A stretch of DNA of 64,000 nucleotides from Lachnospiraceae bacterium (GTDB taxonomy: Bacteria; Bacillota; Clostridia; Lachnospirales; Lachnospiraceae). The translations under genes and the position numbers were made by a program. The stretch spans positions 62,001-126,000 of the forward strand of contig JAFUNK010000024.1 of assembly GCA_017482205.1 (NCBI GenBank), written 5' to 3'. Within the stretch, counting starts at the first letter, position 1, and every line of letters begins with the position of its first letter. This document shows, piece after piece, positions 1 through 64,000 of this stretch. The notes under the pieces are model-generated. The model made no database searches, was not told where the DNA came from, and saw only the letters and a program-made list of their open reading frames with translations.

Positions 1-1086
1 ATGTTAGGTTTGGGTGGTATTTACTTAGCATATACACAGGTGGCTGCTACTACCAGACCTGAAAAGGTTATGCCGAATTTTCCGTTACAGAACTGGTTGT
101 TCTTCTTTGTGATTGCAGTAGTGGTACTGGTAACCACTCTGGTGATTCAGCTTATGCTGCCGAAGCCTGCTGAGGATGCAAAATATGAAATGGAATCCAA
201 ATTCAAACTGTTTTTGATGTTCCTTCCCTTTGCAGCGCTTTGTTTTGTATTCAGCTATCTGCCTTTGTACGGTTGGAGATATGCATTCTACGACTATCAG
301 GCAGGCGGTACACTTTCCTCAGAAAACTTTGTAGGCTTCCAGTGGTTCACTATGTTGTTCCAGAATGAAGCGACCAGAAGTGATATTGTCAGAGTTCTTC
401 GTAATACTTTGGTAATGAGTGGTCTGGGTATTGCAACCAGCTGGTTGCCTATGGCATTTGCTATTTTCCTCTCTGAAATTAAGAGTCAGAGAATGAAGCG
501 TTTTGTACAGACTTTTGCAACCATTCCTAACTTTATCAGCTGGGTTTTGGTGTATGCGATTGCATTGGCAATCTTTTCTTCCGAAGGTTTTATCAGCAGT
601 CTGATGGTAAACTCCGGTGCTTGGGAAGCTGGAAAGAACATGCTGATGGGTGATTCCGGACACTGGTTTAAGATGCTGGCGTGGGGTACTTGGAAAGGTG
701 TAGGCTGGAGTGCCATTATTTACATAGCAGGTATTGCAGGTATTGACCAGCAGCTTTATGAAGCAGCTACCGTAGATGGTGCAGGACGTTTCCAGAAGAT
801 GTGGCATATTACGTTACCCGGCTTGATTCCTACTTATATGGTTATGCTTCTGATGGCAGTAGCAGGTTGTTTGAGCAACGGTATGGATCAGTACATGGTA
901 TTCGACAATGCGACCAACACCAATGTAAATATGGTGCTTGACTTGTATGTATACAAACTGGGTATTGTAAACGGAGCAATTCCTTTATCAACTATGATTG
1001 GTATGGTAAAATCAGTAGTCAGTGTGGTATTGTTGTTCCTGGCAAATACCATTTCCAAATTAGTTCGTGGCGAAAGTATTGTATAA
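1..1086 (+). CDS. ABC sugar transporter permease, LplB-like (5' end probably cut by window)
   Basis: Membrane permease of a carbohydrate ABC importer (binding-protein-dependent transport, LplB/YtcP class). About seven hydrophobic segments are visible, and the EAA cytoplasmic loop that contacts the ATPase is clear near residues 251-275 (YEAATVDGAGRFQKMWHITL). The frame is already open at base 1, and the first residues read like the inside of a membrane helix, so the true start is probably upstream. Even so the visible part, 361 residues, is longer than the roughly 300 usual for LplB, with extra N-terminal helices. It sits 12 nt before the second permease and then a binding lipoprotein, forming one importer operon without an ATPase gene; such systems often share a general MsmK-type ATPase encoded elsewhere. 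Substrate is inferred to be plant-derived oligosaccharides from the GH5 and GH43 genes downstream. Confidence 0.85.
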   Translation: MLGLGGIYLAYTQVAATTRPEKVMPNFPLQNWLFFFVIAVVVLVTTLVIQLMLPKPAEDAKYEMESKFKLFLMFLPFAALCFVFSYLPLYGWRYAFYDYQAGGTLSSENFVGFQWFTMLFQNEATRSDIVRVLRNTLVMSGLGIATSWLPMAFAIFLSEIKSQRMKRFVQTFATIPNFISWVLVYAIALAIFSSEGFISSLMVNSGAWEAGKNMLMGDSGHWFKMLAWGTWKGVGWSAIIYIAGIAGIDQQLYEAATVDGAGRFQKMWHITLPGLIPTYMVMLLMAVAGCLSNGMDQYMVFDNATNTNVNMVLDLYVYKLGIVNGAIPLSTMIGMVKSVVSVVLLFLANTISKLVRGESIV

Positions 1087-1098
1087 GGAGGTGTTAAG

Positions 1099-2070
1099 AT
1101 GGCTAAGACATTACAGGAAAAATTAGATGCAAAAGCAGAAAAAGAATATTACAAAAAGCATAAAAAGTCTTACAAATTAACACCGGGCGATATTGTATTT
1201 AATATTCTTAACTATGCGTTTTTTACCATTTTTACTTTGAGTTGTATTTTCCCGTTTTACTATTTGTTTATCAATACCATTTCATCCAATGATTTGGTAA
1301 GCAAGGGACTGATTAACTTCATCCCCCGTGGTATCAACTTTGACAACTATATCAGCCTTTTAAACGCTGACGAAGTAGGTCAGGCATTCCTGATATCCAT
1401 CGGCAGAACCATTTTGGGTACTGCACTGATGGTTCTGGCTTCTGCGTTTGTAGGATATCTGGTTACCAAGCAGCAGATGTGGCACAGAAAATTCTGGTAT
1501 CGCTTTTTGGTTATTACCATGTACTTCAATGCAGGTACTATTCCCTGGTATTTGAATATGTCCATGCTGGGTCTGACCAACAACTTTATGGCATATATCA
1601 TTCCCGGTATTGTAGCACCTTATAATATTATTCTGGTAAAGACCTATATCGAATCCATTCCGGCGGAGCTGGAAGAAAGTGCTTTTATGGATGGTGCAAG
1701 TTACTTTACTATCTTTAAAAAGATTATATGGCCCTTGTGTATGCCTATTCTGGCAACCATCGCCATCTTCGGTGCGGTAGGTCACTGGAATTCCTATACG
1801 GATTCCCTGATACTCATGCAGAATGCACCGGAACTTTATACCCTGCAGCATAGACTGTATTTGTACCTGACAACGACCACCAACTTAGGTGCGTTGATGA
1901 ATGGTGGTGTCAGCTCATCACAGGCAGAAGCGGTTATGCAGACAGCATTGAATGCGAAGGTTATCAAGTATACCATTTCCATGGTATCAGTTATTCCTAT
2001 TTTATTGGTATATCCGTTCATGCAGCGGTATTTTGTAAAAGGTATTATGTTAGGAGCCGTAAAGGGTTAA
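1099..2070 (+). CDS. ABC sugar transporter permease, LplC/YtcP-like
   Basis: Second permease subunit of the carbohydrate importer, 323 residues, close to the usual length with a slightly long charged N-terminus. Six membrane segments are seen, and the EAA loop reads EESAFMDGASYFTIFKKIIW around residues 193-212. The C-terminus ends in the family-typical pattern of a final helix followed by YFVKGIMLGAVKG. The ribosome binding site AAGGAGG lies just upstream of the ATG and only 12 nt separate it from the first permease, so translation of the two subunits is probably coordinated. It would form the heterodimeric channel with the preceding protein and take substrate from the lipoprotein encoded next. 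Confidence 0.9.
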   Translation: MAKTLQEKLDAKAEKEYYKKHKKSYKLTPGDIVFNILNYAFFTIFTLSCIFPFYYLFINTISSNDLVSKGLINFIPRGINFDNYISLLNADEVGQAFLISIGRTILGTALMVLASAFVGYLVTKQQMWHRKFWYRFLVITMYFNAGTIPWYLNMSMLGLTNNFMAYIIPGIVAPYNIILVKTYIESIPAELEESAFMDGASYFTIFKKIIWPLCMPILATIAIFGAVGHWNSYTDSLILMQNAPELYTLQHRLYLYLTTTTNLGALMNGGVSSSQAEAVMQTALNAKVIKYTISMVSVIPILLVYPFMQRYFVKGIMLGAVKG

Positions 2071-2107
2071 CGGTTTCTGCTAATATATAAAGGAGGATAG
2101 AAAACAC

Positions 2108-3787
2108 ATGAAAAAGATCAAAAAAATTGTGGCAATGGCACTGGTTCTGATTATGACCAGCAGCTTACTGGCAGGATGTGGTGGTTCTAAGAAAGAGGAT
2201 TACATCACCCTTACCGTTTACAGCCAGCTTGCAAACTATTCCGGTGAAATGAAGGGTTGGTTTGCACAGATTTTAAAGGACAAATTTGGTGTAGTAGTGA
2301 ATTTGATTCCTGAAACCGGTGGTGTATATGAAACACGTATGGAAGCCGGAGACTTAGGTGACATCGTTGTATGGGGTTCCGATGATGCAAACTACCAGAA
2401 CGCTGTTGCAGCAGGTATGCTTTACAACTGGGAAGAAGATAATCTGGTACAGGAATATGGTCCTTACATCTGGGAAAATATGCAGGATGCACTGGAAAAG
2501 AACCGTACCATTTCAGGTGACGGTACTACCATCTATGGTTTCGGACACAACGTAGCAGCAAGCTCTGACAGCCATGATGCATTCTTCTATACATGGGATA
2601 TCCGTTGGGATCTTTACCAGCAGTTAGGTCATCCTGAGGTAAATAATCTGGATGATTTGATGGATGTACTGGTTCAGATGAAGGAACTTTGTCCTACCGC
2701 AGAAAATGGCAAACCTACCTACGCAATGTCTCTGTGGCCTGACTGGGACGGCAACTATGTAATGTACGTAAAGGCTATGGCAACTGCTTATTATGGTTAT
2801 GATGAATTCGGTTTCGGTCACTACAATGTAGAAACCGGTGAATTCTATGATGCACTGTCTGCTGACAGCCCTTATATGGAAATGTTAGCATGGTTCAATG
2901 AACTGTATCGTAACGGTCTGCTTGACCCTGACTCCATGACCCAGACCTATGACAACATGATTGAAAAAGTACAGAATGGTCAGGTATTCTTCTCTATCTT
3001 TAACTATGCAGGTTCTGCAGGTTACAACAAGGAAGAAAACTATAGCCAGAATAGAATTATGATGAGCTTATGTCCTACCGAAGCTTCTCCTATCGTTGCA
3101 GGTTTAAGTACCCAGGGTGGTAACCGTGTATGGAGTATCGGTGCTAAGACTCAGTATCCTGAACTTTGTATGGAAATCATCAACTGGTTATGTACTCCCG
3201 AAGGTCGTGTGACCATGGATTACGGCCCCAAGGGTCTTTGCTGGGACTATGATGAAAACGGTAAGACCTACTTTACCGAATTTGGTAAGACCTGTTTCGA
3301 AGACAGAACTACTCTGATGCCTGAAGAATGGGGCGGAGCTACCTTCAACGAAGGTGCTTTCCAGGTAAACAACACTACTTGGACCGCAGCAGATACTAAC
3401 CCTGAATCCGGCGAAAGATACGACCAGCAGTACTGGGCAAGTACTCAGGTACCTGGCGGACGTTGTGAAGCAGAACAGGATTGGCGTGAAGTTACCGGAT
3501 GTACAACCGTACAGGAATACATGGATACCTGTAACTATTCCGTAGACCAGCCTACCGCATTCGTAATGGAAACTTTGGATCCTCAGATGCAGTCTGTATG
3601 GGATCAGGTAGCTCTTTGTCTGGTAGATTACAGCTGGAGAGCAATCTATGCTGAATCCGAAGAAGAATTTAATTCTATTGTAAACGAAATGCGTGGTAAA
3701 GCAAAATCTTACGGTTATGATACTTGTATCAAGTATTGTATCGAACAGGCAGCAATTAAGAACGAATTGCAGGCACCTTTAAGATAA
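2108..3787 (+). CDS. Extracellular sugar-binding lipoprotein of ABC importer
   Basis: Lipid-anchored solute-binding protein of the family 1/LplA class, 559 residues, that captures an oligosaccharide outside the membrane and hands it to the two permeases encoded upstream. The N-terminus is a lipoprotein signal peptide ending in the lipobox LLAGC at residues ~20-24. The mature domain is large, rich in Trp and Tyr, as is usual for glycan-binding members. Codons are strongly biased (TAC, GGT, ATC, CGT), which suggests high expression. RBS AGGAGG lies 10 nt before the ATG. A terminator hairpin follows at about 3811-3836. A clear paralogue lies at 10939-12678: both share a motif around LANxxGxxxGWFAxIxKDKF near the mature N-terminus. 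Confidence 0.9.
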   Translation: MKKIKKIVAMALVLIMTSSLLAGCGGSKKEDYITLTVYSQLANYSGEMKGWFAQILKDKFGVVVNLIPETGGVYETRMEAGDLGDIVVWGSDDANYQNAVAAGMLYNWEEDNLVQEYGPYIWENMQDALEKNRTISGDGTTIYGFGHNVAASSDSHDAFFYTWDIRWDLYQQLGHPEVNNLDDLMDVLVQMKELCPTAENGKPTYAMSLWPDWDGNYVMYVKAMATAYYGYDEFGFGHYNVETGEFYDALSADSPYMEMLAWFNELYRNGLLDPDSMTQTYDNMIEKVQNGQVFFSIFNYAGSAGYNKEENYSQNRIMMSLCPTEASPIVAGLSTQGGNRVWSIGAKTQYPELCMEIINWLCTPEGRVTMDYGPKGLCWDYDENGKTYFTEFGKTCFEDRTTLMPEEWGGATFNEGAFQVNNTTWTAADTNPESGERYDQQYWASTQVPGGRCEAEQDWREVTGCTTVQEYMDTCNYSVDQPTAFVMETLDPQMQSVWDQVALCLVDYSWRAIYAESEEEFNSIVNEMRGKAKSYGYDTCIKYCIEQAAIKNELQAPLR

Positions 3788-3810
3788 TAATTATTTAAGA
3801 ATAAACAGAA

Positions 3811-3836
3811 GGGGCTGCCCATACGGCAGCCTTTTC
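3811..3836 (+). terminator. Rho-independent terminator after the importer genes
   Basis: GGCTGCC at 3813-3819 pairs with GGCAGCC at 3825-3831 around a 5-nt loop and is followed by TTTT. It may be partial, allowing some read-through to the DUF624 and GH5 genes. Confidence 0.8.
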
Positions 3837-3925
3837 TGAATAATGAAAATCCGGTATAAGGCATTTGATGTCAAAACAGAGATACTGTCAGGTGACCTGT
3901 AAAAAACGGATAGGAGAGTAGATTT

Positions 3926-4579
3926 ATGAAATTTTTCAGTGTAGATGGTGCTCTTTATAAATTTCTGAGCAGATTGTGGGATATGATAAAACTCAATTTC
4001 TTGTGGCTTTTGTTTTCTTTGCCGATAGTGACCATAGGAGCGGCTACCGTAGCTGCTTACAGTGTGACTCTTAAGATGGTGGATGAATCTGAGGGATATG
4101 TAGCAAGACAATTTGTTAAGGCTTTCAAGCAGAACTGGAAACAGGGGATTCCTTTGGGATTGCTGGCAATCTTTTGCTCTTACGTGGTTTATCTGGATTT
4201 TGAGATGTTTAACAAAATAGAAAACAACCCGATTATTCTGGCGATATTCGGTATTGTGGCGGCATTTGTATTCGGATTGGCATTTATCTATGCATTTCCG
4301 TTAAGTGCCCGTTATGAGAACACCCTGCTCGGGACCCTGAAAAATTCCGTAAATATTGCGGTACGCTATTTTGTAAGAACGCTGTTCTTAGTACTTATTT
4401 TAGCATTTGAACTGATATTGATTTTCTTTAATACCACAACTTTATTTTTCGGGCTTTTAATCGGTCCTGCATGTATTATGCTGACAATCAGCGGATTTGC
4501 CATGTATTTCTTCCGCCAGATTGAAAAGGAGCCGGGAGCAGTCAGGGAGACAACACCGGAAGAGAAAGAAGTAAAATAG
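3926..4579 (+). CDS. DUF624 (YesL-like) membrane protein
   Basis: Small polytopic membrane protein of 217 residues with four to five hydrophobic segments. The N-terminal stretch with aromatic and DMIKLNFLWLLFSLP-type sequence followed by TIGAATVAAYSVTLKM is characteristic of the DUF624/YesL family, found beside LplB-type sugar transporters and YesM/YesN two-component genes in Firmicutes. The biochemical role of the family is not established. Here it sits between the importer operon and the GH5 gene (17-nt gap to the latter), which supports a link to uptake or sensing of plant oligosaccharides. RBS GGAGAG precedes the ATG. Confidence 0.8.
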   Translation: MKFFSVDGALYKFLSRLWDMIKLNFLWLLFSLPIVTIGAATVAAYSVTLKMVDESEGYVARQFVKAFKQNWKQGIPLGLLAIFCSYVVYLDFEMFNKIENNPIILAIFGIVAAFVFGLAFIYAFPLSARYENTLLGTLKNSVNIAVRYFVRTLFLVLILAFELILIFFNTTTLFFGLLIGPACIMLTISGFAMYFFRQIEKEPGAVRETTPEEKEVK

Positions 4580-4596
4580 ATTGGGAGGATTTACAG

Positions 4597-7404
4597 ATGA
4601 AAGTGAGAAGCAACTTTAAAAAGCTGTTTGCAGGACTTCTGGCATTTTCACTGTTACTGACAGGAATTCCCGCAGCAGAAAGTAAAGCGGCGGAAAATAC
4701 CCAGACAGTCAGTGCACAGATGCCTTTTAGAGAACTGACGGCAGAAGAAATGGTTTCTGAGATGGGTAACGGCTGGAACCTTGGTAATACCATGGACGGC
4801 CATACCGGTTTTACTCCTTCTGAGACTCTTTGGCAGAATGTAGAAACCACACAGGGACTGATTAAAGAAATCCATGATATGGGATTTAATACCATTCGAG
4901 TACCGGTCACATGGGGTACTATGATTGATGACGAAAACGGATATGCTATTGATGAGCAATGGATGAGTCGTGTACAGGATATTGTGGACTACGCCATTAA
5001 CATGAATATGTATGTCATTATCAACGTACACCATGACGGTGCAGAGCAGACCGGGTGGCTTCGTATTGCAGCAGAGGACTTAGACCCTGTTAAAGAAAAA
5101 TATGAGGCAGTGTGGAGACATATTGCAGAGCGTTTTAAGGATTATGACGAGCATTTGATTTTCGAGTCTATGAACGAAGTGACCGGTGACGGTGTAGTGG
5201 CACAGGATACTGCAATCATCAATGAGTTTAACCAGATATTTGTAGATACTGTACGTGCTACCGGTTCTAACAATGCAGTGCGTTGGTTGTCCGTACCCGG
5301 CAGATATACCAATATTATCAATACCACCAATCCTGATAACGGCTTTAAACTGCCTGAGGACAGTGTGGAAAACAGGTTGTTTGTGGCAGTGCACTACTAT
5401 GACTGGCAGTTTGGTCTGTTAGAGACTACACAGACCACTACCTTCGTAGAGCAGAGAGTGGATGCCCTGATTGATGAGTTCTGGCTTTTAGACGAAGCAT
5501 TTACCTCCAAAGGTATTCCGGTAATCTTGGGCGAATACGGTGCATTAAATAAAAATAATACCGCAGAGCGAGCTTATCATCTGGAAATTGTTACCAGACT
5601 CTGCCAACAGATAGGTATTGTACCCTGTTACTGGGATCAGGGATGGTATGACCTTTCCATGACTCCTGATTTCAGCTTTGCCCTGGTGGACAGAGAAAGC
5701 TATGATAAAATTTATCCTGAAATTTTGGATGCTATGATGCGCGGTTTATTCCTGACCGGTTCTGAGGATTTAAAGGATATCGTAACATCACCTACCGTAA
5801 ACAGCATTCCTGATTTGGGAACTGTGGACGGCACCTATCTGCTTCATATGGGTGAAGTAGAGGATGTGGTTTTAGATGATGTGGATAAAAATGCTTACAA
5901 CGATATTGTACTGTGGAGAAGTGCTGATGAAACCGTAGCAACTGTACATATTGAAGCGGGTAATTTGGATAAGTGGGAAGCTAATATCCATGCAACAGGT
6001 ATCGGTAATACCGTGATTACCGCATATACCCAGAGCGGCAGTGCGATGCTTGAAATTCCCGTAGAGGTACAGGCGGCTGAGACTACCAAGCCTTGTACGG
6101 AAATTACCGTGGAGCAGGATAGCTATCTGATGACCGCAGGACAGTCCTTATTTATGAATGCAGGTATGGCACCGGCAGATACCGATGCATATCTGACCTA
6201 TCGTTCCTCTAACCCGGATGTGGTAACAGTTTCCAAACTTGGTAAGCTGGTAGCTTTACAGGGCGGTAGCGCATATATCATTATTACTTCTTCCGACGGT
6301 TTGACAAAGGTAGTACCCGTAACCGTAGAAGAGGCTGAGGCAACAGCAGAAATTGATATTGCATTAAATGTATATTACAACGACAGCAATTTAAATTATT
6401 TCAGCAATGAATGTGGCAGTGCCATCAGCATTTCCGGGGATGGTCAGTATACACTGGAATTTGACTGTGGCAGTGACCTTTCCGATAAGGCAATTACGGC
6501 AGGTGTAACAGGCTTAAACAACCTGACAGCAATTTACATCAAGGACGACGGTGTGACCAAGGGAAGATATTCCAAGTCCCCGCTAGTGTCCTGTGATATT
6601 ATCTATGATTCCATTGTTGTAGACGGCGTAGAATTTGATGTGAACATGGATGCACCCAAATCAGCAATTAAGGCGTCCGGTATCTTAGATACCAACGACC
6701 CGATTAACTCTTGGGACGGTTCCGTGATTGAGGACGTAGAAGTAAACAATCATGTACTGAACTTTGTGGGACTGGAAAATCCCCAGCATGTAGAAGTAAC
6801 CTTTACTATCAGCAATCTGGTATTTGAAGAAGGAGCCGGAGAAGTAGAGGCAGTAGCTACTGAAAGCTTAGAAGCAGAAAGTAGTGCGGTGAGCGTGGAT
6901 GACAGTGCTCCCACAGAGCTTTCCGTAACGGTAAAACCTACAGATGTAGAAAATATTACCTTTGTATCCTCCGATGCTTCCATCGTATCCGTGGACAATA
7001 AAGCGGTAGCGGCTAATGGCAGTGCAACCATACAGGTTTATGCACATGGTAACGGCGAAGCAGTTGTAACAGCATATGCACCGGACGGGGTATCTACCGT
7101 GTTTACTGTAACCTCTACTGTCTCAGAAGACAGAGTATTTGCGAACTTCAACAATGATGCAGAAGTACCCGCAGATACCACAGGCACGGAAAATACAGGA
7201 AGTACGGCAACAGAAAATACAGACAGCACAACACCCGCGAACGGTACAGACAGCACCGAAGCTACCGAAACGGAGGCAGCCAAGGAAGGAAACAGCGTAT
7301 TGAGTACGGTGTTACTGGTGGCAGGCATTGCATTATTTGGCGTGGTTGCATTTGTAGGCAGTATGAAGCTTGCAGGCGGCAGCAAAAAAGAAGATAAAAA
7401 ATAA
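4597..7404 (+). CDS. Multidomain, membrane-anchored GH5 endoglucanase-type glycosidase
   Basis: Secreted 935-residue glycoside hydrolase predicted to cut beta-glucan or related plant polysaccharide at the cell surface. Order of parts: signal peptide (1-~30); GH5 catalytic domain (~45-385) with GWNLGNTMDG near 59-68, NTIRVPVTW near 98-106, acid/base Glu194 in SMNEVTG and nucleophile Glu313 in ILGEYGAL; two Ig-like/Big_2-type segments (~400-585); a beta-rich region (~590-760) that may be a carbohydrate-binding module; a further Ig-like segment; a Thr/Ser/Glu-rich linker; and a final membrane helix followed by KKEDKK. The C-terminal helix with a lysine stop is a membrane anchor, not an LPXTG sortase signal. 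Starts 17 nt after the DUF624 gene with RBS GGGAGG. Exact substrate (cellulose, mannan, xyloglucan) cannot be told from the sequence. Confidence 0.88.
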   Translation: MKVRSNFKKLFAGLLAFSLLLTGIPAAESKAAENTQTVSAQMPFRELTAEEMVSEMGNGWNLGNTMDGHTGFTPSETLWQNVETTQGLIKEIHDMGFNTIRVPVTWGTMIDDENGYAIDEQWMSRVQDIVDYAINMNMYVIINVHHDGAEQTGWLRIAAEDLDPVKEKYEAVWRHIAERFKDYDEHLIFESMNEVTGDGVVAQDTAIINEFNQIFVDTVRATGSNNAVRWLSVPGRYTNIINTTNPDNGFKLPEDSVENRLFVAVHYYDWQFGLLETTQTTTFVEQRVDALIDEFWLLDEAFTSKGIPVILGEYGALNKNNTAERAYHLEIVTRLCQQIGIVPCYWDQGWYDLSMTPDFSFALVDRESYDKIYPEILDAMMRGLFLTGSEDLKDIVTSPTVNSIPDLGTVDGTYLLHMGEVEDVVLDDVDKNAYNDIVLWRSADETVATVHIEAGNLDKWEANIHATGIGNTVITAYTQSGSAMLEIPVEVQAAETTKPCTEITVEQDSYLMTAGQSLFMNAGMAPADTDAYLTYRSSNPDVVTVSKLGKLVALQGGSAYIIITSSDGLTKVVPVTVEEAEATAEIDIALNVYYNDSNLNYFSNECGSAISISGDGQYTLEFDCGSDLSDKAITAGVTGLNNLTAIYIKDDGVTKGRYSKSPLVSCDIIYDSIVVDGVEFDVNMDAPKSAIKASGILDTNDPINSWDGSVIEDVEVNNHVLNFVGLENPQHVEVTFTISNLVFEEGAGEVEAVATESLEAESSAVSVDDSAPTELSVTVKPTDVENITFVSSDASIVSVDNKAVAANGSATIQVYAHGNGEAVVTAYAPDGVSTVFTVTSTVSEDRVFANFNNDAEVPADTTGTENTGSTATENTDSTTPANGTDSTEATETEAAKEGNSVLSTVLLVAGIALFGVVAFVGSMKLAGGSKKEDKK

Positions 7405-7415
7405 AGAATAAAAGA

Positions 7416-7470
7416 AGGGACTGCCAAAACAGAGACATACACCGGGTGTCGATTTTGTGCAGTCCTTTTT
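7416..7470 (+). terminator. Terminator between GH5 and GH43 genes
   Basis: GGACTGC near 7418-7424 pairs with GCAGTCC at 7459-7465 with a CAAAA/TTTTG inner stem, followed by TTTTT. The same layout (GACTGCC-CAAAACG ... CGTTTTG-GGCAGTC) recurs at 20977-21028. The T-run is directly followed by the GGAGG of the GH43 gene, so this may be an attenuating terminator and not a full stop. Confidence 0.75.
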
Positions 7471-7479
7471 GGAGGAAAT

Positions 7480-8958
7480 ATGAAATATAATAATCCTGTT
7501 TTAAGAGGCATGTATCCTGACCCCAGTGTATGTCGGGCAGGGGATAAGTATTATATGGTGTGCAGCAGTTTCCAGTTTTTCCCTGCAGTACCGCTGTTTG
7601 AAAGTGACGATATGGTGAACTGGAAACAGATTGGACACTGTATCACCAGAAGAAGCCAGTTGGATTTGACCGGTGCAGATAAATGCAGCGGTATATTTGC
7701 GCCCACTATCCGTTACCATGAAGGTCGTTTTTATATGGTAACTACGGAAGCATTGACCCACACCAATTTTTATGTATATACAGATGATATTTACGGTGAA
7801 TGGTCTGAGCCCATTAGGGTAGCAGAAGACGGTATTGACCCGACGCTTTATTTTGAGGACGGCAGAACCTATTTTATCGGTAACGGCTATGATGAGGAAA
7901 GCGGACGCTCCTGTATCCGCATGTGTGAAATCAATGTGGAAACCGGTGAGAAATTAAGTCCCTCAAAGCCTTTGTGGTACGGCACGGGTGGCAGATTTAT
8001 TGAAGCCCCTCATTTGTACAAATTTGGTGAATACTACTATGTGCTGGATGCAGAGGGCGGCACAGAATATGGTCATATGGTAAACTACGGCAGAAGTAAA
8101 AATATGTGGGGACCTTTTGAACCCTTCCCGGGAAATCCTGTGCTGACAAACCGTAATCTGGGCGGTTATATTTTACAGGGAGCAGGCCATGGTGATGTCA
8201 TCGAAGATAAAAACGGTAACTGGTGGTTTATGCACCTGGCATTCAGACAGACCGGTCAATGGATGACCTATCACCATCTGGGTAGAGAGTGCTGTTTAGT
8301 ACCTGTTACGTGGAAGGACGGCTGGTTTTACATGGGTGACGGTACATCACAGCTTTTCTACGATTTGCCGGAAAGAGAAGCAGCACCCCAGAAGCTTTCT
8401 TATAAAAAGACCTTTGCCAATTTAGAGAGGGGTAAGGATTGGATTTTTATCAGAAACTACAATAAGGACAGATATCACTTTGAAGAGGGTGCATTACGTC
8501 TGGACGGTACGGCGGATACTCTCTTTGCAGGAGAACTACCTACCGTGGCGGCAGTCAGACAGTGTGAATTTAAAGAAGAAGTCAGTGTAACGGTAAAGAG
8601 CGGTTGTGAAGAAGCCGGTATTACCATTTATATGGACGAAAATCACCATTACGACCTTTACATGAACGAAGAAGGCAACGCAGTTCTCCGTTTGACAATC
8701 GGTAATCTCTCCAAAGAAATGAAACAAATACCTGTAAAAGATAATACTGCAACCTTAAAGATTTCTGCCTCAGAATACGAGTATCACTTTGCAGTAGAAA
8801 CCAATGGAGAAACCGTCCCTATGGGCATCGGTGAAACCCGTTATCTCTCTAGCGAAGTAGCAGGCGGCTTCACCGGCGTAGTCTATGGACTGTACGCCGT
8901 AGATAACAGTGGCAGAAGCGCAGAGTTTACCGATTTATCTATAATCCATGATGAGTAA
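7480..8958 (+). CDS. GH43 family beta-xylosidase / alpha-L-arabinofuranosidase
   Basis: Glycoside hydrolase of clan GH-F, 492 residues with no signal peptide, so it acts inside the cell on imported oligosaccharides. The five-bladed propeller starts at once with NPVLRGMYPDPSVCR, where Asp14 is the likely general base; DGIDPTLYFEDGRTYF carries the pKa-modulating Asp, and RFIEAPHLYK carries the catalytic acid Glu. The C-terminal ~180 residues form a beta-sandwich typical of two-domain GH43 xylosidases/arabinofuranosidases. RBS GGAGGAAAT is adjacent to the start. It follows the GH5 gene on the same strand and probably completes degradation of arabinoxylan-type material brought in by the importer. 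Bond specificity is not resolved by sequence alone. Confidence 0.9.
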   Translation: MKYNNPVLRGMYPDPSVCRAGDKYYMVCSSFQFFPAVPLFESDDMVNWKQIGHCITRRSQLDLTGADKCSGIFAPTIRYHEGRFYMVTTEALTHTNFYVYTDDIYGEWSEPIRVAEDGIDPTLYFEDGRTYFIGNGYDEESGRSCIRMCEINVETGEKLSPSKPLWYGTGGRFIEAPHLYKFGEYYYVLDAEGGTEYGHMVNYGRSKNMWGPFEPFPGNPVLTNRNLGGYILQGAGHGDVIEDKNGNWWFMHLAFRQTGQWMTYHHLGRECCLVPVTWKDGWFYMGDGTSQLFYDLPEREAAPQKLSYKKTFANLERGKDWIFIRNYNKDRYHFEEGALRLDGTADTLFAGELPTVAAVRQCEFKEEVSVTVKSGCEEAGITIYMDENHHYDLYMNEEGNAVLRLTIGNLSKEMKQIPVKDNTATLKISASEYEYHFAVETNGETVPMGIGETRYLSSEVAGGFTGVVYGLYAVDNSGRSAEFTDLSIIHDE

Positions 8959-9043
8959 TCGGCGTGGAGCGAAAGCGAGTCCGCATGGGATATAAAATGA
9001 CCGTTACTTTTACACCAACAAAAAGAGGAACAGCCGATTACTC
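8953..9043. repeat. Imperfect palindrome between convergent genes; likely remnant of the palindromic repeat family
   Basis: GAGTAATCGGC at 8953-8963 (containing the GH43 stop codon) is perfectly inverted at 9033-9043, which contains the stop codon of the opposite gene. Inside the left arm lies GGAGCGAAAGCGAGTCCGC (8966-8984), nearly identical to part of the conserved core of the element at 13666-13878. The rest of that core (the GTACCGC segment) is missing, so this is interpreted as a degraded or partial copy. Confidence 0.5.
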
Positions 9044-9058
9044 TTCGACTGTTCCTCC
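9021..9058 (-). terminator. Minus-strand terminator overlapping the end of the YesN-like gene
   Basis: GAGGAACAG (9025-9033) pairs with CTGTTCCTC (9050-9058); read on the minus strand the hairpin is followed by TTTTTG. Its first arm lies inside the last codons of the gene, so the coding sequence itself forms half the stem. Confidence 0.75.
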
Positions 9059-10612
9059 ATTTTTCTTTCTAAATTCAGCAGGGCTTTCCCCTACATATTT
9101 TCTGAACTTTTTGTGGAAATAATCCACATTGCGGTAGCCCACCCGTTCGGCAATTTCATAGACTTTGTAATTGTTTTCCAACAATAGCTCCTTGGAGTGC
9201 TCGATACGGATATGGTCTACATAGGAGTTAAAACTTTCTCCTACGGTTTTGTTGAAAATCTTGCCCAGATAAGCACTGTTGTAACCAAAAAGAGGTGCAA
9301 TGCTTTCCAGCTTGATATTGTTCTGGTAATTGTGATCGATATAATAAAGAATATCGTCCAATACACTGTTGCGGGAAGGATTACCGGTGGCATTCATTAC
9401 CATTTCAAACTGCTCGGATAAAAACTGAATAATTTCATATAGGTAATACTTCTTTTCTATGTAATCAATTACGGTCGAATTGGACAAAAAGGGAATGTCC
9501 AAGGTATTGTATACCAAATTGATTTTTTCCTTAATACGCAGGTAAAGGTCCGTTAAAAATAGTTTTACCTCAGTAATATCGTTTTCTACGCCATACAAAT
9601 ATCGTTCCAGACCGGCAAGGGTTTCCGCTACATTTTTACGGTTGAAGGTCTGCAAATAGCCAACCAGATAGTCTGTGTATTCAGCCAGCTTTTCCTGTTG
9701 TAAGGGCTGGGTGGATTCGTTAATATCCGGCAGTTCTTCATAGCTTAGAGTGTGCTGACCCTGTAAGCAGAAGAAACGGCGTGCAATCAGGCGGGATGCA
9801 TCCTGGTAGGACTGATTTAACTCTGAAAGGCTATGTACGGGGCGACCATACGCTAAAAACAATGTGTCCAGTGGGCTGCCCTTCTGGGGAGGATTCACAC
9901 CCTCATAATGCTCCAGAAAATCCCGGAATCTGTTCAATGCATAGGTTCCCTTTAATAAAATAACGTCCTTATGGTCTTCTTCTAAGTGATTGAAGGTACG
10001 GTCATCTCGGTTAGTCACCTTTAAAAGCTCCGCAAAGCTGTAGGAAGGGCTGCCTAAAGTACGGCTGAAATTCTCATAAAGTACAACCTGATACACATCT
10101 GCCGCCAGCTCCATATCTTCAATATCCTGTTCGGAAAAATGCGAGGGAACACCGTCTGTTCCTGTAATCAATTCATGCAGAATAACATTGCGGGCTTTTT
10201 TCTTTAACTGCTCGATATTGTCAGAAGTACGAAGCTCGCTGTCCAGAGAGGTCTTGATTTTCTCCACGGCTTCTGCCAAATCATCTTCATCAATGGGCTT
10301 AGTCAGATAAAATTCCACACCGTAACGGATGGCGGTCTGCGCATATTTGAAATCCGAGTATCCGCTGAGAATAATAAAACGTCCCTTATAGTCCTGCTCC
10401 CTGGCAGCTTTGACTACATCCAGTCCCTGCATTTTAGGCATGCGGACATCCATCAAAACCAGCTCGGGCTGTAAGGAAAGAATCATTTGCAGGGCATCTT
10501 CACCGTTGGCTGCTTCTCCACAAATAGAAAAACCGGCTTCTTCCCAGTCCATTATGCATTTTAAACCATCGCGAATCAAAGATTCGTCATCTACAATCAG
10601 TAATTTATACAT
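9038..10612 (-). CDS. YesN-like response regulator with AraC-type DNA-binding domain
   Basis: Two-component response regulator of 524 residues. The N-terminal receiver has the acidic pair in VDDE, the phospho-acceptor Asp in LVLMDVRMP and the conserved Lys in LTKPID. A ~250-residue central linker region follows, and the C-terminal ~100 residues form a double helix-turn-helix of the AraC/XylS family (IAERVGYRNVDYFHKKFRKY). Such YesN proteins control neighbouring sugar importers and glycosidases in Firmicutes. The start is placed at the ATG at 10612 because GGAG lies 6 nt before it; an ATG 12 nt further upstream is possible. No YesM-type histidine kinase is adjacent, so its sensor lies outside this window. 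It faces the GH43 gene tail to tail. Confidence 0.9.
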   Translation of the reverse strand: MYKLLIVDDESLIRDGLKCIMDWEEAGFSICGEAANGEDALQMILSLQPELVLMDVRMPKMQGLDVVKAAREQDYKGRFIILSGYSDFKYAQTAIRYGVEFYLTKPIDEDDLAEAVEKIKTSLDSELRTSDNIEQLKKKARNVILHELITGTDGVPSHFSEQDIEDMELAADVYQVVLYENFSRTLGSPSYSFAELLKVTNRDDRTFNHLEEDHKDVILLKGTYALNRFRDFLEHYEGVNPPQKGSPLDTLFLAYGRPVHSLSELNQSYQDASRLIARRFFCLQGQHTLSYEELPDINESTQPLQQEKLAEYTDYLVGYLQTFNRKNVAETLAGLERYLYGVENDITEVKLFLTDLYLRIKEKINLVYNTLDIPFLSNSTVIDYIEKKYYLYEIIQFLSEQFEMVMNATGNPSRNSVLDDILYYIDHNYQNNIKLESIAPLFGYNSAYLGKIFNKTVGESFNSYVDHIRIEHSKELLLENNYKVYEIAERVGYRNVDYFHKKFRKYVGESPAEFRKKNGGTVEE

Positions 10613-10938
10613 TCTTGTCTCCATCAATCAGAAACTTTATTGCTAACTGTCTGCTCATTAGTTAAATAAACTAAAGATAACATATAAATAGTATAAAAGA
10701 GTTTCAAAATATCGTCAAGGGGTTCGGGGAGGAGGCAATTTTAAAAGGGTAGGAACCGGTTGGCTCTGCCCGCTTTGCGGTGCATAAATCAAATTGGAAA
10801 TCAATTCCTCAATAACCGTAGAACTTAAGCGGATAACGTGTTATACTGTTTTATATATAAGATAGCCAGACGTGTAAAATTTGAGCATATATATATGGAT
10901 ACAAAGGCATAGTATAAACACAAGGGGTAGGATGACAT
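10613..10938. other. Divergent intergenic region between regulator and orphan binding protein
   Basis: About 326 bp without a gene. It separates the minus-strand YesN-like gene from the plus-strand lipoprotein gene, so promoters in both directions are expected. A TATACT hexamer at 10842-10847 and an AACCGGTT palindrome near 10756 are visible, but no convincing -35 partner or operator could be assigned. Confidence 0.5.
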
Positions 10939-12678
10939 ATGAAAAAGAAAAAACTGTTTAAAGCACTGGCATTGTTTCTGGTTTTGGTTCTGTTTGCCGG
11001 AGGCTGTGGTTCGGACAATAAAAAGGAAGAAGAATGTCCATATGAAGAGTTTATTGTAGTGGATGTTTTTGACTCGCTGGCAAATTTTCAAGGCATACAA
11101 TCCGGTTGGTTTGCAAAGATTGTGAAAGACAAATTCAATATGGAATTGAATATTATAGCACCCAATGTAGCTGGTGGCGGGGATACTTTGTATGAAATTC
11201 GTTCAGCTGCAGGTGATTTGGGTGATTTGATTATTGTTGGTGTGGATAACGGTAAGCTGGAAAATCTGGTTACTTCCGGATTGCTGATAGACATGCAGGA
11301 GTATCTGAAAGACGAAGAAATTATGCAGTATGAAACTGCCATCAGGGAGTTGAATAACGTAGTGTCCGATGAAGGAATTTATGCGATTCCGTCAGAGCTT
11401 TCCGGCAATTCTCCGTTGACACCCAGTGAAACATCGGAGTTGACTTATGGACCTTATCTGCGTTGGGATGGCTATGCGGCATTGGGGTATCCTGAAATAG
11501 AAACTTTAGAGGATTTACTGCCTGTTTTGAAGGATATGCAGGAACTGATTCCTACCGGAGATACCGGCAATCCGACTTATGCCTTTTCTTTTTTTAAGGA
11601 CTGGGACGGGAATCTGATGAACGCTGCGAAGCAACCGGTATGTCTGTATGGATATGATGAAATTGGTTTTGTACTGGCGAAGGCGGATGGTAGTGATTTT
11701 CAAAGTATTATAGAAGAGGATTCTCTTTATATGAGGGCACTAAAATTTTATTTTGAAGCAAATCAGATGGGCTTGGTAGACCCGGATTCTCCTACCCAGA
11801 ATTATGACAGTGTTTTTCAGAAATATGTGAATGGCGATATCCTGTTTTCTATCTGGCCCTGGCAGGGGCAGTCCGCATACAATACATTAAGCCATAAGGA
11901 AGAAGGAAAAGGTTTTATGCTGGCACCGATTAACGACATGGAAATATTTTCCTATGGTTGTAAGGTGTCAGGCAATCCGCAGGTAGTGGTGGCTATCGGC
12001 AGCAACGCAGAAGACCCGGAAAGACTGGCTGATTTTATTGATTGGTTGTATTCGCCGGAAGGTATTCAAATCAACGGTGCACAGGCATCCGGCGGTACTG
12101 CGGGACCGGAGGGGCTTACATGGGAGATGACGGAGGACGGACCGGTATTGACTGAGTTTGGTGTGCAGGCATTGATGAACGGCGAAGTAGAGGTGCCCGA
12201 AGAGTGGGGCGGCGGTCTTTGGGGGGACGGCGTTTCAGCGTTGAATTTTAAACCTGTTATGCAAAGTGACACGGACCCCAATGGGTATTCATATGCGTAT
12301 TTGTTGTGGGATTCGGTAACAAGTATGGAGACTACTGCTTTGGATAAGGCGTGGCAGGAATATATGGGAGCGGAAAATACGATAGAGTATCTGGAGCAGA
12401 ATGACATGATGATAATTGCTCCGGGCTGTAACTATGTCACACCTACGGAATCCTCAGAGATTACTACCATGCGCAGCCAGTGCAAGAATATTATTGTGGA
12501 GTATTCCTGGAAAATGATTTTTGCTGCAGATGAAGAAGAATTTAATGTCTTATATGAAACTATGGTTACCAAACTGAGCAGCTTGGGATATGAACAGGTT
12601 TTGGCGGTGGATATGCAGAATGCCCATGACCAGAATGAAGCCCGTCAGAAAGCGGTAGAAAAATACGGCAGTCAGTAG
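10939..12678 (+). CDS. Orphan extracellular sugar-binding lipoprotein
   Basis: Solute-binding lipoprotein of 579 residues with a lipobox FAGGC near residues 20-24. It is a paralogue of the protein at 2108-3787: the mature N-termini align (SLANFQGIQSGWFAKIVKDK here), as do AGDLGD and the central SFFKDWDGN / SLWPDWDGN segment. Unlike its relative, it has no permease or ATPase gene beside it; its neighbours are a divergent YesN-like regulator and an unrelated exonuclease. It may feed the importer at the start of the window with a different oligosaccharide, or act as a ligand sensor for a YesM kinase encoded elsewhere; both are inference. Codon use is less biased than in the paralogue, suggesting lower expression. 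RBS AAGGGGTAGGA lies before the ATG. Confidence 0.85.
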   Translation: MKKKKLFKALALFLVLVLFAGGCGSDNKKEEECPYEEFIVVDVFDSLANFQGIQSGWFAKIVKDKFNMELNIIAPNVAGGGDTLYEIRSAAGDLGDLIIVGVDNGKLENLVTSGLLIDMQEYLKDEEIMQYETAIRELNNVVSDEGIYAIPSELSGNSPLTPSETSELTYGPYLRWDGYAALGYPEIETLEDLLPVLKDMQELIPTGDTGNPTYAFSFFKDWDGNLMNAAKQPVCLYGYDEIGFVLAKADGSDFQSIIEEDSLYMRALKFYFEANQMGLVDPDSPTQNYDSVFQKYVNGDILFSIWPWQGQSAYNTLSHKEEGKGFMLAPINDMEIFSYGCKVSGNPQVVVAIGSNAEDPERLADFIDWLYSPEGIQINGAQASGGTAGPEGLTWEMTEDGPVLTEFGVQALMNGEVEVPEEWGGGLWGDGVSALNFKPVMQSDTDPNGYSYAYLLWDSVTSMETTALDKAWQEYMGAENTIEYLEQNDMMIIAPGCNYVTPTESSEITTMRSQCKNIIVEYSWKMIFAADEEEFNVLYETMVTKLSSLGYEQVLAVDMQNAHDQNEARQKAVEKYGSQ

Positions 12679-12724
12679 TATAATGGGGTTATAGAATCAG
12701 ATACGGGTTAGTAAAGGAAAAGAG

Positions 12725-13669
12725 ATGGACTATATTGTACTGGATTTGGAGTGGAACCAGAGCGGGGAACGGGAGCATACGGATAAGCGGTTGAATTTTG
12801 AAATTATTGAAATTGGTGCTGTCCGTTTAAATGACCAGAAGAAAATGGTCAGTGAGTTCAGCCGGCTGGTAAAACCGCAGGTGTATCACGAACTTCATAA
12901 AATTACCAGCAAGCTGATTCATATGCAGATGCAGGAATTAGAGCATGGGGAACCCTTTGCAGAGGTTATGCAGGCATTTTTGGACTGGTGTGGTGATGAT
13001 TATATTTTCTGCACATGGGGACCATTGGATTTGAATGAATTGCAGAATAATATGCGCTATTATGAAATGGTGCCTTTGTCAAACGGTCCTATCCGGTTTT
13101 TGGACATTCAGAAGTTGTTCAGTATTGCCTTTGAAGACGGTAAGAGCAGGAGAGCGTTGGAATATGCGGTAGATTATCTGGAAATAGAAAAGGATATCCC
13201 CTTCCACAGAGCTTTCAGCGATGCTTACTATGCAGGAAAAGTGTTGGACAAACTGCCGGAGGAAGTATTTGCAAATTATTCCTATGATGTCTTTCATCCG
13301 CCTCTGACCCGTGAAGACGAGGTAAAGGTAGTATTTGATACCTACGCAAAATATATTTCAAGGGTATTTCCAAATAAGCAGGCAGCTTTGGCGGATAGAG
13401 AGGTTATCAGTAGTAAATGTTATCTCTGTCACAAGAATTTGAAGAAAAAAATCCGTTGGTTTACGCCTAACGGAAAGCATTATTATTGTGTGGCAAGCTG
13501 TGATAAGCATGGATTTATGAAAGGAAAAATCCGTATCCGCAAGGCGGAGGGTGAAGAAGTCTATGTGGTGAAAACCACCAAATTCATCACAGACGAAGAA
13601 GCACAGGATATTACACAACGCCGCGACCACGCAAGGGAAATACGGAAAAAGAAAAGGAAGAAACAATAA
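12725..13669 (+). CDS. DEDDh 3'-5' exonuclease with C-terminal Cys-rich segment
   Basis: 314-residue exonuclease of the RNase T/DnaQ superfamily. Catalytic acids are visible in YIVLDLEWN (exo I, Asp and Glu), the TWGPLDLNEL region (exo II Asp) and HRAFSDAYYA (exo III, His and Asp), which makes it a DEDDh enzyme resembling KapD-like proteins of Firmicutes. It should remove nucleotides from 3' ends of DNA or RNA; the natural substrate is unknown. The C-terminal ~100 residues are extra: CYLC and a later Cys pair (YCVASC) suggest a small metal-binding fold, and the end is very basic (REIRKKKRKKQ). RBS AAAGGAAAAGAG precedes the ATG. Its stop codon lies at the very edge of a long palindrome that fills the space to the next gene. 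Confidence 0.82.
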   Translation: MDYIVLDLEWNQSGEREHTDKRLNFEIIEIGAVRLNDQKKMVSEFSRLVKPQVYHELHKITSKLIHMQMQELEHGEPFAEVMQAFLDWCGDDYIFCTWGPLDLNELQNNMRYYEMVPLSNGPIRFLDIQKLFSIAFEDGKSRRALEYAVDYLEIEKDIPFHRAFSDAYYAGKVLDKLPEEVFANYSYDVFHPPLTREDEVKVVFDTYAKYISRVFPNKQAALADREVISSKCYLCHKNLKKKIRWFTPNGKHYYCVASCDKHGFMKGKIRIRKAEGEEVYVVKTTKFITDEEAQDITQRRDHAREIRKKKRKKQ

Positions 13670-13878
13670 AAAGAAACTGTTAAAATAGTAGTTCCCCGCA
13701 TTGTCTGTAAAAAGCTTTCTGGCGCAGACCCTTGGGGAACGTCGGCACTTAAATTTTTCAAGTTATACGCAGAAAAATTTTTAGTACCGCTACGTTTCCC
13801 ACGGAGCGAAAGCGAGTCTGCAAAGAAACTTTTTACAGACAATGTGGAAGAACTATATTTTTAACAGTTTCTTTTTAT
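13666..13878. repeat. Long palindromic element A (conserved core family), convergent terminator position
   Basis: A ~213-bp inverted repeat fills the whole gap between two convergent genes, with arms starting at the stop codons. Outer arms (AAAAAGAAACTGTT on the left, AACAGTTTCTTTTT on the right) continue through CATTGTCTGTAAAAAG-like sequence. The inner core has a short form at 13724-13752 (GCAGACC ... GGAACGTCGGCACTTAA) and a long form at 13781-13821, which on the other strand reads GCAGACTCGCTTTCGCTC, then AACGTAGCGGTACTAA. Apical stem is AAATTTTTC/GAAAAATTT. It shares the core with elements at 22997, 51125 and 61225. Confidence 0.85.
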
Positions 13879-15417
13879 CTAAAAATCAAAATCCCTGAAA
13901 CGGTTGGGGCGTTTGCGGCGTCTGCGACGCTTTGGGGAAGAACTTCGTAAAGCTTCTATACGTCGGGCACGATTCAACTGATAACGGTTGCGTTTCCGGC
14001 GTCTTTCTTTTAACCAGCTCTTTCTGCCGTTTTGTTCCTTGGGTGAAAAATGGTAATTGGTAAAAAACGAATACAATACCACTACCAAAATGCAGACTCC
14101 TGCAATGAGTAAAATCACAAGAAGTACTTTAAATACATTGACAAAAATCACTTTTTGTTCCTTGGGACTTTGTGCATTGTCAGCAGGTTGGGTGTGGGCA
14201 TCCTCAAAGGTATATCGGTTTTCAATATTGCTGGCAAAATTTACCGATACCGAACCAAGTAATTGCCCTTTATAACTGTACGTAATGAGAGCCGCTTCTC
14301 CGCTTCCTACAGTGTCATAAGAGATAGCGGAAGTTAAATCTGAAAAAGGAACGGTTTTCGGCAGAATAATGCAGTCTTCCGTATCCAGTGCCAGAATGGG
14401 TTCAGAACTGCCAAAAATATCATTGTTGCTGTAAAAGACACCGGTATGGTCGATGTTGTACTGGGTTTCCGTCTGGGAGATATTTACCTTTTCAAAATTG
14501 TTAAAACCGTAGTTGAACAAGGCAACAGTATCGGCAAACTGATTGGGAGAATCAGTTGCCATAACCACGGCAATCAGCTTGAGACCGTCTTTTTCTGCAC
14601 AGGAAACCAAAGTACTCATGGCAGCATTGGTGTACCCGGTTTTGCTGCCCACCAGATATTCGTAGGCATAGGTTTTACCCGGCAGAAGCTGGTTTTTTGA
14701 ATTGGCAATAATGTGCTTGGGCTGGTTTTCCGTGGGAGGAAGTTCCAGTCTGGGTGAGGAAGCCATTTTGCACAACATTTCATTGGCAAAAAAAGCACGT
14801 CCTATCATAGCAAGGTCATAGGCGGAAGTGTAGTGATTTTCGTCCGGCAGACCGTTGGGATTGACAAAATTGGAATCCACACAACCCAGTTCTGCGGCAC
14901 GTTCATTCATAAGGGGGGCAAAATCTTCCCAGGAAGTGCCTGTTACATGCTCTGCCACACCAAAAGAAACCTCATTGGCAGAAGCAATCAGGATAGCATT
15001 GAGGCATTGCTCCAAGGTAAGCTGATTGCCTTCGTCCAAAGCGATGTGTGAACTGTCTCTGGGGGTGTCGAAAATAGCATCATGGGAAAAAGTAACAATT
15101 TCGTCCATGGAGCATTGTTCGGCAGCGATCAGACAGGTCAAAAGCTTTGTGGTACTGGCAGGGTAGAGCTGTTCGTGAATATTTTTTGCATAGAGAATGA
15201 CGCCGGTCTCGGCATCTATTAAGATGGCAGACTGGGAAGTAACAACAGGTCCTTCCGGCCAGTTCTCTATGGCATTGGTTTCAACGGGAATTGCCACGCG
15301 GTCTTCTTCCTCGGTCAGTGCCGGCATGGCTTGGACGGTTATGGGACAAACATACCAGAGTCCCAGAGAAAATATTAAACATAAAGAAATCCATAGTCTA
15401 TGATAAAACTTGCGCAA
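13879..15417 (-). CDS. dacF: D-alanyl-D-alanine carboxypeptidase (PBP5/DacF family) with basic tail
   Basis: Penicillin-binding serine carboxypeptidase that trims the terminal D-Ala from peptidoglycan pentapeptides outside the membrane. The catalytic SxxK motif is STTK, the second motif is SAN, and the third is KTG in SKTGYT. A signal sequence lies at the N-terminus. The start is set at a TTG codon at 15417 because AGAGGTG stands 8 nt before it; the longer open frame upstream has no good ribosome site. Instead of the usual amphipathic C-terminal anchor, this protein has a true membrane helix followed by about 60 residues with many Arg/Lys clusters (ERRRKRNR, PKRRRRRKRP), a tail that would lie in the cytoplasm. 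512 residues versus about 380-440 usually. The symbol is by family resemblance. Confidence 0.88.
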   Translation of the reverse strand: MRKFYHRLWISLCLIFSLGLWYVCPITVQAMPALTEEEDRVAIPVETNAIENWPEGPVVTSQSAILIDAETGVILYAKNIHEQLYPASTTKLLTCLIAAEQCSMDEIVTFSHDAIFDTPRDSSHIALDEGNQLTLEQCLNAILIASANEVSFGVAEHVTGTSWEDFAPLMNERAAELGCVDSNFVNPNGLPDENHYTSAYDLAMIGRAFFANEMLCKMASSPRLELPPTENQPKHIIANSKNQLLPGKTYAYEYLVGSKTGYTNAAMSTLVSCAEKDGLKLIAVVMATDSPNQFADTVALFNYGFNNFEKVNISQTETQYNIDHTGVFYSNNDIFGSSEPILALDTEDCIILPKTVPFSDLTSAISYDTVGSGEAALITYSYKGQLLGSVSVNFASNIENRYTFEDAHTQPADNAQSPKEQKVIFVNVFKVLLVILLIAGVCILVVVLYSFFTNYHFSPKEQNGRKSWLKERRRKRNRYQLNRARRIEALRSSSPKRRRRRKRPNRFRDFDF

Positions 15418-15595
15418 GATAAGTACACCTCTCGAAAATAATTTTTGCGTACAGATATTATAACAACAAATTCTATTATAAGTAAATTTGCTATTCCTAT
15501 CATACACTATTTTTGAGAAAAGCTAAAGGATTTCTTCGTAAGACTTTTCATTTGCACAAAAATCCGCTATACTATCAAAGAAAGAGGTGAAAAAT

Positions 15596-16234
15596 ATGCG
15601 TTTGAGAAATATTACCGGCTCCCGGGAAGTCATCGGAGACAGTCGGTTTGTAGTACATGAACCAAATGAACAGAAAGGTAACTGGCAGAGCTTATTTGGA
15701 AACAGTAATCCCATTAGAATTGAAATCGGTATGGGGAAGGGTAAGTTTTTACATACACTGGCAAAGATGAATCCTGATGTAAACTATATCGGGATTGAAA
15801 AGTATTCCAGCGTACTGTTGCGTGCCATTCAGAAGATGGAGCAGGAGGAATTGCCTAATCTTTTATTTATCCGTATGGATGCAGAAGAGATTGAAGATGT
15901 TTTTGCACCCGGAGAAGTGGATAAGATATATCTGAACTTTTCAGACCCGTGGCCTAAGGACAGGCATGCAAAGAGAAGGTTGCCGTCCAGACAGTTCTTA
16001 GGGCGTTATAACAATATTTTAAAAAAAGATGGCAGGCTGGAGTTTAAAACAGATAACCGCGAGCTGTTTGATTTTGCAGTAGCAGAACTGCCGGAAGCCG
16101 GCTGGCAGACCGAAGCGATTACTTACGATTTGCACCATGAAGAAGAGATGTTAATCGGCAACGTGATGACAGAATATGAAGAAAAATTTTCCTCCATGGG
16201 CAATCCGATTTGTAAATACATCATTTACAGATAA
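15596..16234 (+). CDS. trmB: tRNA (guanine-N7-)-methyltransferase
   Basis: Methylates G46 of tRNA to m7G using S-adenosylmethionine, in the cytoplasm. The SAM-binding loop is IEIGMGKGKFLHTLA near residues 43-57, and the family signature LNFSDPWPKDRHAKRRL is complete, followed by FLGRYNNILKKDGRLEFKTDN. Length 212 residues matches the family. ATG at 15596 is preferred over an in-frame GTG nine bases earlier because AGAGGTG gives a 6-nt spacing to it. Single gene between a divergent carboxypeptidase and thioredoxin. Confidence 0.95.
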   Translation: MRLRNITGSREVIGDSRFVVHEPNEQKGNWQSLFGNSNPIRIEIGMGKGKFLHTLAKMNPDVNYIGIEKYSSVLLRAIQKMEQEELPNLLFIRMDAEEIEDVFAPGEVDKIYLNFSDPWPKDRHAKRRLPSRQFLGRYNNILKKDGRLEFKTDNRELFDFAVAELPEAGWQTEAITYDLHHEEEMLIGNVMTEYEEKFSSMGNPICKYIIYR

Positions 16235-16321
16235 TGCAATTTGCTGTAATAGTCAAACAGGAGTGCATATAAACCTTATAAGCATGCCATAATATGGGCA
16301 AAAGAGAAAGGAAGATTGTTT

Positions 16322-16642
16322 ATGGAAAATAAGTTTACAAAGCAGAACTTTGAAGCAGAAGTATTACAGGCTGAATTGCCTGTGTTGGTGGATTTTTATG
16401 CCGATTGGTGCGGCCCCTGCAAAATGATGGCACCCGTAATAGAAAAATTGGCAGAAACAATGGCAGGAAAAGTTAAAGTAGGCAAAGTAAATGTGGACGA
16501 GGAAGAAGAACTGGCAATCAAATACCGTGTAGTCAGTATTCCTGCCTTTTTAATTTTTAAGAATGGGGAAGTAAAGGCAACCTGCGTAGGCGCCATGAGT
16601 GCGGCAGAGTTGACTGCAAAGGTAGAAGAGGCAATCCGATAA
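16322..16642 (+). CDS. trxA: Thioredoxin
   Basis: Small cytoplasmic disulfide reductase, 106 residues. The redox-active motif is WCGPC in DFYADWCGPCKMMAPVI, and the cis-Pro loop is VVSIPAFLIF, both as expected for a classical thioredoxin. It reduces client proteins such as ribonucleotide reductase and peroxiredoxins and would itself be reduced by thioredoxin reductase, not encoded nearby. ATG at 16322 follows AAAGGAAG with a 7-nt spacing. A hairpin with strong stem follows the gene at 16721-16762. Confidence 0.95.
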   Translation: MENKFTKQNFEAEVLQAELPVLVDFYADWCGPCKMMAPVIEKLAETMAGKVKVGKVNVDEEEELAIKYRVVSIPAFLIFKNGEVKATCVGAMSAAELTAKVEEAIR

Positions 16643-16720
16643 TAAAAAGACAATATCAAATGTCAGTCAATGAAATATGCCGTAGAAACGATGAAAAGCA
16701 AAGTATAAAATGATGAAAGA

Positions 16721-16764
16721 AAACTTGCAAAATTTTTGGAAAATACAAAATTTTGCAAGTTTTG
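16721..16764 (+). terminator. Hairpin terminator after thioredoxin
   Basis: AAACTTGCAAAATTTT (16721-16736) pairs with AAAATTTTGCAAGTTT (16747-16762), a 16-bp perfect stem with a 10-nt loop; TTTG follows. The region 16643-16956 has no gene apart from this hairpin and the next. Confidence 0.75.
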
Positions 16765-16865
16765 TATTTGGGGGCTTGCAAAGTGTGGATAATAACATCT
16801 GTTTTGAAGAAAGTACCAAAAAACATAAAATCCGCATAAAATCAACAAAAAGAAAAATAAAATAA

Positions 16866-16907
16866 AAAAAGAGATTAAAATAACATACGATATTTTAATC
16901 TCTTTTT
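16866..16907. terminator. Bidirectional terminator
   Basis: AAAAAGAGATTAAAATA (16866-16882) is inverted at 16891-16907, giving a 17-bp stem with A and T tracts on both sides. It can serve the thioredoxin transcript and the convergent DUF1846 gene. Confidence 0.85.
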
Positions 16908-16956
16908 CTAATGCTTCTTTCGATGTCTTTTTTTAACGCAAAACGCAAGCGAAAGT

Positions 16957-18441
16957 TTAATTGTGATATAACTTTTGGGACTGATAATCAGGTTCACAGG
17001 TCATGTTTACACCCAGCTTGCGGAAAACATTCATATCTACTTGTGATAAGATGACACTGGAATGTGCTTCGGAGTCCCGCAGGTTCTGTAACTGCTCCAT
17101 GGCACGTTTGGCTTTATCATCCGTAGCGGCACAAATGGAAAGGGCAATCAATACCTCATCCGTATGAAGGCGGGGGTTGCGGTTTCCTAAGTGCTGTACC
17201 TTTAAGGTCTGGATAGGGCCGATGGTAGTAGGAGAAATCAACTGTACATCATCCTCAATATCGGCAAGTGCTTTTAAGGCATTCAGCAGTGCGGCGGAAG
17301 AAGCACCAAGTAAGGTACTGGTCTTGCCTGTGATAATCCGTCCGTCCGGCAGTTCAATTGCCACGGCAGGTTCGCCGGTAGTTTCGGCCTTTATCTTTGC
17401 GGCACTGATAACGGGACGGTCATCAATGGTAATCTCGGCCTGCTTCATTAAAAGCTCCAGCTTTAAAAGCTGTTCGTCATCGGCATTACCCTGACGTTTT
17501 AGGCAGAGAGCATTATAATATCTGCGGATAATTTCCTGTTTGGCAGCCTTTCGGGTTGCTTCATCATCTATAATACCGAAGCCCGCCATATTTACGCCCA
17601 TATCTGTGGGGGATTTGTAGGGAGATTCGCCCATAATCTTTTCAAAGGTAGCACAGAGAACAGGAAAAATCTCCACGTCTCTGTTGTAATTGATGGTGGT
17701 CTCGCCGTAAGCCTCCAAGTGGAACGGGTCAATCATATTCACATCGTTTAAATCTGCGGTAGCAGCTTCATATGCCAGATTCACAGGATGCTTTAAAGGC
17801 AGATTCCAAACAGGGAAGGTTTCATATTTAGCATAACCGGCTTTGATGCCTCTCTTGTATTCGTGGTACAACTGGGAAAGGCAGGTAGCCATTTTGCCGC
17901 TACCCGGTCCGGGTGCCGTGACAACCACCAGTGAACGGGTGGTTTCAATATAATCATTTTTGCCAAAGCCTTCATCGCTGACAATCATGGGGATATTGGA
18001 AGGGTAACCCGGAATAGAATAATGTCTGTAAACCTTCATGCCAAGAGATTCCAGCTTTTTCTGGTAAGCTACGGCACTGGGTTGTCCTGAAAAACGGGTC
18101 AGGCAGACACTTCCAACATACAAACCATAACCACGGAAAGCGTCAATCAGACGAAGCACGTCCAAATCATAGGTAATGCCTAAGTCGGAACGAACCTTGT
18201 TTTTTTCGATATCGGCAGCGTTGATTACAATGACGATTTCGGCCTGTTCCTTTAACTGCACCAGCATATTGATTTTACTGTCCGGTTTAAAGCCCGGTAA
18301 TACTCTGGAAGCATGATAATCATCAAAGAGCTTGCCGCCAAATTCCAGATAGAGCTTACCGCCGAAAGTGGCAATTCGTTCCTTGATTTTTTCTGATTGT
18401 AATCGAAGGTATTTGTCGTTATCAAAACCTGTTTTGTTCAT
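16957..18441 (-). CDS. DUF1846 family protein
   Basis: 494-residue cytoplasmic protein of the DUF1846 family, widespread in Firmicutes and without an established reaction. Recognised by the opening block [19 protein letters not shown], by [20 protein letters not shown], and by a glycine-rich [20 protein letters not shown] near residues 176-195 that resembles a nucleotide-binding loop. The fold is reported to be related to P-loop proteins, so nucleotide binding is plausible, but that is inference. Monocistronic, with a bidirectional terminator downstream and an AT-rich promoter region shared divergently with ftsH. Confidence 0.88.
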
Positions 18442-18677
18442 AAACTTGCGACCTTTCCCGGTACATTGCCGTAAAAATCATATATATTCAGTATCATACA
18501 AAAAAAATCCCCTGAAATCAATGGGAAAATACGTTGATTTTAAAATTACTTTATGAATAATTCACAAATCCTCTATTGATTTATGAGGCGTCCTTCTCTA
18601 TAATAAAATAGACTTATTATCCGCATATAACAGAGAAGATACGGAAATTATAATGATAGAAAAGAAATGGAGTTTAT

Positions 18678-20906
18678 ATGGACGAGCGTAATACAAATCA
18701 AGGCGGCAACGGACAGGGAAATCATGGACAGGGCGGTCCCGGAAACCAAAATCCCAAAAAAGTAAATCTGTTGCTTTTACTGATAGCGGCACTGATTACT
18801 CTGGGAATGACCAGCTTTTTTATGAAGTCTGTAAGTAAGGATGAAACAAAACTCAGTTATACGGAGTTTATGGAAAAAGTAGAATCCGGCTACGTAGAAG
18901 GACAGCCCAACAGCGTAGTGGAGAGCGTACAGTTTGGTTCTGACAGAATCGCCATTCAGATGGTAGAAAGTGAAGAAAAGAAGACTAATCCGCTGGCATA
19001 TTATTATGGTATGGGAACCCGCAGTACCTATTATACCGCATTGGTAGAAGACGATACCCTGCCGGAGCGTCTGCGGGAAATGGGTGTTGAAGTGTGGGGA
19101 TATATTCCTGACAGTTCAGGATTTATTATGGAAATTTTGTTGTACTATATTCTGCCACTGGTAGCATTTTGGGTATTGTTGAGTTTCCTGTTTAAAAAGA
19201 TGGGCAAGGGCGGCGGTCCCATGGGTGTGGGCAAGAGTAACGCCAAGGTTTATGTACAGAAGGAAACCGGTATTACTTTTAAAGATGTGGCAGGCGAAGA
19301 TGAAGCAAAAGAGTCCTTGCAGGAAGTGGTGGATTTTCTTCACAATCCCGGCAAGTATACCGGCATTGGTGCAAAGCTGCCGAAGGGAGCTTTATTGGTA
19401 GGACCTCCCGGTACGGGTAAGACATTACTGGCAAAAGCAGTGGCTGGTGAAGCGGGAGTGCCCTTCTTCTCTCTGGCAGGTTCCGACTTTATTGAGCTTT
19501 ATGTTGGTGTGGGTGCTTCCCGTGTAAGGGACTTATTTAAGGAAGCAAGCAAACATGCACCTTGTATTATTTTTATCGATGAAATTGATGCTATCGGACG
19601 CAGTCGTGATTCCAAGTACGGCGGCGGAAACGAAGAAAGAGAGCAGACCCTAAACCAGTTGCTTTCTGAAATGGATGGTTTTGATACCTCTAAGGGTATT
19701 TTGATTTTAGGTGCTACCAACCGCCCGGAGATTTTGGATAAGGCACTGCTTCGTCCCGGACGTTTTGACCGTAGAATTATTGTAGACAAACCCGATTTAA
19801 AGGGTCGTGTGGAAATCTTAAAAGTCCACGCAAAAGACGTAAAGATGGACGAAACCGTGGATTTGGACGCTATTGCACTGGCAACCAGCGGTGCGGTAGG
19901 TGCAGATCTTGCTAATATGATTAACGAAGCGGCAATTAACGCAGTTAAAGGCGGCAGGGAATTTGTCAGCCAGAAAGACTTGTTTGATGCAGTAGAACAG
20001 GTACTGGTAGGTAAAGAAAAGAAAGACCGCATCATGAGCAAAGAGGAAAGAAAGATAGTTTCCTATCATGAAGTGGGTCACGCACTGGTAAGTGCTTTAC
20101 AGAAAAATTCCGAACCGGTACAGAAAATTACCATTGTGCCCCGTACCATGGGTGCACTGGGTTATGTTATGCACGTACCGGAGGAGGAAAAATACCTCAA
20201 TACCGAAGCAGAACTGCGTGATATGTTAGTGGGACTGGTGGCAGGACGTGCCGCAGAAGAACTGGTATTTGAGACTGTTACCACCGGTGCAGCCAATGAT
20301 ATTGAAAAGGCAACCCGGATTGCCCGTTCCATGGTAACCCTGTACGGTATGAGCAAGCGCTTCGGACTGGTAGGACTTTCCACAGTGGAAAGCAAATATC
20401 TGGAAGGCAGAGAGGTCATGAATTGCAGTGATGAAACTGCCGCAGCAGTGGATGAAGAAGTGATTGCTATCTTAAAGGAAAGCTACGATAAAGCAAAAGC
20501 ACTTTTAAGTGAAAACAGAGAGCTGATGGATAAGCTGGCAGCTTTCCTTATTGAGAAAGAAACCATTACCGGTAAAGAATTTATGCAGATTTTCCGCAAG
20601 GAAAAAGGCATCCCTGAGCCGGAAGAGGAAAACAAAGACAAGTCTGAGGAAAATAAGACTGAGGACACTAAGACTTCCGATAACGAAAAAACGGCAGAAG
20701 AGGTACAGGACGAAAAGGCTGAAACTGCAGAAAACGATGTAGAAACAGAAGCGGTTACGGGCAATGAAGAAGCAGAAAAGGATACTGCTGAAGAAACATT
20801 CGATGTGACCGAAGAAAAAAACGATACCGGCAGTGTATCAACCCCTGAACAGCCTGACGGCAAATCCGGTGACGTAGGCGTATTTACCAAACGCACCTTT
20901 GACTAA
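18678..20906 (+). CDS. ftsH: ATP-dependent zinc metalloprotease FtsH
   Basis: Membrane-anchored AAA+ protease that unfolds and degrades misassembled membrane and regulatory proteins. In order: a Gly/Asn/Gln-rich cytoplasmic start ([19 protein letters not shown]); membrane helix ~31-51; extracytoplasmic domain; second helix ~155-175; Walker A GPPGTGKT; Walker [12 protein letters not shown]; second region of homology [20 protein letters not shown]; and the zinc motif HEVGH at about 464-468. 742 residues, longer than the usual ~620-660 because of a ~110-residue acidic, repetitive C-terminal tail (runs of EE, EEN, TEA). RBS AAATGGAG precedes the ATG. Monocistronic with a terminator at 20975-21032. 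Confidence 0.96.
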
Positions 20907-20974
20907 AGTGCAGAGGCTGCAAACAGATTTGTTTGTAGCACGAAACACATAAATATAGAAAGTAAATACAGAAA

Positions 20975-21032
20975 GGGACTGCCCAAAACGACCTGACAAG
21001 GAATTCCCGGTAACGTTTTGTGGCAGTCTTTT
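20975..21032 (+). terminator. Terminator after ftsH
   Basis: GACTGCC-CAAAACG (20977-20990) pairs with CGTTTTG-t-GGCAGTC (21014-21028), followed by TTTT. The stem sequence resembles the one at 7416-7470, pointing to a common terminator type in this genome. Confidence 0.8.
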
Positions 21033-21099
21033 CCGGTTTAAGGAAGACTGTAAGAGGAACTGTCCACAGACAGTCTAACCGGTATATATGTGAGGGAAT

Positions 21100-22965
21100 A
21101 TGTTGTTTGATTTTGAAGAAGAACTAAAAAAACTGCCGACAAAACCCGGCGTTTATATTATGCATGATGCCAAGGATGCTATTTTATATGTAGGAAAAGC
21201 TATCAATCTGCGTAGCCGTGTCCGCTCCTATTTTAGGGAAAATATTGGACGGGGACCGCAGATTGACAAGATGGTGTCCCTGATTGCACGATTTGAATAT
21301 ATAGTGACGGATTCTGAACTGGAAGCATTGGTTTTGGAAAACAATCTGATAAAAGAACATCTTCCCAAGTACAACACGTTGCTCAAGGATGACAAGACCT
21401 ATCCTTACATAAAAGTGACGGTAGGGGAGGAATATCCGCGGATTTTATTTTCCAGAGAGATGAAAAAAGATAAATCCCGCTATTTCGGACCCTATACCAG
21501 TGCCACGGCAGTAAAGGATACCATTGAATTGTTAAATAAGCTGTATCAGCTTCGTACCTGCAATCGGAACCTGCCTAAGGACATCGGAGTGGAAAGACCC
21601 TGTTTAAATTATCATATTAAGCAGTGTCTGGGTCCCTGTCAGGGCTATGTGAGTAAAGAAGAGTACCGCAGTCAGGTGGAGCAGGCACTGGACTTTTTGA
21701 ATGGCAATTACGGCGCTATCTTAAAAGATTTAGAAGGGAAGATGAAGCAGGCGGCAGAAGCCATGGAGTTTGAAGAAGCGGCAAAATACAGGGATTTGTA
21801 CAATAGTGTGAAAGCTGTTTCCCAGAAGCAGAAGATTACGGACAGTGTAGGAGAAGACAGGGATATTATTGCCCTTTCCAAAGACGATACAGATGCAGTG
21901 GTACAGGTGTTTTTTGTCAGGGACGGCAGACTTATCGGCAGGGAACATTTTTATATGATGCGGGTGTCCGGTTGTGAAAAGGCACAGATACTGGGGGATT
22001 TTATCAAACAGTTTTATGCGGGCACACCCTTTATTCCCAGAGAGCTGATGCTCCAATATGAAATAGAAGACATGGAGCTGTTGGAAGAGTGGCTGAGTAA
22101 GAGAAAAGGCGGTCGTGTGAAACTGCTTGTACCCAAAAAGGGCACTAAGGAAAAACTGGTGGAGCTGGCAGCACAGAATGCTTCACTGGTCTTGAGCCAG
22201 GACAGGGAACGCTTAAAGAGAGAAGAGGGACGGACAATCGGTGCGGTCAAAGAAATTGCTTCTCTTTTGGACCTCACAAATGTAAGCCGTATGGAGGCTT
22301 TCGATATTTCCAATATCAGCGGCTTTGAAAATGTAGGTTCCATGGTAGTGTTTGAAAAAGGAAAGCCCAAACGCAGCGATTATCGTAAATTTAAAATAAA
22401 AACCGTGGCAGGTCCCGATGATTATGCCTGCATGCGGGAAGTGCTGACCAGACGATTTGTGCACGGCATGGAAGAAAAAGAGCAGTTAAAAGAAAAGGAA
22501 ATTGATGCAGAATTTGGCAGCTTTACAAAGTTTCCCGATTTGCTTTTGATGGACGGTGGCAGGGGACAGGTGAATATCGCACTATCAGTGCTTGACGAGT
22601 TGGGCATTCATATTCCGGTCTGCGGCATGGTAAAGGATGACAATCATAGAACCAGAGGACTGTACTATAATAACATAGAAATCGATATAGATACCCATTC
22701 AGAAGGCTTTAAACTGATTACCCGCATTCAGGACGAGGCACACCGTTTTGCTATAGAATATCACCGTTCCCTTCGAAGCAAAACACAGGTAAAATCCGTA
22801 TTGGACGAGATTCCGGGTGTGGGTCCTACCCGCCGCAAAGCTCTGATGCGTCACTTCAAATCCATTGAAGAAATCAAACAGGCAGATGTAGCAGCCCTGA
22901 CACAAGTGCCGGAAATTCCTGAACATATAGCCGAAACCATCGTAGCATTTTTTAAAGGAAAATGA
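21100..22965 (+). CDS. uvrC: Excinuclease ABC subunit C
   Basis: Nuclease of UvrABC nucleotide excision repair; makes both incisions around DNA lesions marked by UvrB. Visible parts: GIY-YIG domain at the N-terminus ([18 protein letters not shown]), UVR motif around residues 205-240 that binds UvrB, RNase H-like endonuclease core ([19 protein letters not shown]), and a C-terminal helix-hairpin-helix ([17 protein letters not shown]). 621 residues, normal length. Start at 21100 after TGAGGGA. The cluster uvrC-hprK-glk-murB-rapZ-whiA-crh on one strand is typical of Lachnospiraceae. Confidence 0.96.
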
Positions 22966-22996
22966 TACTTCCCATAAAATCTTCAATGTGCTACAA

Positions 22997-23190
22997 TATA
23001 ATCACTATGGGCAGTAAGGAACAGTTTTCTATTACATCTGTGACTCGCTTGCACTCTATGGGAACGTAGCGGTACTAAGCTTGGAGCAACAGCCTTGTAA
23101 TCAGGCTTTTGCTCCAAGCTAAGGACCGACGTTCCCACAGGGTCACAGATGTAATAGAAAACTGTCCCCTCACTTCCCAAAGTAATTATA
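22997..23190. repeat. Long palindromic element B (conserved core family) between uvrC and hprK
   Basis: A ~194-bp inverted repeat. Outer arms run from TATAATCACT (22997) to AGTAATTATA (23190) and include GTTTTCTATTACATCTGTGAC on the left, split by small mismatches. The long core form is on the left at ~23039-23078 (TCGCTTGCACTC, then GGGAACGTAGCGGTACTAA) and the short form on the right at ~23119-23147 (reverse reading GACCCTGTGGGAACGTCGG). The apical stem is AAGCTTGGAGC/GCTCCAAGCTT. Orientation is opposite to elements A and D. Confidence 0.85.
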
Positions 23191-23210
23191 TTAATAACGA
23201 GGTAGGGTGT

Positions 23211-24152
23211 ATGGCGAGTATAAAGCTGGAAAAGCTGATTGAAAAGTTTAAACTGGTAAATCTGACCCCGGATATTGAAATTAAAAGTATCCGAATTACA
23301 CAGACGGATATTAACAGACCTGCGTTGCAGATGGCGGGATATTTTGAGCATTTTGACTCTACCCGTGTGCAGGTTATCGGGTTTGTGGAATATACTTATA
23401 TGGAAGGGATTGAAGAAGAACAGAAGCGCAGAGTTTATGATAAGCTGATGTCCTATGATATTCCCTGCGTTATATTCAGCCGGGAACTGCAGCCCGACCC
23501 GCTTTTTTTGGAAATTGCGCATAAATACAACAGACCTATTCTTTCTACCAGTAAGAATACTTCTGCATTTATGGCAGAAGCCATCCGTTGGCTGAATGTA
23601 CAACTGGCACCCTGCATTTCCGTGCATGGTGTACTGGTAGACGTTTATGGAGAAGGCGTACTGATTACCGGTGAAAGCGGTATCGGTAAATCTGAGGCAG
23701 CGCTGGAACTTATTAAGAGAGGACACCGTCTGGTAACCGATGATGTGGTAGAACTGCGTAAGGTAAGTGATGATACACTGGTAGGTTCCGCACCTGACGT
23801 TACCAAGCATTTTATCGAACTGCGCGGTATCGGTATTGTGGACGTAAAAGCGTTGTTCGGTGCTTCCAGTGTAAAGGATACCCAGTCCGTAGACCTTGTT
23901 ATCAAGCTGGAAGATTGGGACAGGGATAAAGAATATGACCGTCTGGGTCTGGAAGAAGAATATACAGAATACTTAGGTAATAAGATAGTGTGTCATACTC
24001 TTCCCATCAGACCGGGCCGAAATCTGGCAATCATCTGCGAGTCTGCGGCAGTAAACCACAGACAGAAAAAGATGGGCTACAATGCAGCACAGGAACTGTA
24101 CACCCGTGTGCAGAATTCACTGGCAAAGAGACGCGAGGAAGAGGAAGACTAA
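23211..24152 (+). CDS. hprK: HPr kinase/phosphorylase
   Basis: Bifunctional enzyme that phosphorylates and dephosphorylates the regulatory serine of HPr-type proteins, the key switch of carbon catabolite control in Firmicutes. The C-terminal catalytic half carries the P-loop GESGIGKSE, followed by HRLVTDDVVELR and the signature ELRGIGIVDVKALFG; a final LPIRPGRNLAIICE element is typical. 313 residues from the ATG at 23211 (GAGG at 23199-23202 and GGTAGGG just upstream); the open frame extends further upstream but only through palindrome B, so the longer start is rejected. A Crh-like HPr protein, a likely substrate, is encoded 4 kb downstream in the same gene string. Confidence 0.96.
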   Translation: MASIKLEKLIEKFKLVNLTPDIEIKSIRITQTDINRPALQMAGYFEHFDSTRVQVIGFVEYTYMEGIEEEQKRRVYDKLMSYDIPCVIFSRELQPDPLFLEIAHKYNRPILSTSKNTSAFMAEAIRWLNVQLAPCISVHGVLVDVYGEGVLITGESGIGKSEAALELIKRGHRLVTDDVVELRKVSDDTLVGSAPDVTKHFIELRGIGIVDVKALFGASSVKDTQSVDLVIKLEDWDRDKEYDRLGLEEEYTEYLGNKIVCHTLPIRPGRNLAIICESAAVNHRQKKMGYNAAQELYTRVQNSLAKRREEEED

Positions 24153-24213
24153 AAATTCTGTAAAAAATACGATTGGTTTCAAAGCTGCATATGCGGCAGA
24201 ATGTGAGGAAAAA

Positions 24214-25164
24214 ATGAAAAAGTATGTATTTGGAGTAGATGTAGGCGGTACTACCGTAAAAATGGGGCTGTTTGATATGAATGCCAACGTGTTGGACAAA
24301 TGGGAGATTCCCAGTGTAACAGCCAACGGTGGTGAAAGAATTCTGCCGGACATAGCAGAAAGCATTAAAGCAAAAATGGCAGAAACCGATATAGAAATGG
24401 ATGAGGTGGCAGGTATCGGTATCGGTGTACCCGGTCCCGTAGACGCTTCCGGTACGGTTTATAAAACCGCAAACTTAGGCTGGGATACCGTATTTAATAT
24501 TCCAGAAGCTTTCAAAGAATATCTGGATCTGCCTGTTATGGCAGGTAACGATGCCAATGTGGCAGCTCTTGGTGAAATGTGGCAGGGCGGCGGCAAAGGC
24601 TACAAGGATTTGGTGGTAGTAACACTGGGTACCGGTGTTGGCGGTGGTATTATCTGTAACGGACAGATGGTAACCGGTGCGGACGGTGCAGGCGGAGAAA
24701 TCGGTCATATCCATGTAGAAGACAATGAAACAGAAGAGTGCGGATGCCACAATATTGGTTGTTTAGAGCAGTATTCTTCCGCAACAGGTATTGCACGTCT
24801 GGCAAGAAAGAGACTTGCAAAGGACGAGGCACCCAGTGTACTCAGAAATATGGATATTACCGCAAAGGCAGTTTTCGATGCAGTGAAATTCGGTGATGCA
24901 GTAGCTATAGAAGTAGCAGAGCAGTTTGGTGAATATTTGGGCAAAGGACTGGCAGCCATTGCAGGTGTAGTCAATCCCGAGGTATTTGTAATCGGCGGCG
25001 GTGTATCCAAGGCAGGCGAGGTATTGTTTGAGTACATTAAGCCCTACTATATGCAGTATGCTTTCAGAGGATGCAGGGATGCAAAGTTTGCACTTGCAAC
25101 ACTGGGCAATGATGCGGGTATATTTGGCGCAGCAAAATTAATTTTGGACACCTGTAGAGATTAG
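24214..25164 (+). CDS. glk: ROK-family glucokinase
   Basis: Phosphorylates glucose to glucose-6-phosphate in the cytoplasm. The N-terminal phosphate-1 motif is FGVDVGGTTVKMGLFD, the catalytic Asp is in MAGNDANVAALGE, and the ROK zinc site is seen in GHIHVEDNETEECGCHNIGCLEQ (His and three Cys). 316 residues, the normal size. ATG at 24214 follows TGAGGAA; the longer open frame overlaps hprK and was discarded. Located between hprK and murB, it fits a sugar-entry role next to carbon control. Confidence 0.94.
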   Translation: MKKYVFGVDVGGTTVKMGLFDMNANVLDKWEIPSVTANGGERILPDIAESIKAKMAETDIEMDEVAGIGIGVPGPVDASGTVYKTANLGWDTVFNIPEAFKEYLDLPVMAGNDANVAALGEMWQGGGKGYKDLVVVTLGTGVGGGIICNGQMVTGADGAGGEIGHIHVEDNETEECGCHNIGCLEQYSSATGIARLARKRLAKDEAPSVLRNMDITAKAVFDAVKFGDAVAIEVAEQFGEYLGKGLAAIAGVVNPEVFVIGGGVSKAGEVLFEYIKPYYMQYAFRGCRDAKFALATLGNDAGIFGAAKLILDTCRD

Positions 25165-25200
25165 GTTCCGAATTTAAATAAAAGCAGGATGGGTATAAAG

Positions 25201-26115
25201 ATGATAAGTCAGGCAGTAAAAGAAGCATTACAGAGATTTGTACCTGCAGAGAACATTTTATATAAGGAACCTTTAGCAAAACATACTACCTTCAGAGTGG
25301 GAGGCGAAGCGGATTGTCTGGTGCAGATATCCGATACGGCACAGTTACCGCAGCTTTTGAAATATCTCTCACTGGTAGAAATCCCCTTTTTTATTATCGG
25401 AAACGGAAGCAATTTGTTAGCAGGAGATGCGGGATTTGCAGGTGTTATCGTACAAATTGCGGATAAATGTAATAATATCAGAGTGGCAGGGAACCGTATT
25501 TATGCGCAGGCAGGGGCATATTTATCCAAGGTTGCAAAAACCGCCTGTGAGCATGGACTTACGGGACTTGAATTTGCAGCAGGAATTCCCGGAACGGTAG
25601 GCGGTGGCGTAGTAATGAATGCAGGTGCCTATGATGGGGAAATGAAGCTGGTAGTAGAAGAAGTTACAGTGTTGGATAAAGAAGGCAATCAGTTGGTATT
25701 AAACAATTCCACCATGGAATTCGGATACCGTACCAGTGCCATTAAGAACCAACCCTTTATCGTGACGGAATGTTGCTTTTTGCTGCAGGAAGGAGATAAA
25801 GAAGCCATTGCGGCAAAAATGGCAGATTTTCAGGGCAGAAGAAAAGAAAAACAGCCCTTGGAGTATCCCAGTGCGGGCAGTACCTTCAAAAGACCGGAAG
25901 GACATTTTGCAGGCAAACTGATTATGGATGCAGGGCTTGCAGGGTACAGTATCGGCGGAGCACAGGTATCCGCAAAACACTGTGGTTTTGTTATCAATAC
26001 AGGAGAAGCAACTGCAGCGGATATCAGGCAGTTGATTACCTATGTGCAGGAAGAAGTATACAGACAGTTTTCGGTGAGGTTAGAGCCGGAAGTGATTTTT
26101 TTAGGTGATTTTTAG
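25201..26115 (+). CDS. murB: UDP-N-acetylmuramate dehydrogenase
   Basis: FAD enzyme that reduces UDP-GlcNAc-enolpyruvate to UDP-N-acetylmuramate in peptidoglycan synthesis. Signature blocks: HTTFRVGGEADCLV, FFIIGNGSNLLAGD, GLEFAAGIPGTVGGGVVMNAGAYDGE, and YPSAGSTFKRPEGHFAGKLI with the catalytic Ser. About 304 residues, consistent with the type IIb enzymes of Firmicutes. An in-frame ATG 12 nt upstream (25189) is an alternative; the ATG at 25201 has better spacing to a GGATGGG purine stretch. Directly follows glk by 36 nt and is ended by a strong hairpin at 26121. Confidence 0.95.
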   Translation: MISQAVKEALQRFVPAENILYKEPLAKHTTFRVGGEADCLVQISDTAQLPQLLKYLSLVEIPFFIIGNGSNLLAGDAGFAGVIVQIADKCNNIRVAGNRIYAQAGAYLSKVAKTACEHGLTGLEFAAGIPGTVGGGVVMNAGAYDGEMKLVVEEVTVLDKEGNQLVLNNSTMEFGYRTSAIKNQPFIVTECCFLLQEGDKEAIAAKMADFQGRRKEKQPLEYPSAGSTFKRPEGHFAGKLIMDAGLAGYSIGGAQVSAKHCGFVINTGEATAADIRQLITYVQEEVYRQFSVRLEPEVIFLGDF

Positions 26116-26120
26116 AGTGA

Positions 26121-26154
26121 TTCCGGCGTTGGCGGGCCAACGCCGGGAATTTTT
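26121..26154 (+). terminator. Terminator after murB
   Basis: TTCCGGCGTTGG (26121-26132) pairs with CCAACGCCGGGAA (26137-26149), followed by TTTTT. Very stable GC-rich stem, suggesting rapZ-whiA-crh has its own promoter in 26155-26240. Confidence 0.85.
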
Positions 26155-26250
26155 GCGATTTGAAGCTTTAAAGGCTGACAGAGTCTGAAAATAGAAAATA
26201 TCGGAATTTAAAAATGACAGAGATTTGAGAGCAAGGAAAGGAGTGGCAAT

Positions 26251-27114
26251 ATGCGTTTTGTAATAGTGACGGGTATGAGCGGTGGCGGAAAGAGTACCGC
26301 ATTGAAAATGCTGGAGGATGCCGGATTTTATTGTGTGGACAATCTTCCTGTTTCCCTGATTGAAAAATTTGTGGAGTTGATTGCGACTCCCGACAGTGAA
26401 ATTACAAAGGTGGCACTTGGTTTGGACGTGCGGGCAGGACATTCCTTTTCAGAAGCTACCAGTATTTTGCAGAAGCAGAAGGAAAAGGGTTATGAGTTTG
26501 AAATCCTTTTTATGGACGCGTCCGATTCTGCACTGGTAAAGCGTTACAAGGAAACCAGAAGAGTGCATCCATTGGCAGCGGAAGGACGTGTGGAGGACGG
26601 TATCCACGAGGAAAGAGAAATGCTGGACGGTATCAGAAAACAGGCAGATTTTGTGATTGATACCTCCAATCTTTTGACCAGAGAATTAAAAGAAGAATTG
26701 GATAGAATTTTTGTAAAGAATGAAGAATATAATAGCCTCATGATAACATTGTTGTCCTTTGGCTTTAAATACGGTATACCGGCAGATGCAGATTTGGTAT
26801 TTGACGTACGTTTCCTGCCTAACCCCTATTATATAGATGAGTTAAAAGCCAAAACCGGCAATGATAAAGAAGTGCGGGATTATGTGATGCAGTACCCTGA
26901 GTCCGAAGCATTTTTAGACAAGCTTTCGGATATGTTGCATTTTTTAATTCCCAATTATATTAAAGAGGGCAAATATCAGCTGGTGGTGGCAATCGGTTGT
27001 ACCGGCGGACAGCACCGTAGTGTAACCCTTGCCAATGAATTGTATGAGCGGATGAAAAATCAAGGCAGTTATGGTATCAGACTGATTCACAGGGAACAGA
27101 GAGAAAGAAAATAG
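26251..27114 (+). CDS. rapZ: RapZ/YvcJ nucleotide-binding protein
   Basis: P-loop protein of the RapZ family, 287 residues. Walker A is GMSGGGKSTA near residues 9-18, followed by AGFYCVDNLP; the C-terminal domain carries FGFKYGIPADADLVFDVRFLPNPYY and the GCTGGQHRSV signature. In E. coli RapZ steers RNase E to the GlmZ RNA, while in Firmicutes the homologue YvcJ has a less clear role in RNA or carbon metabolism; the latter applies here. Eight nucleotides separate it from whiA. The glmR/yvcK gene that lies between these two in Bacillus is absent. Confidence 0.94.
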   Translation: MRFVIVTGMSGGGKSTALKMLEDAGFYCVDNLPVSLIEKFVELIATPDSEITKVALGLDVRAGHSFSEATSILQKQKEKGYEFEILFMDASDSALVKRYKETRRVHPLAAEGRVEDGIHEEREMLDGIRKQADFVIDTSNLLTRELKEELDRIFVKNEEYNSLMITLLSFGFKYGIPADADLVFDVRFLPNPYYIDELKAKTGNDKEVRDYVMQYPESEAFLDKLSDMLHFLIPNYIKEGKYQLVVAIGCTGGQHRSVTLANELYERMKNQGSYGIRLIHREQRERK

Positions 27115-27122
27115 GTGGAGAA

Positions 27123-27989
27123 GTGTCTTTTTCAGCAAATATAAAAGAAGAACTGGCAAAGCATATTACGCCGGCAAGACATTGCCAGATTGCGGAATTG
27201 GCGGCAATCATGCATTTTTGCGGACAGTATGGAGAGGATAAAGAGGGAAATCTGACTATCGGATTTCAGACTGAAAATGAAGCTGTTGTAAGAAAAGGCT
27301 TTACATTATTGAAAAAAACGTATAATATAGACATTGGTGTCGGCATAAACGGGCAGGAAAAGGCGAATCTGATTGCAAAAACAGGAGATTTGTCAAAGCC
27401 GGTAGATCCGTTGCTGATTAAAAGTGCCTGTTGCAGGAGAGCATTTTTGCGCGGTGCATTTTTGTGCTGTGGTTCCATGAGCGACCCAAGTAAAGGGTAT
27501 CATCTGGAATTTGTATGTGCTGATGAAGCACAGGCAGAACAGTTACAGGAAGTCATAGGTACTTTTGACATAGAAGCCAAGATTATACAGCGTAAGAAAT
27601 ATCATGTTGTATATCTGAAAGAAGGTGCCGGCATCGTAGATTTGTTAAATGTAATGGAAGCCCACAGGTCTCTTATGGAATTGGAAAACCTGCGTATTTT
27701 AAAGGAAATGCGCAATTCCATTAATCGCAGGGTCAACTGTGAGACTGCTAATATCGGTAAAACGGTACAGGCGGCAACCAGACAGGTGGAAGACATTTTA
27801 TTTATCAAAGAGCATTATGGTTTTTCTAAACTTCCGGACAATTTACGTGAGATGGCAGAGGTGAGACTTGAGTATCCGGATGCAGCATTAAAGGAACTGG
27901 GTGAGTATTTAAATCCGCCGGTAGGCAAATCCGGTGTGAATCACAGATTGCGTAAATTAAGTGAACTCGCTGATAAGTTAAGAGTGTAA
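27123..27989 (+). CDS. whiA: DNA-binding protein WhiA
   Basis: 288-residue protein combining an N-terminal LAGLIDADG-like fold and a C-terminal helix-turn-helix. Recognised by SFSANIKEELAKHITPARHCQIAELAAI at the start and by CCRRAFLRGAFLCCGSMSDPSKGYHLEF in the middle, with the conserved C-terminal block around ASRQ-like AATRQVEDIL and LGEYLNPPVGKSGVNHRLRKL. In Firmicutes WhiA affects cell division and chromosome segregation; in actinobacteria it is a sporulation activator. Starts with GTG at 27123 after GGTGGAG. 14 nt before the Crh-like gene. Confidence 0.95.
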   Translation: MSFSANIKEELAKHITPARHCQIAELAAIMHFCGQYGEDKEGNLTIGFQTENEAVVRKGFTLLKKTYNIDIGVGINGQEKANLIAKTGDLSKPVDPLLIKSACCRRAFLRGAFLCCGSMSDPSKGYHLEFVCADEAQAEQLQEVIGTFDIEAKIIQRKKYHVVYLKEGAGIVDLLNVMEAHRSLMELENLRILKEMRNSINRRVNCETANIGKTVQAATRQVEDILFIKEHYGFSKLPDNLREMAEVRLEYPDAALKELGEYLNPPVGKSGVNHRLRKLSELADKLRV

Positions 27990-28003
27990 AGGAGGAAAAT
28001 ATT

Positions 28004-28270
28004 ATGACAAAGGAAATGGTGACAATTAAGCTGGAAAACGGATTGGAGGCAACTCCCGCTGCTATGCTGGTACAGGTGGCAAGCCGCTACAACAGTAAGA
28101 TTTATATTCAGTCTGAGGACGGAGCAGTCAGGGTAAATGCCAAGAGCATTATGGGTATGATGAGTCTGGGACTGAATGCCGGGGAAGCTGTGGTAGTAGA
28201 AGCAGACGGCGACGATGAAAAAGAAGCAGTAGCAGGTATTGAAACTTATCTGAGCGGAAAAACAGCATAA
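28004..28270 (+). CDS. crh: Crh-like HPr paralogue lacking the catalytic histidine
   Basis: 88-residue HPr-fold protein. The regulatory serine region NAKSIMGMMSLGLNAGE (Ser48) is intact and is the expected target of HprK. The catalytic His of PTS HPr (GLHARPA context) is replaced by Glu15 in NGLEATPAAML, and the conserved Arg after it by Thr, so the protein cannot relay phosphate in sugar transport. This matches Crh, which works only as a regulatory partner of CcpA in carbon catabolite repression; Bacillus Crh has Gln at this position. Context (rapZ-whiA-crh) is the same as in Bacillus. RBS AAAGGAGG is optimal and a strong terminator follows. Confidence 0.88.
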   Translation: MTKEMVTIKLENGLEATPAAMLVQVASRYNSKIYIQSEDGAVRVNAKSIMGMMSLGLNAGEAVVVEADGDDEKEAVAGIETYLSGKTA

Positions 28271-28297
28271 TCAGCTTTTGCATAGAATTGTAAATAT

Positions 28298-28350
28298 AAA
28301 GCGGAGTCAATAAAGATTTAATAGTTTCTTTATTGATTCCGCTTTTGTTT
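28298..28350 (+). terminator. Terminator after crh
   Basis: AAAGCGGAGTCAATAAAG (28298-28315) pairs with CTTTATTGATTCCGCTTT (28328-28345), one G-T wobble, then TGTTTT. Confidence 0.85.
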
Positions 28351-28412
28351 TGCAGTATGGTTATGGTAAATATCGGGAAATATACATATAGATAAAGGCA
28401 GGAGGAATTTAT

Positions 28413-29309
28413 ATGGCAGAAAAGAAAATGCTTTTTGTTGTCAATCCCAAAGCCGGTAAAGCACGGATAAAAAATTATTTACTTGAGATAACGGATATGT
28501 TTATAAAGGCCGGATACGAAGTCACTGTATACATTACCCAGGATAAAGGGGATGCCCTGAAAGTTGTCAAAGACAGAGAAAAGAGATACGATATGATAGT
28601 CTGCAGCGGCGGTGACGGTACATTAGATGAAGTGGTGACGGGTATGGTAAAGAGTGGTAAGGCATTACCCATAGGTTATATTCCGGCAGGAAGTACCAAT
28701 GATTTTGCAAACAGTTTGAAATTGCCGTCCAATGCGAAGAAGGCAGCCAAGATAGTGCTGGAAGGAGAAAAATTTGCCTGCGATATAGGCTCTTTTAACA
28801 GAGATGTGTTTGTATATGTGGCGGCTTTCGGTATGTTTACGGATGTGTCCTACGGTACAAATCAGGAATTGAAGAATATGCTGGGACATATGGCGTATAT
28901 TCTGGAAGGCATAAAGAGACTTACGGCACTGAAATCCTACAAAATGAAATTTTCATATGGAGAAACGGTTATTGAAGGAGATTTTTTGTACGGTATGATA
29001 ACAAACTCCGTATCGGTGGGAGGCTTTAAAAATATTACCGGAAAAAATGTGGCACTCAATGACGGACAGTTGGAGGTAACCCTGATACGTCGTCCGACTA
29101 ATGCCACTGAACTGAATAAACTGATTGCGGCACTGGTGGAACAGAATACAGAGAGTGAATTTATTTATTGGTTTAAAACAGCTAAATTAAAAGTAGAGTC
29201 CGAAGAAAAGGTTGCATGGACCCTTGACGGAGAGTACGGTGGAGAGCACAAAAAGGTCCAAATAGAGGATTTTAAGCAGGCTATGGAAATTATTGTGCCA
29301 AAAATTTAA
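28413..29309 (+). CDS. Diacylglycerol kinase-like lipid kinase (YegS/BmrU family)
   Basis: 298-residue lipid kinase that transfers phosphate from ATP to a diacylglycerol-type or related lipid at the membrane face. Family motifs: VVNPKAGK near residues 9-16, the nucleotide loop CSGGDGTLDEVV, and PIGYIPAGSTNDFANSL; the C-terminal beta-sandwich has LNDGQLEVTLIRRP. Length is usual for DgkB/BmrU proteins. Monocistronic between the crh terminator and fba. RBS AGGAGG at good spacing. Confidence 0.88.
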   Translation: MAEKKMLFVVNPKAGKARIKNYLLEITDMFIKAGYEVTVYITQDKGDALKVVKDREKRYDMIVCSGGDGTLDEVVTGMVKSGKALPIGYIPAGSTNDFANSLKLPSNAKKAAKIVLEGEKFACDIGSFNRDVFVYVAAFGMFTDVSYGTNQELKNMLGHMAYILEGIKRLTALKSYKMKFSYGETVIEGDFLYGMITNSVSVGGFKNITGKNVALNDGQLEVTLIRRPTNATELNKLIAALVEQNTESEFIYWFKTAKLKVESEEKVAWTLDGEYGGEHKKVQIEDFKQAMEIIVPKI

Positions 29310-29382
29310 CAAACACTATTCCCTTTTTCATAAAAATGGGGTAGAATATACGCAAAGCAAACAAATCATGGAGGTATGAGAC

Positions 29383-30246
29383 ATGTTAGTATCAGCAACT
29401 GAAATGCTTAAAAAAGCAAAAGCAGGCCACTATGCAGTAGGCCAGTTCAATATCAATAACCTGGAATGGACCAAGTCCATCCTTGCTACCGCACAGGAAT
29501 TAAACTCCCCCGTTATTCTGGGTGTTTCTGAAGGTGCAGGTAAGTACATGGGCGGTTATCATGCAGTAGTAGGTATGGTAAACGGACTTCTTCAGGACAT
29601 GAACATCACTGTTCCCGTAGCACTTCACTTAGACCACGGTTCATTCGAAGGCTGCTACAAGTGTATCGAAGCAGGATTTTCTTCCATCATGTTCGACGGT
29701 TCTCACTATCCTATCGAAGAGAACGTTGAAAAGACTACCAAATTAGTAGCAGACGCTCACGCTAAGGGAATCTCTATCGAAGCAGAAGTCGGTTCCATCG
29801 GCGGTGAAGAAGACGGTGTTGTAGGTGCAGGCGAATGTGCAGATCCTAAGGAATGTAAAGCAATCGCTGACTTAGGCGTTGATTTCTTAGCAGCAGGTAT
29901 CGGTAACATTCACGGCAAGTATCCTGCAAACTGGGCAGGTTTAAGCTTTGAAACTCTGGATGCAGTTCAGAAAGAAACCGGAGAACTTCCTTTAGTTCTT
30001 CACGGCGGTACAGGTATCCCTGCCGACATGATTAAGAAAGCAATCTCTTTAGGTGTTGCAAAGATTAACGTAAACACCGAATGCCAGCTTGCATTCGCAG
30101 AAGCTACCCGTAAGTACATCGAAGCAGGTAAGGACTTAGAAGGCAAGGGCTTTGACCCTCGTAAGCTTTTAGCTCCCGGCGCAGAAGCTATCAAGGCTAC
30201 TGTTAAGGAAAAGATGGAACTGTTCGGTTCTGTTGGTAAAGCGTAA
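29383..30246 (+). CDS. fba: Class II fructose-1,6-bisphosphate aldolase
   Basis: Zinc-dependent glycolytic aldolase, 287 residues, splitting fructose-1,6-bisphosphate into the two triose phosphates. Zinc ligands are seen in VALHLDHGSFE, EAEVGSIGGEEDG, GNIHGKYP and VLHGGTGIP; substrate-phosphate loop at INVNTECQLAF. Codons are strongly biased toward the optimal set, as expected for an abundant glycolytic enzyme. RBS GGAGG precedes ATG. A perfect terminator follows at 30269-30308. Confidence 0.96.
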   Translation: MLVSATEMLKKAKAGHYAVGQFNINNLEWTKSILATAQELNSPVILGVSEGAGKYMGGYHAVVGMVNGLLQDMNITVPVALHLDHGSFEGCYKCIEAGFSSIMFDGSHYPIEENVEKTTKLVADAHAKGISIEAEVGSIGGEEDGVVGAGECADPKECKAIADLGVDFLAAGIGNIHGKYPANWAGLSFETLDAVQKETGELPLVLHGGTGIPADMIKKAISLGVAKINVNTECQLAFAEATRKYIEAGKDLEGKGFDPRKLLAPGAEAIKATVKEKMELFGSVGKA

Positions 30247-30268
30247 ATAAGATAAAAAGAAATAAACC

Positions 30269-30308
30269 AAAGAGCTTATCCGTTAACATGCGGATAAGCT
30301 CTTTTTTT
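30269..30308 (+). terminator. Terminator after fba
   Basis: AGAGCTTATCCG (30271-30282) pairs perfectly with CGGATAAGCTCT (30291-30302), then a run of seven T. Confidence 0.92.
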
Positions 30309-30337
30309 AATTCATAGGAAATTTCTATGAATTAAAA
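30298..30337. repeat. Left imperfect direct repeat of the RiPP island (contains an 11-bp palindrome)
   Basis: Begins at GCTCTTTTTT and continues through ATAGGAAAT and TATGAAT to AAAA. The same blocks in the same order occur at 35379-35415, just after the island's last terminator (about 33 of 38 aligned columns match). Within this copy TTAATTCATAG (30307-30317) and CTATGAATTAA (30325-30335) form a perfect inverted repeat. The GCTC-T-tract part belongs to the terminator in both places, so only the second half is independent evidence. Confidence 0.6.
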
Positions 30338-30385
30338 TATTGCCAGATATGTCGCACAATGTAAAAAAGTGTAGAAGTTCTTTTA

Positions 30386-30415
30386 TTGAAGGTAAGAAAA
30401 GGCGTTTGGTATACT
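30386..30415 (+). promoter_or_regulatory. Promoter of the LytTR regulator
   Basis: TTGAAG (30386-30391), 18-nt spacer, TATACT (30410-30415); lies 51 nt before the ATG and downstream of the fba terminator. Confidence 0.6.
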
Positions 30416-30465
30416 GAAAAGGTAATGAAAAAAGAGTGCATTTTGCAAAAAAGGGGGATTTATGA

Positions 30466-31194
30466 ATGCAGACAGATAGGGGAAACAGAGGAATTGCAAT
30501 ATGTGATGCTAAGCAGGAAACTTTAGCAGAACTGGAAAAGCTTATTAAGCAGATTTGTAAAAATACACGGCAGGATGTTCTGATGTATAAGTTTCATTCC
30601 GGCGAAACATTGTTAGAAACTATAGAAAAAGTTTCTATTGTTTTTCTTGGCCTTAAGTTGGGCGAAGCGGATGGAATAGAGGTGGGAAGAATTATAAAGC
30701 AAAGAAATCCGGAGTGTAGAATTATTTTAGTAACGGGAAACGAGAGCCGGTATAAGGATGCCTTCCGCATACAGGCGTTTCGGTTTATAACGAAGCCTTT
30801 TGAAAGGGAAGAGGTGGAGGAGGCCTTGGAAGCAGCCTTAAATACCTTTTTGGGAACAGAGAGTATAGGGCTTTACCGGGCACGGACATTATATGAGGTG
30901 CGACAGAAAGATATTAAATATGTGAAAGCCTTTAATGGATATACTGAATTTGCGGTACAGGAAAGTATTTTCCGAAAGGATATATCAATGGATGCACTTA
31001 AGGAACAATTGGACATGCGTACCTTTTACAGAATTAACCGGCAATATCTTGTAAATATGCGTTGGATTCAAAAGTATAAAAATGGCACGTTGTTATTGGC
31101 AAATCAAGAGTTTCAGGTTTCAAGGAGAAAAAGGAGTGATTTTGAAAAAGTATACATGGATTATGAGTTAAATTATAGAAAAAATATATTCTGA
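30466..31194 (+). CDS. LytTR-family transcription regulator with degenerate receiver
   Basis: 242-residue regulator. The C-terminal ~100 residues are a LytTR DNA-binding domain (LYEVRQKDIKYVKAFNGYT; FYRINRQYLVNMRWIQKY). The N-terminal part folds like a response-regulator receiver (GIAICDAKQ; RIILVTGNES; FRFITKPFE), and the Lys of the KPF motif remains. However, the segment that normally reads FLDIxM carries Gly instead of the phospho-acceptor Asp (VFLGLKLGEADGIE), and only one acidic residue is kept at the N-terminus. It is therefore unlikely to be switched by phosphorylation and may instead sense a ligand or act constitutively. No histidine kinase is adjacent. It precedes the precursor peptide genes by 250 nt and is the likely local regulator of the island. 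Confidence 0.88.
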   Translation: MQTDRGNRGIAICDAKQETLAELEKLIKQICKNTRQDVLMYKFHSGETLLETIEKVSIVFLGLKLGEADGIEVGRIIKQRNPECRIILVTGNESRYKDAFRIQAFRFITKPFEREEVEEALEAALNTFLGTESIGLYRARTLYEVRQKDIKYVKAFNGYTEFAVQESIFRKDISMDALKEQLDMRTFYRINRQYLVNMRWIQKYKNGTLLLANQEFQVSRRKRSDFEKVYMDYELNYRKNIF

Positions 31195-31349
31195 CAGGAA
31201 AAGAAAATAGCTAATAATGCAGAATTACTACAGCTGCCATGTCAATAAATAAGTTATAAGACCGTTTAAAGAGTTATGATTGCAAGTCATTGTTTGCTTT
31301 GCTACTGTGAAAGAGAAGAATATACAAAGGCATATTTGTTGTACCAATG

Positions 31350-31393
31350 AATAATTAAAATTACAAATGACAAGGTTTATGATTTTAATTATT
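31350..31393. promoter_or_regulatory. Inverted repeat upstream of the precursor genes
   Basis: AATAATTAAAAT (31350-31361) is perfectly inverted as ATTTTAATTATT (31382-31393) with a 20-nt spacer; CCAA flanks both sides with a 2-nt bulge. No T-run follows, so it is not a standard terminator. It may be an operator or a leader-RNA hairpin of the peptide transcript. About 75 nt upstream, AGTTAT occurs twice (31252 and 31272), a spacing roughly like the paired sites bound by LytTR proteins. Confidence 0.45.
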
Positions 31394-31444
31394 TGGCATT
31401 ATGTATGCGGAGTACATGACTATATATGAAGGGAGAGCAATAAT

Positions 31445-31714
31445 ATGAATGAAGAAATTATGATTCAGGAAGTTGCGGTTGGTGGAAATGAGGTGCAGCT
31501 TGCAGCTATTGTAGGTGCAGGGTGCGGTGTGGTTTGTCTTGGTTTAGGCTGTGCTGACGGTGGAGGTCCGGCACCCACAGGTGCCGGCTGTGGCTTTGGA
31601 TGTGACGGTGCCGGTTGCGTTGGCGGCAGCCTGGGTGCAGCTTGTGGCGGAGGCGGCGGAGGCGGAGCCTGCGGTGGTGCTTGTGCCGGCGGAGCCTGCG
31701 GTGGTTTGTGCTAA
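31445..31714 (+). CDS. Gly/Cys-rich RiPP precursor peptide A
   Basis: 89-residue peptide with 32 Gly and 11 Cys, almost all after residue 26. A short leader (MNEEIMIQEVAVGGNEVQL) precedes a core in which Cys fall at 27, 31, 36, 49, 53, 58, 67, 76, 80, 85 and 89: three C-x3-C-x4-C modules, a lone Cys67 and a terminal Cys89. Four CGxxC pairs (CGVVC, CGFGC, CGGAC, CGGLC) are shared in style with the second peptide. An adjacent radical SAM/SPASM enzyme with a leader-binding domain and an exporter indicate a ribosomally synthesised, post-translationally crosslinked product, probably with thioether links; function (bacteriocin, signal or metal ligand) is not known. GGGAG lies ~9 nt before the ATG. 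No close known precursor family was recognised. Confidence 0.8.
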   Translation: MNEEIMIQEVAVGGNEVQLAAIVGAGCGVVCLGLGCADGGGPAPTGAGCGFGCDGAGCVGGSLGAACGGGGGGGACGGACAGGACGGLC

Positions 31715-31732
31715 TGAAAGGAGTGATTATTC

Positions 31733-31915
31733 ATGGTAGAGATAACAGAAATTTATATTGATGACGTGAATAAGCCTTTTATAGGAAATGATGGAGATAT
31801 CGTAACTGTTCAAAGCGGCTGGGCATGCGGTGTAGGTTGCGAAAACGGTATGGTATGTGGACTGGGTTGTGGACACGGTGTTGGAGGAGTATGCGGCACC
31901 GGGTGCAGCAAATAA
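31733..31915 (+). CDS. Gly/Cys-rich RiPP precursor peptide B
   Basis: 60-residue peptide. The leader of about 30 residues is acidic (MVEITEIYIDDVNKPFIGND) and ends near SGW; the 30-residue core has six Cys at 32, 36, 42, 46, 54 and 58 arranged as three CGxGC pairs (CGVGC, CGLGC, CGTGC) with 14 Gly overall. It follows peptide A by 18 nt and has its own strong RBS (AAAGGAGTG). The leader bears little likeness to that of peptide A, so one enzyme apparently handles two different leaders, or the two peptides act as a two-component product. It ends 66 nt before the radical SAM gene. Confidence 0.8.
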   Translation: MVEITEIYIDDVNKPFIGNDGDIVTVQSGWACGVGCENGMVCGLGCGHGVGGVCGTGCSK

Positions 31916-31981
31916 TAGTAAACAACTATAAATAGTGTGACGCATACATAATGCAAATTTAGGAAGGAAGTTGTGGGGATA

Positions 31982-33343
31982 ATGGAAAAAACGATAAGAA
32001 CCAGGTGTTTAGAAAACCATAAAGGTGAAAAAATCTTATATCTTCCGGATTGTAAAAGAATTTTTAAGGTAAATGAATCGGGAAGTAAATTTATTGAAGA
32101 TCTGGCAGACGGAAACAGTGCAGAAAGTATGAAGGAGAAATACAGTCTGACGGAAGAAAAATACAATAATATTATCAATACCTTACATATAGAAAAGGAA
32201 GAAGAAAGTTGTAGTTGTGCACCTGAAAATGAAAAGATATTAGGCAGATTGGTTATCCATGTTACAAATGTATGTAACTTAAATTGCAGCTATTGTTATG
32301 CGAATGGTGGTAATTACCTGTCAGCCTGCGGTTTGATGAGTGAGGACATGCTGGAAGAGGTTATCCGGGTATTTTATGCCCAATATGATAGAATTAACAC
32401 AATTCAGTTTTTTGGAGGAGAACCACTTCTGAATATTCCCGTCATCGAAAAGGCGTGCGGAATAATCAGGGAAATTGATAAAGAAAGAGGATACACCACG
32501 CAATTTGGTCTGGTTACAAATGGAACTTTAATAGATCAGGATTTTATTGATTTGGTGAAAAAATATCATATTGGTGTAACCATAAGTTATGACGGAAATA
32601 TTTTTGTGAATGATATCCTTCGGGCAGACAAAGAAGGAAAAGGCGTTTCTGAACTGGTACTCAAAAATGCACAGAATTTGAAAAGTCAGACAAATGAACC
32701 GAATACGGTAGAAGTGACCTATACACAAGTGCATATTGAAAATGAGGTAAAAATTTTAGATGTTGTAAAGCATATTCAGGAAATACTACCCAATACATAT
32801 GTGCATTTGGTTCCGGCGGGCGGAAAAGAAGAGGACGAATTCACCGTAAAAAATCTGGACATATTTGCGGATTCGATAGATGAAATTTTTAGAGAAGCGG
32901 ATAAAAGCAGTGATGGAAGAGTACCGTCTTATTCGTTAGCAGATAGAATATTTTATGCTCTAAAAAATAAAGAAGCAAAGGGAAGCCGCTACATTTGTGA
33001 TGCCGGAGTGGGAACTATTTCAGTATCTGTTGGCGGAGACGTTTATCCCTGCTTTATGTTTACGGATCAAGAGGAATTGAAACTGGGAAATATCATGGAC
33101 CCACAGCTGTTTGACAGTGCCATATTTAGAGAACAGTTAAAGAGGATTCGGGATTTTTCTTTTAAAGGCAAAAATGCTGAGTGTGAAAAATGTTATATAA
33201 ACACCTTGTGTAACGGCTGCTTAGGGTTAAATTCCTATCATTCGGGTGATCCTTTGGTTTTATCCAATGAAATTTGTGAAATGTTCAGAAATATGACGGA
33301 CAGAGCAATTATTAATTTTGCTGACAGAGTGGGTGAGGCGTAA
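31982..33343 (+). CDS. Radical SAM/SPASM peptide-maturation enzyme with PqqD-like domain
   Basis: 453-residue iron-sulfur enzyme predicted to modify the two upstream peptides. Residues ~15-75 (ILYLPDCKRIFKVNESGSKF ... EEKYNNIINTL) match the PqqD-like leader-recognition fold. The radical SAM cluster motif is CNLNCSYC near residues 97-104, followed by FFGGEPLL and LVTNGT. The C-terminal SPASM region has Cys in YICDAGVG, VYPCFMF, ECEKCYINTLCNGC and NEICEMF, enough for auxiliary clusters. This build is shared by sactipeptide- and ranthipeptide-forming enzymes that make Cys thioethers. A GTG at 31973 is an alternative start with a better-placed AGGAAGG. Stop overlaps the next start (TAATG), indicating coupling to the exporter. 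Confidence 0.9.
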   Translation: MEKTIRTRCLENHKGEKILYLPDCKRIFKVNESGSKFIEDLADGNSAESMKEKYSLTEEKYNNIINTLHIEKEEESCSCAPENEKILGRLVIHVTNVCNLNCSYCYANGGNYLSACGLMSEDMLEEVIRVFYAQYDRINTIQFFGGEPLLNIPVIEKACGIIREIDKERGYTTQFGLVTNGTLIDQDFIDLVKKYHIGVTISYDGNIFVNDILRADKEGKGVSELVLKNAQNLKSQTNEPNTVEVTYTQVHIENEVKILDVVKHIQEILPNTYVHLVPAGGKEEDEFTVKNLDIFADSIDEIFREADKSSDGRVPSYSLADRIFYALKNKEAKGSRYICDAGVGTISVSVGGDVYPCFMFTDQEELKLGNIMDPQLFDSAIFREQLKRIRDFSFKGKNAECEKCYINTLCNGCLGLNSYHSGDPLVLSNEICEMFRNMTDRAIINFADRVGEA

Positions 33344-35112
33344 TGTTTTCGGGTATAAGGTATTTGTTATCCCATTGTTGGAAATTTAATCCGAAATATA
33401 TTATTTTACTGTTTATCAGACAGATAGGGAATATTATGAATGTATACCTTGGTCTGTTGCTGCCACAGTATATCCTTGATGCCGTATTTATTGATAGGAA
33501 TGCAGAAATGGCATGGAAGTATGTGATTGCTTTTATTGCCATTTCTATTCTCATCAGTCTGTATACGCACTTTGTTGTAAACGCTATCTCCATTGAACGG
33601 ATGAATACGTTCAGGCACTTTCAGCTGTATCTGGGAAACAAGATGATGAGTGCAAAGTTTGAGGATATTGAATCAGAAGAGTTTCTCAATATAAAAAGTA
33701 AGGCTGAAAAATTTTTGTATGGAAACGGTACCGGGTTTGCAAGTGTATTGGAAAGTGCAATTGATTTGATTGGGAAAGGTGTTTCACTAATTACCATTTC
33801 TGGTATTATTGCAACTTTGAACATGGAACTGATTCTCATATTATTAGTAATTGTTGTAATGAGTTCTTTTATTTCGGCGTTGAACCAGAAAGCAAATATA
33901 AAAATAAACTTGGAAAAAGCAGTACAGGAAAGAAGAAATTCCTATTTCAGTAATTTGTTTCAGGATTTTAGATTTGGAAAAGAAATCAGAGTATATAATC
34001 TGGTGGCGTGGCTTTCAGAAAAATATAGAACCCAGTTGGAAAAAATGATGGTCTTTTACAGGCGGAACTCACGCATAAACATAAAATACGGTATACTGAA
34101 CTTATTAGTATCCAATGTTCAATTAATTGTATCGTACATTTACGTTGTAAATGAAGCTTTCAAGGGTGTATTGACTGTGGGCGCCTTTACAAAATATCTG
34201 TCAGCAATTACTACTTTTTCTTCAACATTAAAGGACATTATATATGGATTTATCAATATGCAGCAATATACTGACTATTATAAAGCATATGAACAGTACA
34301 TAAGCATAGAAGATATTTTTTCGGATAAAGGAAGTGAAATGAAAATCACACTGCCTGATACCGAAAAAATAGAAATAGAATTTGTAAACGTTTATTTTCG
34401 ATACAATTCGCAAAGTGATTATAGTCTGAAGAATGTGTCAATCAAGTTTTCTGATGCGGAGAAGATTGCGGTAGTTGGTGAAAATGGTGCAGGAAAATCC
34501 ACATTTATAAAGTTGTTGCTACGGATTTATAAACCCACAAAAGGTAAAATTTTGTTGAATGGAATAGATATACAAACAATTAGTTATGATTCTTATATAA
34601 AAAAGTTTGCGGCTGTTTTTCAGGACTTTAAGTTGTTTTCTTTTTCGGTTGAAGAGAATATCCAATTTGGAAATACCGATGCCTCTTTACTGAATGAAGT
34701 GTTAGTGCAGACCGGGCTGTCCGATAAAGTGATGAGTTTGCCCCAAAGAGAGCATACACTCATATATAAAGACTTTGACCAATATGGGTATACACCTTCC
34801 GGAGGTGAGGCACAAAAGCTTGCTATGGCACGCGCAATCAGCCAAAAAGAAGCGAGAGCCGTTATTTTGGATGAACCTACATCTGCATTAGACCCTTTAG
34901 CAGAAATTGAGGTATATAATCGGTTTCATACTTTCTTTGGCAATAAAATGTGTATATATATATCACATCGTTTGGCCTGTACACAATTCTGCTCCCGAAT
35001 AATCGTTTTTCAAAACGGTAAAATAGTTGAGAGCGGAAGTCAAAAAGAACTTTTGGAATCGGATGGTCAATTTAAAAAAATGTATGAAATGCAAAAATGG
35101 ATGTATAATTAA
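33343..35112 (+). CDS. ABC exporter (fused membrane and ATPase domains) of the RiPP island
   Basis: 589-residue half-transporter of the exporter type. The first ~310 residues hold about five to six membrane segments; the ATPase follows with Walker A GENGAGKST, signature SGGEA in TPSGGEAQKLAMARAIS, Walker B AVILDEPTSALDP and the His switch in YISHRLA. There is no N-terminal C39 peptidase domain, so it would not cleave a leader itself. It is translationally coupled to the radical SAM gene and most likely exports the mature peptides, or alternatively confers immunity. The AT-rich codon use (many AAA, ATA, TTT) is similar to that of the radical SAM gene and unlike the flanking housekeeping genes. 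Confidence 0.9.
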   Translation: MFSGIRYLLSHCWKFNPKYIILLFIRQIGNIMNVYLGLLLPQYILDAVFIDRNAEMAWKYVIAFIAISILISLYTHFVVNAISIERMNTFRHFQLYLGNKMMSAKFEDIESEEFLNIKSKAEKFLYGNGTGFASVLESAIDLIGKGVSLITISGIIATLNMELILILLVIVVMSSFISALNQKANIKINLEKAVQERRNSYFSNLFQDFRFGKEIRVYNLVAWLSEKYRTQLEKMMVFYRRNSRINIKYGILNLLVSNVQLIVSYIYVVNEAFKGVLTVGAFTKYLSAITTFSSTLKDIIYGFINMQQYTDYYKAYEQYISIEDIFSDKGSEMKITLPDTEKIEIEFVNVYFRYNSQSDYSLKNVSIKFSDAEKIAVVGENGAGKSTFIKLLLRIYKPTKGKILLNGIDIQTISYDSYIKKFAAVFQDFKLFSFSVEENIQFGNTDASLLNEVLVQTGLSDKVMSLPQREHTLIYKDFDQYGYTPSGGEAQKLAMARAISQKEARAVILDEPTSALDPLAEIEVYNRFHTFFGNKMCIYISHRLACTQFCSRIIVFQNGKIVESGSQKELLESDGQFKKMYEMQKWMYN

Positions 35113-35143
35113 TAGTAAGAGTGTGGATGAAAGGAATGTTGTT

Positions 35144-35335
35144 ATGTATGAATACAAATTTGTAAGAATGGATCAGATGAACAGGCTTAATGCAGACTTT
35201 GAAAAATGTAAAGCAGAGATTGAAAAGCATGCCAATGACGGTTGGAGATTTGTCCAGATAGTAATGCTTCCCAATGATAAGCTGGGAGTATACAGACCGG
35301 CTTCCTATGAAATTATTTTTGAACGTGCGGTATAA
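35144..35335 (+). CDS. Small DUF4177 protein
   Basis: 63-residue soluble protein. The pattern YEYKFVRMDQ ... AEIEKHANDGWRFVQIV ... YEIIFERAV is that of DUF4177, a small alpha/beta domain of unknown function in Firmicutes and other bacteria. It is the last gene of the RiPP island, 31 nt after the exporter, before the terminator at 35348. Its role (accessory, immunity, or passenger) cannot be told. ATG at 35144 follows AAAGGA with 8-nt spacing. Confidence 0.75.
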   Translation: MYEYKFVRMDQMNRLNADFEKCKAEIEKHANDGWRFVQIVMLPNDKLGVYRPASYEIIFERAV

Positions 35336-35347
35336 ATTAGTTGACGT

Positions 35348-35388
35348 AAAGAGTAGAGTATGTAGAAATACATACCCTGCTCTTTTTT
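35348..35388 (+). terminator. Terminator of the RiPP island
   Basis: AAAGAG (35348-35353) and GTATGT (35358-35363) pair with ACATAC (35370-35375) and CTCTTT (35380-35385), followed by T6. Confidence 0.85.
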
Positions 35389-35415
35389 GCTTTATAGGAA
35401 ATCTTATGAATCAAA
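35379..35415. repeat. Right imperfect direct repeat of the RiPP island
   Basis: Partner of 30298-30337: GCTCTTTTTT, then ATAGGAAAT, TATGAAT and AAAA in the same order and nearly the same spacing. Its internal palindrome is degraded compared with the left copy. Confidence 0.6.
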
Positions 35416-35453
35416 AAAGACTGCAGGATGCACAAAGCACCGTCTTAGTTTCT

Positions 35454-35813
35454 TTAAGAGGTGCGGACCTCTATCAGATTACCGTCCGGGTCGTAAAGGC
35501 GGATAAGTTTCTGTCCGGAGGCAAGAGTTGTTAGAGGGGTGACGTATTGGATGGGTTCATCATAGGCGTGCAGTTTTTCCAGAAAGGTATCCATGTCCCG
35601 CTCTTCAAAATAAAGCAGGGCAGCATTATTTCTGTGGAGTATATCTCTATTTAAAGCATCTTTCCAGACAGATGCGTCCTGCAAAACCAGTCCTTCTGTT
35701 AATATGACATTGGCGTCATTATCTAGTATAACTTGCAGTCCAAAGAGTGATTTATAAAAGTGAATAGATTTTTCCATATTATTCACTGCAATTAAGATGT
35801 TTTTTAGTTTCAT
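35454..35813 (-). CDS. VOC-superfamily (glyoxalase-like) protein
   Basis: 119-residue single-domain protein of the vicinal oxygen chelate fold, beginning MKLKNILIAVNNMEKSIHFYKSLFG and ending YDPDGNLIEVRTS, the standard glyoxalase/bleomycin-resistance signature at each end. Such proteins act as dimers and bind a metal; substrate cannot be assigned. It lies convergent to the RiPP island and divergent from the TIM-barrel gene, with no obvious link to either. Confidence 0.85.
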   Translation of the reverse strand: MKLKNILIAVNNMEKSIHFYKSLFGLQVILDNDANVILTEGLVLQDASVWKDALNRDILHRNNAALLYFEERDMDTFLEKLHAYDEPIQYVTPLTTLASGQKLIRLYDPDGNLIEVRTS

Positions 35814-35869
35814 ATATTTTTCTCCAATACATTAATTTGCTTCTTAATTCTACCATTTCCTTTTCGGGC

Positions 35870-35898
35870 TTTCAATAGAGGGGAAAGAGTGATAGAAT
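35870..35898 (+). promoter_or_regulatory. Promoter of the TIM-barrel gene
   Basis: TTTCAA (35870-35875), 17-nt spacer, TAGAAT (35893-35898), about 70 nt before the ATG. Confidence 0.5.
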
Positions 35899-35969
35899 AA
35901 ATACAACTTGGCTTTCTGTTTGTTAGAGAGCAATATTGTTTGCTGATTTTGAAAGGAATATAAAACGGT

Positions 35970-36800
35970 ATGGCGCAGATATTATGTTCCACGGGTGCAT
36001 TAATCGGACGGCCCAATAATAGAGATTACAGGCTGTTGCAAGGGCTTGCTAAGAAACTTCATTGTGACGGTTTTGAATTTATGATGTATGAAACATGGTA
36101 TGAGCAGGTAGATGATATTGTAGCATTTTTGCTCAATCTCAAGTTAAATATACCGGTGATGCATTGTGAAAAACATATTGGGGAAGCAATCAGCCGTAGT
36201 GAAGAGGGCGACTTGGAAGAAGCATTCCGTCGTTTTGCCATCAACTGTGATATGGCGAAAAGGCTTGGTGCGAAGAAAATGGTTATCCATTTGTGGGACG
36301 GGCTGACCTCTGACAAAAACATCAAGAATAATATTGTGGCATATGCAGAACTGGAAAAGATAGCGGCAGAGTATGGCGTCACGATATTGGTGGAAAATGT
36401 AGTCTGCAACAGGCAGGACCCCATGACGCACTGGTGCGAGTTGTTACAGGCTTACCCCCATATGCAGTTTGTTTTTGATACTAAGATGGCGGCATTTCAC
36501 AATCAGTTGGAGCTGCTTTATAAAGAAGACTATGAATGGTTATGCGAAAACCATATTAAACATTATCATATCAATGATTATGCCGGCGGATATATGGATT
36601 GGGCAAATTTAAAGACTCTGCCAATAGGAAAAGGGCATATAGATTTTGACGAGTTTTTCGAATTTGTTCATAAAATGGGTTACGACGATACTTTTACGGT
36701 AGAGGCAACTGCCTTTAATAAAGACGGCGTGGTGGATGTGGATATGTTGAACGGATGCTTTGATACGATTAGGGAGTATATGAGAATAAAATTGTGTTGA
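35970..36800 (+). CDS. Sugar phosphate isomerase/epimerase-like TIM-barrel protein
   Basis: 276-residue protein of the xylose isomerase-like/AP endonuclease family 2 barrel. Conserved metal-site positions appear as Glu in TILVENVVC, Asp in QFVFDTKMA, His in HYHINDY and Glu in FTVEATAF. Members convert sugars, sugar phosphates or inosose compounds, and a few act on DNA; without a pathway neighbour the substrate is open. RBS GAAAGGAA lies somewhat far upstream of the ATG at 35970. A short AAAGCCG ... CGGCTTT hairpin (36802-36840) follows the stop codon and may be a weak terminator. Confidence 0.82.
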   Translation: MAQILCSTGALIGRPNNRDYRLLQGLAKKLHCDGFEFMMYETWYEQVDDIVAFLLNLKLNIPVMHCEKHIGEAISRSEEGDLEEAFRRFAINCDMAKRLGAKKMVIHLWDGLTSDKNIKNNIVAYAELEKIAAEYGVTILVENVVCNRQDPMTHWCELLQAYPHMQFVFDTKMAAFHNQLELLYKEDYEWLCENHIKHYHINDYAGGYMDWANLKTLPIGKGHIDFDEFFEFVHKMGYDDTFTVEATAFNKDGVVDVDMLNGCFDTIREYMRIKLC

Positions 36801-36935
36801 AAAAGCCGACTATCGAGTAGGCAGAGGATATTGCGGCTTTCAGGCAGGAAATAGGGGATGCCGGTGACGCAGATGCCTTGGCGGGTTGTTCCGGACTGGA
36901 AGAAAGTGCAACAGTCCCTTGACGGCAAGAATGAA

Positions 36936-37595
36936 TTATATTCTGTCAGGAGATATTACTTTGTAATATTTGAGTTGCAAAAACTTAGGCAACTCTTTTT
37001 CGTACAAGCTATGTAAATCTTTATTGTAGCCTGCAATAGCTTGAGGACAAAGTGTGACAATTTTTTTGATGTGTTCACTCACTGCACTTTCATTCTTTAC
37101 CTCGGCTACCTGTAAATGACCATCTGTAAATCCAAATACAATAACATAGGATTTGTCTACGGTTACAAAGTAGCGTTTGTGGCGGACAACATTTGGGTAA
37201 ATCCATGCAAGTTTTGTTGTTTCGCCAAAGGCGATAGTCCCCCTATAGCTTCCGCAGATAAATTCGTGATTATATCTGAGCCCATCTGTTTCAAGGGTAT
37301 TTTTGATAAAATGATTTATTTTTTCTTTTGCCAGTGCAGAATTTGTACAGCCGGATATATATCGTTTTACCGATTTTTGGTATTGACCGGAAAAAATCCA
37401 AACGACAAAGAGGATAACAACTAGAAGAAATAAGCCACCCATTACCAGCAGACGAACAGCTTCTTCTTGCGTATATCTGTCAGAAATGTGGAGGAGAGAA
37501 GGCAGTGATATACCTATCATAATACCGCCTATAATAAAAAATGTAACAAGAAGTAATGCTACGGTTTTAAAACTTTGTATTTTTAGAGTGTTCAT
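36936..37595 (-). CDS. Two-helix membrane protein of unknown function
   Basis: 219 residues. Two N-terminal membrane helices (~10-34 and ~48-70) are joined by a short extracytoplasmic loop; the remaining ~145 residues are soluble and probably cytoplasmic, with a compact alpha/beta pattern (KLAWIYPNVVRHKRYFVTVDKSYVIVFGF split over two strands). No catalytic motif or known family was recognised. It stands alone between the TIM-barrel gene and a 1-kb noncoding region. Confidence 0.7.
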   Translation of the reverse strand: MNTLKIQSFKTVALLLVTFFIIGGIMIGISLPSLLHISDRYTQEEAVRLLVMGGLFLLVVILFVVWIFSGQYQKSVKRYISGCTNSALAKEKINHFIKNTLETDGLRYNHEFICGSYRGTIAFGETTKLAWIYPNVVRHKRYFVTVDKSYVIVFGFTDGHLQVAEVKNESAVSEHIKKIVTLCPQAIAGYNKDLHSLYEKELPKFLQLKYYKVISPDRI

Positions 37596-38114
37596 ATTAT
37601 TTTCCTTTATAAAATATTATAATGAATAATTATAACATAAAACCCCTAAAAAGGGAGGATGCCAGGCAACAATTGCCTGGCATTTATTATGAAAAAGTTA
37701 TTTAATATATCTAAATACTGTAACTAGCATGTTAAAAGATAATTTTGTATCTTATGAGTATAGTATAAGAAAAAGAAGTGTCTAAAGAATGATTTGGGAA
37801 TGAAGTTTTCTTGAATTATTTGTGAACAAAATATGAACGAGAGCGTTTTTCGACACTAATCGGTGTTTTGTTGTATAGATTTCTTTTTAGAAATATTGGG
37901 TTATGATAATATAAAAGATATTAATAAATTTGAAGTTGACGCGAAGCGTCAACGAGGAAAACGTAGAACGTTTTTCGAGTCTGGGTGTGTAGATAGATTA
38001 AAATTGAGTGAGCTCTTTTGTGCGCGATGACAATTGAATACAGTTCGATTATATGGGTAAAAGTTGAATTTGCAAATATTTTGGTGGAGCAGAGAAAGTA
38101 GAGGCAGTTAGAGA

Positions 38115-38384
38115 CCGACCGGATATAGAGAAAGTTTGCGGCGGTCGGGGCACAACGTCACTTTCAATCCGACCGGAGAGCAGAAAAAGCTAATCTAGTC
38201 GGAATAAAGTAGTGTCAAAAAGCCGACTGAAAAGTAGAAAAGCCTAATGTAGTCGGGGGAAAGTAGTGTCAAAAAGCCGACTGGAAAACGGAAAAGCCTA
38301 ATTTAGTCGGAATAAAGTAGTGGTAAAAGGCCGACTGAAAGACGAAAAAGCCTTATCAGGTGGGGCGAATAAGTGGTTTTAAAA
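38115..38384. repeat. 54-bp tandem repeat, five units, each with an inverted CCGACT/AGTCGG pair
   Basis: Units start at 38115, 38169, 38223, 38277 and 38331, exactly 54 bp apart. Each opens with CCGACT or CCGACC; in units 1-4 a partner AGTCGG or GGTCGG lies about 24 bp later. In the first unit both halves change together (CCGACCG with CGGTCGG), consistent with kept base pairing. Between hairpins stands AAAGTAGTG-type sequence. All three forward frames and most reverse frames contain stops, so it is not coding. The fifth unit is degenerate. A lone AAAAAGCCGACT match occurs at ~36800. Confidence 0.85.
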
Positions 38385-38607
38385 TATAGGATAGATTTCC
38401 GTTTTGTAAGACTTCTATATAACAATTATTGGCGATAAAAACGTATTTTGATGGATAGATTTAAGAATTTAACCAGTTCTATATAATTAAGGGCGATGTG
38501 CAGGCAGTTTTTGTGGTACATACGGTTCCTGATTGTTTGCATATTACTTAATGGATATTGTTATATTATAAATCCCAATTTGTAGAAACAATTTTCAAAC
38601 AGTCTCA

Positions 38608-38636
38608 TTGCATAGACTATTCAAATAAGGTATTCT
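38608..38636 (+). promoter_or_regulatory. Promoter of the alkyltransferase-like gene
   Basis: TTGCAT (38608-38613), 17-nt spacer, TATTCT (38631-38636), 22 nt before the ATG. Confidence 0.5.
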
Positions 38637-38657
38637 TGGAACAGGAGGTGGATAAAC

Positions 38658-39137
38658 ATGGCAAATGAAGATAAAAAAGACTTTAATGTGATGTTGCATG
38701 ACAGTAAGGACATGCCAAAGTTTCAAACTATTACAGATTTAAAGAGTATTGAAAAATATGGTGGAAACAGAATGTATTTTGCTCCGCCAATCGATTATGA
38801 CAGAGTAATGAAGCAAGTGCCTTGTGGTAAAGTGATTACCATTGAAAAAATCCGGGAATATTTTGCGAAATTGAGTGGGGCAGATTTTACAGAACCTATT
38901 ACAGCAGGAATTTTTGTTTCTATTTCAGCATGGGCCAGTTACCAGCGTGTTGACGATGAAACGCCTTATTGGAGGACGCTGAAAGCGAATGGCGAGTTAA
39001 ACGCAAAATATCCCGGTGGTGTTGAATCACAGAAAGAAAGACTGGAAGCAGAAGGACATACAATTATTCAAAAGGGACGAAAAAATATAAGATATTATGT
39101 GAAAGATTATGAAAACGTTCTTTTTGATTTGCATTAA
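38658..39137 (+). CDS. Alkyltransferase-like (MGMT DNA-binding domain) protein
   Basis: 159 residues. The C-terminal half matches the DNA-binding winged helix of O6-alkylguanine-DNA alkyltransferases: VPCGKVITIEKIREYF, FVSISAWASYQRV and GGVESQKERLEAEGHTI. Where the transferase has PCHR this protein has TPYWRTL, so the acceptor cysteine is absent, as in alkyltransferase-like (ATL) proteins that bind O6-alkylguanine and flag it for excision repair. The N-terminal ~50 residues are not part of that domain. RBS AGGAGGTG is ideal. Function in repair is inferred. Confidence 0.72.
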   Translation: MANEDKKDFNVMLHDSKDMPKFQTITDLKSIEKYGGNRMYFAPPIDYDRVMKQVPCGKVITIEKIREYFAKLSGADFTEPITAGIFVSISAWASYQRVDDETPYWRTLKANGELNAKYPGGVESQKERLEAEGHTIIQKGRKNIRYYVKDYENVLFDLH

Positions 39138-39187
39138 GAAAATGGGGGATTGCGTAAACCAACCGCTTTACTGATAACACTTTTCAA

Positions 39188-39276
39188 AAAAGCCTTGTCA
39201 CAGGAACTGTTTTCTAAAAGTCAGATATAAAATCGGACAATTAGAAGACGAATTGCTTGACAAGGCTCAGTTTTTT
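39188..39276. terminator. Bidirectional long-stem terminator
   Basis: AGCCTTGTCA (39191-39200) pairs with TGACAAGGCT (39258-39267); an inner TTTCTAA/TTAGAAG pair extends the stem. TTTTTT follows on the plus strand and AAAAAA precedes it, so it can serve both convergent genes. Confidence 0.75.
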
Positions 39277-39317
39277 ACTAATAATTCAAAGGATTAAAAT
39301 ATAAAAATACAAATTAC

Positions 39318-39851
39318 TTAAAATCCTGCATGAATTTTATCAGGTTCAGGATAAGTCTCACCGAAGGTTTCTACGGTAACGGTTTTCATGACCTGATCTG
39401 CAAGAGGTCTGTCGCTGTAGTCGGTAGGGATTTCAGCGATTTTGTTTACTACGTCCATGCCTTCGATGATTTTACCGAATGCTGCGTAGCTGCCATCTAA
39501 ATGAGGTGCGTTCTTGTGCATAATAAAGAACTGGCTTCCTGCGGAATTGGGATGCATGCTTCTTGCCATGGAAAGAACACCTTCGGTGTGCTTTAAGTTG
39601 TTTTCCACGCCATTTGCTGCAAATTCACCCTTGATGCTGTAGCCGGGACCACCGCAACCTGTACCTTCCGGGTCGCCGCCCTGCAACATAAAGCCGTTGA
39701 TAACGCGGTGGAAAATTAAACCGTCGTAAAAATTTTTCTGAATTAAGCTGATAAAGTTATTTACGGAAATGGGTGCGATTTCAGGATAAAGCTCTAACTT
39801 CATCACATCGCCGTTTTCCATGGTAATTGTCACAATAGGATTCTGTGCCAT
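39318..39851 (-). CDS. Cyclophilin-type peptidyl-prolyl cis-trans isomerase
   Basis: 177-residue cytoplasmic prolyl isomerase assisting protein folding. Cyclophilin signatures: LIFHRVINGFMLQGGDP with the catalytic Arg, GVLSMARSMHPNSAGSQFFIM, and YAAFGKIIEGMDVV. No signal peptide. Codon use suggests good expression. RBS AGGAAG precedes the ATG on the minus strand. Divergent from the HAD-GNAT gene with a short shared promoter region. Confidence 0.94.
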   Translation of the reverse strand: MAQNPIVTITMENGDVMKLELYPEIAPISVNNFISLIQKNFYDGLIFHRVINGFMLQGGDPEGTGCGGPGYSIKGEFAANGVENNLKHTEGVLSMARSMHPNSAGSQFFIMHKNAPHLDGSYAAFGKIIEGMDVVNKIAEIPTDYSDRPLADQVMKTVTVETFGETYPEPDKIHAGF

Positions 39852-39922
39852 GTTGTACTTCCTTTCTTGTCCAAAATGATTTATTATAAAGATAGTACAT
39901 CATTTCAGGGGAAAAAACAAGC

Positions 39923-40843
39923 ATGAGAGAAAATGCGTTAAAAGAAGTATATGTTTTTCTGCGAAATAAGAATACAGATATCTTGGAGCAGATTGAAGGA
40001 GCATATAAGGTTGTAATGACGGAAGACTTGCAAGAGTTGCTGACAGCCGGAAGTTGCCACTTGGCGGAAGAAATGCTGACAGCCGGAAAATATGAGAAGG
40101 AAAGCCCGGCTGCTACAGAAAATGGACAACCTGCGGAAAGCACTTATAGAGGTATACTGTTTATAACTGACTGTTCCCAAACTGCAGAAGCGTTGGCGGT
40201 AAAGGGCGTACCTGTGCTGGGTATACTGACAGAAGCAAACAGGCATGCTCCCTTTAGCGGTGTCAAATATTTGTGTGAGGGGACGGAGCCTTTGGAACCT
40301 GAGTATTTGGAGCGGGTATACAGGCGCTATAAAAAACTGCCGTGGCACATTTTAGAAACCAAACGGTGTATTGTACGGGAAACCACGGAAGAAGATGTGG
40401 ATGCCTTTTACCGGATATATGCTGAGCCTTCCATTACCGCTTATATGGAGAACTTGTTTGACGACAGGGAAAAAGAAATACAATATGTCAAGCAGTATCG
40501 GGAATGCATATATGAATTTTATGGTTTTGGTATCTGGACGGTTTTGTGGAAAGAGACCGGAGAAATCATCGGCAGAATCGGGCTGACGGTGCGGGAAGGC
40601 TATGAGGAAACGGAGCTTGGCTTTATGCTGGGTGTGCCGTGGCAGAAAAAAGGTCTGGCGGAAGAAGTTTGTTCGGCGGTATTGTACTATGGAAAAGCAG
40701 CATTGGAACTTGAAAGTGTGCAGGCATTGGTGGAACCGGGAAATGAAGCATCGGTTAAGCTATTGCACAAACTGGGTTTTGCTTGTGAAAGAAGTTGCAC
40801 GGATAAAGGAAAAACATATGACTGGTTCCACAAGATACTTTGA
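39923..40843 (+). CDS. HAD-like and GNAT acetyltransferase fusion
   Basis: 306 residues in two parts. The C-terminal ~170 residues are a RimJ/RimL-type GNAT N-acetyltransferase (RCIVRETTEEDVDAFYRIYAE ... LGFMLGVPWQKKGLAEEV ... ALVEPGNEASVKLLHKLGF), which uses acetyl-CoA. The N-terminal ~120 residues resemble a reduced haloacid dehalogenase domain (ILFITDCSQTAEALAVKGVPVLGIL) but lack the DxD nucleophile motif, so this half is probably non-catalytic and may bind a ligand. Substrate unknown. Monocistronic. Confidence 0.75.
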   Translation: MRENALKEVYVFLRNKNTDILEQIEGAYKVVMTEDLQELLTAGSCHLAEEMLTAGKYEKESPAATENGQPAESTYRGILFITDCSQTAEALAVKGVPVLGILTEANRHAPFSGVKYLCEGTEPLEPEYLERVYRRYKKLPWHILETKRCIVRETTEEDVDAFYRIYAEPSITAYMENLFDDREKEIQYVKQYRECIYEFYGFGIWTVLWKETGEIIGRIGLTVREGYEETELGFMLGVPWQKKGLAEEVCSAVLYYGKAALELESVQALVEPGNEASVKLLHKLGFACERSCTDKGKTYDWFHKIL

Positions 40844-40916
40844 AATGTGTACGCGTATTATATGGGTAAAAATTTAGAAAACTAAAATACAGAAATGATT
40901 AGCAGGAGGTAGTTTT

Positions 40917-41933
40917 ATGAACTATGCAGGGTATGAACACTATATTGCGGCAGAGGACAGATACGAAAAGATGAAGTATTACAGATGTGGCAACAGTGGT
41001 TTGAAGCTGCCCGCAGTATCACTGGGGCTGTGGCACAATTTTGGTAGCAATGCGGGAATGGATAATATGATGGCTATGTGCCATACTGCCTTTGATAACG
41101 GCATTACACATTTTGATTTGGCAAATAATTACGGCCCTATGCCGGGAGCGGCAGAAGAAAATTTCGGACGGATTCTCCATAAGGGTTTGGGATGTTACAG
41201 GGACGAGCTGGTAATTTCCACAAAAGCGGGATACGATATGTGGCCGGGACCTTACGGGGATTTTGGCAGTAGGAAATATCTGATTGCCAGTCTGGACCAG
41301 AGTTTGAAACGTATGGGACTGGACTATGTGGATATTTTCTATCATCACAGACCTGACCCGGAAACTCCACTGGAAGAAACCATGCTGGCGCTGGACAGTA
41401 TTGTAAAGAGTGGTAAGGCATTGTATGTGGGAATTTCCAACTACAATAAGGAGCAGACCGAAGCGGCAGTAAAGATTTTGAAAGAGTTAAGAACACCGTT
41501 TATTATTAACCAGCGCAGATATTCCATGTTGGACAGAAGTATTGAAAAGGATGGATTGAAAACCTATGCTGCAGCCAACGGTATCGGTATTATTGCGTTC
41601 TGTCCTTTGGAGCAGGGTATGCTTACGGATAAATATCTGCATGGTATACCTGCTGACAGTCGTGTCAGAACTGGCGGCAGATTTTTACAGGAAAGCTCTA
41701 TTACAGCAGAACGTATCGCGCAGATACAGGCATTGAATGAAATTGCCGCAGGCAGAGGGCAGACTCTTGCACAGATGGCATTGTCATGGATACTGCGTGA
41801 CGGTGAGGTAACCAGTGTGTTGATTGGTGCTTCCAAACCGTCCCAGATACTGGACAATATCGGTATTGTGAATGCATCTGCTTTTACTGAGACAGAATTG
41901 CAGGAAATCGACAGCATCGTGATGAGCGTATAG
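40917..41933 (+). CDS. Aldo/keto reductase (YghZ-like)
   Basis: 338-residue NAD(P)H-dependent (alpha/beta)8 reductase. Catalytic tetrad positions: Asp and Tyr in DLANNYGP, Lys in STKAGYD and His in YHHRPDPETP. The start YAAEDRYEKMKYYRCGNSGLKLPAVSLG and the C-terminus (LAQMALSWILRDGEVTSVLIGAS) fit the L-glyceraldehyde-3-phosphate reductase/YghZ branch, which acts on small aldehydes. Real substrate unproven. RBS AGGAGG. Confidence 0.9.
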   Translation: MNYAGYEHYIAAEDRYEKMKYYRCGNSGLKLPAVSLGLWHNFGSNAGMDNMMAMCHTAFDNGITHFDLANNYGPMPGAAEENFGRILHKGLGCYRDELVISTKAGYDMWPGPYGDFGSRKYLIASLDQSLKRMGLDYVDIFYHHRPDPETPLEETMLALDSIVKSGKALYVGISNYNKEQTEAAVKILKELRTPFIINQRRYSMLDRSIEKDGLKTYAAANGIGIIAFCPLEQGMLTDKYLHGIPADSRVRTGGRFLQESSITAERIAQIQALNEIAAGRGQTLAQMALSWILRDGEVTSVLIGASKPSQILDNIGIVNASAFTETELQEIDSIVMSV

Positions 41934-42000
41934 AACGGAAGGAATAGATAGGACGGTGGCAGCCGGATGGCTGGCAGTGATTATTCTGTGAGTAATAAAG

Positions 42001-42051
42001 CAGAGGGTATCTGCCTGTACTATTTTTCATAGTACTCGTAGATACCCTCTG
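42001..42051 (-). terminator. Minus-strand terminator formed partly by coding sequence
   Basis: CAGAGGGTATCT (42001-42012) pairs with AGATACCCTCTG (42040-42051), with a nested GTACTAT/ATAGTAC stem. On the minus strand the first arm encodes the last ~10 codons of the SGNH-like gene, and CTTTATT follows the second arm. Confidence 0.75.
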
Positions 42052-43096
42052 TAATAATATATTCATAAGTTTCTAACATATTCTGTTTAATTTCGTCTAC
42101 GTTATCTGTTGTAACACGATATGGACTATAACCGGTCAGATTGTCCGAGGCGATACTTTCTAACATAAGCTGGTTGATTGCCGGAGTATAGTGCATTTTG
42201 TCCATGTAGTTATCCAGATTGCACACAATATCGCGGTCTGCCTGGAAGTAATATACTTTGGCATTTTCCAAAGGCAGCAGAGCGTCCATGATTTCATCCA
42301 GCATATAAAAATATTTATCGCCGTTACCGCTTGTATATACGTTGTCCCACATCATTAAGGAATAGGGTGGGAAAAGAATATAGTATTCTGTGTCCGGGTG
42401 GCTTTTAATTTCTTCCACAATCAGGGATATATTTTCCTGAATCAGAGGAATGTCTGCCGTATAGTCCTGTGCAGGTAGGACTTCTGTGGGTTTGTTATAG
42501 TCCTGCATCGCTTTGGCAGCACCGAATTCTTTACCGTCGGACCAGTCATAACCATGACCGTCAGTGTTGATATCCGCAAAGGAATAGGCAAGAAACAAAG
42601 GTATCTTTTTGAATAAAACATCTTTGTTGAAGTGGTACGTAAAGTCATCCAGAGGATTGGCGGTAAATAAATATGCAGGAGAATACTCTGATACGACAGT
42701 TACTTCTGTAGAGGAAGTAAGGGCATGCCAGTCCAGACCCCAGAATACATATTGCAAATCTTGTTGTGTATGTGCCTGTTCCAAATAATATAATAAGTCT
42801 GTATTGGAGCCGCTACCTTTTATAACCTTCAGAGTCTGACAGTTAAATTGTGCGTCCAGATAGCTGCTGTCGCAGTTTTCCATCATAGAAGTACCCAGTA
42901 ATACACTGTCATAGGGAAGGGTGCGGATGGAGCCGGCAACCTGTGTTTCCCTGTCAAAAAGTACCGTTTTAAGCCCGAAATAGGGCTCGTGATACTGGTA
43001 AAAGGGGTCGAAAAGATACACAATCAGTATCAGCGCAAGCATTTGTATCGCTATGAAAATTGTAAGATATTTTAATGCTTTCTTTTTTTCTAACAT
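42020..43096 (-). CDS. Membrane-anchored SGNH-like protein, partner of MBOAT acyltransferase
   Basis: 358 residues: an N-terminal membrane helix (ALKYLTIFIAIQMLALILIV) and a large extracytoplasmic domain. VLLGTSMMEN resembles block I of SGNH-type esterases/acetyltransferases with the nucleophile Ser, and DKMHYTPAINQL near the C-terminus supplies the Asp-x-x-His pair. Lies 27 nt after the MBOAT gene, the usual arrangement (as in alginate AlgI/AlgX or DltB/DltD) for moving acyl groups to an exported polymer. Target polymer is not identifiable here. Confidence 0.75.
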   Translation of the reverse strand: MLEKKKALKYLTIFIAIQMLALILIVYLFDPFYQYHEPYFGLKTVLFDRETQVAGSIRTLPYDSVLLGTSMMENCDSSYLDAQFNCQTLKVIKGSGSNTDLLYYLEQAHTQQDLQYVFWGLDWHALTSSTEVTVVSEYSPAYLFTANPLDDFTYHFNKDVLFKKIPLFLAYSFADINTDGHGYDWSDGKEFGAAKAMQDYNKPTEVLPAQDYTADIPLIQENISLIVEEIKSHPDTEYYILFPPYSLMMWDNVYTSGNGDKYFYMLDEIMDALLPLENAKVYYFQADRDIVCNLDNYMDKMHYTPAINQLMLESIASDNLTGYSPYRVTTDNVDEIKQNMLETYEYIITEGIYEYYEK

Positions 43097-43123
43097 AATG
43101 CCTCTTATTCTGTAAAGTGTGGT

Positions 43124-44599
43124 TTAAAAATTAAAGTATAAAAAGGTGCTGACCTGTGAAAGGGAAATCAGTGACCATGTAAAAATAGTTGCCAAAAGGA
43201 AAAGGCCTCTGCGGGTACGTCCTTTTTTACAAAGCCATTCTTCTGCTTTTGGACCTGCAATCAGAATGCAGCTTATAATAAATAATAAGGCAAACACAAC
43301 CAAATTAAAAGGTTCTACCAATTCAGGTGCTTTTAACTGCAAAAGCTTTGTAATGGCAAAGGTTTCCGGCAGTTGGAGCGAATTGCCCAGACGGGACAAA
43401 TAGGGCGTGATGTCTGCTGTAAACATTCTTTTAAGATACAAGCCTGCGGTTTGCAGGGAATCGCTTCGGAAAAGTACCATGGACAGTGTAAAGAAAAGGA
43501 AGGTAACTACTTTTCTTAACCATGCCCAAGGGAGTCTCAGTTTGGGAAATAAATTCTCTGTAATCATGCCAAAGCCATGAAACAATCCCCAAAATATAAA
43601 ATTCCAGCTGGCGCCATGCCATATGCCACTAATAAAAAATACAATTAAAGTATTACGACAACGTATGGCGGTTCCTCTACGATTGCCTCCCAAAGGAATA
43701 TAAATATAGGTAGTTAAAAAACGTGATAAGGTTATATGCCATCTGCGCCAAAATTCAGTAATGGTTTCTGATTTGAAAGGCGAATCGAAGTTAATAGGTA
43801 ACTCGAAGCCGAACATTTTACTGATACCTCTCGCCATGTCACAATATCCGCTGAAATCAAAATAGAGTTCAAAAGCATAAAAAAGAATAATCAGCCAACC
43901 GGTAGGAAAGTCGATATAATATCTAATAATGTTGATATCATCAAAAGCGGCATTTACAGGGCGTGCCAGTACATCGGCAAGCAGCACCTTCTTACCCAGA
44001 CCGAGAATAAATAAAGAAAAGCCGTCAAAAAACTTTTCTGCATCGGGTTTACGGTTCTTGCGTGCTGCTAGTTGAGGTACAAATTCTGAATGCAATACAA
44101 TGGGACCGGCAATCAATTGGGGAAAGAAAGTAATGAAGCAGGCATAATCAAGCAGACTGTAATAAGGGGCATCATTTCGATATCTGTCCACAACATAAGA
44201 AATCTGCTGGAAAGTGAAAAAGCTGATGCCCAGAGGCAGAGCAATCTTTTCGATGTTCCAGTCAGTATGTAAAAGCATATTACAGTTGTCTATGAAGAAG
44301 TTAAAATATTTGAAATAGAATAAAATACCCAAGTTGACAAACAATCCGGCAATTAAAACCAGCCGGCGGCTTTTTTGCCCTTTACAAAGTTCAAAAAGCT
44401 TACTGCAACCGTGGTTACATAGCAGACTGCCGCCTAAGAGCAACAGATACCAGGGATTGTAATAACCATAAAAAAAGAGGGAAGCCCCTGTCAGGAAAAG
44501 CTTGGCATATATAGGATTTTTAAGTTGCTGCAGGGAGAAAAATCCCAGCAACGTAAGTGGCAGAAATACCATAATAAAAATAACAGAGTTAAATAACAT
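43124..44599 (-). CDS. MBOAT-family membrane O-acyltransferase (AlgI/DltB-like)
   Basis: 491-residue polytopic protein with at least nine membrane segments. The family signature is evident: LPLGISFFTFQQISYVVDRYR, FPQLIAGPIVLHSEFVPQL, FDFSGYCDMARGISKMFGFELP, FWRRWHITLSRFLTTYIYIPLGG and the catalytic His in FFISGIWHGASWNFI. It passes acyl groups (often acetyl) across the membrane to a cell-surface polysaccharide or teichoic acid. First gene of a two-gene operon with the SGNH-like protein. Confidence 0.92.
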   Translation of the reverse strand: MLFNSVIFIMVFLPLTLLGFFSLQQLKNPIYAKLFLTGASLFFYGYYNPWYLLLLGGSLLCNHGCSKLFELCKGQKSRRLVLIAGLFVNLGILFYFKYFNFFIDNCNMLLHTDWNIEKIALPLGISFFTFQQISYVVDRYRNDAPYYSLLDYACFITFFPQLIAGPIVLHSEFVPQLAARKNRKPDAEKFFDGFSLFILGLGKKVLLADVLARPVNAAFDDINIIRYYIDFPTGWLIILFYAFELYFDFSGYCDMARGISKMFGFELPINFDSPFKSETITEFWRRWHITLSRFLTTYIYIPLGGNRRGTAIRCRNTLIVFFISGIWHGASWNFIFWGLFHGFGMITENLFPKLRLPWAWLRKVVTFLFFTLSMVLFRSDSLQTAGLYLKRMFTADITPYLSRLGNSLQLPETFAITKLLQLKAPELVEPFNLVVFALLFIISCILIAGPKAEEWLCKKGRTRRGLFLLATIFTWSLISLSQVSTFLYFNF

Positions 44600-44700
44600 A
44601 TCGGTGCCCTCAATTTTGGGAGAATATTTTCTTGAAAATATGCTTTATTATAGCATGCCTAAATTGATTTGACTACCGATTTCTCTAGGAGGGCAAATAA

Positions 44701-44783
44701 CAAAGGGGTTGTTACAAAATAGACTGGTTTTCGAAACTTTTTACAAAAGATTCGGAAACTGCTATTTTATAACAGCCCCTTTG
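44701..44783. repeat. 83-bp palindrome downstream of hflC, probable terminator
   Basis: CAAAGGGGTTGTTACAAAATAG arm (44701-44722) pairs with the arm at 44762-44783 with three mismatches or wobbles; an inner GTTTTCGAA/TTCGGAAAC stem continues the fold. It stands just after the hflC stop on the minus strand and is followed there by TTATTT. It does not carry the core of the 13666/22997/51125/61225 family. Confidence 0.7.
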
Positions 44784-44795
44784 GTGTTCTGTATC

Positions 44796-45659
44796 TTAGT
44801 AGAAAATCTGCGCGATAGGAGAATCTGCAGATAAAATCAAGGTCTTATTGCTGCCGGTCATGGAAACCTTGATAGCGTCCAGACTTCTCACAAAGGCATA
44901 AAATTCAGTACGGGAAGGGTCTGAATATGCTTCGGAAAGAATTCTCATGTATTCAGCTTCACCTTCTGCCAGTAAGATTTCTGCCTGTTTTTCAGCTTCG
45001 GAAAGCATTACGGTTACTTCTCTGTCGGTGGTGTTGCGAATCATCTGTGCTTCGGAGTTACCTTCTGCGGTATAGGTTGCAGCGATGTTGTCACGTTCAG
45101 AAATCATACGCTCATAAACGGCAGCCTTGTTGTCGCTGGGCAGGTCTAAGTGCTTGGTTTCAAAAGCCAACAGCTCAATACCGTACTGGTCTAAGGAATC
45201 GCCGATATTAGCTAATACTGCGGCGGAAAGTTCGCCGTCACGTCCGCTGATGACATCTTCCTGGGTCATGCTACTGATAACATTTTTGGTAGAGTTATAT
45301 ACCAGAGTGTCCAGACGGGCTTCTGCATTACTGATGGAAGAGTTTAAGGTCTGGGCAAATTTTAAAGGGTCGGTAATATGCCACAGAATGTAGCTGTCGG
45401 TAATCATGGTCTTTTTGTCGCTGGTAATAACATCGGAGGATGCCATGTCGTACAAAAGGGTCTGTTTGGGCAGTTTATCCACGGTCTGGATAAAGGGGAT
45501 TTTAAAACTGATACCCGCTTCGGTTACCACATGGTCAATTTTACCGAACTGTCGGATGAGACTGTATTCATTTTCCTGTGTTACAACAATACTGGAAGCA
45601 CCGATAATAAGTAATACGAAAAGTCCGGCAACCAGTGCTATATTTCTAAATGTTTTCAT
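44796..45659 (-). CDS. hflC: SPFH membrane protein HflC
   Basis: 287 residues: one N-terminal membrane helix (IALVAGLFVLLIIGASSIVV) and an SPFH/prohibitin domain (ENEYSLIRQFGKIDHVVTEAG; ITSDKKTMITDSYILWHITDP), followed by a coiled region with AEGEAEYMRILSEAY. In proteobacteria HflC with HflK forms a cage around FtsH and tempers its activity; a comparable role here is inferred, as FtsH is encoded 24 kb away. Second gene of the pair with hflK upstream on the same strand. Confidence 0.88.
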   Translation of the reverse strand: MKTFRNIALVAGLFVLLIIGASSIVVTQENEYSLIRQFGKIDHVVTEAGISFKIPFIQTVDKLPKQTLLYDMASSDVITSDKKTMITDSYILWHITDPLKFAQTLNSSISNAEARLDTLVYNSTKNVISSMTQEDVISGRDGELSAAVLANIGDSLDQYGIELLAFETKHLDLPSDNKAAVYERMISERDNIAATYTAEGNSEAQMIRNTTDREVTVMLSEAEKQAEILLAEGEAEYMRILSEAYSDPSRTEFYAFVRSLDAIKVSMTGSNKTLILSADSPIAQIFY

Positions 45660-45724
45660 ATATAAATTCCTTTCTTATCTGTTGCGATACAACAAATATT
45701 TACAATGTATTTGTTAGCGGAAGT

Positions 45725-45748
45725 CCGGGCGGAATAAATACCGCCCGG
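45725..45748. other. GC-rich hairpin between hflK and hflC
   Basis: CCGGGCGG (45725-45732) and CCGCCCGG (45741-45748) form a perfect stem without a T-run. Probably a transcript-stability or processing hairpin in the hflK-hflC message, not a terminator. Confidence 0.5.
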
Positions 45749-45789
45749 CAGCCCTTGTAGGGAAAGGACTGTCTAGTTACACATCTGAA

Positions 45790-46800
45790 TTACTCGGTGG
45801 TACTGCCGGTGGAAGTACCGTCTACATTGATATCCGCGAAGGATTCAATGGGGTAGAAGGTCTGCACGTCGCCGTCAGGACTTTCGATAATCACCTTTAA
45901 GTCAGGTAAAATTTCTTCCATTGCTTCAAAGAACATACGCTGTCTGGTAACCTCAGGGTTCTTGATATATTCCTCATACATTGCGTTAAAACGTGCCACC
46001 TGTGCGGTTGCTTCATTGATACGTGCAGTCTTTTCTGCTTCGGCAGCCTGAATAATGGCATCGGCCTGTGCCTCTGCGGAAGGAATCTGCTCGTTGCGGT
46101 ATTTGTTTGCGTTGTTTAATGCTGTTTCCTTACCCTGCTTAGCAGTTTCTACAGCTTTGAACGCTTCCATAACTTCTACGGTAGGCGGTTCGGAGTCCTG
46201 AATGGTAATGTTTACAAGCTGGATACCCAAATCCTGCTCATCCAGTCGTACAATAATCATTTCCTTGATAGCTGCCTGGATTTCGTTCTTGCCGGTAGTT
46301 AGGACATCATCTACGGGATAACTGCCTACTACGGTACGAATACAACTCATACTGATGTTTTTCAAGATTTCCACGGGTTCGCTGGAAGCAAATACTGCTT
46401 TGACCGGATCGGAGAAGCGGTATTCCACGAAAAAGTCTACATTTACAAAGTTGTAATCCGAGGTAATCATCAGGGATTCGTTTTCGTTAGGAGCACCGGT
46501 AGCCTGGTCATAACCGATGGAAAAGCCCTGAATGGTGGTGTTGACCTTTTTTACCTGCTGGATAAAAGGTATTTTAAAGTGCAGACCGGGTTCGGTAACA
46601 GCAGTTGCCTGACCAAAGGTAATCAGTACTGCCTGCTCCTGTTCGCCAATCTGGTAGGTAGAGTTAAATACAAGAATTAACACTACTACAATACCTGCAA
46701 TTACACCGGCTATCTTGCCCCATGCCGGGTTGTTTACAGGTTTCCCGTTGGCGCCTACTGTTTCAAAGCCGTTACGTCTGTTTCGAAAAGATTCATTCAT
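45790..46800 (-). CDS. hflK: SPFH membrane protein HflK
   Basis: 336 residues: a short Asn/Gly-rich cytoplasmic start, a membrane helix (IAGVIAGIVVVLILVF), an SPFH domain (GEQEQAVLITFGQATAVTEPG; MITSDYNFVNVDFFVEYRF) and a long helical section ending in a Ser/Thr tail. The two adjacent ATG codons at 46800 and 46803 are both possible; 46800 has the better 7-nt spacing to AAGGAG. The longer open frame upstream begins with a non-ATG codon and lacks a ribosome site. Would oligomerise with HflC. Confidence 0.87.
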   Translation of the reverse strand: MNESFRNRRNGFETVGANGKPVNNPAWGKIAGVIAGIVVVLILVFNSTYQIGEQEQAVLITFGQATAVTEPGLHFKIPFIQQVKKVNTTIQGFSIGYDQATGAPNENESLMITSDYNFVNVDFFVEYRFSDPVKAVFASSEPVEILKNISMSCIRTVVGSYPVDDVLTTGKNEIQAAIKEMIIVRLDEQDLGIQLVNITIQDSEPPTVEVMEAFKAVETAKQGKETALNNANKYRNEQIPSAEAQADAIIQAAEAEKTARINEATAQVARFNAMYEEYIKNPEVTRQRMFFEAMEEILPDLKVIIESPDGDVQTFYPIESFADINVDGTSTGSTTE

Positions 46801-46979
46801 CATAAGTCTCCTTCTGTGCTTTAGCACACTAAAATGTTTCTGTAATAGTATCTTACACGGTTTTGAAAGATTTCTCAATATGTGGCAAAGCACGAAACTC
46901 TAAAACTTTTATAAAATTCCTTGGGTTTTTGCACATTAAAAAGAGTTATCGTGCAAGGGGAAAGTATTGTATGCCGACG

Positions 46980-47008
46980 TTGACACAGGCAGACTTAAAA
47001 GCTAAAAT
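46980..47008 (+). promoter_or_regulatory. Promoter of the DUF3592-deacetylase pair
   Basis: TTGACA (46980-46985), 17-nt spacer, TAAAAT (47003-47008), about 85 nt before the gene. Confidence 0.65.
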
Positions 47009-47092
47009 AAAATAAGAGATTTTAGATATTCTTGCATGGGTACACACGCAACTTTGTGTCTGCGGCTCAAAGTTTGCAGGTATCGGAAAGGC

Positions 47093-47569
47093 ATGGCTAT
47101 TAAGATGAAATTTTTTAAGAAACACAACATTTTAACGGACGTTGTATTGTTGATGTTGTTAGGAATATTACTTTTTACAAATGTAAAGAGCCTGCTGGAT
47201 TTAAAAGCCTACGGCGTAGAGCATGTAACAGAACAGGCAGAGGCGATGATTACGGAGTACCAGTCTGTTAAAGGACTTGTAGGTAAGGAACACTATGCGC
47301 CGGTCATGGAACTGACAATAGGGGCGAGCGTCTATACCCGTGACTCACTGGTGGCTTTCAGTGAAATGGGGGAAGTCGGACAAAGCGTGGAGGTTTCTTA
47401 TGACGCATCCAATCCGGTTGCCTTTTATACTGAAGCCGAAATAAAGTATGTGGAAGAAAAAATAGAAGCCCAGAACACCAGAGTATTTCTTTTTGGCGGT
47501 GTTTTCCTTATTATGATAATTATTTTGATAGGAGATATAAAGAAAAAAGTACAGGGAGGGAAAGAATGA
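47093..47569 (+). CDS. DUF3592-type two-helix membrane protein
   Basis: 158 residues with a membrane helix near each end (LTDVVLLMLLGILLF and FLFGGVFLIMIIILIG) and between them an extracytoplasmic beta domain of DUF3592 style (VMELTIGASVYTRDS; VGQSVEVSYDASNPVAFY). Function unknown. Its TGA stop overlaps the ATG of the deacetylase gene (ATGA), so the two are co-translated. The start is uncertain: ATG at 47093 sits close to GGAAAGG, and a second ATG follows at 47105. Confidence 0.7.
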   Translation: MAIKMKFFKKHNILTDVVLLMLLGILLFTNVKSLLDLKAYGVEHVTEQAEAMITEYQSVKGLVGKEHYAPVMELTIGASVYTRDSLVAFSEMGEVGQSVEVSYDASNPVAFYTEAEIKYVEEKIEAQNTRVFLFGGVFLIMIIILIGDIKKKVQGGKE

Positions 47570-48372
47570 AAATTTACAGTTGTTTTCCGGGAGGTAAGTC
47601 CAAGGTATTAACCATGAGTTATGATGATGGTAAGCATGCAGATGAAAGACTGGTAGCCATTTTTAACCAAAATGGTATTAAGGGTACATTCAATTTAAAC
47701 TACGGTCTTATGGCAAATCCGGAGCGTATTGATAAAGAAAAAATAAAGGAGCTGTATGAGGGGCATGAGATTGCAACTCATACCATGACCCATCCTACCA
47801 TTTCCAGATGCCCTTTGACACAGAATGCCAAAGAAATTCTGGAAGACAGAGCAGGTTTGGAGAGTATTGCAGGGTATCCGGTCAGAGGACATGCTTACCC
47901 TAACGGTTCTTATAATGAAGATATTAAAGAACTGTTTACCAAGCTGGGCATTGTGTATGCCCGCACTGCGGATTGGGAAACCGGCAGCTTTGAACTGCCT
48001 GTGGATTTGATGGAGTGGAAGGCAACCTGTCACCACAATTACAATCTGATGAAGTATGCCAAAGAGTTCGCAGAGTTTAAGAAGCCCCAGTATTTAAAAT
48101 GCTTTTATGTTTGGGGGCACAGCTATGAGTTTGACAGGGACAACAACTGGGAACTGATTGAAGAATTCTGCTCCTACATGGGTGGTAGAGAGGATATCTG
48201 GTATGCCACCAACATAGAACTCGTAGATTATATGAAGGTTTGCAGGGAATTGCAGTTTGGAGCGGCAGGCGAATTTGTATATAATCCGTCGGCAGCAGAA
48301 GCATGGATTTCCGTGGACGGCAGAGTAATTTGTGTCAAAGGCGGCACTTTGGTAAATTTGAAAGAAGAATAA
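47566..48372 (+). CDS. Polysaccharide deacetylase-family (NodB) protein
   Basis: 268 residues of carbohydrate esterase 4/NodB type. The catalytic base and metal Asp are in VLTMSYDDGKHADERL, and the metal His pair in HEIATHTMTHPTISR; RGHAYPNGSYNEDI is motif 3. No signal peptide is seen, so it may act on an intracellular or lipid-linked sugar, or its substrate may not be a polymer. Overlaps the DUF3592 gene by 4 nt. Confidence 0.85.
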   Translation: MKIYSCFPGGKSKVLTMSYDDGKHADERLVAIFNQNGIKGTFNLNYGLMANPERIDKEKIKELYEGHEIATHTMTHPTISRCPLTQNAKEILEDRAGLESIAGYPVRGHAYPNGSYNEDIKELFTKLGIVYARTADWETGSFELPVDLMEWKATCHHNYNLMKYAKEFAEFKKPQYLKCFYVWGHSYEFDRDNNWELIEEFCSYMGGREDIWYATNIELVDYMKVCRELQFGAAGEFVYNPSAAEAWISVDGRVICVKGGTLVNLKEE

Positions 48373-48413
48373 CACTAAAGTCATATGCCTAAAGAGACAT
48401 GACACAGGCATAA

Positions 48414-49922
<1,509 letters not shown>

Positions 49923-49942
49923 TAAAAAAGGAGTAAAAATAT

Positions 49943-51133
49943 ATGTTAGTACAAAAATACAAAGATATGCTTTCAGGAAAATCTGTTATCAGACAGTTAT
50001 CGGAGTTTGCTACGGCAAGAGGAAAAGAAATCGGTTATGAAAATGTATTTGATTACAGTCTGGGTAATCCGTCCGTTCCTGTTCCACAGGAGTTTACGGA
50101 CACCATGATAAAAATGTTACAGGAAAGAAACCCTATGGAGCTGCACGGTTACAGTCCCAGCCTGGGTATTCAGTCCGTAAAAGAGAAAATTGCGGCATCT
50201 TTGGAAAAACGCTTCGGTATTCCTTACCGTGCAGAGCACATTTTTATGGCATCCGGTGCAGCAGGCGCACTGGCACATGCATTCCGTCTGGTTACGGAGC
50301 CGGGAGATGAAATTCTGACTTTTGCACCCTTTTTCCCAGAGTACAACCCTTACGTAAATCTGACAGGGGCGGTACTGAAGGTAGTGCCTGCCAATACAGT
50401 AGATTTTCAGATTAATTTTGAAGCCTTTGAGGAAATGATTTCCGAAAAGACCATGGCAATCCTTATCAATACCCCCAATAATCCCTCCGGCATTGTGTAC
50501 TCTACGGAGACTATCAAGAGACTGGCACAGGTGTTAAAGGATAAGTCCGCAGAGTATGGTCATGATATATATCTGATTTCTGACGAGCCTTACAGGGAAA
50601 TTGTTTTTGAAGGTGTGGATGCCCCCTGTGTATCTGCATTTTATGACAATACCATTATGTGTTACAGCTTTTCCAAATCCTTATCCCTGCCGGGAGAGAG
50701 AATAGGTTATGTGGCAATCAATCCTGCATGTAAGGATGCAGCGGATATGGTGCAGATGTGCGGTCAGATTTCCAGAGGTACGGGACACAACTGCCCGCCC
50801 TCCATTATCCAGCTTGCAGTGGCAGAGGTGTTGGATAAGACGGCGGATTTGTCAGTATATGAAACCAATATGAATATATTATACAATGAATTGACGGCAC
50901 TGGGCTTTACCTGCGTGAAACCGGGCGGAACCTTCTACATCTTCCCCAAGGCACTGGAAGAGGATGCAAAGGTATTCTGTGAAAAAGCATTAAAATACGA
51001 CTTGATTTTAGTACCGGCAGACAGCTTCGGCTGCCCCGGCTACTTCCGTATGGCATACTGTATCGATACCGAAAAGGTAGAGAGGTCTTTAGTAGCACTT
51101 AGAAAATTTGTAAAAGAAGAGTACGGTAAATAG
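49943..51133 (+). CDS. PLP-dependent aminotransferase (aspartate aminotransferase-like, class I/II)
   Basis: 396-residue fold-type I aminotransferase. Substrate and cofactor residues: NTPNNPSGIVYS, ISDEPYREIVF, and the PLP lysine in CYSFSKSLSLPGERIGYV. The N-terminus (FDYSLGNPSVPVP) and C-terminus (ALEEDAKVFCEKALKYDLILVPADSFG) fit the subgroup of clostridial 'pyridoxal phosphate-dependent aminotransferase' enzymes. Donor/acceptor pair is unresolved. Its last codons and stop are inside the left arm of palindromic element C. Confidence 0.9.
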   Translation: MLVQKYKDMLSGKSVIRQLSEFATARGKEIGYENVFDYSLGNPSVPVPQEFTDTMIKMLQERNPMELHGYSPSLGIQSVKEKIAASLEKRFGIPYRAEHIFMASGAAGALAHAFRLVTEPGDEILTFAPFFPEYNPYVNLTGAVLKVVPANTVDFQINFEAFEEMISEKTMAILINTPNNPSGIVYSTETIKRLAQVLKDKSAEYGHDIYLISDEPYREIVFEGVDAPCVSAFYDNTIMCYSFSKSLSLPGERIGYVAINPACKDAADMVQMCGQISRGTGHNCPPSIIQLAVAEVLDKTADLSVYETNMNILYNELTALGFTCVKPGGTFYIFPKALEEDAKVFCEKALKYDLILVPADSFGCPGYFRMAYCIDTEKVERSLVALRKFVKEEYGK

Positions 51134-51333
51134 AATTTGGCGCAAACAGTTGCTTGACGCAGGTGAGAAAAGTTTCCCCGCAGACTCGTTTGCACTCTTA
51201 CCAAACGCAGTGGTACTAAACTCAAATTATCTCTTCGAGATATTTTCGTTAAGTGCCGGCGTTTGCTAAGGGTCTGCTAAGGAAAACTTTTCCACCTGCT
51301 GTAAGCCCCTGTTTTCACCGAATTCTATTTACC
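51125..51333. repeat. Long palindromic element C (conserved core family)
   Basis: A ~209-bp inverted repeat between aminotransferase and patatin genes. Outer arms run from GGTAAATAGAATT (51125, including the TAG stop) to AATTCTATTTACC (51333), then GGCGCAAACAG/CTGTTTTCACC and CAGGTG/CACCTG. The long core form is at 51180-51219 (GCAGACTCGTTTGCACTC, then CAAACGCAGTGGTACTAAA); the short form at 51249-51277 reads in reverse GCAGACCCTTAGCAAACG then CCGGCACTTAA. Central stem includes ATCTC-ttc-GAGAT. The core differences from other copies are matched on both arms. Confidence 0.85.
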
Positions 51334-51351
51334 CAAAGGAGAGGCATTATT

Positions 51352-52200
51352 ATGTATCAGGCAGGACTTGTTTTAGAAGGCGGCGGTATGAAGGGGGTCT
51401 ACACTGCGGGAGTGTTGGATTTCTTTCTGGATAAAGGCATAGAATTTTCCAGCGTATATGGCGTTTCCGCAGGGGCATGTCATATGTGCAGTTATTTATC
51501 TAAACAGAAAGAACGTGCATTGGATATCAGCATTGATTATCTGGATAGCAAGAAGTATTGCAGTGCTTACAGTCTTTTGACAACGGGGGATTTATTTAAT
51601 GTAAATACTGCATATCATTTGATACCGGAATATTTAAATCCCTATGATTACGATACCTTTAATAAATACGAAGGCCGTGCTTATGCGGTGGTGACCAACA
51701 TTGCAACAGGCAGGCCGGAATATCTGCGTATCAGGGATGCCAAGAAGGATATTGTGGCAGTCAGGGCTTCTGCTTCTCTGCCGCTGGTGTCCCGTAATGT
51801 AAAAATCGGAGACAAAGTGTATTTGGATGGGGGTATTTCCGATGCAGTTCCTATTAGAAAATCCATATTGGACGGTAACCGCAAAAATGTGGTTATCCTG
51901 ACCAAGGAAGAAGGCTTTGTAAGAAAACCCGCCAAACATATGGAAGTGATGAAAGTGCGGTATTTTAAGTATCCTAAGGTTTATGAACTGATGAAAAACC
52001 GTCATATAGCATATAATGATACCATGGACTATCTGGAAAAACAGCAGGAGAACGGTCAGGCATTTGTTATCCGTCCCAAGAAGAAAAGCGATGTGGGACG
52101 AATTGAAAAGGACGTGGATAAATTAAAAGCGCTCTACGAAGAGGGGTACAAGGATGCAGAAGCAAACTACGAGCTGCTTCTTAACTATTTGGAATCCTAG
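51352..52200 (+). CDS. Patatin-like phospholipase
   Basis: 282-residue lipid acyl hydrolase. Oxyanion loop is LEGGGMKGVYTAGVLD, the nucleophile Ser is in VYGVSAGACH (GxSxG), and the Asp of the catalytic dyad in YLDGGISDAVPI. No signal peptide. Clostridial members are related to YjjU/RssA-type proteins. ATG at 51352 with AAAGGAGAGG; the longer open frame covers the palindrome and is rejected. Confidence 0.9.
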   Translation: MYQAGLVLEGGGMKGVYTAGVLDFFLDKGIEFSSVYGVSAGACHMCSYLSKQKERALDISIDYLDSKKYCSAYSLLTTGDLFNVNTAYHLIPEYLNPYDYDTFNKYEGRAYAVVTNIATGRPEYLRIRDAKKDIVAVRASASLPLVSRNVKIGDKVYLDGGISDAVPIRKSILDGNRKNVVILTKEEGFVRKPAKHMEVMKVRYFKYPKVYELMKNRHIAYNDTMDYLEKQQENGQAFVIRPKKKSDVGRIEKDVDKLKALYEEGYKDAEANYELLLNYLES

Positions 52201-52273
52201 AAGTGGTACACTTTGGAAAAAGCTGTTTGTGCAGTGCAGGTATATCTTTATTATTTCATAAGGAGAGAAATCT

Positions 52274-53128
52274 ATGTTAGACATTTTAAAAGCAATTCTT
52301 TTCGGTATTGTAGAAGGTATCACGGAGTGGTTACCTGTCAGCAGTACCGGACATTTGATTTTGCTGGAAGAATTTGTGAAGTTTGAAAACGTGTCCGAAA
52401 ACTTTTTCGGTATGTTTGAAGTGGTTATCCAGTTAGGTGCCATTCTTGCGGTTGTGGTACTTTTTTTCAAAGAAATCTGGCCCTTCTGCAAAAAAGGAAA
52501 TCCAAAAGCGTATAAGCCAAACGGTGTTCTTTCTTATATAAATAAAGACATTATGACGCTGTGGTTTAAAATACTGGTGGCCTGTGTACCGGCAGCAGTA
52601 ATCGGCATTTTGTTTGATGATGTACTGGATGCATTATTTTATCATTGGTATGTGGTGGCAGCAGCACTGATTGTTTTCGGTATTGCTTTTATTATAGTAG
52701 AAAACTGGAACAAAGGGAAAATTGCCAAGGTTACAAAACTGGCAGATTTAAGTTATCAGATGGCACTTATGATTGGTGTGTTTCAGTTGATAGCAGCAAT
52801 CTTTCCCGGTACTTCCCGCTCCGGTGCAACGATTGTAGGTGCATTATTGATTGGTATCTCCAGAACGGTAGCAGCAGAATTTACTTTCTTTTTGGCAATT
52901 CCTGTTATGTTCGGAGCAAGTCTTTTAAAGCTGGTAAAATTTGGACTGGACTTTTCCGGCATGGAGTTGGCGGCACTGGCAGTTGCTATGGTAACTGCGT
53001 TTGTGGTCTCTGTACTGGTGATTAAATTTTTACTGTCCTATATCAAAAAGCACGATTTTAAAGTGTTTGGCTGGTATCGCATCGTATTGGGAGTGGTAGT
53101 GATTGCATACTTTTTGATTGCAGGTTAA
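52274..53128 (+). CDS. uppP: Undecaprenyl-diphosphatase
   Basis: 284-residue integral membrane phosphatase (UppP/BacA) that recycles undecaprenyl diphosphate to the monophosphate carrier for cell-wall synthesis; overexpression of the family gives bacitracin resistance. Signature blocks: GIVEGITEWLPVSSTGHLIL with the active-site Glu residues, and IFPGTSRSGATIVGALLIG. Normal length with about eight helices. RBS AAGGAGAG. Confidence 0.95.
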   Translation: MLDILKAILFGIVEGITEWLPVSSTGHLILLEEFVKFENVSENFFGMFEVVIQLGAILAVVVLFFKEIWPFCKKGNPKAYKPNGVLSYINKDIMTLWFKILVACVPAAVIGILFDDVLDALFYHWYVVAAALIVFGIAFIIVENWNKGKIAKVTKLADLSYQMALMIGVFQLIAAIFPGTSRSGATIVGALLIGISRTVAAEFTFFLAIPVMFGASLLKLVKFGLDFSGMELAALAVAMVTAFVVSVLVIKFLLSYIKKHDFKVFGWYRIVLGVVVIAYFLIAG

Positions 53129-53195
53129 AGTGAAAAATGCTTGCGGCGATCGAGGTGTTTTGCGGTGCAGTGTTAAAGCGAAAAAGTAAAAGGGG

Positions 53196-53224
53196 TTGAC
53201 AATTTTGTTGCGATACACTAAACT
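53196..53224 (+). promoter_or_regulatory. Promoter of the DUF6465 gene
   Basis: TTGACA (53196-53201), 17-nt spacer, TAAACT (53219-53224). Downstream in the leader GGTCAAACC occurs twice 21 bp apart, within GCGGTCAAACC and CCGGTCAAACC. Confidence 0.7.
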
Positions 53225-53318
53225 GTAAGGCGGTCAAACCGGAATAGTATCCGGTCAAACCTGAGGACATGGAAATATGCATCTATTAAAGATGTGTGTG
53301 TAATGAAGGGAGAAAGAA

Positions 53319-53705
53319 ATGGCAACAACCAAGAAAGAAACTGAAGTAAAAGCAGAAAAGGCTGTAAAGGAAACAGCAAAAACTGCAAAGACAACAAAAG
53401 CAACTGCTGCTAAGGCAGAAAAGACTGCAAAAGCAGAAACTAAAGAAAAAGCTGTAAAAGAAACAGCAAAGAAACCCGCTGCAAAGAAGACTGCCAAGTC
53501 TGAAGTAAAGGTAAGCATGAATGTACAGTTCGGCGGCAAATCCTACACTACTGATGAGTTGGTGAAGATTGCAAAGGATGTTTGGAAATATGACTTAAAG
53601 CAGAAAGCAGCAGATTTTAAGTCCATCGAATTATATGTTAAGCCCGAAGACGGTATGGCTTACTATGTAATCAACGGCAAAGAAGCAGGCAGCTTCTACA
53701 TCTAA
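53319..53705 (+). CDS. DUF6465 protein with Lys/Ala-rich N-terminal tail
   Basis: 128 residues. The first ~65 are a low-complexity tail of Lys, Ala, Thr and Glu (KETAKTAKTTKATAAKAEK), similar to histone-H1-like or nucleoid tails; the last ~60 form a compact domain (VQFGGKSYTTDELVKIAKD; SIELYVKPEDGMAYYVI) recognised as DUF6465 of Lachnospiraceae. Function unknown; nucleic-acid association is suggested only by the tail, though Glu residues partly balance its charge. Strong promoter and codon bias suggest good expression. Confidence 0.75.
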   Translation: MATTKKETEVKAEKAVKETAKTAKTTKATAAKAEKTAKAETKEKAVKETAKKPAAKKTAKSEVKVSMNVQFGGKSYTTDELVKIAKDVWKYDLKQKAADFKSIELYVKPEDGMAYYVINGKEAGSFYI

Positions 53706-53856
53706 TCTGTCTTACATTCTTATATTATATGAGGAAAGAAAACCGTAATCAAATTACTAGACATTACAGTTTTCCCAAGACAGAATATCAAATGTACTAA
53801 AACTTACACAAACATAAATCCTATCAGTAGTTCCCCCTGCCGATAGGATTTTTTGT
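53706..53856 (+). terminator. Two consecutive hairpins, the second a terminator
   Basis: First hairpin: TCTGTCTT (53706-53713) with AAGACAGA (53777-53784), inner GAAAACcGTAAT/ATTACaGTTTTC. Second: AATCCTATC (53817-53825) with GATAGGATT (53842-53850) and T-run, a clear Rho-independent terminator separating the gene from the hrcA operon. Confidence 0.8.
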
Positions 53857-53905
53857 TTTAGAAATTACTTCACATATTTTTTATAATTTATTTATAGAAA
53901 AGCAG

Positions 53906-53934
53906 TTGACATCACTAATGATAAGTGATACTTT
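53906..53934 (+). promoter_or_regulatory. Housekeeping-type promoter of the hrcA operon
   Basis: TTGACA (53906-53911), 17-nt spacer, TACTTT (53929-53934), placed so that transcription begins just before or within the CIRCE operator. Confidence 0.75.
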
Positions 53935-53948
53935 ATGGTAAGAAGATG

Positions 53949-53975
53949 TTAGCACTCCTTTTTGTCGAGTGCTAA
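53949..53975. promoter_or_regulatory. CIRCE operator (HrcA binding site)
   Basis: TTAGCACTC (53949-53957), 9-nt spacer, GAGTGCTAA (53967-53975): an exact match to the CIRCE consensus. HrcA bound here represses the operon until heat shock titrates the GroE-dependent repressor. Confidence 0.97.
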
Positions 53976-54010
53976 TAATCAAAAGAAAGCCGGAGTAGGA
54001 GGGATAAAGG

Positions 54011-55039
54011 ATGCAGTTAGATGACAGAAAAAAGAAAATATTGCAGGCCGTTATCCGCAATTATCTAGAGACCGGCGAGCCGGTGGGCAGCAGAACCATT
54101 TCCAAATACACCGACTTGAATTTAAGTTCGGCAACTATTCGTAACGAAATGGCTGATTTGGAAGAATTGGGTTACATTATCCAACCCCACACTTCCGCAG
54201 GACGTATTCCTACCGATAAAGGTTATCGCTTGTATGTGGATACCATGATGTCGGAGAAGGAACGCGAAGTGGAAGAAATGAAGGAGATGCTTCTGGAAAA
54301 GGAAGACAAGATGGAAGCACTCTTAAAGCAGGTGGCACGTGTTCTGGCACAGAACACTAATTATGCAACCATGATATCTGCACCACAGATTCATCGCAAC
54401 AAACTGAAATTCATTCAGCTTTCCCGCGTGGACAGAGGACAGATACTGGCGGTTATCGTGGTAGAAGGTAACGTGATTAAAAATCATATGCTGGATGTGC
54501 CGGATGGTCTGGATGATGAAACATTATTGAAATTGAATATGCTTCTGAATACCCATTTGAATGGGTTACCGATAGAAGAAATCAATTTAGGACTGATTAC
54601 AGCCCTGAAACAGCAGGCAGGTATTCACAGTGCCATTGTTGGAGAAGTACTTGATGCAGTGGCGGAGGTTATTAAGGAAGAAGAGGATTTGGAGATTTAC
54701 ACCAGTGGTACAAACAACATCTTCAAATATCCCGAACTTTCAGATCACACCAAGGCAAGCGAGCTTATCAGTGCATTCGAAGAAAAACAGGCACTCAGCA
54801 CACTGGTGCAGGAAACACTGGCAGATGATAACAATACGGGAATTCAGGTTTATATCGGTGATGAAAGTCCGCTTCAAAATATGAAGGATTGCAGTGTAGT
54901 AACGGCTACCTACGAATTGGAAGAGGGCATGAAGGGAACCATAGGAATTATCGGTCCCAAGCGAATGGACTACGACAAGGTAGTAGGTACGCTAAAGACC
55001 ATGATGCACCAGCTGGACGATTTGTATAAAAAGAAGTAA
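54011..55039 (+). CDS. hrcA: Heat-inducible transcription repressor HrcA
   Basis: 342-residue repressor of the chaperone regulon, autoregulated by the CIRCE element 36 nt before its start. The N-terminal winged helix is RKKKILQAVIRNYLETGEPVGSRTI, followed by SSATIRNEMADLEELGYI and QPHTSAGRIPTDKGYRLYVD; the C-terminus has GIIGPKRMDYDKVVGTL. First gene of hrcA-grpE-dnaK-dnaJ, the usual order in Clostridia. Confidence 0.97.
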   Translation: MQLDDRKKKILQAVIRNYLETGEPVGSRTISKYTDLNLSSATIRNEMADLEELGYIIQPHTSAGRIPTDKGYRLYVDTMMSEKEREVEEMKEMLLEKEDKMEALLKQVARVLAQNTNYATMISAPQIHRNKLKFIQLSRVDRGQILAVIVVEGNVIKNHMLDVPDGLDDETLLKLNMLLNTHLNGLPIEEINLGLITALKQQAGIHSAIVGEVLDAVAEVIKEEEDLEIYTSGTNNIFKYPELSDHTKASELISAFEEKQALSTLVQETLADDNNTGIQVYIGDESPLQNMKDCSVVTATYELEEGMKGTIGIIGPKRMDYDKVVGTLKTMMHQLDDLYKKK

Positions 55040-55086
55040 TTTATTTGGATAAGAAATAATTTACTTGTATATAGAAAGGAACGGTT

Positions 55087-55713
55087 ATGGCAGACAAGGA
55101 AAAAGAAATTTTAGAAGAGCAGAATGAAGAGGCTGTGGGAGAAATGCCTGAAGCTGATGCTACAGAGGAAACAACAGAAACGGTTGAAGACGTTGCTACG
55201 GAAAACAATGAGACAGAACAGGCTCCCGAAGAGAAAAAAGGCTTCGGTAAGGGCAAAAAGAAAGATAAAAAGGAAGACGCTTACAAACAGAAAATTGATG
55301 AACTGGAAGACAGAGTAAAGCGTCAGATGGCAGAGTTTGAAAATTTCCGCAAACGTACTGAAAAAGAAAAAGCAGCCATGTATGAAGTGGGTGCAAAGAA
55401 TGTTATCGAAAAGATACTTCCAGTTGTGGACAATTTTGAAAGAGGCCTGGGAAGCATTCCCGAAGAAGAAAAAGGCTCCGCCTTTGCAGAGGGAATGAAT
55501 ATGATATACAAACAACTGATCGGAGAGTTGGATAAGATGGGTGTGAAACCTATCGAAGCCGTAGGCGTTGAGTTCAACCCCGACTTCCACAATGCAGTGA
55601 TGCAGGTGGAAAGTGATGAGTATGAGGCAGGATATGTTGCCCAGGAGTTACAAAAAGGATATACCTACAATGACAGTGTCGTAAGATACAGTATGGTAGC
55701 CGTCACACAGTGA
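55087..55713 (+). CDS. grpE: Nucleotide exchange factor GrpE
   Basis: 208-residue cochaperone that releases ADP from DnaK. After an acidic tail of ~65 residues (EEAVGEMPEADATEETTETV) comes the coiled coil (KQKIDELEDRVKRQMAEFEN FRKRTEKEKAAMYE, broken here) and the beta-wing domain ending NPDFHNAVMQVESDEYEAG and NDSVVRYSMVAV. Its stop codon starts the first arm of a twin-hairpin element. Confidence 0.95.
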   Translation: MADKEKEILEEQNEEAVGEMPEADATEETTETVEDVATENNETEQAPEEKKGFGKGKKKDKKEDAYKQKIDELEDRVKRQMAEFENFRKRTEKEKAAMYEVGAKNVIEKILPVVDNFERGLGSIPEEEKGSAFAEGMNMIYKQLIGELDKMGVKPIEAVGVEFNPDFHNAVMQVESDEYEAGYVAQELQKGYTYNDSVVRYSMVAVTQ

Positions 55714-55795
55714 AAAGATTCTCTAAGGTGCGAAAGTACCGCACCTAAGAAAATCTAAGTTTCACTGGGAAGAATACCCCAGAGGGTCATTCTTC
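55708..55795 (+). repeat. Twin-hairpin element 1 (grpE-dnaK gap)
   Basis: Hairpin 1 (55708-55767, 60 bp): CAGTGAAA ... TCTAAGGTGCG with CGCACCTAAGA ... TTTCACTG; includes the grpE stop. Hairpin 2 (55769-55795): GAAGAATaCCCC with GGGTcATTCTTC. No T-run follows. The element at 57710-57795 has the same layout, spacing and several identical blocks (CTCTAAGG, CCTAAGA, GAAGAAT, ATTCTTC). Confidence 0.85.
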
Positions 55796-55829
55796 ATAAA
55801 AACAGAAACCAATCAACCATTTATAATAG

Positions 55830-57709
<1,880 letters not shown>

Positions 57710-57710
<1 letters not shown>

Positions 57711-57795
57711 TGCGAAAAGAAACTCTAAGGCAGCAGGATACGCTGCCTAAGAGTTTCTATATTTCGCACCGAAGAATTGCCAAGGGCAATTCTTC
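57710..57795 (+). repeat. Twin-hairpin element 2 (dnaK-dnaJ gap)
   Basis: Hairpin 1 (57710-57769, 60 bp): GTGCGAAA ... CTCTAAGGCAGC with GCTGCCTAAGAG ... TTTCGCAC, starting on the last base of the dnaK stop. Hairpin 2 (57771-57795): GAAGAATTGCC with GGCAATTCTTC. Same geometry as the element at 55708-55795. No T-run, so read-through into dnaJ is expected. Confidence 0.85.
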
Positions 57796-57826
57796 ACAAT
57801 AAGAAAAGCGGAATGGAGAGACGATT

Positions 57827-59002
57827 ATGGCAGAACAGAAACGCGATTACTATGAAGTGCTCGGCGTAGATAAAAATGCGGATGATGCCGCATTAAAAAA
57901 AGCATACCGTGTTTTAGCCAAGAAATATCATCCGGATACCAATCCCGGCAATGCAGAGGCAGAGGCTAAATTTAAGGAAGCTTCGGAGGCATATGCTATC
58001 TTAAGTGACCCGGAGAAGAGACGCCAGTATGATCAGTTTGGTCATGCGGCATTTGACGGAGCAGGCGGTGGTGCCGGTGGATTTGATTTCAGCGGTGCAG
58101 ATTTCAGTGATATTTTTGGTGATATATTCGGCGATTTCTTTGGCGGAAGACGTAGCAGCTCTAGAAATACAGGCCCTACAAAAGGTGCCAATCTGCGTAC
58201 CAGTGTACGTCTTACTTTTGAAGAAGCGGTATTCGGTTGTGAAAAAGAAATTGAATTAACCATAAAAGAAACTTGTAAAACCTGTGGCGGTAACGGAGCA
58301 AAACCCGGCACTACACCGGAAACCTGTAGCAGATGTGGCGGTAAAGGACAGGTGGTATTTACCCAGCAGTCTTTCTTTGGAACGGTTAGAAATGTGCAGG
58401 CATGTCCCGATTGTCAGGGTAGCGGTAAAATGATTAAAGAAAAGTGTACAGATTGCCGTGGTACAGGTTATGTTCCTATGCGGAAAAGATATGTAGTTAC
58501 CATGCCGGCAGGTATTGACAACGGAGAGTATATTCGCCGTCCGGGATTGGGAGAACCCGGTACAAACGGTGGTCCCAGAGGAGATGTGCTGGTAGAGGCA
58601 ATTGTAGGCAGACATCCTATTTTCCAGCGTCAGGATTACAATATTTATTCTATGGTGCCCATGTCATTTGCAGTTGCTGCACTGGGTGGTGAAGTGGTAA
58701 TTGATACCGTAGACGGTAAGGTGATTTATGACGTGAAACCCGGTACGCAGACAGATACCAGAGTGCGGCTGAAAGGCAAGGGTGTGCCTACCAGACGGAA
58801 CCCCGAAGTGCGCGGTGACCATTATGTAACTTTAGTGGTGCAGGTTCCCGATAAGATGTCCCATGAGGCAAAGGAACTGTTAAAGAAATTTGATGCAGAA
58901 TGCGGTGATACGCTGAATGCAGCTAAAAAAGTAGCTTCCAATGAAGAACCGGAAAAAAATGATGGTAATGGAAACGGTAAGAAGAAAAAATTCTGGAAGT
59001 AA
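57827..59002 (+). CDS. dnaJ: Chaperone protein DnaJ (Hsp40)
   Basis: 391-residue type I J-protein. J domain with HPD in [13 protein letters not shown], a Gly/Phe-rich segment ([18 protein letters not shown]), and four zinc-binding repeats [24 protein letters not shown] and CTDCRGTG, then the substrate-binding C-terminal domains. Stimulates DnaK ATPase. Last gene of the heat-shock operon, closed by a terminator. Confidence 0.97.
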
Positions 59003-59015
59003 ATGAAAATAAGAG

Positions 59016-59062
59016 GAAAACAGTCGGTTTGTACAAACAGAGTGCAGACGGACTGTTTTTTT
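59016..59062 (+). terminator. Terminator of the hrcA-dnaJ operon
   Basis: AAAACAGTC (59017-59025) pairs with GACTGTTTT (59051-59059), with further pairing inside, and a run of T follows. Confidence 0.85.
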
Positions 59063-59204
59063 GTGTGTGAAAAATTTAGAAATGTGAAGCATGGTTTGGT
59101 TGTACAACATATATTTTTGAGCAAGATTTTGGGAGTAAAAAGTTGCCTATTTTACCAAATAGAGATATAATGAGTGGCAAATATATTATTTTAAGGAGAA
59201 TGTT

Positions 59205-59801
59205 ATGGAACAGCAAAAGATAAAAAAGGTAAATATTGTGTATGCATTATTGGTTATTTTGATACCGTTAATTATTATGATTGGATTATTGGTAGCCTCT
59301 GTTTTATGGATAGAAGGAGACGCAGGGATTGCACTGTGGTCAGTGGGCATTATTGGCGGTATTCTTTGGTTTATTATCGGGCCTGACCAGATTTATCGTA
59401 AAAAGAGAGACAAACGAATGAAAGAACTGGATGCGTCAGGCTACGTTCGTAATCACACCTTTAATGCGGACGGTTGTACTGTGGCGGTGGACGTGGCACA
59501 TGGTAAAATTGCAATGGTATTTAAGTGGAATCCTTCCAATTGTTTTGTACTGCCTGCCAACCGTATTACCAATGTATGGGTAGATGACGGTAAGATGCTG
59601 GGTGGTACCCGCAGAGTAAGTTTTCTGTTTATTGTGGATGGCGTGAAGGTCAGAGTCAATACATTTACTTCTAACCGTTCATGGGGCATGCAGAGTAATT
59701 ATGTATTGGAGGCTCTTTCCAAAGCTGATATGATGATTGAACGGTTACAGGCTGCTTATCAGACCGCACAGGCACAAGGGAACCAGTATTACGGCAATTA
59801 A
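59205..59801 (+). CDS. Two-helix membrane protein of unknown function
   Basis: 198 residues. Two adjacent membrane helices at the N-terminus (VYALLVILIPLIIMIGLLVA; IALWSVGIIGGILWFII) are followed by a soluble, probably cytoplasmic beta-rich domain of ~125 residues with a PH-like strand pattern (KIAMVFKWNPSNCFVLPANR; NVWVDDGKMLGGTRRVSFLF) and a Gln-rich end. Not recognised as a named family. Forms a pair with the next small gene (24-nt gap), then prmA. Confidence 0.7.
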   Translation: MEQQKIKKVNIVYALLVILIPLIIMIGLLVASVLWIEGDAGIALWSVGIIGGILWFIIGPDQIYRKKRDKRMKELDASGYVRNHTFNADGCTVAVDVAHGKIAMVFKWNPSNCFVLPANRITNVWVDDGKMLGGTRRVSFLFIVDGVKVRVNTFTSNRSWGMQSNYVLEALSKADMMIERLQAAYQTAQAQGNQYYGN

Positions 59802-59825
59802 AACAGATAAATCAGGGAGACACTT

Positions 59826-60182
59826 ATGGGAATATTCAGTGATTTTGGTAAACGGTTTCAGGACGACTGGTGCAAAAACTGTAAGGCACAGATGTATCCG
59901 ATGACAGAGCGTTTATATTTTATGCCTATGACGGTAGGGCATTATCAGGAACAGAAGGATCCGGTGTATTATTTTAATAAATTGCGTCCTATCAATGATG
60001 TGAGCCAGATTCCTACCGGATTTTATGCCTGCCGTATTAAAGCGTATCGTTGTAATGGATGCGGACAGAGAATTGCAGTTGTAAAGCCATTCCTGCAAGT
60101 AAGAGATTCTGTAAAGGAAGAGATAGCAGTCGTGTTCAAAAATGGAGAATTGGATGCCTTATTAGGTTTGCAGGGCTGGTAA
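59826..60182 (+). CDS. Small zinc-ribbon-like protein of unknown function
   Basis: 118 residues with two Cys pairs, WCKNCKAQ near residue 15 and RCNGCGQRI near residue 78, spaced as in a four-Cys zinc ribbon. No signal peptide. Its partner upstream is a two-helix membrane protein of unknown role; prmA follows 17 nt later. No enzymatic motif is visible. Confidence 0.7.
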   Translation: MGIFSDFGKRFQDDWCKNCKAQMYPMTERLYFMPMTVGHYQEQKDPVYYFNKLRPINDVSQIPTGFYACRIKAYRCNGCGQRIAVVKPFLQVRDSVKEEIAVVFKNGELDALLGLQGW

Positions 60183-60199
60183 AGAGAGGTAGAGATAAT

Positions 60200-61189
60200 A
60201 TGAAGTGGGTTAAATTCAGAATTAAAACAATTACAGAGGCCGAGGATATTATTATCAGCAGTTTGTACGATATAGGGTTGGAGGGCGCACAGATTGAAGA
60301 TCATATCCCTCTGACTGCATGGGAAAAGGAGCAGATGTTTGTGGATATCCTGCCTGAAGGACCGGCAGATGACGGTATTGCATACTTAAGCTTTTTTGTG
60401 GAAGAAAAAGAAGACGGAACCTTGGAAGTAAACGGAGAGTCCACTGATAAAGAAACCATACTGGCACAAGTTAAAGAAGAATTGGAAAACGTGCGTCTGT
60501 TTATGGAAATCGGGGAAGGCACCATTACGGTAGATGAAACAGAGGATATTGACTGGATTAACAATTGGAAACAGTATTTCCATCAGTTCTACATCGATGA
60601 TATTCTGGTTATCCCCTCGTGGGAAGATGTAAAGCCTGAGGACAATGAGAAGATGGTGCTCCACATAGACCCCGGTACAGCTTTTGGTACAGGTATGCAT
60701 GAAACCACCCAACTTTGTATTCGCCAGTTGAAAAAGCATGTAACTGAAGATACCGTGCTTTTAGATGTGGGTACCGGTAGCGGCATTCTGGCAATTCTTT
60801 CTCTGATGTTCGGAGCAAAGAGTGCAGTGGGAACAGACTTAGACCCCTGTGCAGTAGAAGCTGTTCGTCAGAATTGTGAAAGCAACGGCATCGATGCAGA
60901 CAAATTTAAAATGATGATTGGTAACATCATCACCGAAAAAGAAGTGCAGGATGAAGTGGGCTACGAATGTTACGATATCGTAGTGGCAAATATTCTGGCG
61001 GACGTACTGGTGCCTCTTACCCCGGTTATCGTAAACCAGTTAAAAGTAGGCGGTATCTACATCACCTCCGGCATTATTGACGATAAAGAACCCGTAGTAG
61101 CCGAAGCCATTAAAGCCGCCGGCTTAGAAATCTTAGAAACCACCTATCAGGGCGAGTGGGTCAGCATCACCGCCCGTCGTATAAAATAG
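60200..61189 (+). CDS. prmA: Ribosomal protein L11 methyltransferase
   Basis: 329-residue SAM-dependent enzyme that methylates ribosomal protein L11. Signatures: DPGTAFGTGMHETTQLC, SAM loop VLLDVGTGSGILAILSL and VVANILADVLVPL. The N-terminal substrate domain begins MKWVKFRIKTITEAEDII. ATG at 60200 follows AGAGGTAGAG; the longer frame overlaps the preceding gene. Palindromic element D separates it from rsmE, a usual prmA neighbour. Confidence 0.95.
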   Translation: MKWVKFRIKTITEAEDIIISSLYDIGLEGAQIEDHIPLTAWEKEQMFVDILPEGPADDGIAYLSFFVEEKEDGTLEVNGESTDKETILAQVKEELENVRLFMEIGEGTITVDETEDIDWINNWKQYFHQFYIDDILVIPSWEDVKPEDNEKMVLHIDPGTAFGTGMHETTQLCIRQLKKHVTEDTVLLDVGTGSGILAILSLMFGAKSAVGTDLDPCAVEAVRQNCESNGIDADKFKMMIGNIITEKEVQDEVGYECYDIVVANILADVLVPLTPVIVNQLKVGGIYITSGIIDDKEPVVAEAIKAAGLEILETTYQGEWVSITARRIK

Positions 61190-61224
61190 TATATTAGATG
61201 AGGTAGTATTTTGCTGCAATTGCA

Positions 61225-61352
61225 GGAGAATATATATATCCTAAGCAGACCGTGATAAAACGCCGGTACTTATGTGCTGTATTTTGGCACATTATGTACC
61301 GCTGCGTTTTATGTCGAACGAAAGCGTGTCTGCGTGGATATATATATTCTCC
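61225..61352. repeat. Palindromic element D (conserved core family) between prmA and rsmE
   Basis: A 128-bp inverted repeat. Outer arms GGAGAATATATATATCC (61225-61241) and GGATATATATATTCTCC (61336-61352) are perfect. The short core form at 61245-61272 reads GCAGACCGTGATAAAACG then CCGGTACTTA; the long form at 61293-61333 reads in reverse GCAGACACGCTTTCGTTC then AAAACGCAGCGGTAC. Apical stem TATGTGC/GCACATTA. Same orientation as element A. Confidence 0.85.
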
Positions 61353-61370
61353 GGAAAGAGAAGAAAAACT

Positions 61371-62111
61371 ATGTATCAATTTTTCGTAGCACCCGGTCAG
61401 ATAACTGACAAGACTGTCATAATTGAAGGCGGTGACGTCAACCATATAAAAAACGTACTCCGTATGAAACCCGGAGAGGAAATTGCAGTCAGCAACGGAC
61501 AGGACGGCAAAGAGTATCGCTGCGGTATTGTGAGTATGGAAGAAGACAGGGTGATCTGCGAACTGCGTTTTATAAAAGAGGATGGACTTGAACTTTCATC
61601 CAGAGTGCATTTGTTTCAAGGTTTACCTAAAGCGGACAAGATGGAGCTTATTATCCAAAAAGCCGTGGAACTTGGTGTGTATGAGATTATCCCTGTGGAA
61701 ACCAAACGGGCGGTGGTGAAGCTGGATGCTAAAAAGGCAAAACAGAAAACCGAACGTTGGCAGGCAATTGCCGAGGCGGCAGCCAAGCAGAGCAAACGCC
61801 GCATTGTTCCGCAGGTGCAGGAACCCATCACCTTTGGACAGGCACTGAAACAGGCAGAAGGCATGGAAGTCAAACTGATTCCCTATGAGCTGGCAGAGGG
61901 TATGGCACGGACAAAGGAGATTATTTCCAACCTGCCGAAAAATGCAGATATTGCCATATTTATCGGCCCGGAGGGCGGTTTTGAAGAGACCGAGGTTGCT
62001 AAAGCCAAGGATAGTGGCGTAGAACCGATTACGCTGGGCAAACGGATTCTTCGGACCGAGACTGCGGGATTTACCGTGATGGCATGGATAATGTATCAGT
62101 TGGAAGAATAA
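61371..62111 (+). CDS. rsmE: 16S rRNA (uracil-1498-N3)-methyltransferase
   Basis: 246-residue SPOUT-class methyltransferase for U1498 of 16S rRNA. N-terminal PUA-like part (GGDVNHIKNVLRMKPGEEI) and C-terminal knotted SAM site (IFIGPEGGFEETEV; ITLGKRILRTETA) are complete. ATG at 61371 is used; the longer frame runs through the palindrome. Follows prmA, the usual order in Firmicutes. Confidence 0.95.
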   Translation: MYQFFVAPGQITDKTVIIEGGDVNHIKNVLRMKPGEEIAVSNGQDGKEYRCGIVSMEEDRVICELRFIKEDGLELSSRVHLFQGLPKADKMELIIQKAVELGVYEIIPVETKRAVVKLDAKKAKQKTERWQAIAEAAAKQSKRRIVPQVQEPITFGQALKQAEGMEVKLIPYELAEGMARTKEIISNLPKNADIAIFIGPEGGFEETEVAKAKDSGVEPITLGKRILRTETAGFTVMAWIMYQLEE

Positions 62112-62153
62112 TCGCATATATTGTTTATAGATAGAATAAAAAGGAGAAACACG

Positions 62154-63317
62154 ATGGAAGTGTATTTGGATAACTCCGCCACAACGAGGGCATTCCCGGA
62201 AGTTGCAGAGCTGGTGACAAAAGTCATGTGTGAAGACTATGGAAATCCTTCCAGCCTCCATTTGAAAGGAGTACAGGCTGAGCGATATATCAGATATGCA
62301 AAGGAAACACTGGCAAGGCTTTTGAAGGTCAGTGAAAAAGAAATTTGTTTTACTTCAGGTGGTACGGAGTCTGACAATCTGGCGTTAATCGGTTGTGCCA
62401 TGGCAAACCGCAGGGCAGGCGGGCATTTGATAACAACCCGGATAGAACATCCGGCGATTTTGCAGACTATGCGGTATTTGGAAAGTCAGGGATTTTCGGT
62501 AACCTATCTGCCGGTAGACCACAATGGACAGATTTCTTTAGAGGATTTGCGAAGAAGTATTCGCAGGGATACGATTTTGGTGTCCATTATGCACACCAAC
62601 AATGAGATTGGAGCATTGCAGCCTATCGAAGAAGCAGGGAAACTGATTAAAAGTATCAAGCCGGATGTCTTATTCCATGTGGATGCGGTGCAGGGCTTCG
62701 GTAAGGCACGTATTTATCCTAAGAAAATGGGCATTGATTTGTTATCTGTCAGCGGGCATAAGATTCATGGACCGAAAGGTATTGGTTTTTTATATGTGGG
62801 CGAACGTGTAAAAATCCACAATATCAGTTATGGCGGCGGACAACAGAAAAATCTGCGTTCTGGTACGGAAAATGTTCCGGGTATAGCAGGGCTGGCAAAA
62901 GCAGCAGAAATGATGTATGCCCATCTGGAGGAAGATGTGGATAGACTCTATGAATTAAAGGAATATTTCATAGATGGCTTAAAACAGATAAGCGATATTT
63001 ATATCAACGGACTGACCGGCAGGGACAGTGCTCCCCATATTATCAGTGCTTCGATAAGGGGAGTCCGAAGCGAGGTGTTGCTTCATGCATTGGAAGATAA
63101 AGGGATTTATGTTTCTGCAGGAAGTGCCTGTGCTTCCAATAAGCCTCAGACCGGTGCTTCAGCCACTTTAAACGGTATTGGTTTGGATAAGGATTTGGCA
63201 GGTTCCACCATCCGTTTCAGTATGTCGGTGGAAACCACAAAAGAAGAATTGGACTATACATTAAAAGCAATGTATGATATGATTCCCATGTTGCGAAAAT
63301 ATACAAGAAAGGCGTAG
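62154..63317 (+). CDS. Cysteine desulfurase (NifS/IscS family)
   Basis: 387-residue PLP enzyme that removes sulfur from cysteine as a persulfide. Signatures: VYLDNSATTRAFPEV, FTSGGTESDNLALIG, the PLP lysine in DLLSVSGHKIHGPKGIGF, and the active Cys loop in SAGSACASNKPQTG. Directly upstream of thiI, whose sulfur it very likely supplies for 4-thiouridine in tRNA; this NifS-ThiI pairing is common in Firmicutes. AAGGAG precedes ATG. Confidence 0.93.
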   Translation: MEVYLDNSATTRAFPEVAELVTKVMCEDYGNPSSLHLKGVQAERYIRYAKETLARLLKVSEKEICFTSGGTESDNLALIGCAMANRRAGGHLITTRIEHPAILQTMRYLESQGFSVTYLPVDHNGQISLEDLRRSIRRDTILVSIMHTNNEIGALQPIEEAGKLIKSIKPDVLFHVDAVQGFGKARIYPKKMGIDLLSVSGHKIHGPKGIGFLYVGERVKIHNISYGGGQQKNLRSGTENVPGIAGLAKAAEMMYAHLEEDVDRLYELKEYFIDGLKQISDIYINGLTGRDSAPHIISASIRGVRSEVLLHALEDKGIYVSAGSACASNKPQTGASATLNGIGLDKDLAGSTIRFSMSVETTKEELDYTLKAMYDMIPMLRKYTRKA

Positions 63318-63361
63318 ATACGTCTTTTGACAGGTGCTAGGGCACAGAATAGAGGAGAACT

Positions 63362-64000
63362 ATGTTTAAAGCATTTTTGATAAAATATGCCGAAATCGGT
63401 GTAAAAGGAAAGAATAGATATTTATTTGAAGATGCACTGGTAAATCAGATAAAGTATGCGCTGAAAAAGTGTGACGGTACTTTTCAGGTGCGTAAAACCC
63501 AGGGACGTATTTATGTAGATGCATTAAGCGAATTTGATTTTGACGAAACCGTAGAGCATTTAAAAAGAGTGTTCGGTATTTCCGGTATTTGTCCGGTAGT
63601 ATATGTGGAGGACGAAGGTTTTGAAAAGCTTTGTGAGGATGTAATTTCTTATATTGATAAGGTATATCCCGACAAGAATAAGACATTCAAGGTACAGTCC
63701 AGAAGAGCACGCAAGAATTATCCCAAGGATTCCATGACCATCAATATGGATTTGGGAGAAGCCATATTAAATGCATATCCTGAAATGCACGTAGATGTGC
63801 ATGAGCCGGATATTATGTTGAATATAGAAGTTAGAGAAAAGATTTATATTTATTCCGAAACTATTCCGGGACCGGGTGGTATGCCTGTGGGCACAGGCGG
63901 TAAGGCAATGTTATTGTTGTCCGGTGGTATTGACTCCCCGGTTGCCGGTTACATGATAGCTAAGAGAGGTGTAAAACTGGATGCAGTATATTTTAATGCA
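63362..64000 (+). CDS. thiI: tRNA 4-thiouridine sulfurtransferase ThiI (3' end cut by window)
   Basis: First 213 codons of ThiI, open to the window end. N-terminal ferredoxin-like and THUMP regions (FLIKYAEIGVKGKNRYLFED; KTFKVQSRRARKNYP) are followed by the pyrophosphatase loop LLLSGGIDSPVAGYM near residue 193. It adenylates U8 of tRNA and transfers sulfur received from the cysteine desulfurase encoded 44 nt upstream. RBS AGAGGAG. Rhodanese domain, if present, lies beyond the window. Confidence 0.93.
   Translation, partial: MFKAFLIKYAEIGVKGKNRYLFEDALVNQIKYALKKCDGTFQVRKTQGRIYVDALSEFDFDETVEHLKRVFGISGICPVVYVEDEGFEKLCEDVISYIDKVYPDKNKTFKVQSRRARKNYPKDSMTINMDLGEAILNAYPEMHVDVHEPDIMLNIEVREKIYIYSETIPGPGGMPVGTGGKAMLLLSGGIDSPVAGYMIAKRGVKLDAVYFNA

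Follow-up and report, generated by a model that had tools for sequence, protein, structure and literature searches.

A Gly-x-x-Cys grammar in paired peptide precursors suggests repeated Cys-to-Gly stapling in a Lachnospiraceae radical SAM/SPASM RiPP island

Several described systems share individual traits with the two precursors analysed here, P1 and P2. The available text of PMC8326336 gives one to four thioether links as general for sactipeptides, six crosslinks for freyrasin and, for NxxcA, a bond joining Cys23 to Asn20, an acceptor at position -3. As far as that account goes, the NxxC RaS-RiPP of Streptococcus orisratti (NxxcA/NxxcB) resembles P1 and P2 in its four-residue ring frame and -3 acceptor position, but it has one ring, an Asn acceptor and an S-C beta bond, whereas P1 and P2 hold up to 17 units with Gly at the acceptor position and S-C alpha bonds if formed. 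The accessible part of the streptosactin report (GggA/GggB; PMC8172795) describes S-C alpha rings of four residues each that follow one another without nesting; Gly is the acceptor in one of them (Cys31 joined to Gly34). Streptosactin differs in having two rings with the acceptor at +3 rather than -3, and the enzyme of our locus scores below the GggB cut-off. Enteropeptin, in the available portion of PMC12445099, likewise has an S-C alpha bond to an acceptor upstream of Cys, but forms one ring to an adjacent Arg-derived residue. Thuricin CD (TrnA/TrnB, TrnC/TrnD), according to the accessible text of PMC12093266, also consists of two precursors co-matured by radical SAM enzymes; two maturases are needed there for efficient crosslinking, with three crosslinks per peptide, whereas the present locus encodes a single maturase, and its precursors follow a tandem grammar.

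Freyrasin (PapA/PapB) and the SCIFF peptides resemble our peptides in their many Cys residues and, given the rings predicted for P1 and P2, in their many crosslinks, and provide the nearest family model and solved structure. The CX3D/E motif of freyrasin is absent from our peptides, and SCIFF peptides carry six Cys in about 45 residues, against 11 in the 89 aa of P1 and 6 in the 60 aa of P2. Finally, the available part of PMC13361665 names two uncharacterised, rgg-associated streptococcal RaS-RiPP subfamilies, CGG and CGx, after Cys-Gly motifs. Compared by description alone, they share the rgg association with one of our comparison loci (L007) and could be members of the same family as the island, which would lower its novelty.

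The DNA analysed here (the window) is a 64,000-nucleotide stretch from a Lachnospiraceae bacterium. The island comprises six genes at window positions 30466-35335, followed by a hairpin:

30466..31194, + strand, LytTR-type regulator (Pfam LytTR and Response_reg; regulator alignment)
31445..31714, + strand, precursor P1, 89 aa, 11 Cys (translation, Cys-fixed shuffles)
31733..31915, + strand, precursor P2, 60 aa, 6 Cys (translation, Cys-fixed shuffles)
31982..33343, + strand, radical SAM/SPASM peptide maturase with a predicted N-terminal RRE-like domain (NCBIfam, Pfam, alignment, fold match)
33343..35112, + strand, fused ABC exporter, permease plus ATPase (NCBIfam, Pfam, identity to the L007 and L008 exporters)
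35144..35335, + strand, DUF4177 protein, 63 aa (Pfam PF13783)
35348..35385, + strand, terminator-like hairpin, island end (folding against shuffles)

This layout bears out most of a preliminary description of the same DNA, which had reported two short Gly/Cys-rich peptide genes with 11 and 6 Cys, a radical SAM protein with a CNLNCSYC motif, SPASM cysteines and a PqqD-like start, a fused exporter coupled through TAATG, a LytTR regulator, and a DUF4177 gene followed by a terminator. The CNLNCSYC motif is present and Pfam matches Radical_SAM and SPASM; the first 70 residues are predicted to fold as beta-beta-beta-alpha-alpha-alpha, an order that we take to be that of PqqD and RRE domains; and the enzyme stop codon TAA overlaps the exporter ATG at 33343. 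The hairpin folds at -19.7 kcal/mol (z -3.97; equalled in 0 of 200 shuffles) and was absent from the output of a simple pattern scan. The island start, by contrast, was placed too far upstream: at position 30386 a 46-aa frame opens with TTG ahead of the regulator, and this frame was not accepted as a gene. A promoter scan found no excess (21 against 19.0 expected). An inverted repeat is visible 5' of P1, for which nothing is claimed.

The locus presents a short leader-bearing precursor beside a SPASM enzyme with an RRE in its predicted fold, as in RiPP systems with a radical SAM/SPASM maturase, and P1 and P2 show a similar leader motif by eye. In agreement with the preliminary claim that the precursors belong to no nameable family, P1 had no match in NCBIfam, Pfam or PHROGs, and P2 only chance-level ones (E 0.057 in NCBIfam, 0.038 in PHROGs). 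The P1 core reads as GAGC GVVC GLGC GAGC GFGC GAGC GAAC GGAC GGAC GGAC GGLC units, with Gly at -3 for 11 of 11 Cys, a value reached in 7 of 20000 Cys-fixed shuffles; P2 reads as GWAC GVGC GMVC GLGC GGVC GTGC, with 6 of 6 (78 of 20000). Single G-x-x-C matches mean little here, because, Cys aside, 46-55% of the residues in the cores of P1 and P2 are Gly.

The same grammar extends to related loci. Across eight precursors from four loci (window, L007, L008 and L019), 49 of 50 Cys have Gly at -3, and across 16 precursors 72 of 75 do. When each core's first Cys is excluded, the eight precursors give 41 of 42, against 20.3 expected and none of 2000 shuffles. The precursors are homologous, so that the 50 Cys cannot be counted as independent of one another, and the shuffle p-values make the case look stronger than it is. 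Gaps between Cys shorter than four residues were not seen (0 of 42; shuffle mean 19.2, minimum 10 in 20000), which leaves the room that non-overlapping G-x-x-C rings would need. A fixed tandem repeat was rejected as the source of the rule, because it holds over Cys-Cys gaps varying from 4 to 13. Gly at +1 was also discarded as a rule, since at a gap of 4 this residue is in most cases the Gly at -3 to the following Cys. These counts omit the single leader Cys of L025, as well as L009 and L011, to which no core-Cys precursor was assigned. In-frame starts were chosen by us for L007 P1, L008 P1 and P2, L013 c, L016 a, L019 P1 and the third L009 peptide, leaving the cores of the Cys-bearing precursors unaffected. 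Three precursors from L016 and L024, counted apart from the 16 and chosen by eye after the rule had been formed, obey it at 5 of 6 Cys, the exception lying in L016. In two SCIFF controls (L012 and L033, homologous to each other), Gly at -3 was found for 0 of 12 Cys. What is new here, as read from translated genes, is this core grammar of two-peptide precursors, for which we found no description in a literature search that left most subscription journals uncovered.

It might be argued that P1 and P2 are no substrates at all but Gly/Cys frames of low complexity, or that they are structural proteins lying by an unrelated enzyme, and their extreme composition and lack of family matches are in line with this. 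The conserved grammar, together with a P1-P2-enzyme-exporter order shared by four loci of two families, that of the window and that of Enterococcus, makes this highly improbable. The order recurs in L007 (Enterococcus ureilyticus), in L008, with two additional ABC genes between P2 and the enzyme, and in L019; besides E. ureilyticus, the genomes concerned are a further one from the window's family and a further one from the Enterococcus family. Because these four genes recur together, the island is, by its predicted gene content, a real two-peptide RiPP system with a patchy distribution. In the enzyme tree, 96/98 support unites the window with L007 and L008; L019 is not firmly joined to them, so that the tree does not establish the four loci as a single clade. 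Neither the enzyme (at E 1e-40) nor P2 (at E 0.01) had a plasmid match. A phage origin was also set aside, with a single hit in the phage collection, at 29% identity, and two weak ones in IMG/VR, at 25% and 32%. GC gives weak grounds for import, the downstream flank likewise falling to 33%.

The enzyme, which could also start from a GTG at 31973, carries ten Cys (98, 102, 105, 339, 357, 401, 404, 410, 413 and 432) that are invariant across 14 aligned proteins. Its scores lie far under the cut-offs of all 25 best-scoring NCBIfam models, among which RumMC does not figure. These include the curated sactisynthases GggB (101.9 bits against 650) and StsB (62.3 against 625), the SCIFF maturase TIGR03974 (144 against 425) and the CcpM system TIGR04068 (97.5 against 500). 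Seven enzymes were scanned (window, L009, L010, L013, L025, L026 and L027; L007, L008, L011, L016, L019 and L024 lay outside the scan). PapB was the best model in all seven, at 167-190 bits against 340, and a named maturase family was accordingly not assigned; CcpM was rejected as parent family at 88-151 bits against 500.

The preliminary description had proposed sactipeptide- or ranthipeptide-type crosslinks. Its RiPP reading stands, with the sactipeptide-type S-C alpha bond the likelier of the two in P1 and P2, because the G-x-x-C rule points to Gly alpha carbons and Gly, carrying only an alpha carbon, must as acceptor give S-C alpha. A ranthipeptide with S-C beta or C gamma bonds to side chains, of the PapB, ScfB or NxxcB type, would fit the top-scoring NCBIfam model, NF047865 (PapB; 177.2 bits), and the nearest solved folds, 5why and 5wgg. 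The best match, 5why, is by its entry title a thioether-forming maturase, which we take to be CteB. We nevertheless regard this reading as very unlikely: the PapB score is about half of the 340-bit cut-off, Asp, Asn and Thr are scarce in the window cores, the conserved partner position is occupied by Gly, which has no beta carbon, and Asp or Glu at +4, as in the PapB motif, occurs at none of the 15 of 17 window Cys that have a +4 residue in the translations.

The direction of the bond also has to be weighed. S-C alpha rings closed onto a downstream Gly or Ser at +3 would have the polarity described in the available text on streptosactin (PMC8172795), and Gly at +3 is enriched in the four P2 peptides (13 of 18 against 7.9 expected; 0.009 of shuffles) and over the 16 precursors (34 of 59 against 26.2; 0.0125). 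In the eight-precursor group, however, the +3 count is 25 of 42 against 20.4 (0.08), compared with 41 of 42 at -3, and the last Cys of every one of the 16 precursors has no +3 residue (59 of 75 Cys have one), so that we consider a downstream acceptor distinctly unlikely.

A broader alternative is that the enzyme performs other chemistry, such as C-C bond formation, epimerisation or Gly dehydrogenation, with the Cys forming disulfides or binding metal. The related L009 enzyme (37-38% identical) adjoins four candidate precursors whose leader motif looks similar by eye; they contain no Cys, provided that the third is read from its internal start, and on this evidence Cys chemistry is not obligatory for the enzyme clade. 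Furthermore, 19 of the 42 gaps have precisely the CxxxC spacing, and the L024, L026 and L027 peptides have two Cys each, for which a disulfide is also possible. Against this, the -3 Gly rule is kept at distances of 5 to 13 residues from the preceding Cys, and odd Cys counts (11 in P1, 5 in L008 P1) poorly fit full intrapeptide disulfide pairing. We judge this alternative unlikely, if a real minority prospect.

The grammar instead suggests that one radical enzyme staples each Cys to its -3 Gly, many times over. In the proposed mechanism, the predicted RRE would bind the leaders of both P1 and P2, and a 5'-deoxyadenosyl radical would remove an alpha hydrogen from the -3 Gly of each Cys. The sulfur of that Cys, bound at an open site of an auxiliary cluster, would then close onto the alpha carbon of this Gly, yielding a row of non-overlapping four-residue thioether rings at -2 Da each, at most 11 in P1 and 6 in P2. 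A thioether bond agrees with the fold match to 5why, and streptosactin and NxxcA offer precedents for rings of this size. The exporter would then secrete the product, with leader cleavage by a protease encoded elsewhere; none was found in the island, nor did Pfam detect a peptidase domain in the exporter, in which ABC_tran was the only domain to pass its curated cut-off. The exporter is 45% and 41% identical to those of L007 and L008. The DUF4177 protein is a possible immunity or accessory gene; of two genes scanned 3' of the L007 exporter, one is DUF3796 and the other has no match. The likeliest role would be a two-component bacteriocin or density signal. Quorum-type regulators lie near relatives: L008 and L025 have a GHKL kinase, and L007 has Rgg. 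The receiver of the window regulator is degenerate, with FLG at the usual phospho-acceptor Asp where the aligned L008, L010 and L025 regulators have FLD or FFD. Taken as a whole, an exported two-peptide RiPP with tandem S-C alpha(Gly) rings, acceptors at -3 and a bacteriocin or signal role appears to us somewhat more probable than otherwise.

That the island represents a separate Bacillota radical SAM RiPP family, in which one enzyme would read G-x-x-C and install tandem four-residue S-C alpha(Gly) rings with the acceptor upstream of the donor, up to 11 per peptide and 17 per pair, is a tentative proposal to which we give slightly less than an even chance. If true, the thioether links per molecule would far exceed the one to four of sactipeptides or the six of freyrasin. 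If G-x-x-C is indeed a crosslink code, ring positions in this RiPP family would be readable from sequence alone, and a single enzyme would repeat one reaction up to 11 times per peptide. Such an enzyme would suit processivity studies and the thioether stapling of Gly-rich peptides, and its products may constitute a new two-component bacteriocin or signal.

The island (window 30466-35335) lies in a host genome of 2.16 Mb (28 contigs, completeness 73.7%), interpreted as Lachnospiraceae, between an aldolase-like and a glyoxalase-like gene, both identified by eye. It encompasses a LytTR regulator, the candidate precursors P1 (89 aa, 11 Cys) and P2 (60 aa, 6 Cys), a radical SAM/SPASM enzyme, an ABC exporter of the fused type and a DUF4177 gene, and is closed by a terminator-like hairpin; positions in the window are as follows:

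30466-31194, LytTR regulator
31350-31393, inverted repeat upstream of P1 (arms of 18 nt, 89% complementary, spacing 8 nt), a possible operator or attenuator
31982-33343, radical SAM/SPASM peptide maturase
33343-35112, fused ABC exporter

The preliminary description had proposed a RiPP-like island combining two peptides, a radical SAM/SPASM enzyme, an exporter and a LytTR regulator, and this reading is borne out by conservation of the P1-P2-enzyme-exporter order in three related loci: L007 (Enterococcus ureilyticus), L019 (a second genome of the Enterococcus family) and L008, where two extra ABC genes sit between P2 and the enzyme. The window exporter shares 45% identity with its counterpart in L007 and 41% with that in L008. 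As had also been noted, the precursors match no nameable family; in the curated libraries searched (NCBIfam, Pfam and PHROGs) no entry covers the system. In L019, two transposition-type genes, recognized by eye, lie directly upstream of the precursor pair (3402-5596). GC content is 33.5-36.5% across the maturase and exporter genes, compared with 40-43% in the DNA preceding the regulator gene, but it says little on import of the island, because the downstream flank also drops to 33% (37000-38500).

Other related loci present different arrangements, with three precursors in L013 and one or two in each of L010, L025, L026 and L027. An M50-type protease, of which there is none in the window island, adjoins the enzyme in L010, L013 and L024 and likewise in L026, and a neighbouring gene in L027 resembles it in appearance; the proteins of L010, L013 and L024 are related to the daptide HExxH family, with scores under its cut-off. 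In L016 (3964-6637, G455), three proteins of 233-236 aa with identical last 20 residues precede the enzyme, and in two cases a mini-precursor (about 31-33 aa) comes before the protein; an NCBIfam scan of one of the three returned no match. Regulators also vary, with GHKL kinases in L008 and L025, LytTR in L008 and Rgg in L007. Since no kinase gene adjoins the window LytTR gene, and its receiver carries Gly at the usual phospho-acceptor position (Asp in the comparators), this regulator probably does not work by phosphorylation.

Relatives of the enzyme were sparse among the genomes searched. At E <= 1e-60, only the window's own genome carried the enzyme among 61 of its genus, many of them incomplete. 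Counts, which include the query genome where it forms part of these overlapping sets, are lower bounds in the following cases, as part of the first-look candidates per genome was scored: at least 5/397 genomes in the window's family, 4/194 in another family of the class and, with the L007 enzyme as query, 2/246 in the order of the Enterococcus family (all E <= 1e-60), and at least 3/391 in the class and 2/398 in the phylum (E <= 1e-70). Within the Enterococcus family, the L007 query identified 2/105 genomes (E <= 1e-70). Genus searches around two relatives returned only the relative itself (1/13 and 1/4 genomes), and a genome contig search with close-relative patterns yielded a single locus, L007, whose enzyme is 50% identical.

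Both precursors begin with a similar motif, seen by eye as I-x-E plus hydrophobic residues (window MNEEIMIQEVAV and MVEITEIYIDDV; L007 P2 MNEIKINEVEL; L008 P1 SERVEIVELSM). For the grammar of the cores, Gly was tallied at each offset from Cys, with expectations obtained by fixing Cys and shuffling the remaining letters. Excluding the first Cys per core, Gly occupied position -3 in 41/42 cases in the eight precursors of the window, L007, L008 and L019 (20.3 expected) and in 56/59 in all 16 Cys-bearing precursors (26.2 expected). With the first Cys included, the counts were 49/50 and 72/75, the exceptions being one Cys apiece in L008 P2, L013 a and L010. Weaker excesses were observed at +3 (34/59 against 26.2, all 16 precursors) and +1 (38/70 against 30.5). 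Cys-Cys gaps below 4 were absent from the four-locus group (0/42; full shuffles averaged 19.2 and never fell below 10), and L010, outside it, has one gap of 3. G-x-x-C units of four residues that do not overlap require both Gly at -3 and gaps of at least 4. Taken by themselves, the window precursors conform fully (P1 11/11 Cys, P2 6/6), a score equalled in 7/20000 and 78/20000 shuffles, respectively. Among three peptides from two loci first viewed after the rule was formed, 5/6 Cys conform, against 0/12 in SCIFF control peptides from the window's genome and L033. The former control is a separate SCIFF-like peptide encoded ahead of a related radical SAM enzyme (L012 5776-7445, G000:C15). Because the precursors share ancestry, the shuffle figures overstate the evidence, and the survival of the rule through changes in Cys spacing and number counts for more.

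The enzyme model (mean pLDDT 88.5) presents a beta-beta-beta-alpha-alpha-alpha arrangement at residues 8-68. Its top matches were 5why with Foldseek (E 5.3e-24) and 5wgg with phmmer (E 4.2e-27), both of them CteB structures. Across 14 aligned proteins, the three Cys of the SAM cluster and another seven Cys are invariant; these proteins include the SCIFF maturase of the window's own genome. Seven auxiliary Cys would leave one cluster site open for a substrate thiol. In L009 (5854-6873, G278), a related enzyme lies beside four Cys-free candidate precursors, of which the third is read from an internal start; two are nearly identical in their leaders and two end in GLW. The enzyme clade may modify these peptides in another way and, given their lack of Cys, probably does more than one thing.

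The near-invariant Gly three residues before Cys would most simply be the acceptor of the predicted bond. The alpha carbon is the sole carbon that Gly can offer as acceptor. In published accounts, streptosactin forms tandem rings through S-C alpha bonds Cys31-Gly34 and Cys25-Ser28 (one passage prints Cys15 for Cys25; PMC8172795), the stated acceptors of ruminococcin C come after their Cys (PMC6779426), and NxxcA joins Cys23 to Asn20 through S-C beta (PMC8326336). In enteropeptin, the alpha carbon of residue 4 is bonded to Cys5 (PMC12445099), which gives an alpha acceptor upstream of the Cys some precedent. PapB, the nearest named family to the window enzyme, accepts Cys-Xn-Asp with n 0-6 (PMC9413430). 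Links generally number one to four in sactipeptides and six in freyrasin (PMC8326336). The streptococcal CGG and CGx subfamilies, named for similar motifs and listed as not characterised (PMC13361665), may be kin of the window system. The predicted product would join the NxxC ring frame with the bond of streptosactin, repeated many times. The system is real and conserved, with a readable code that gives a sharp prediction.
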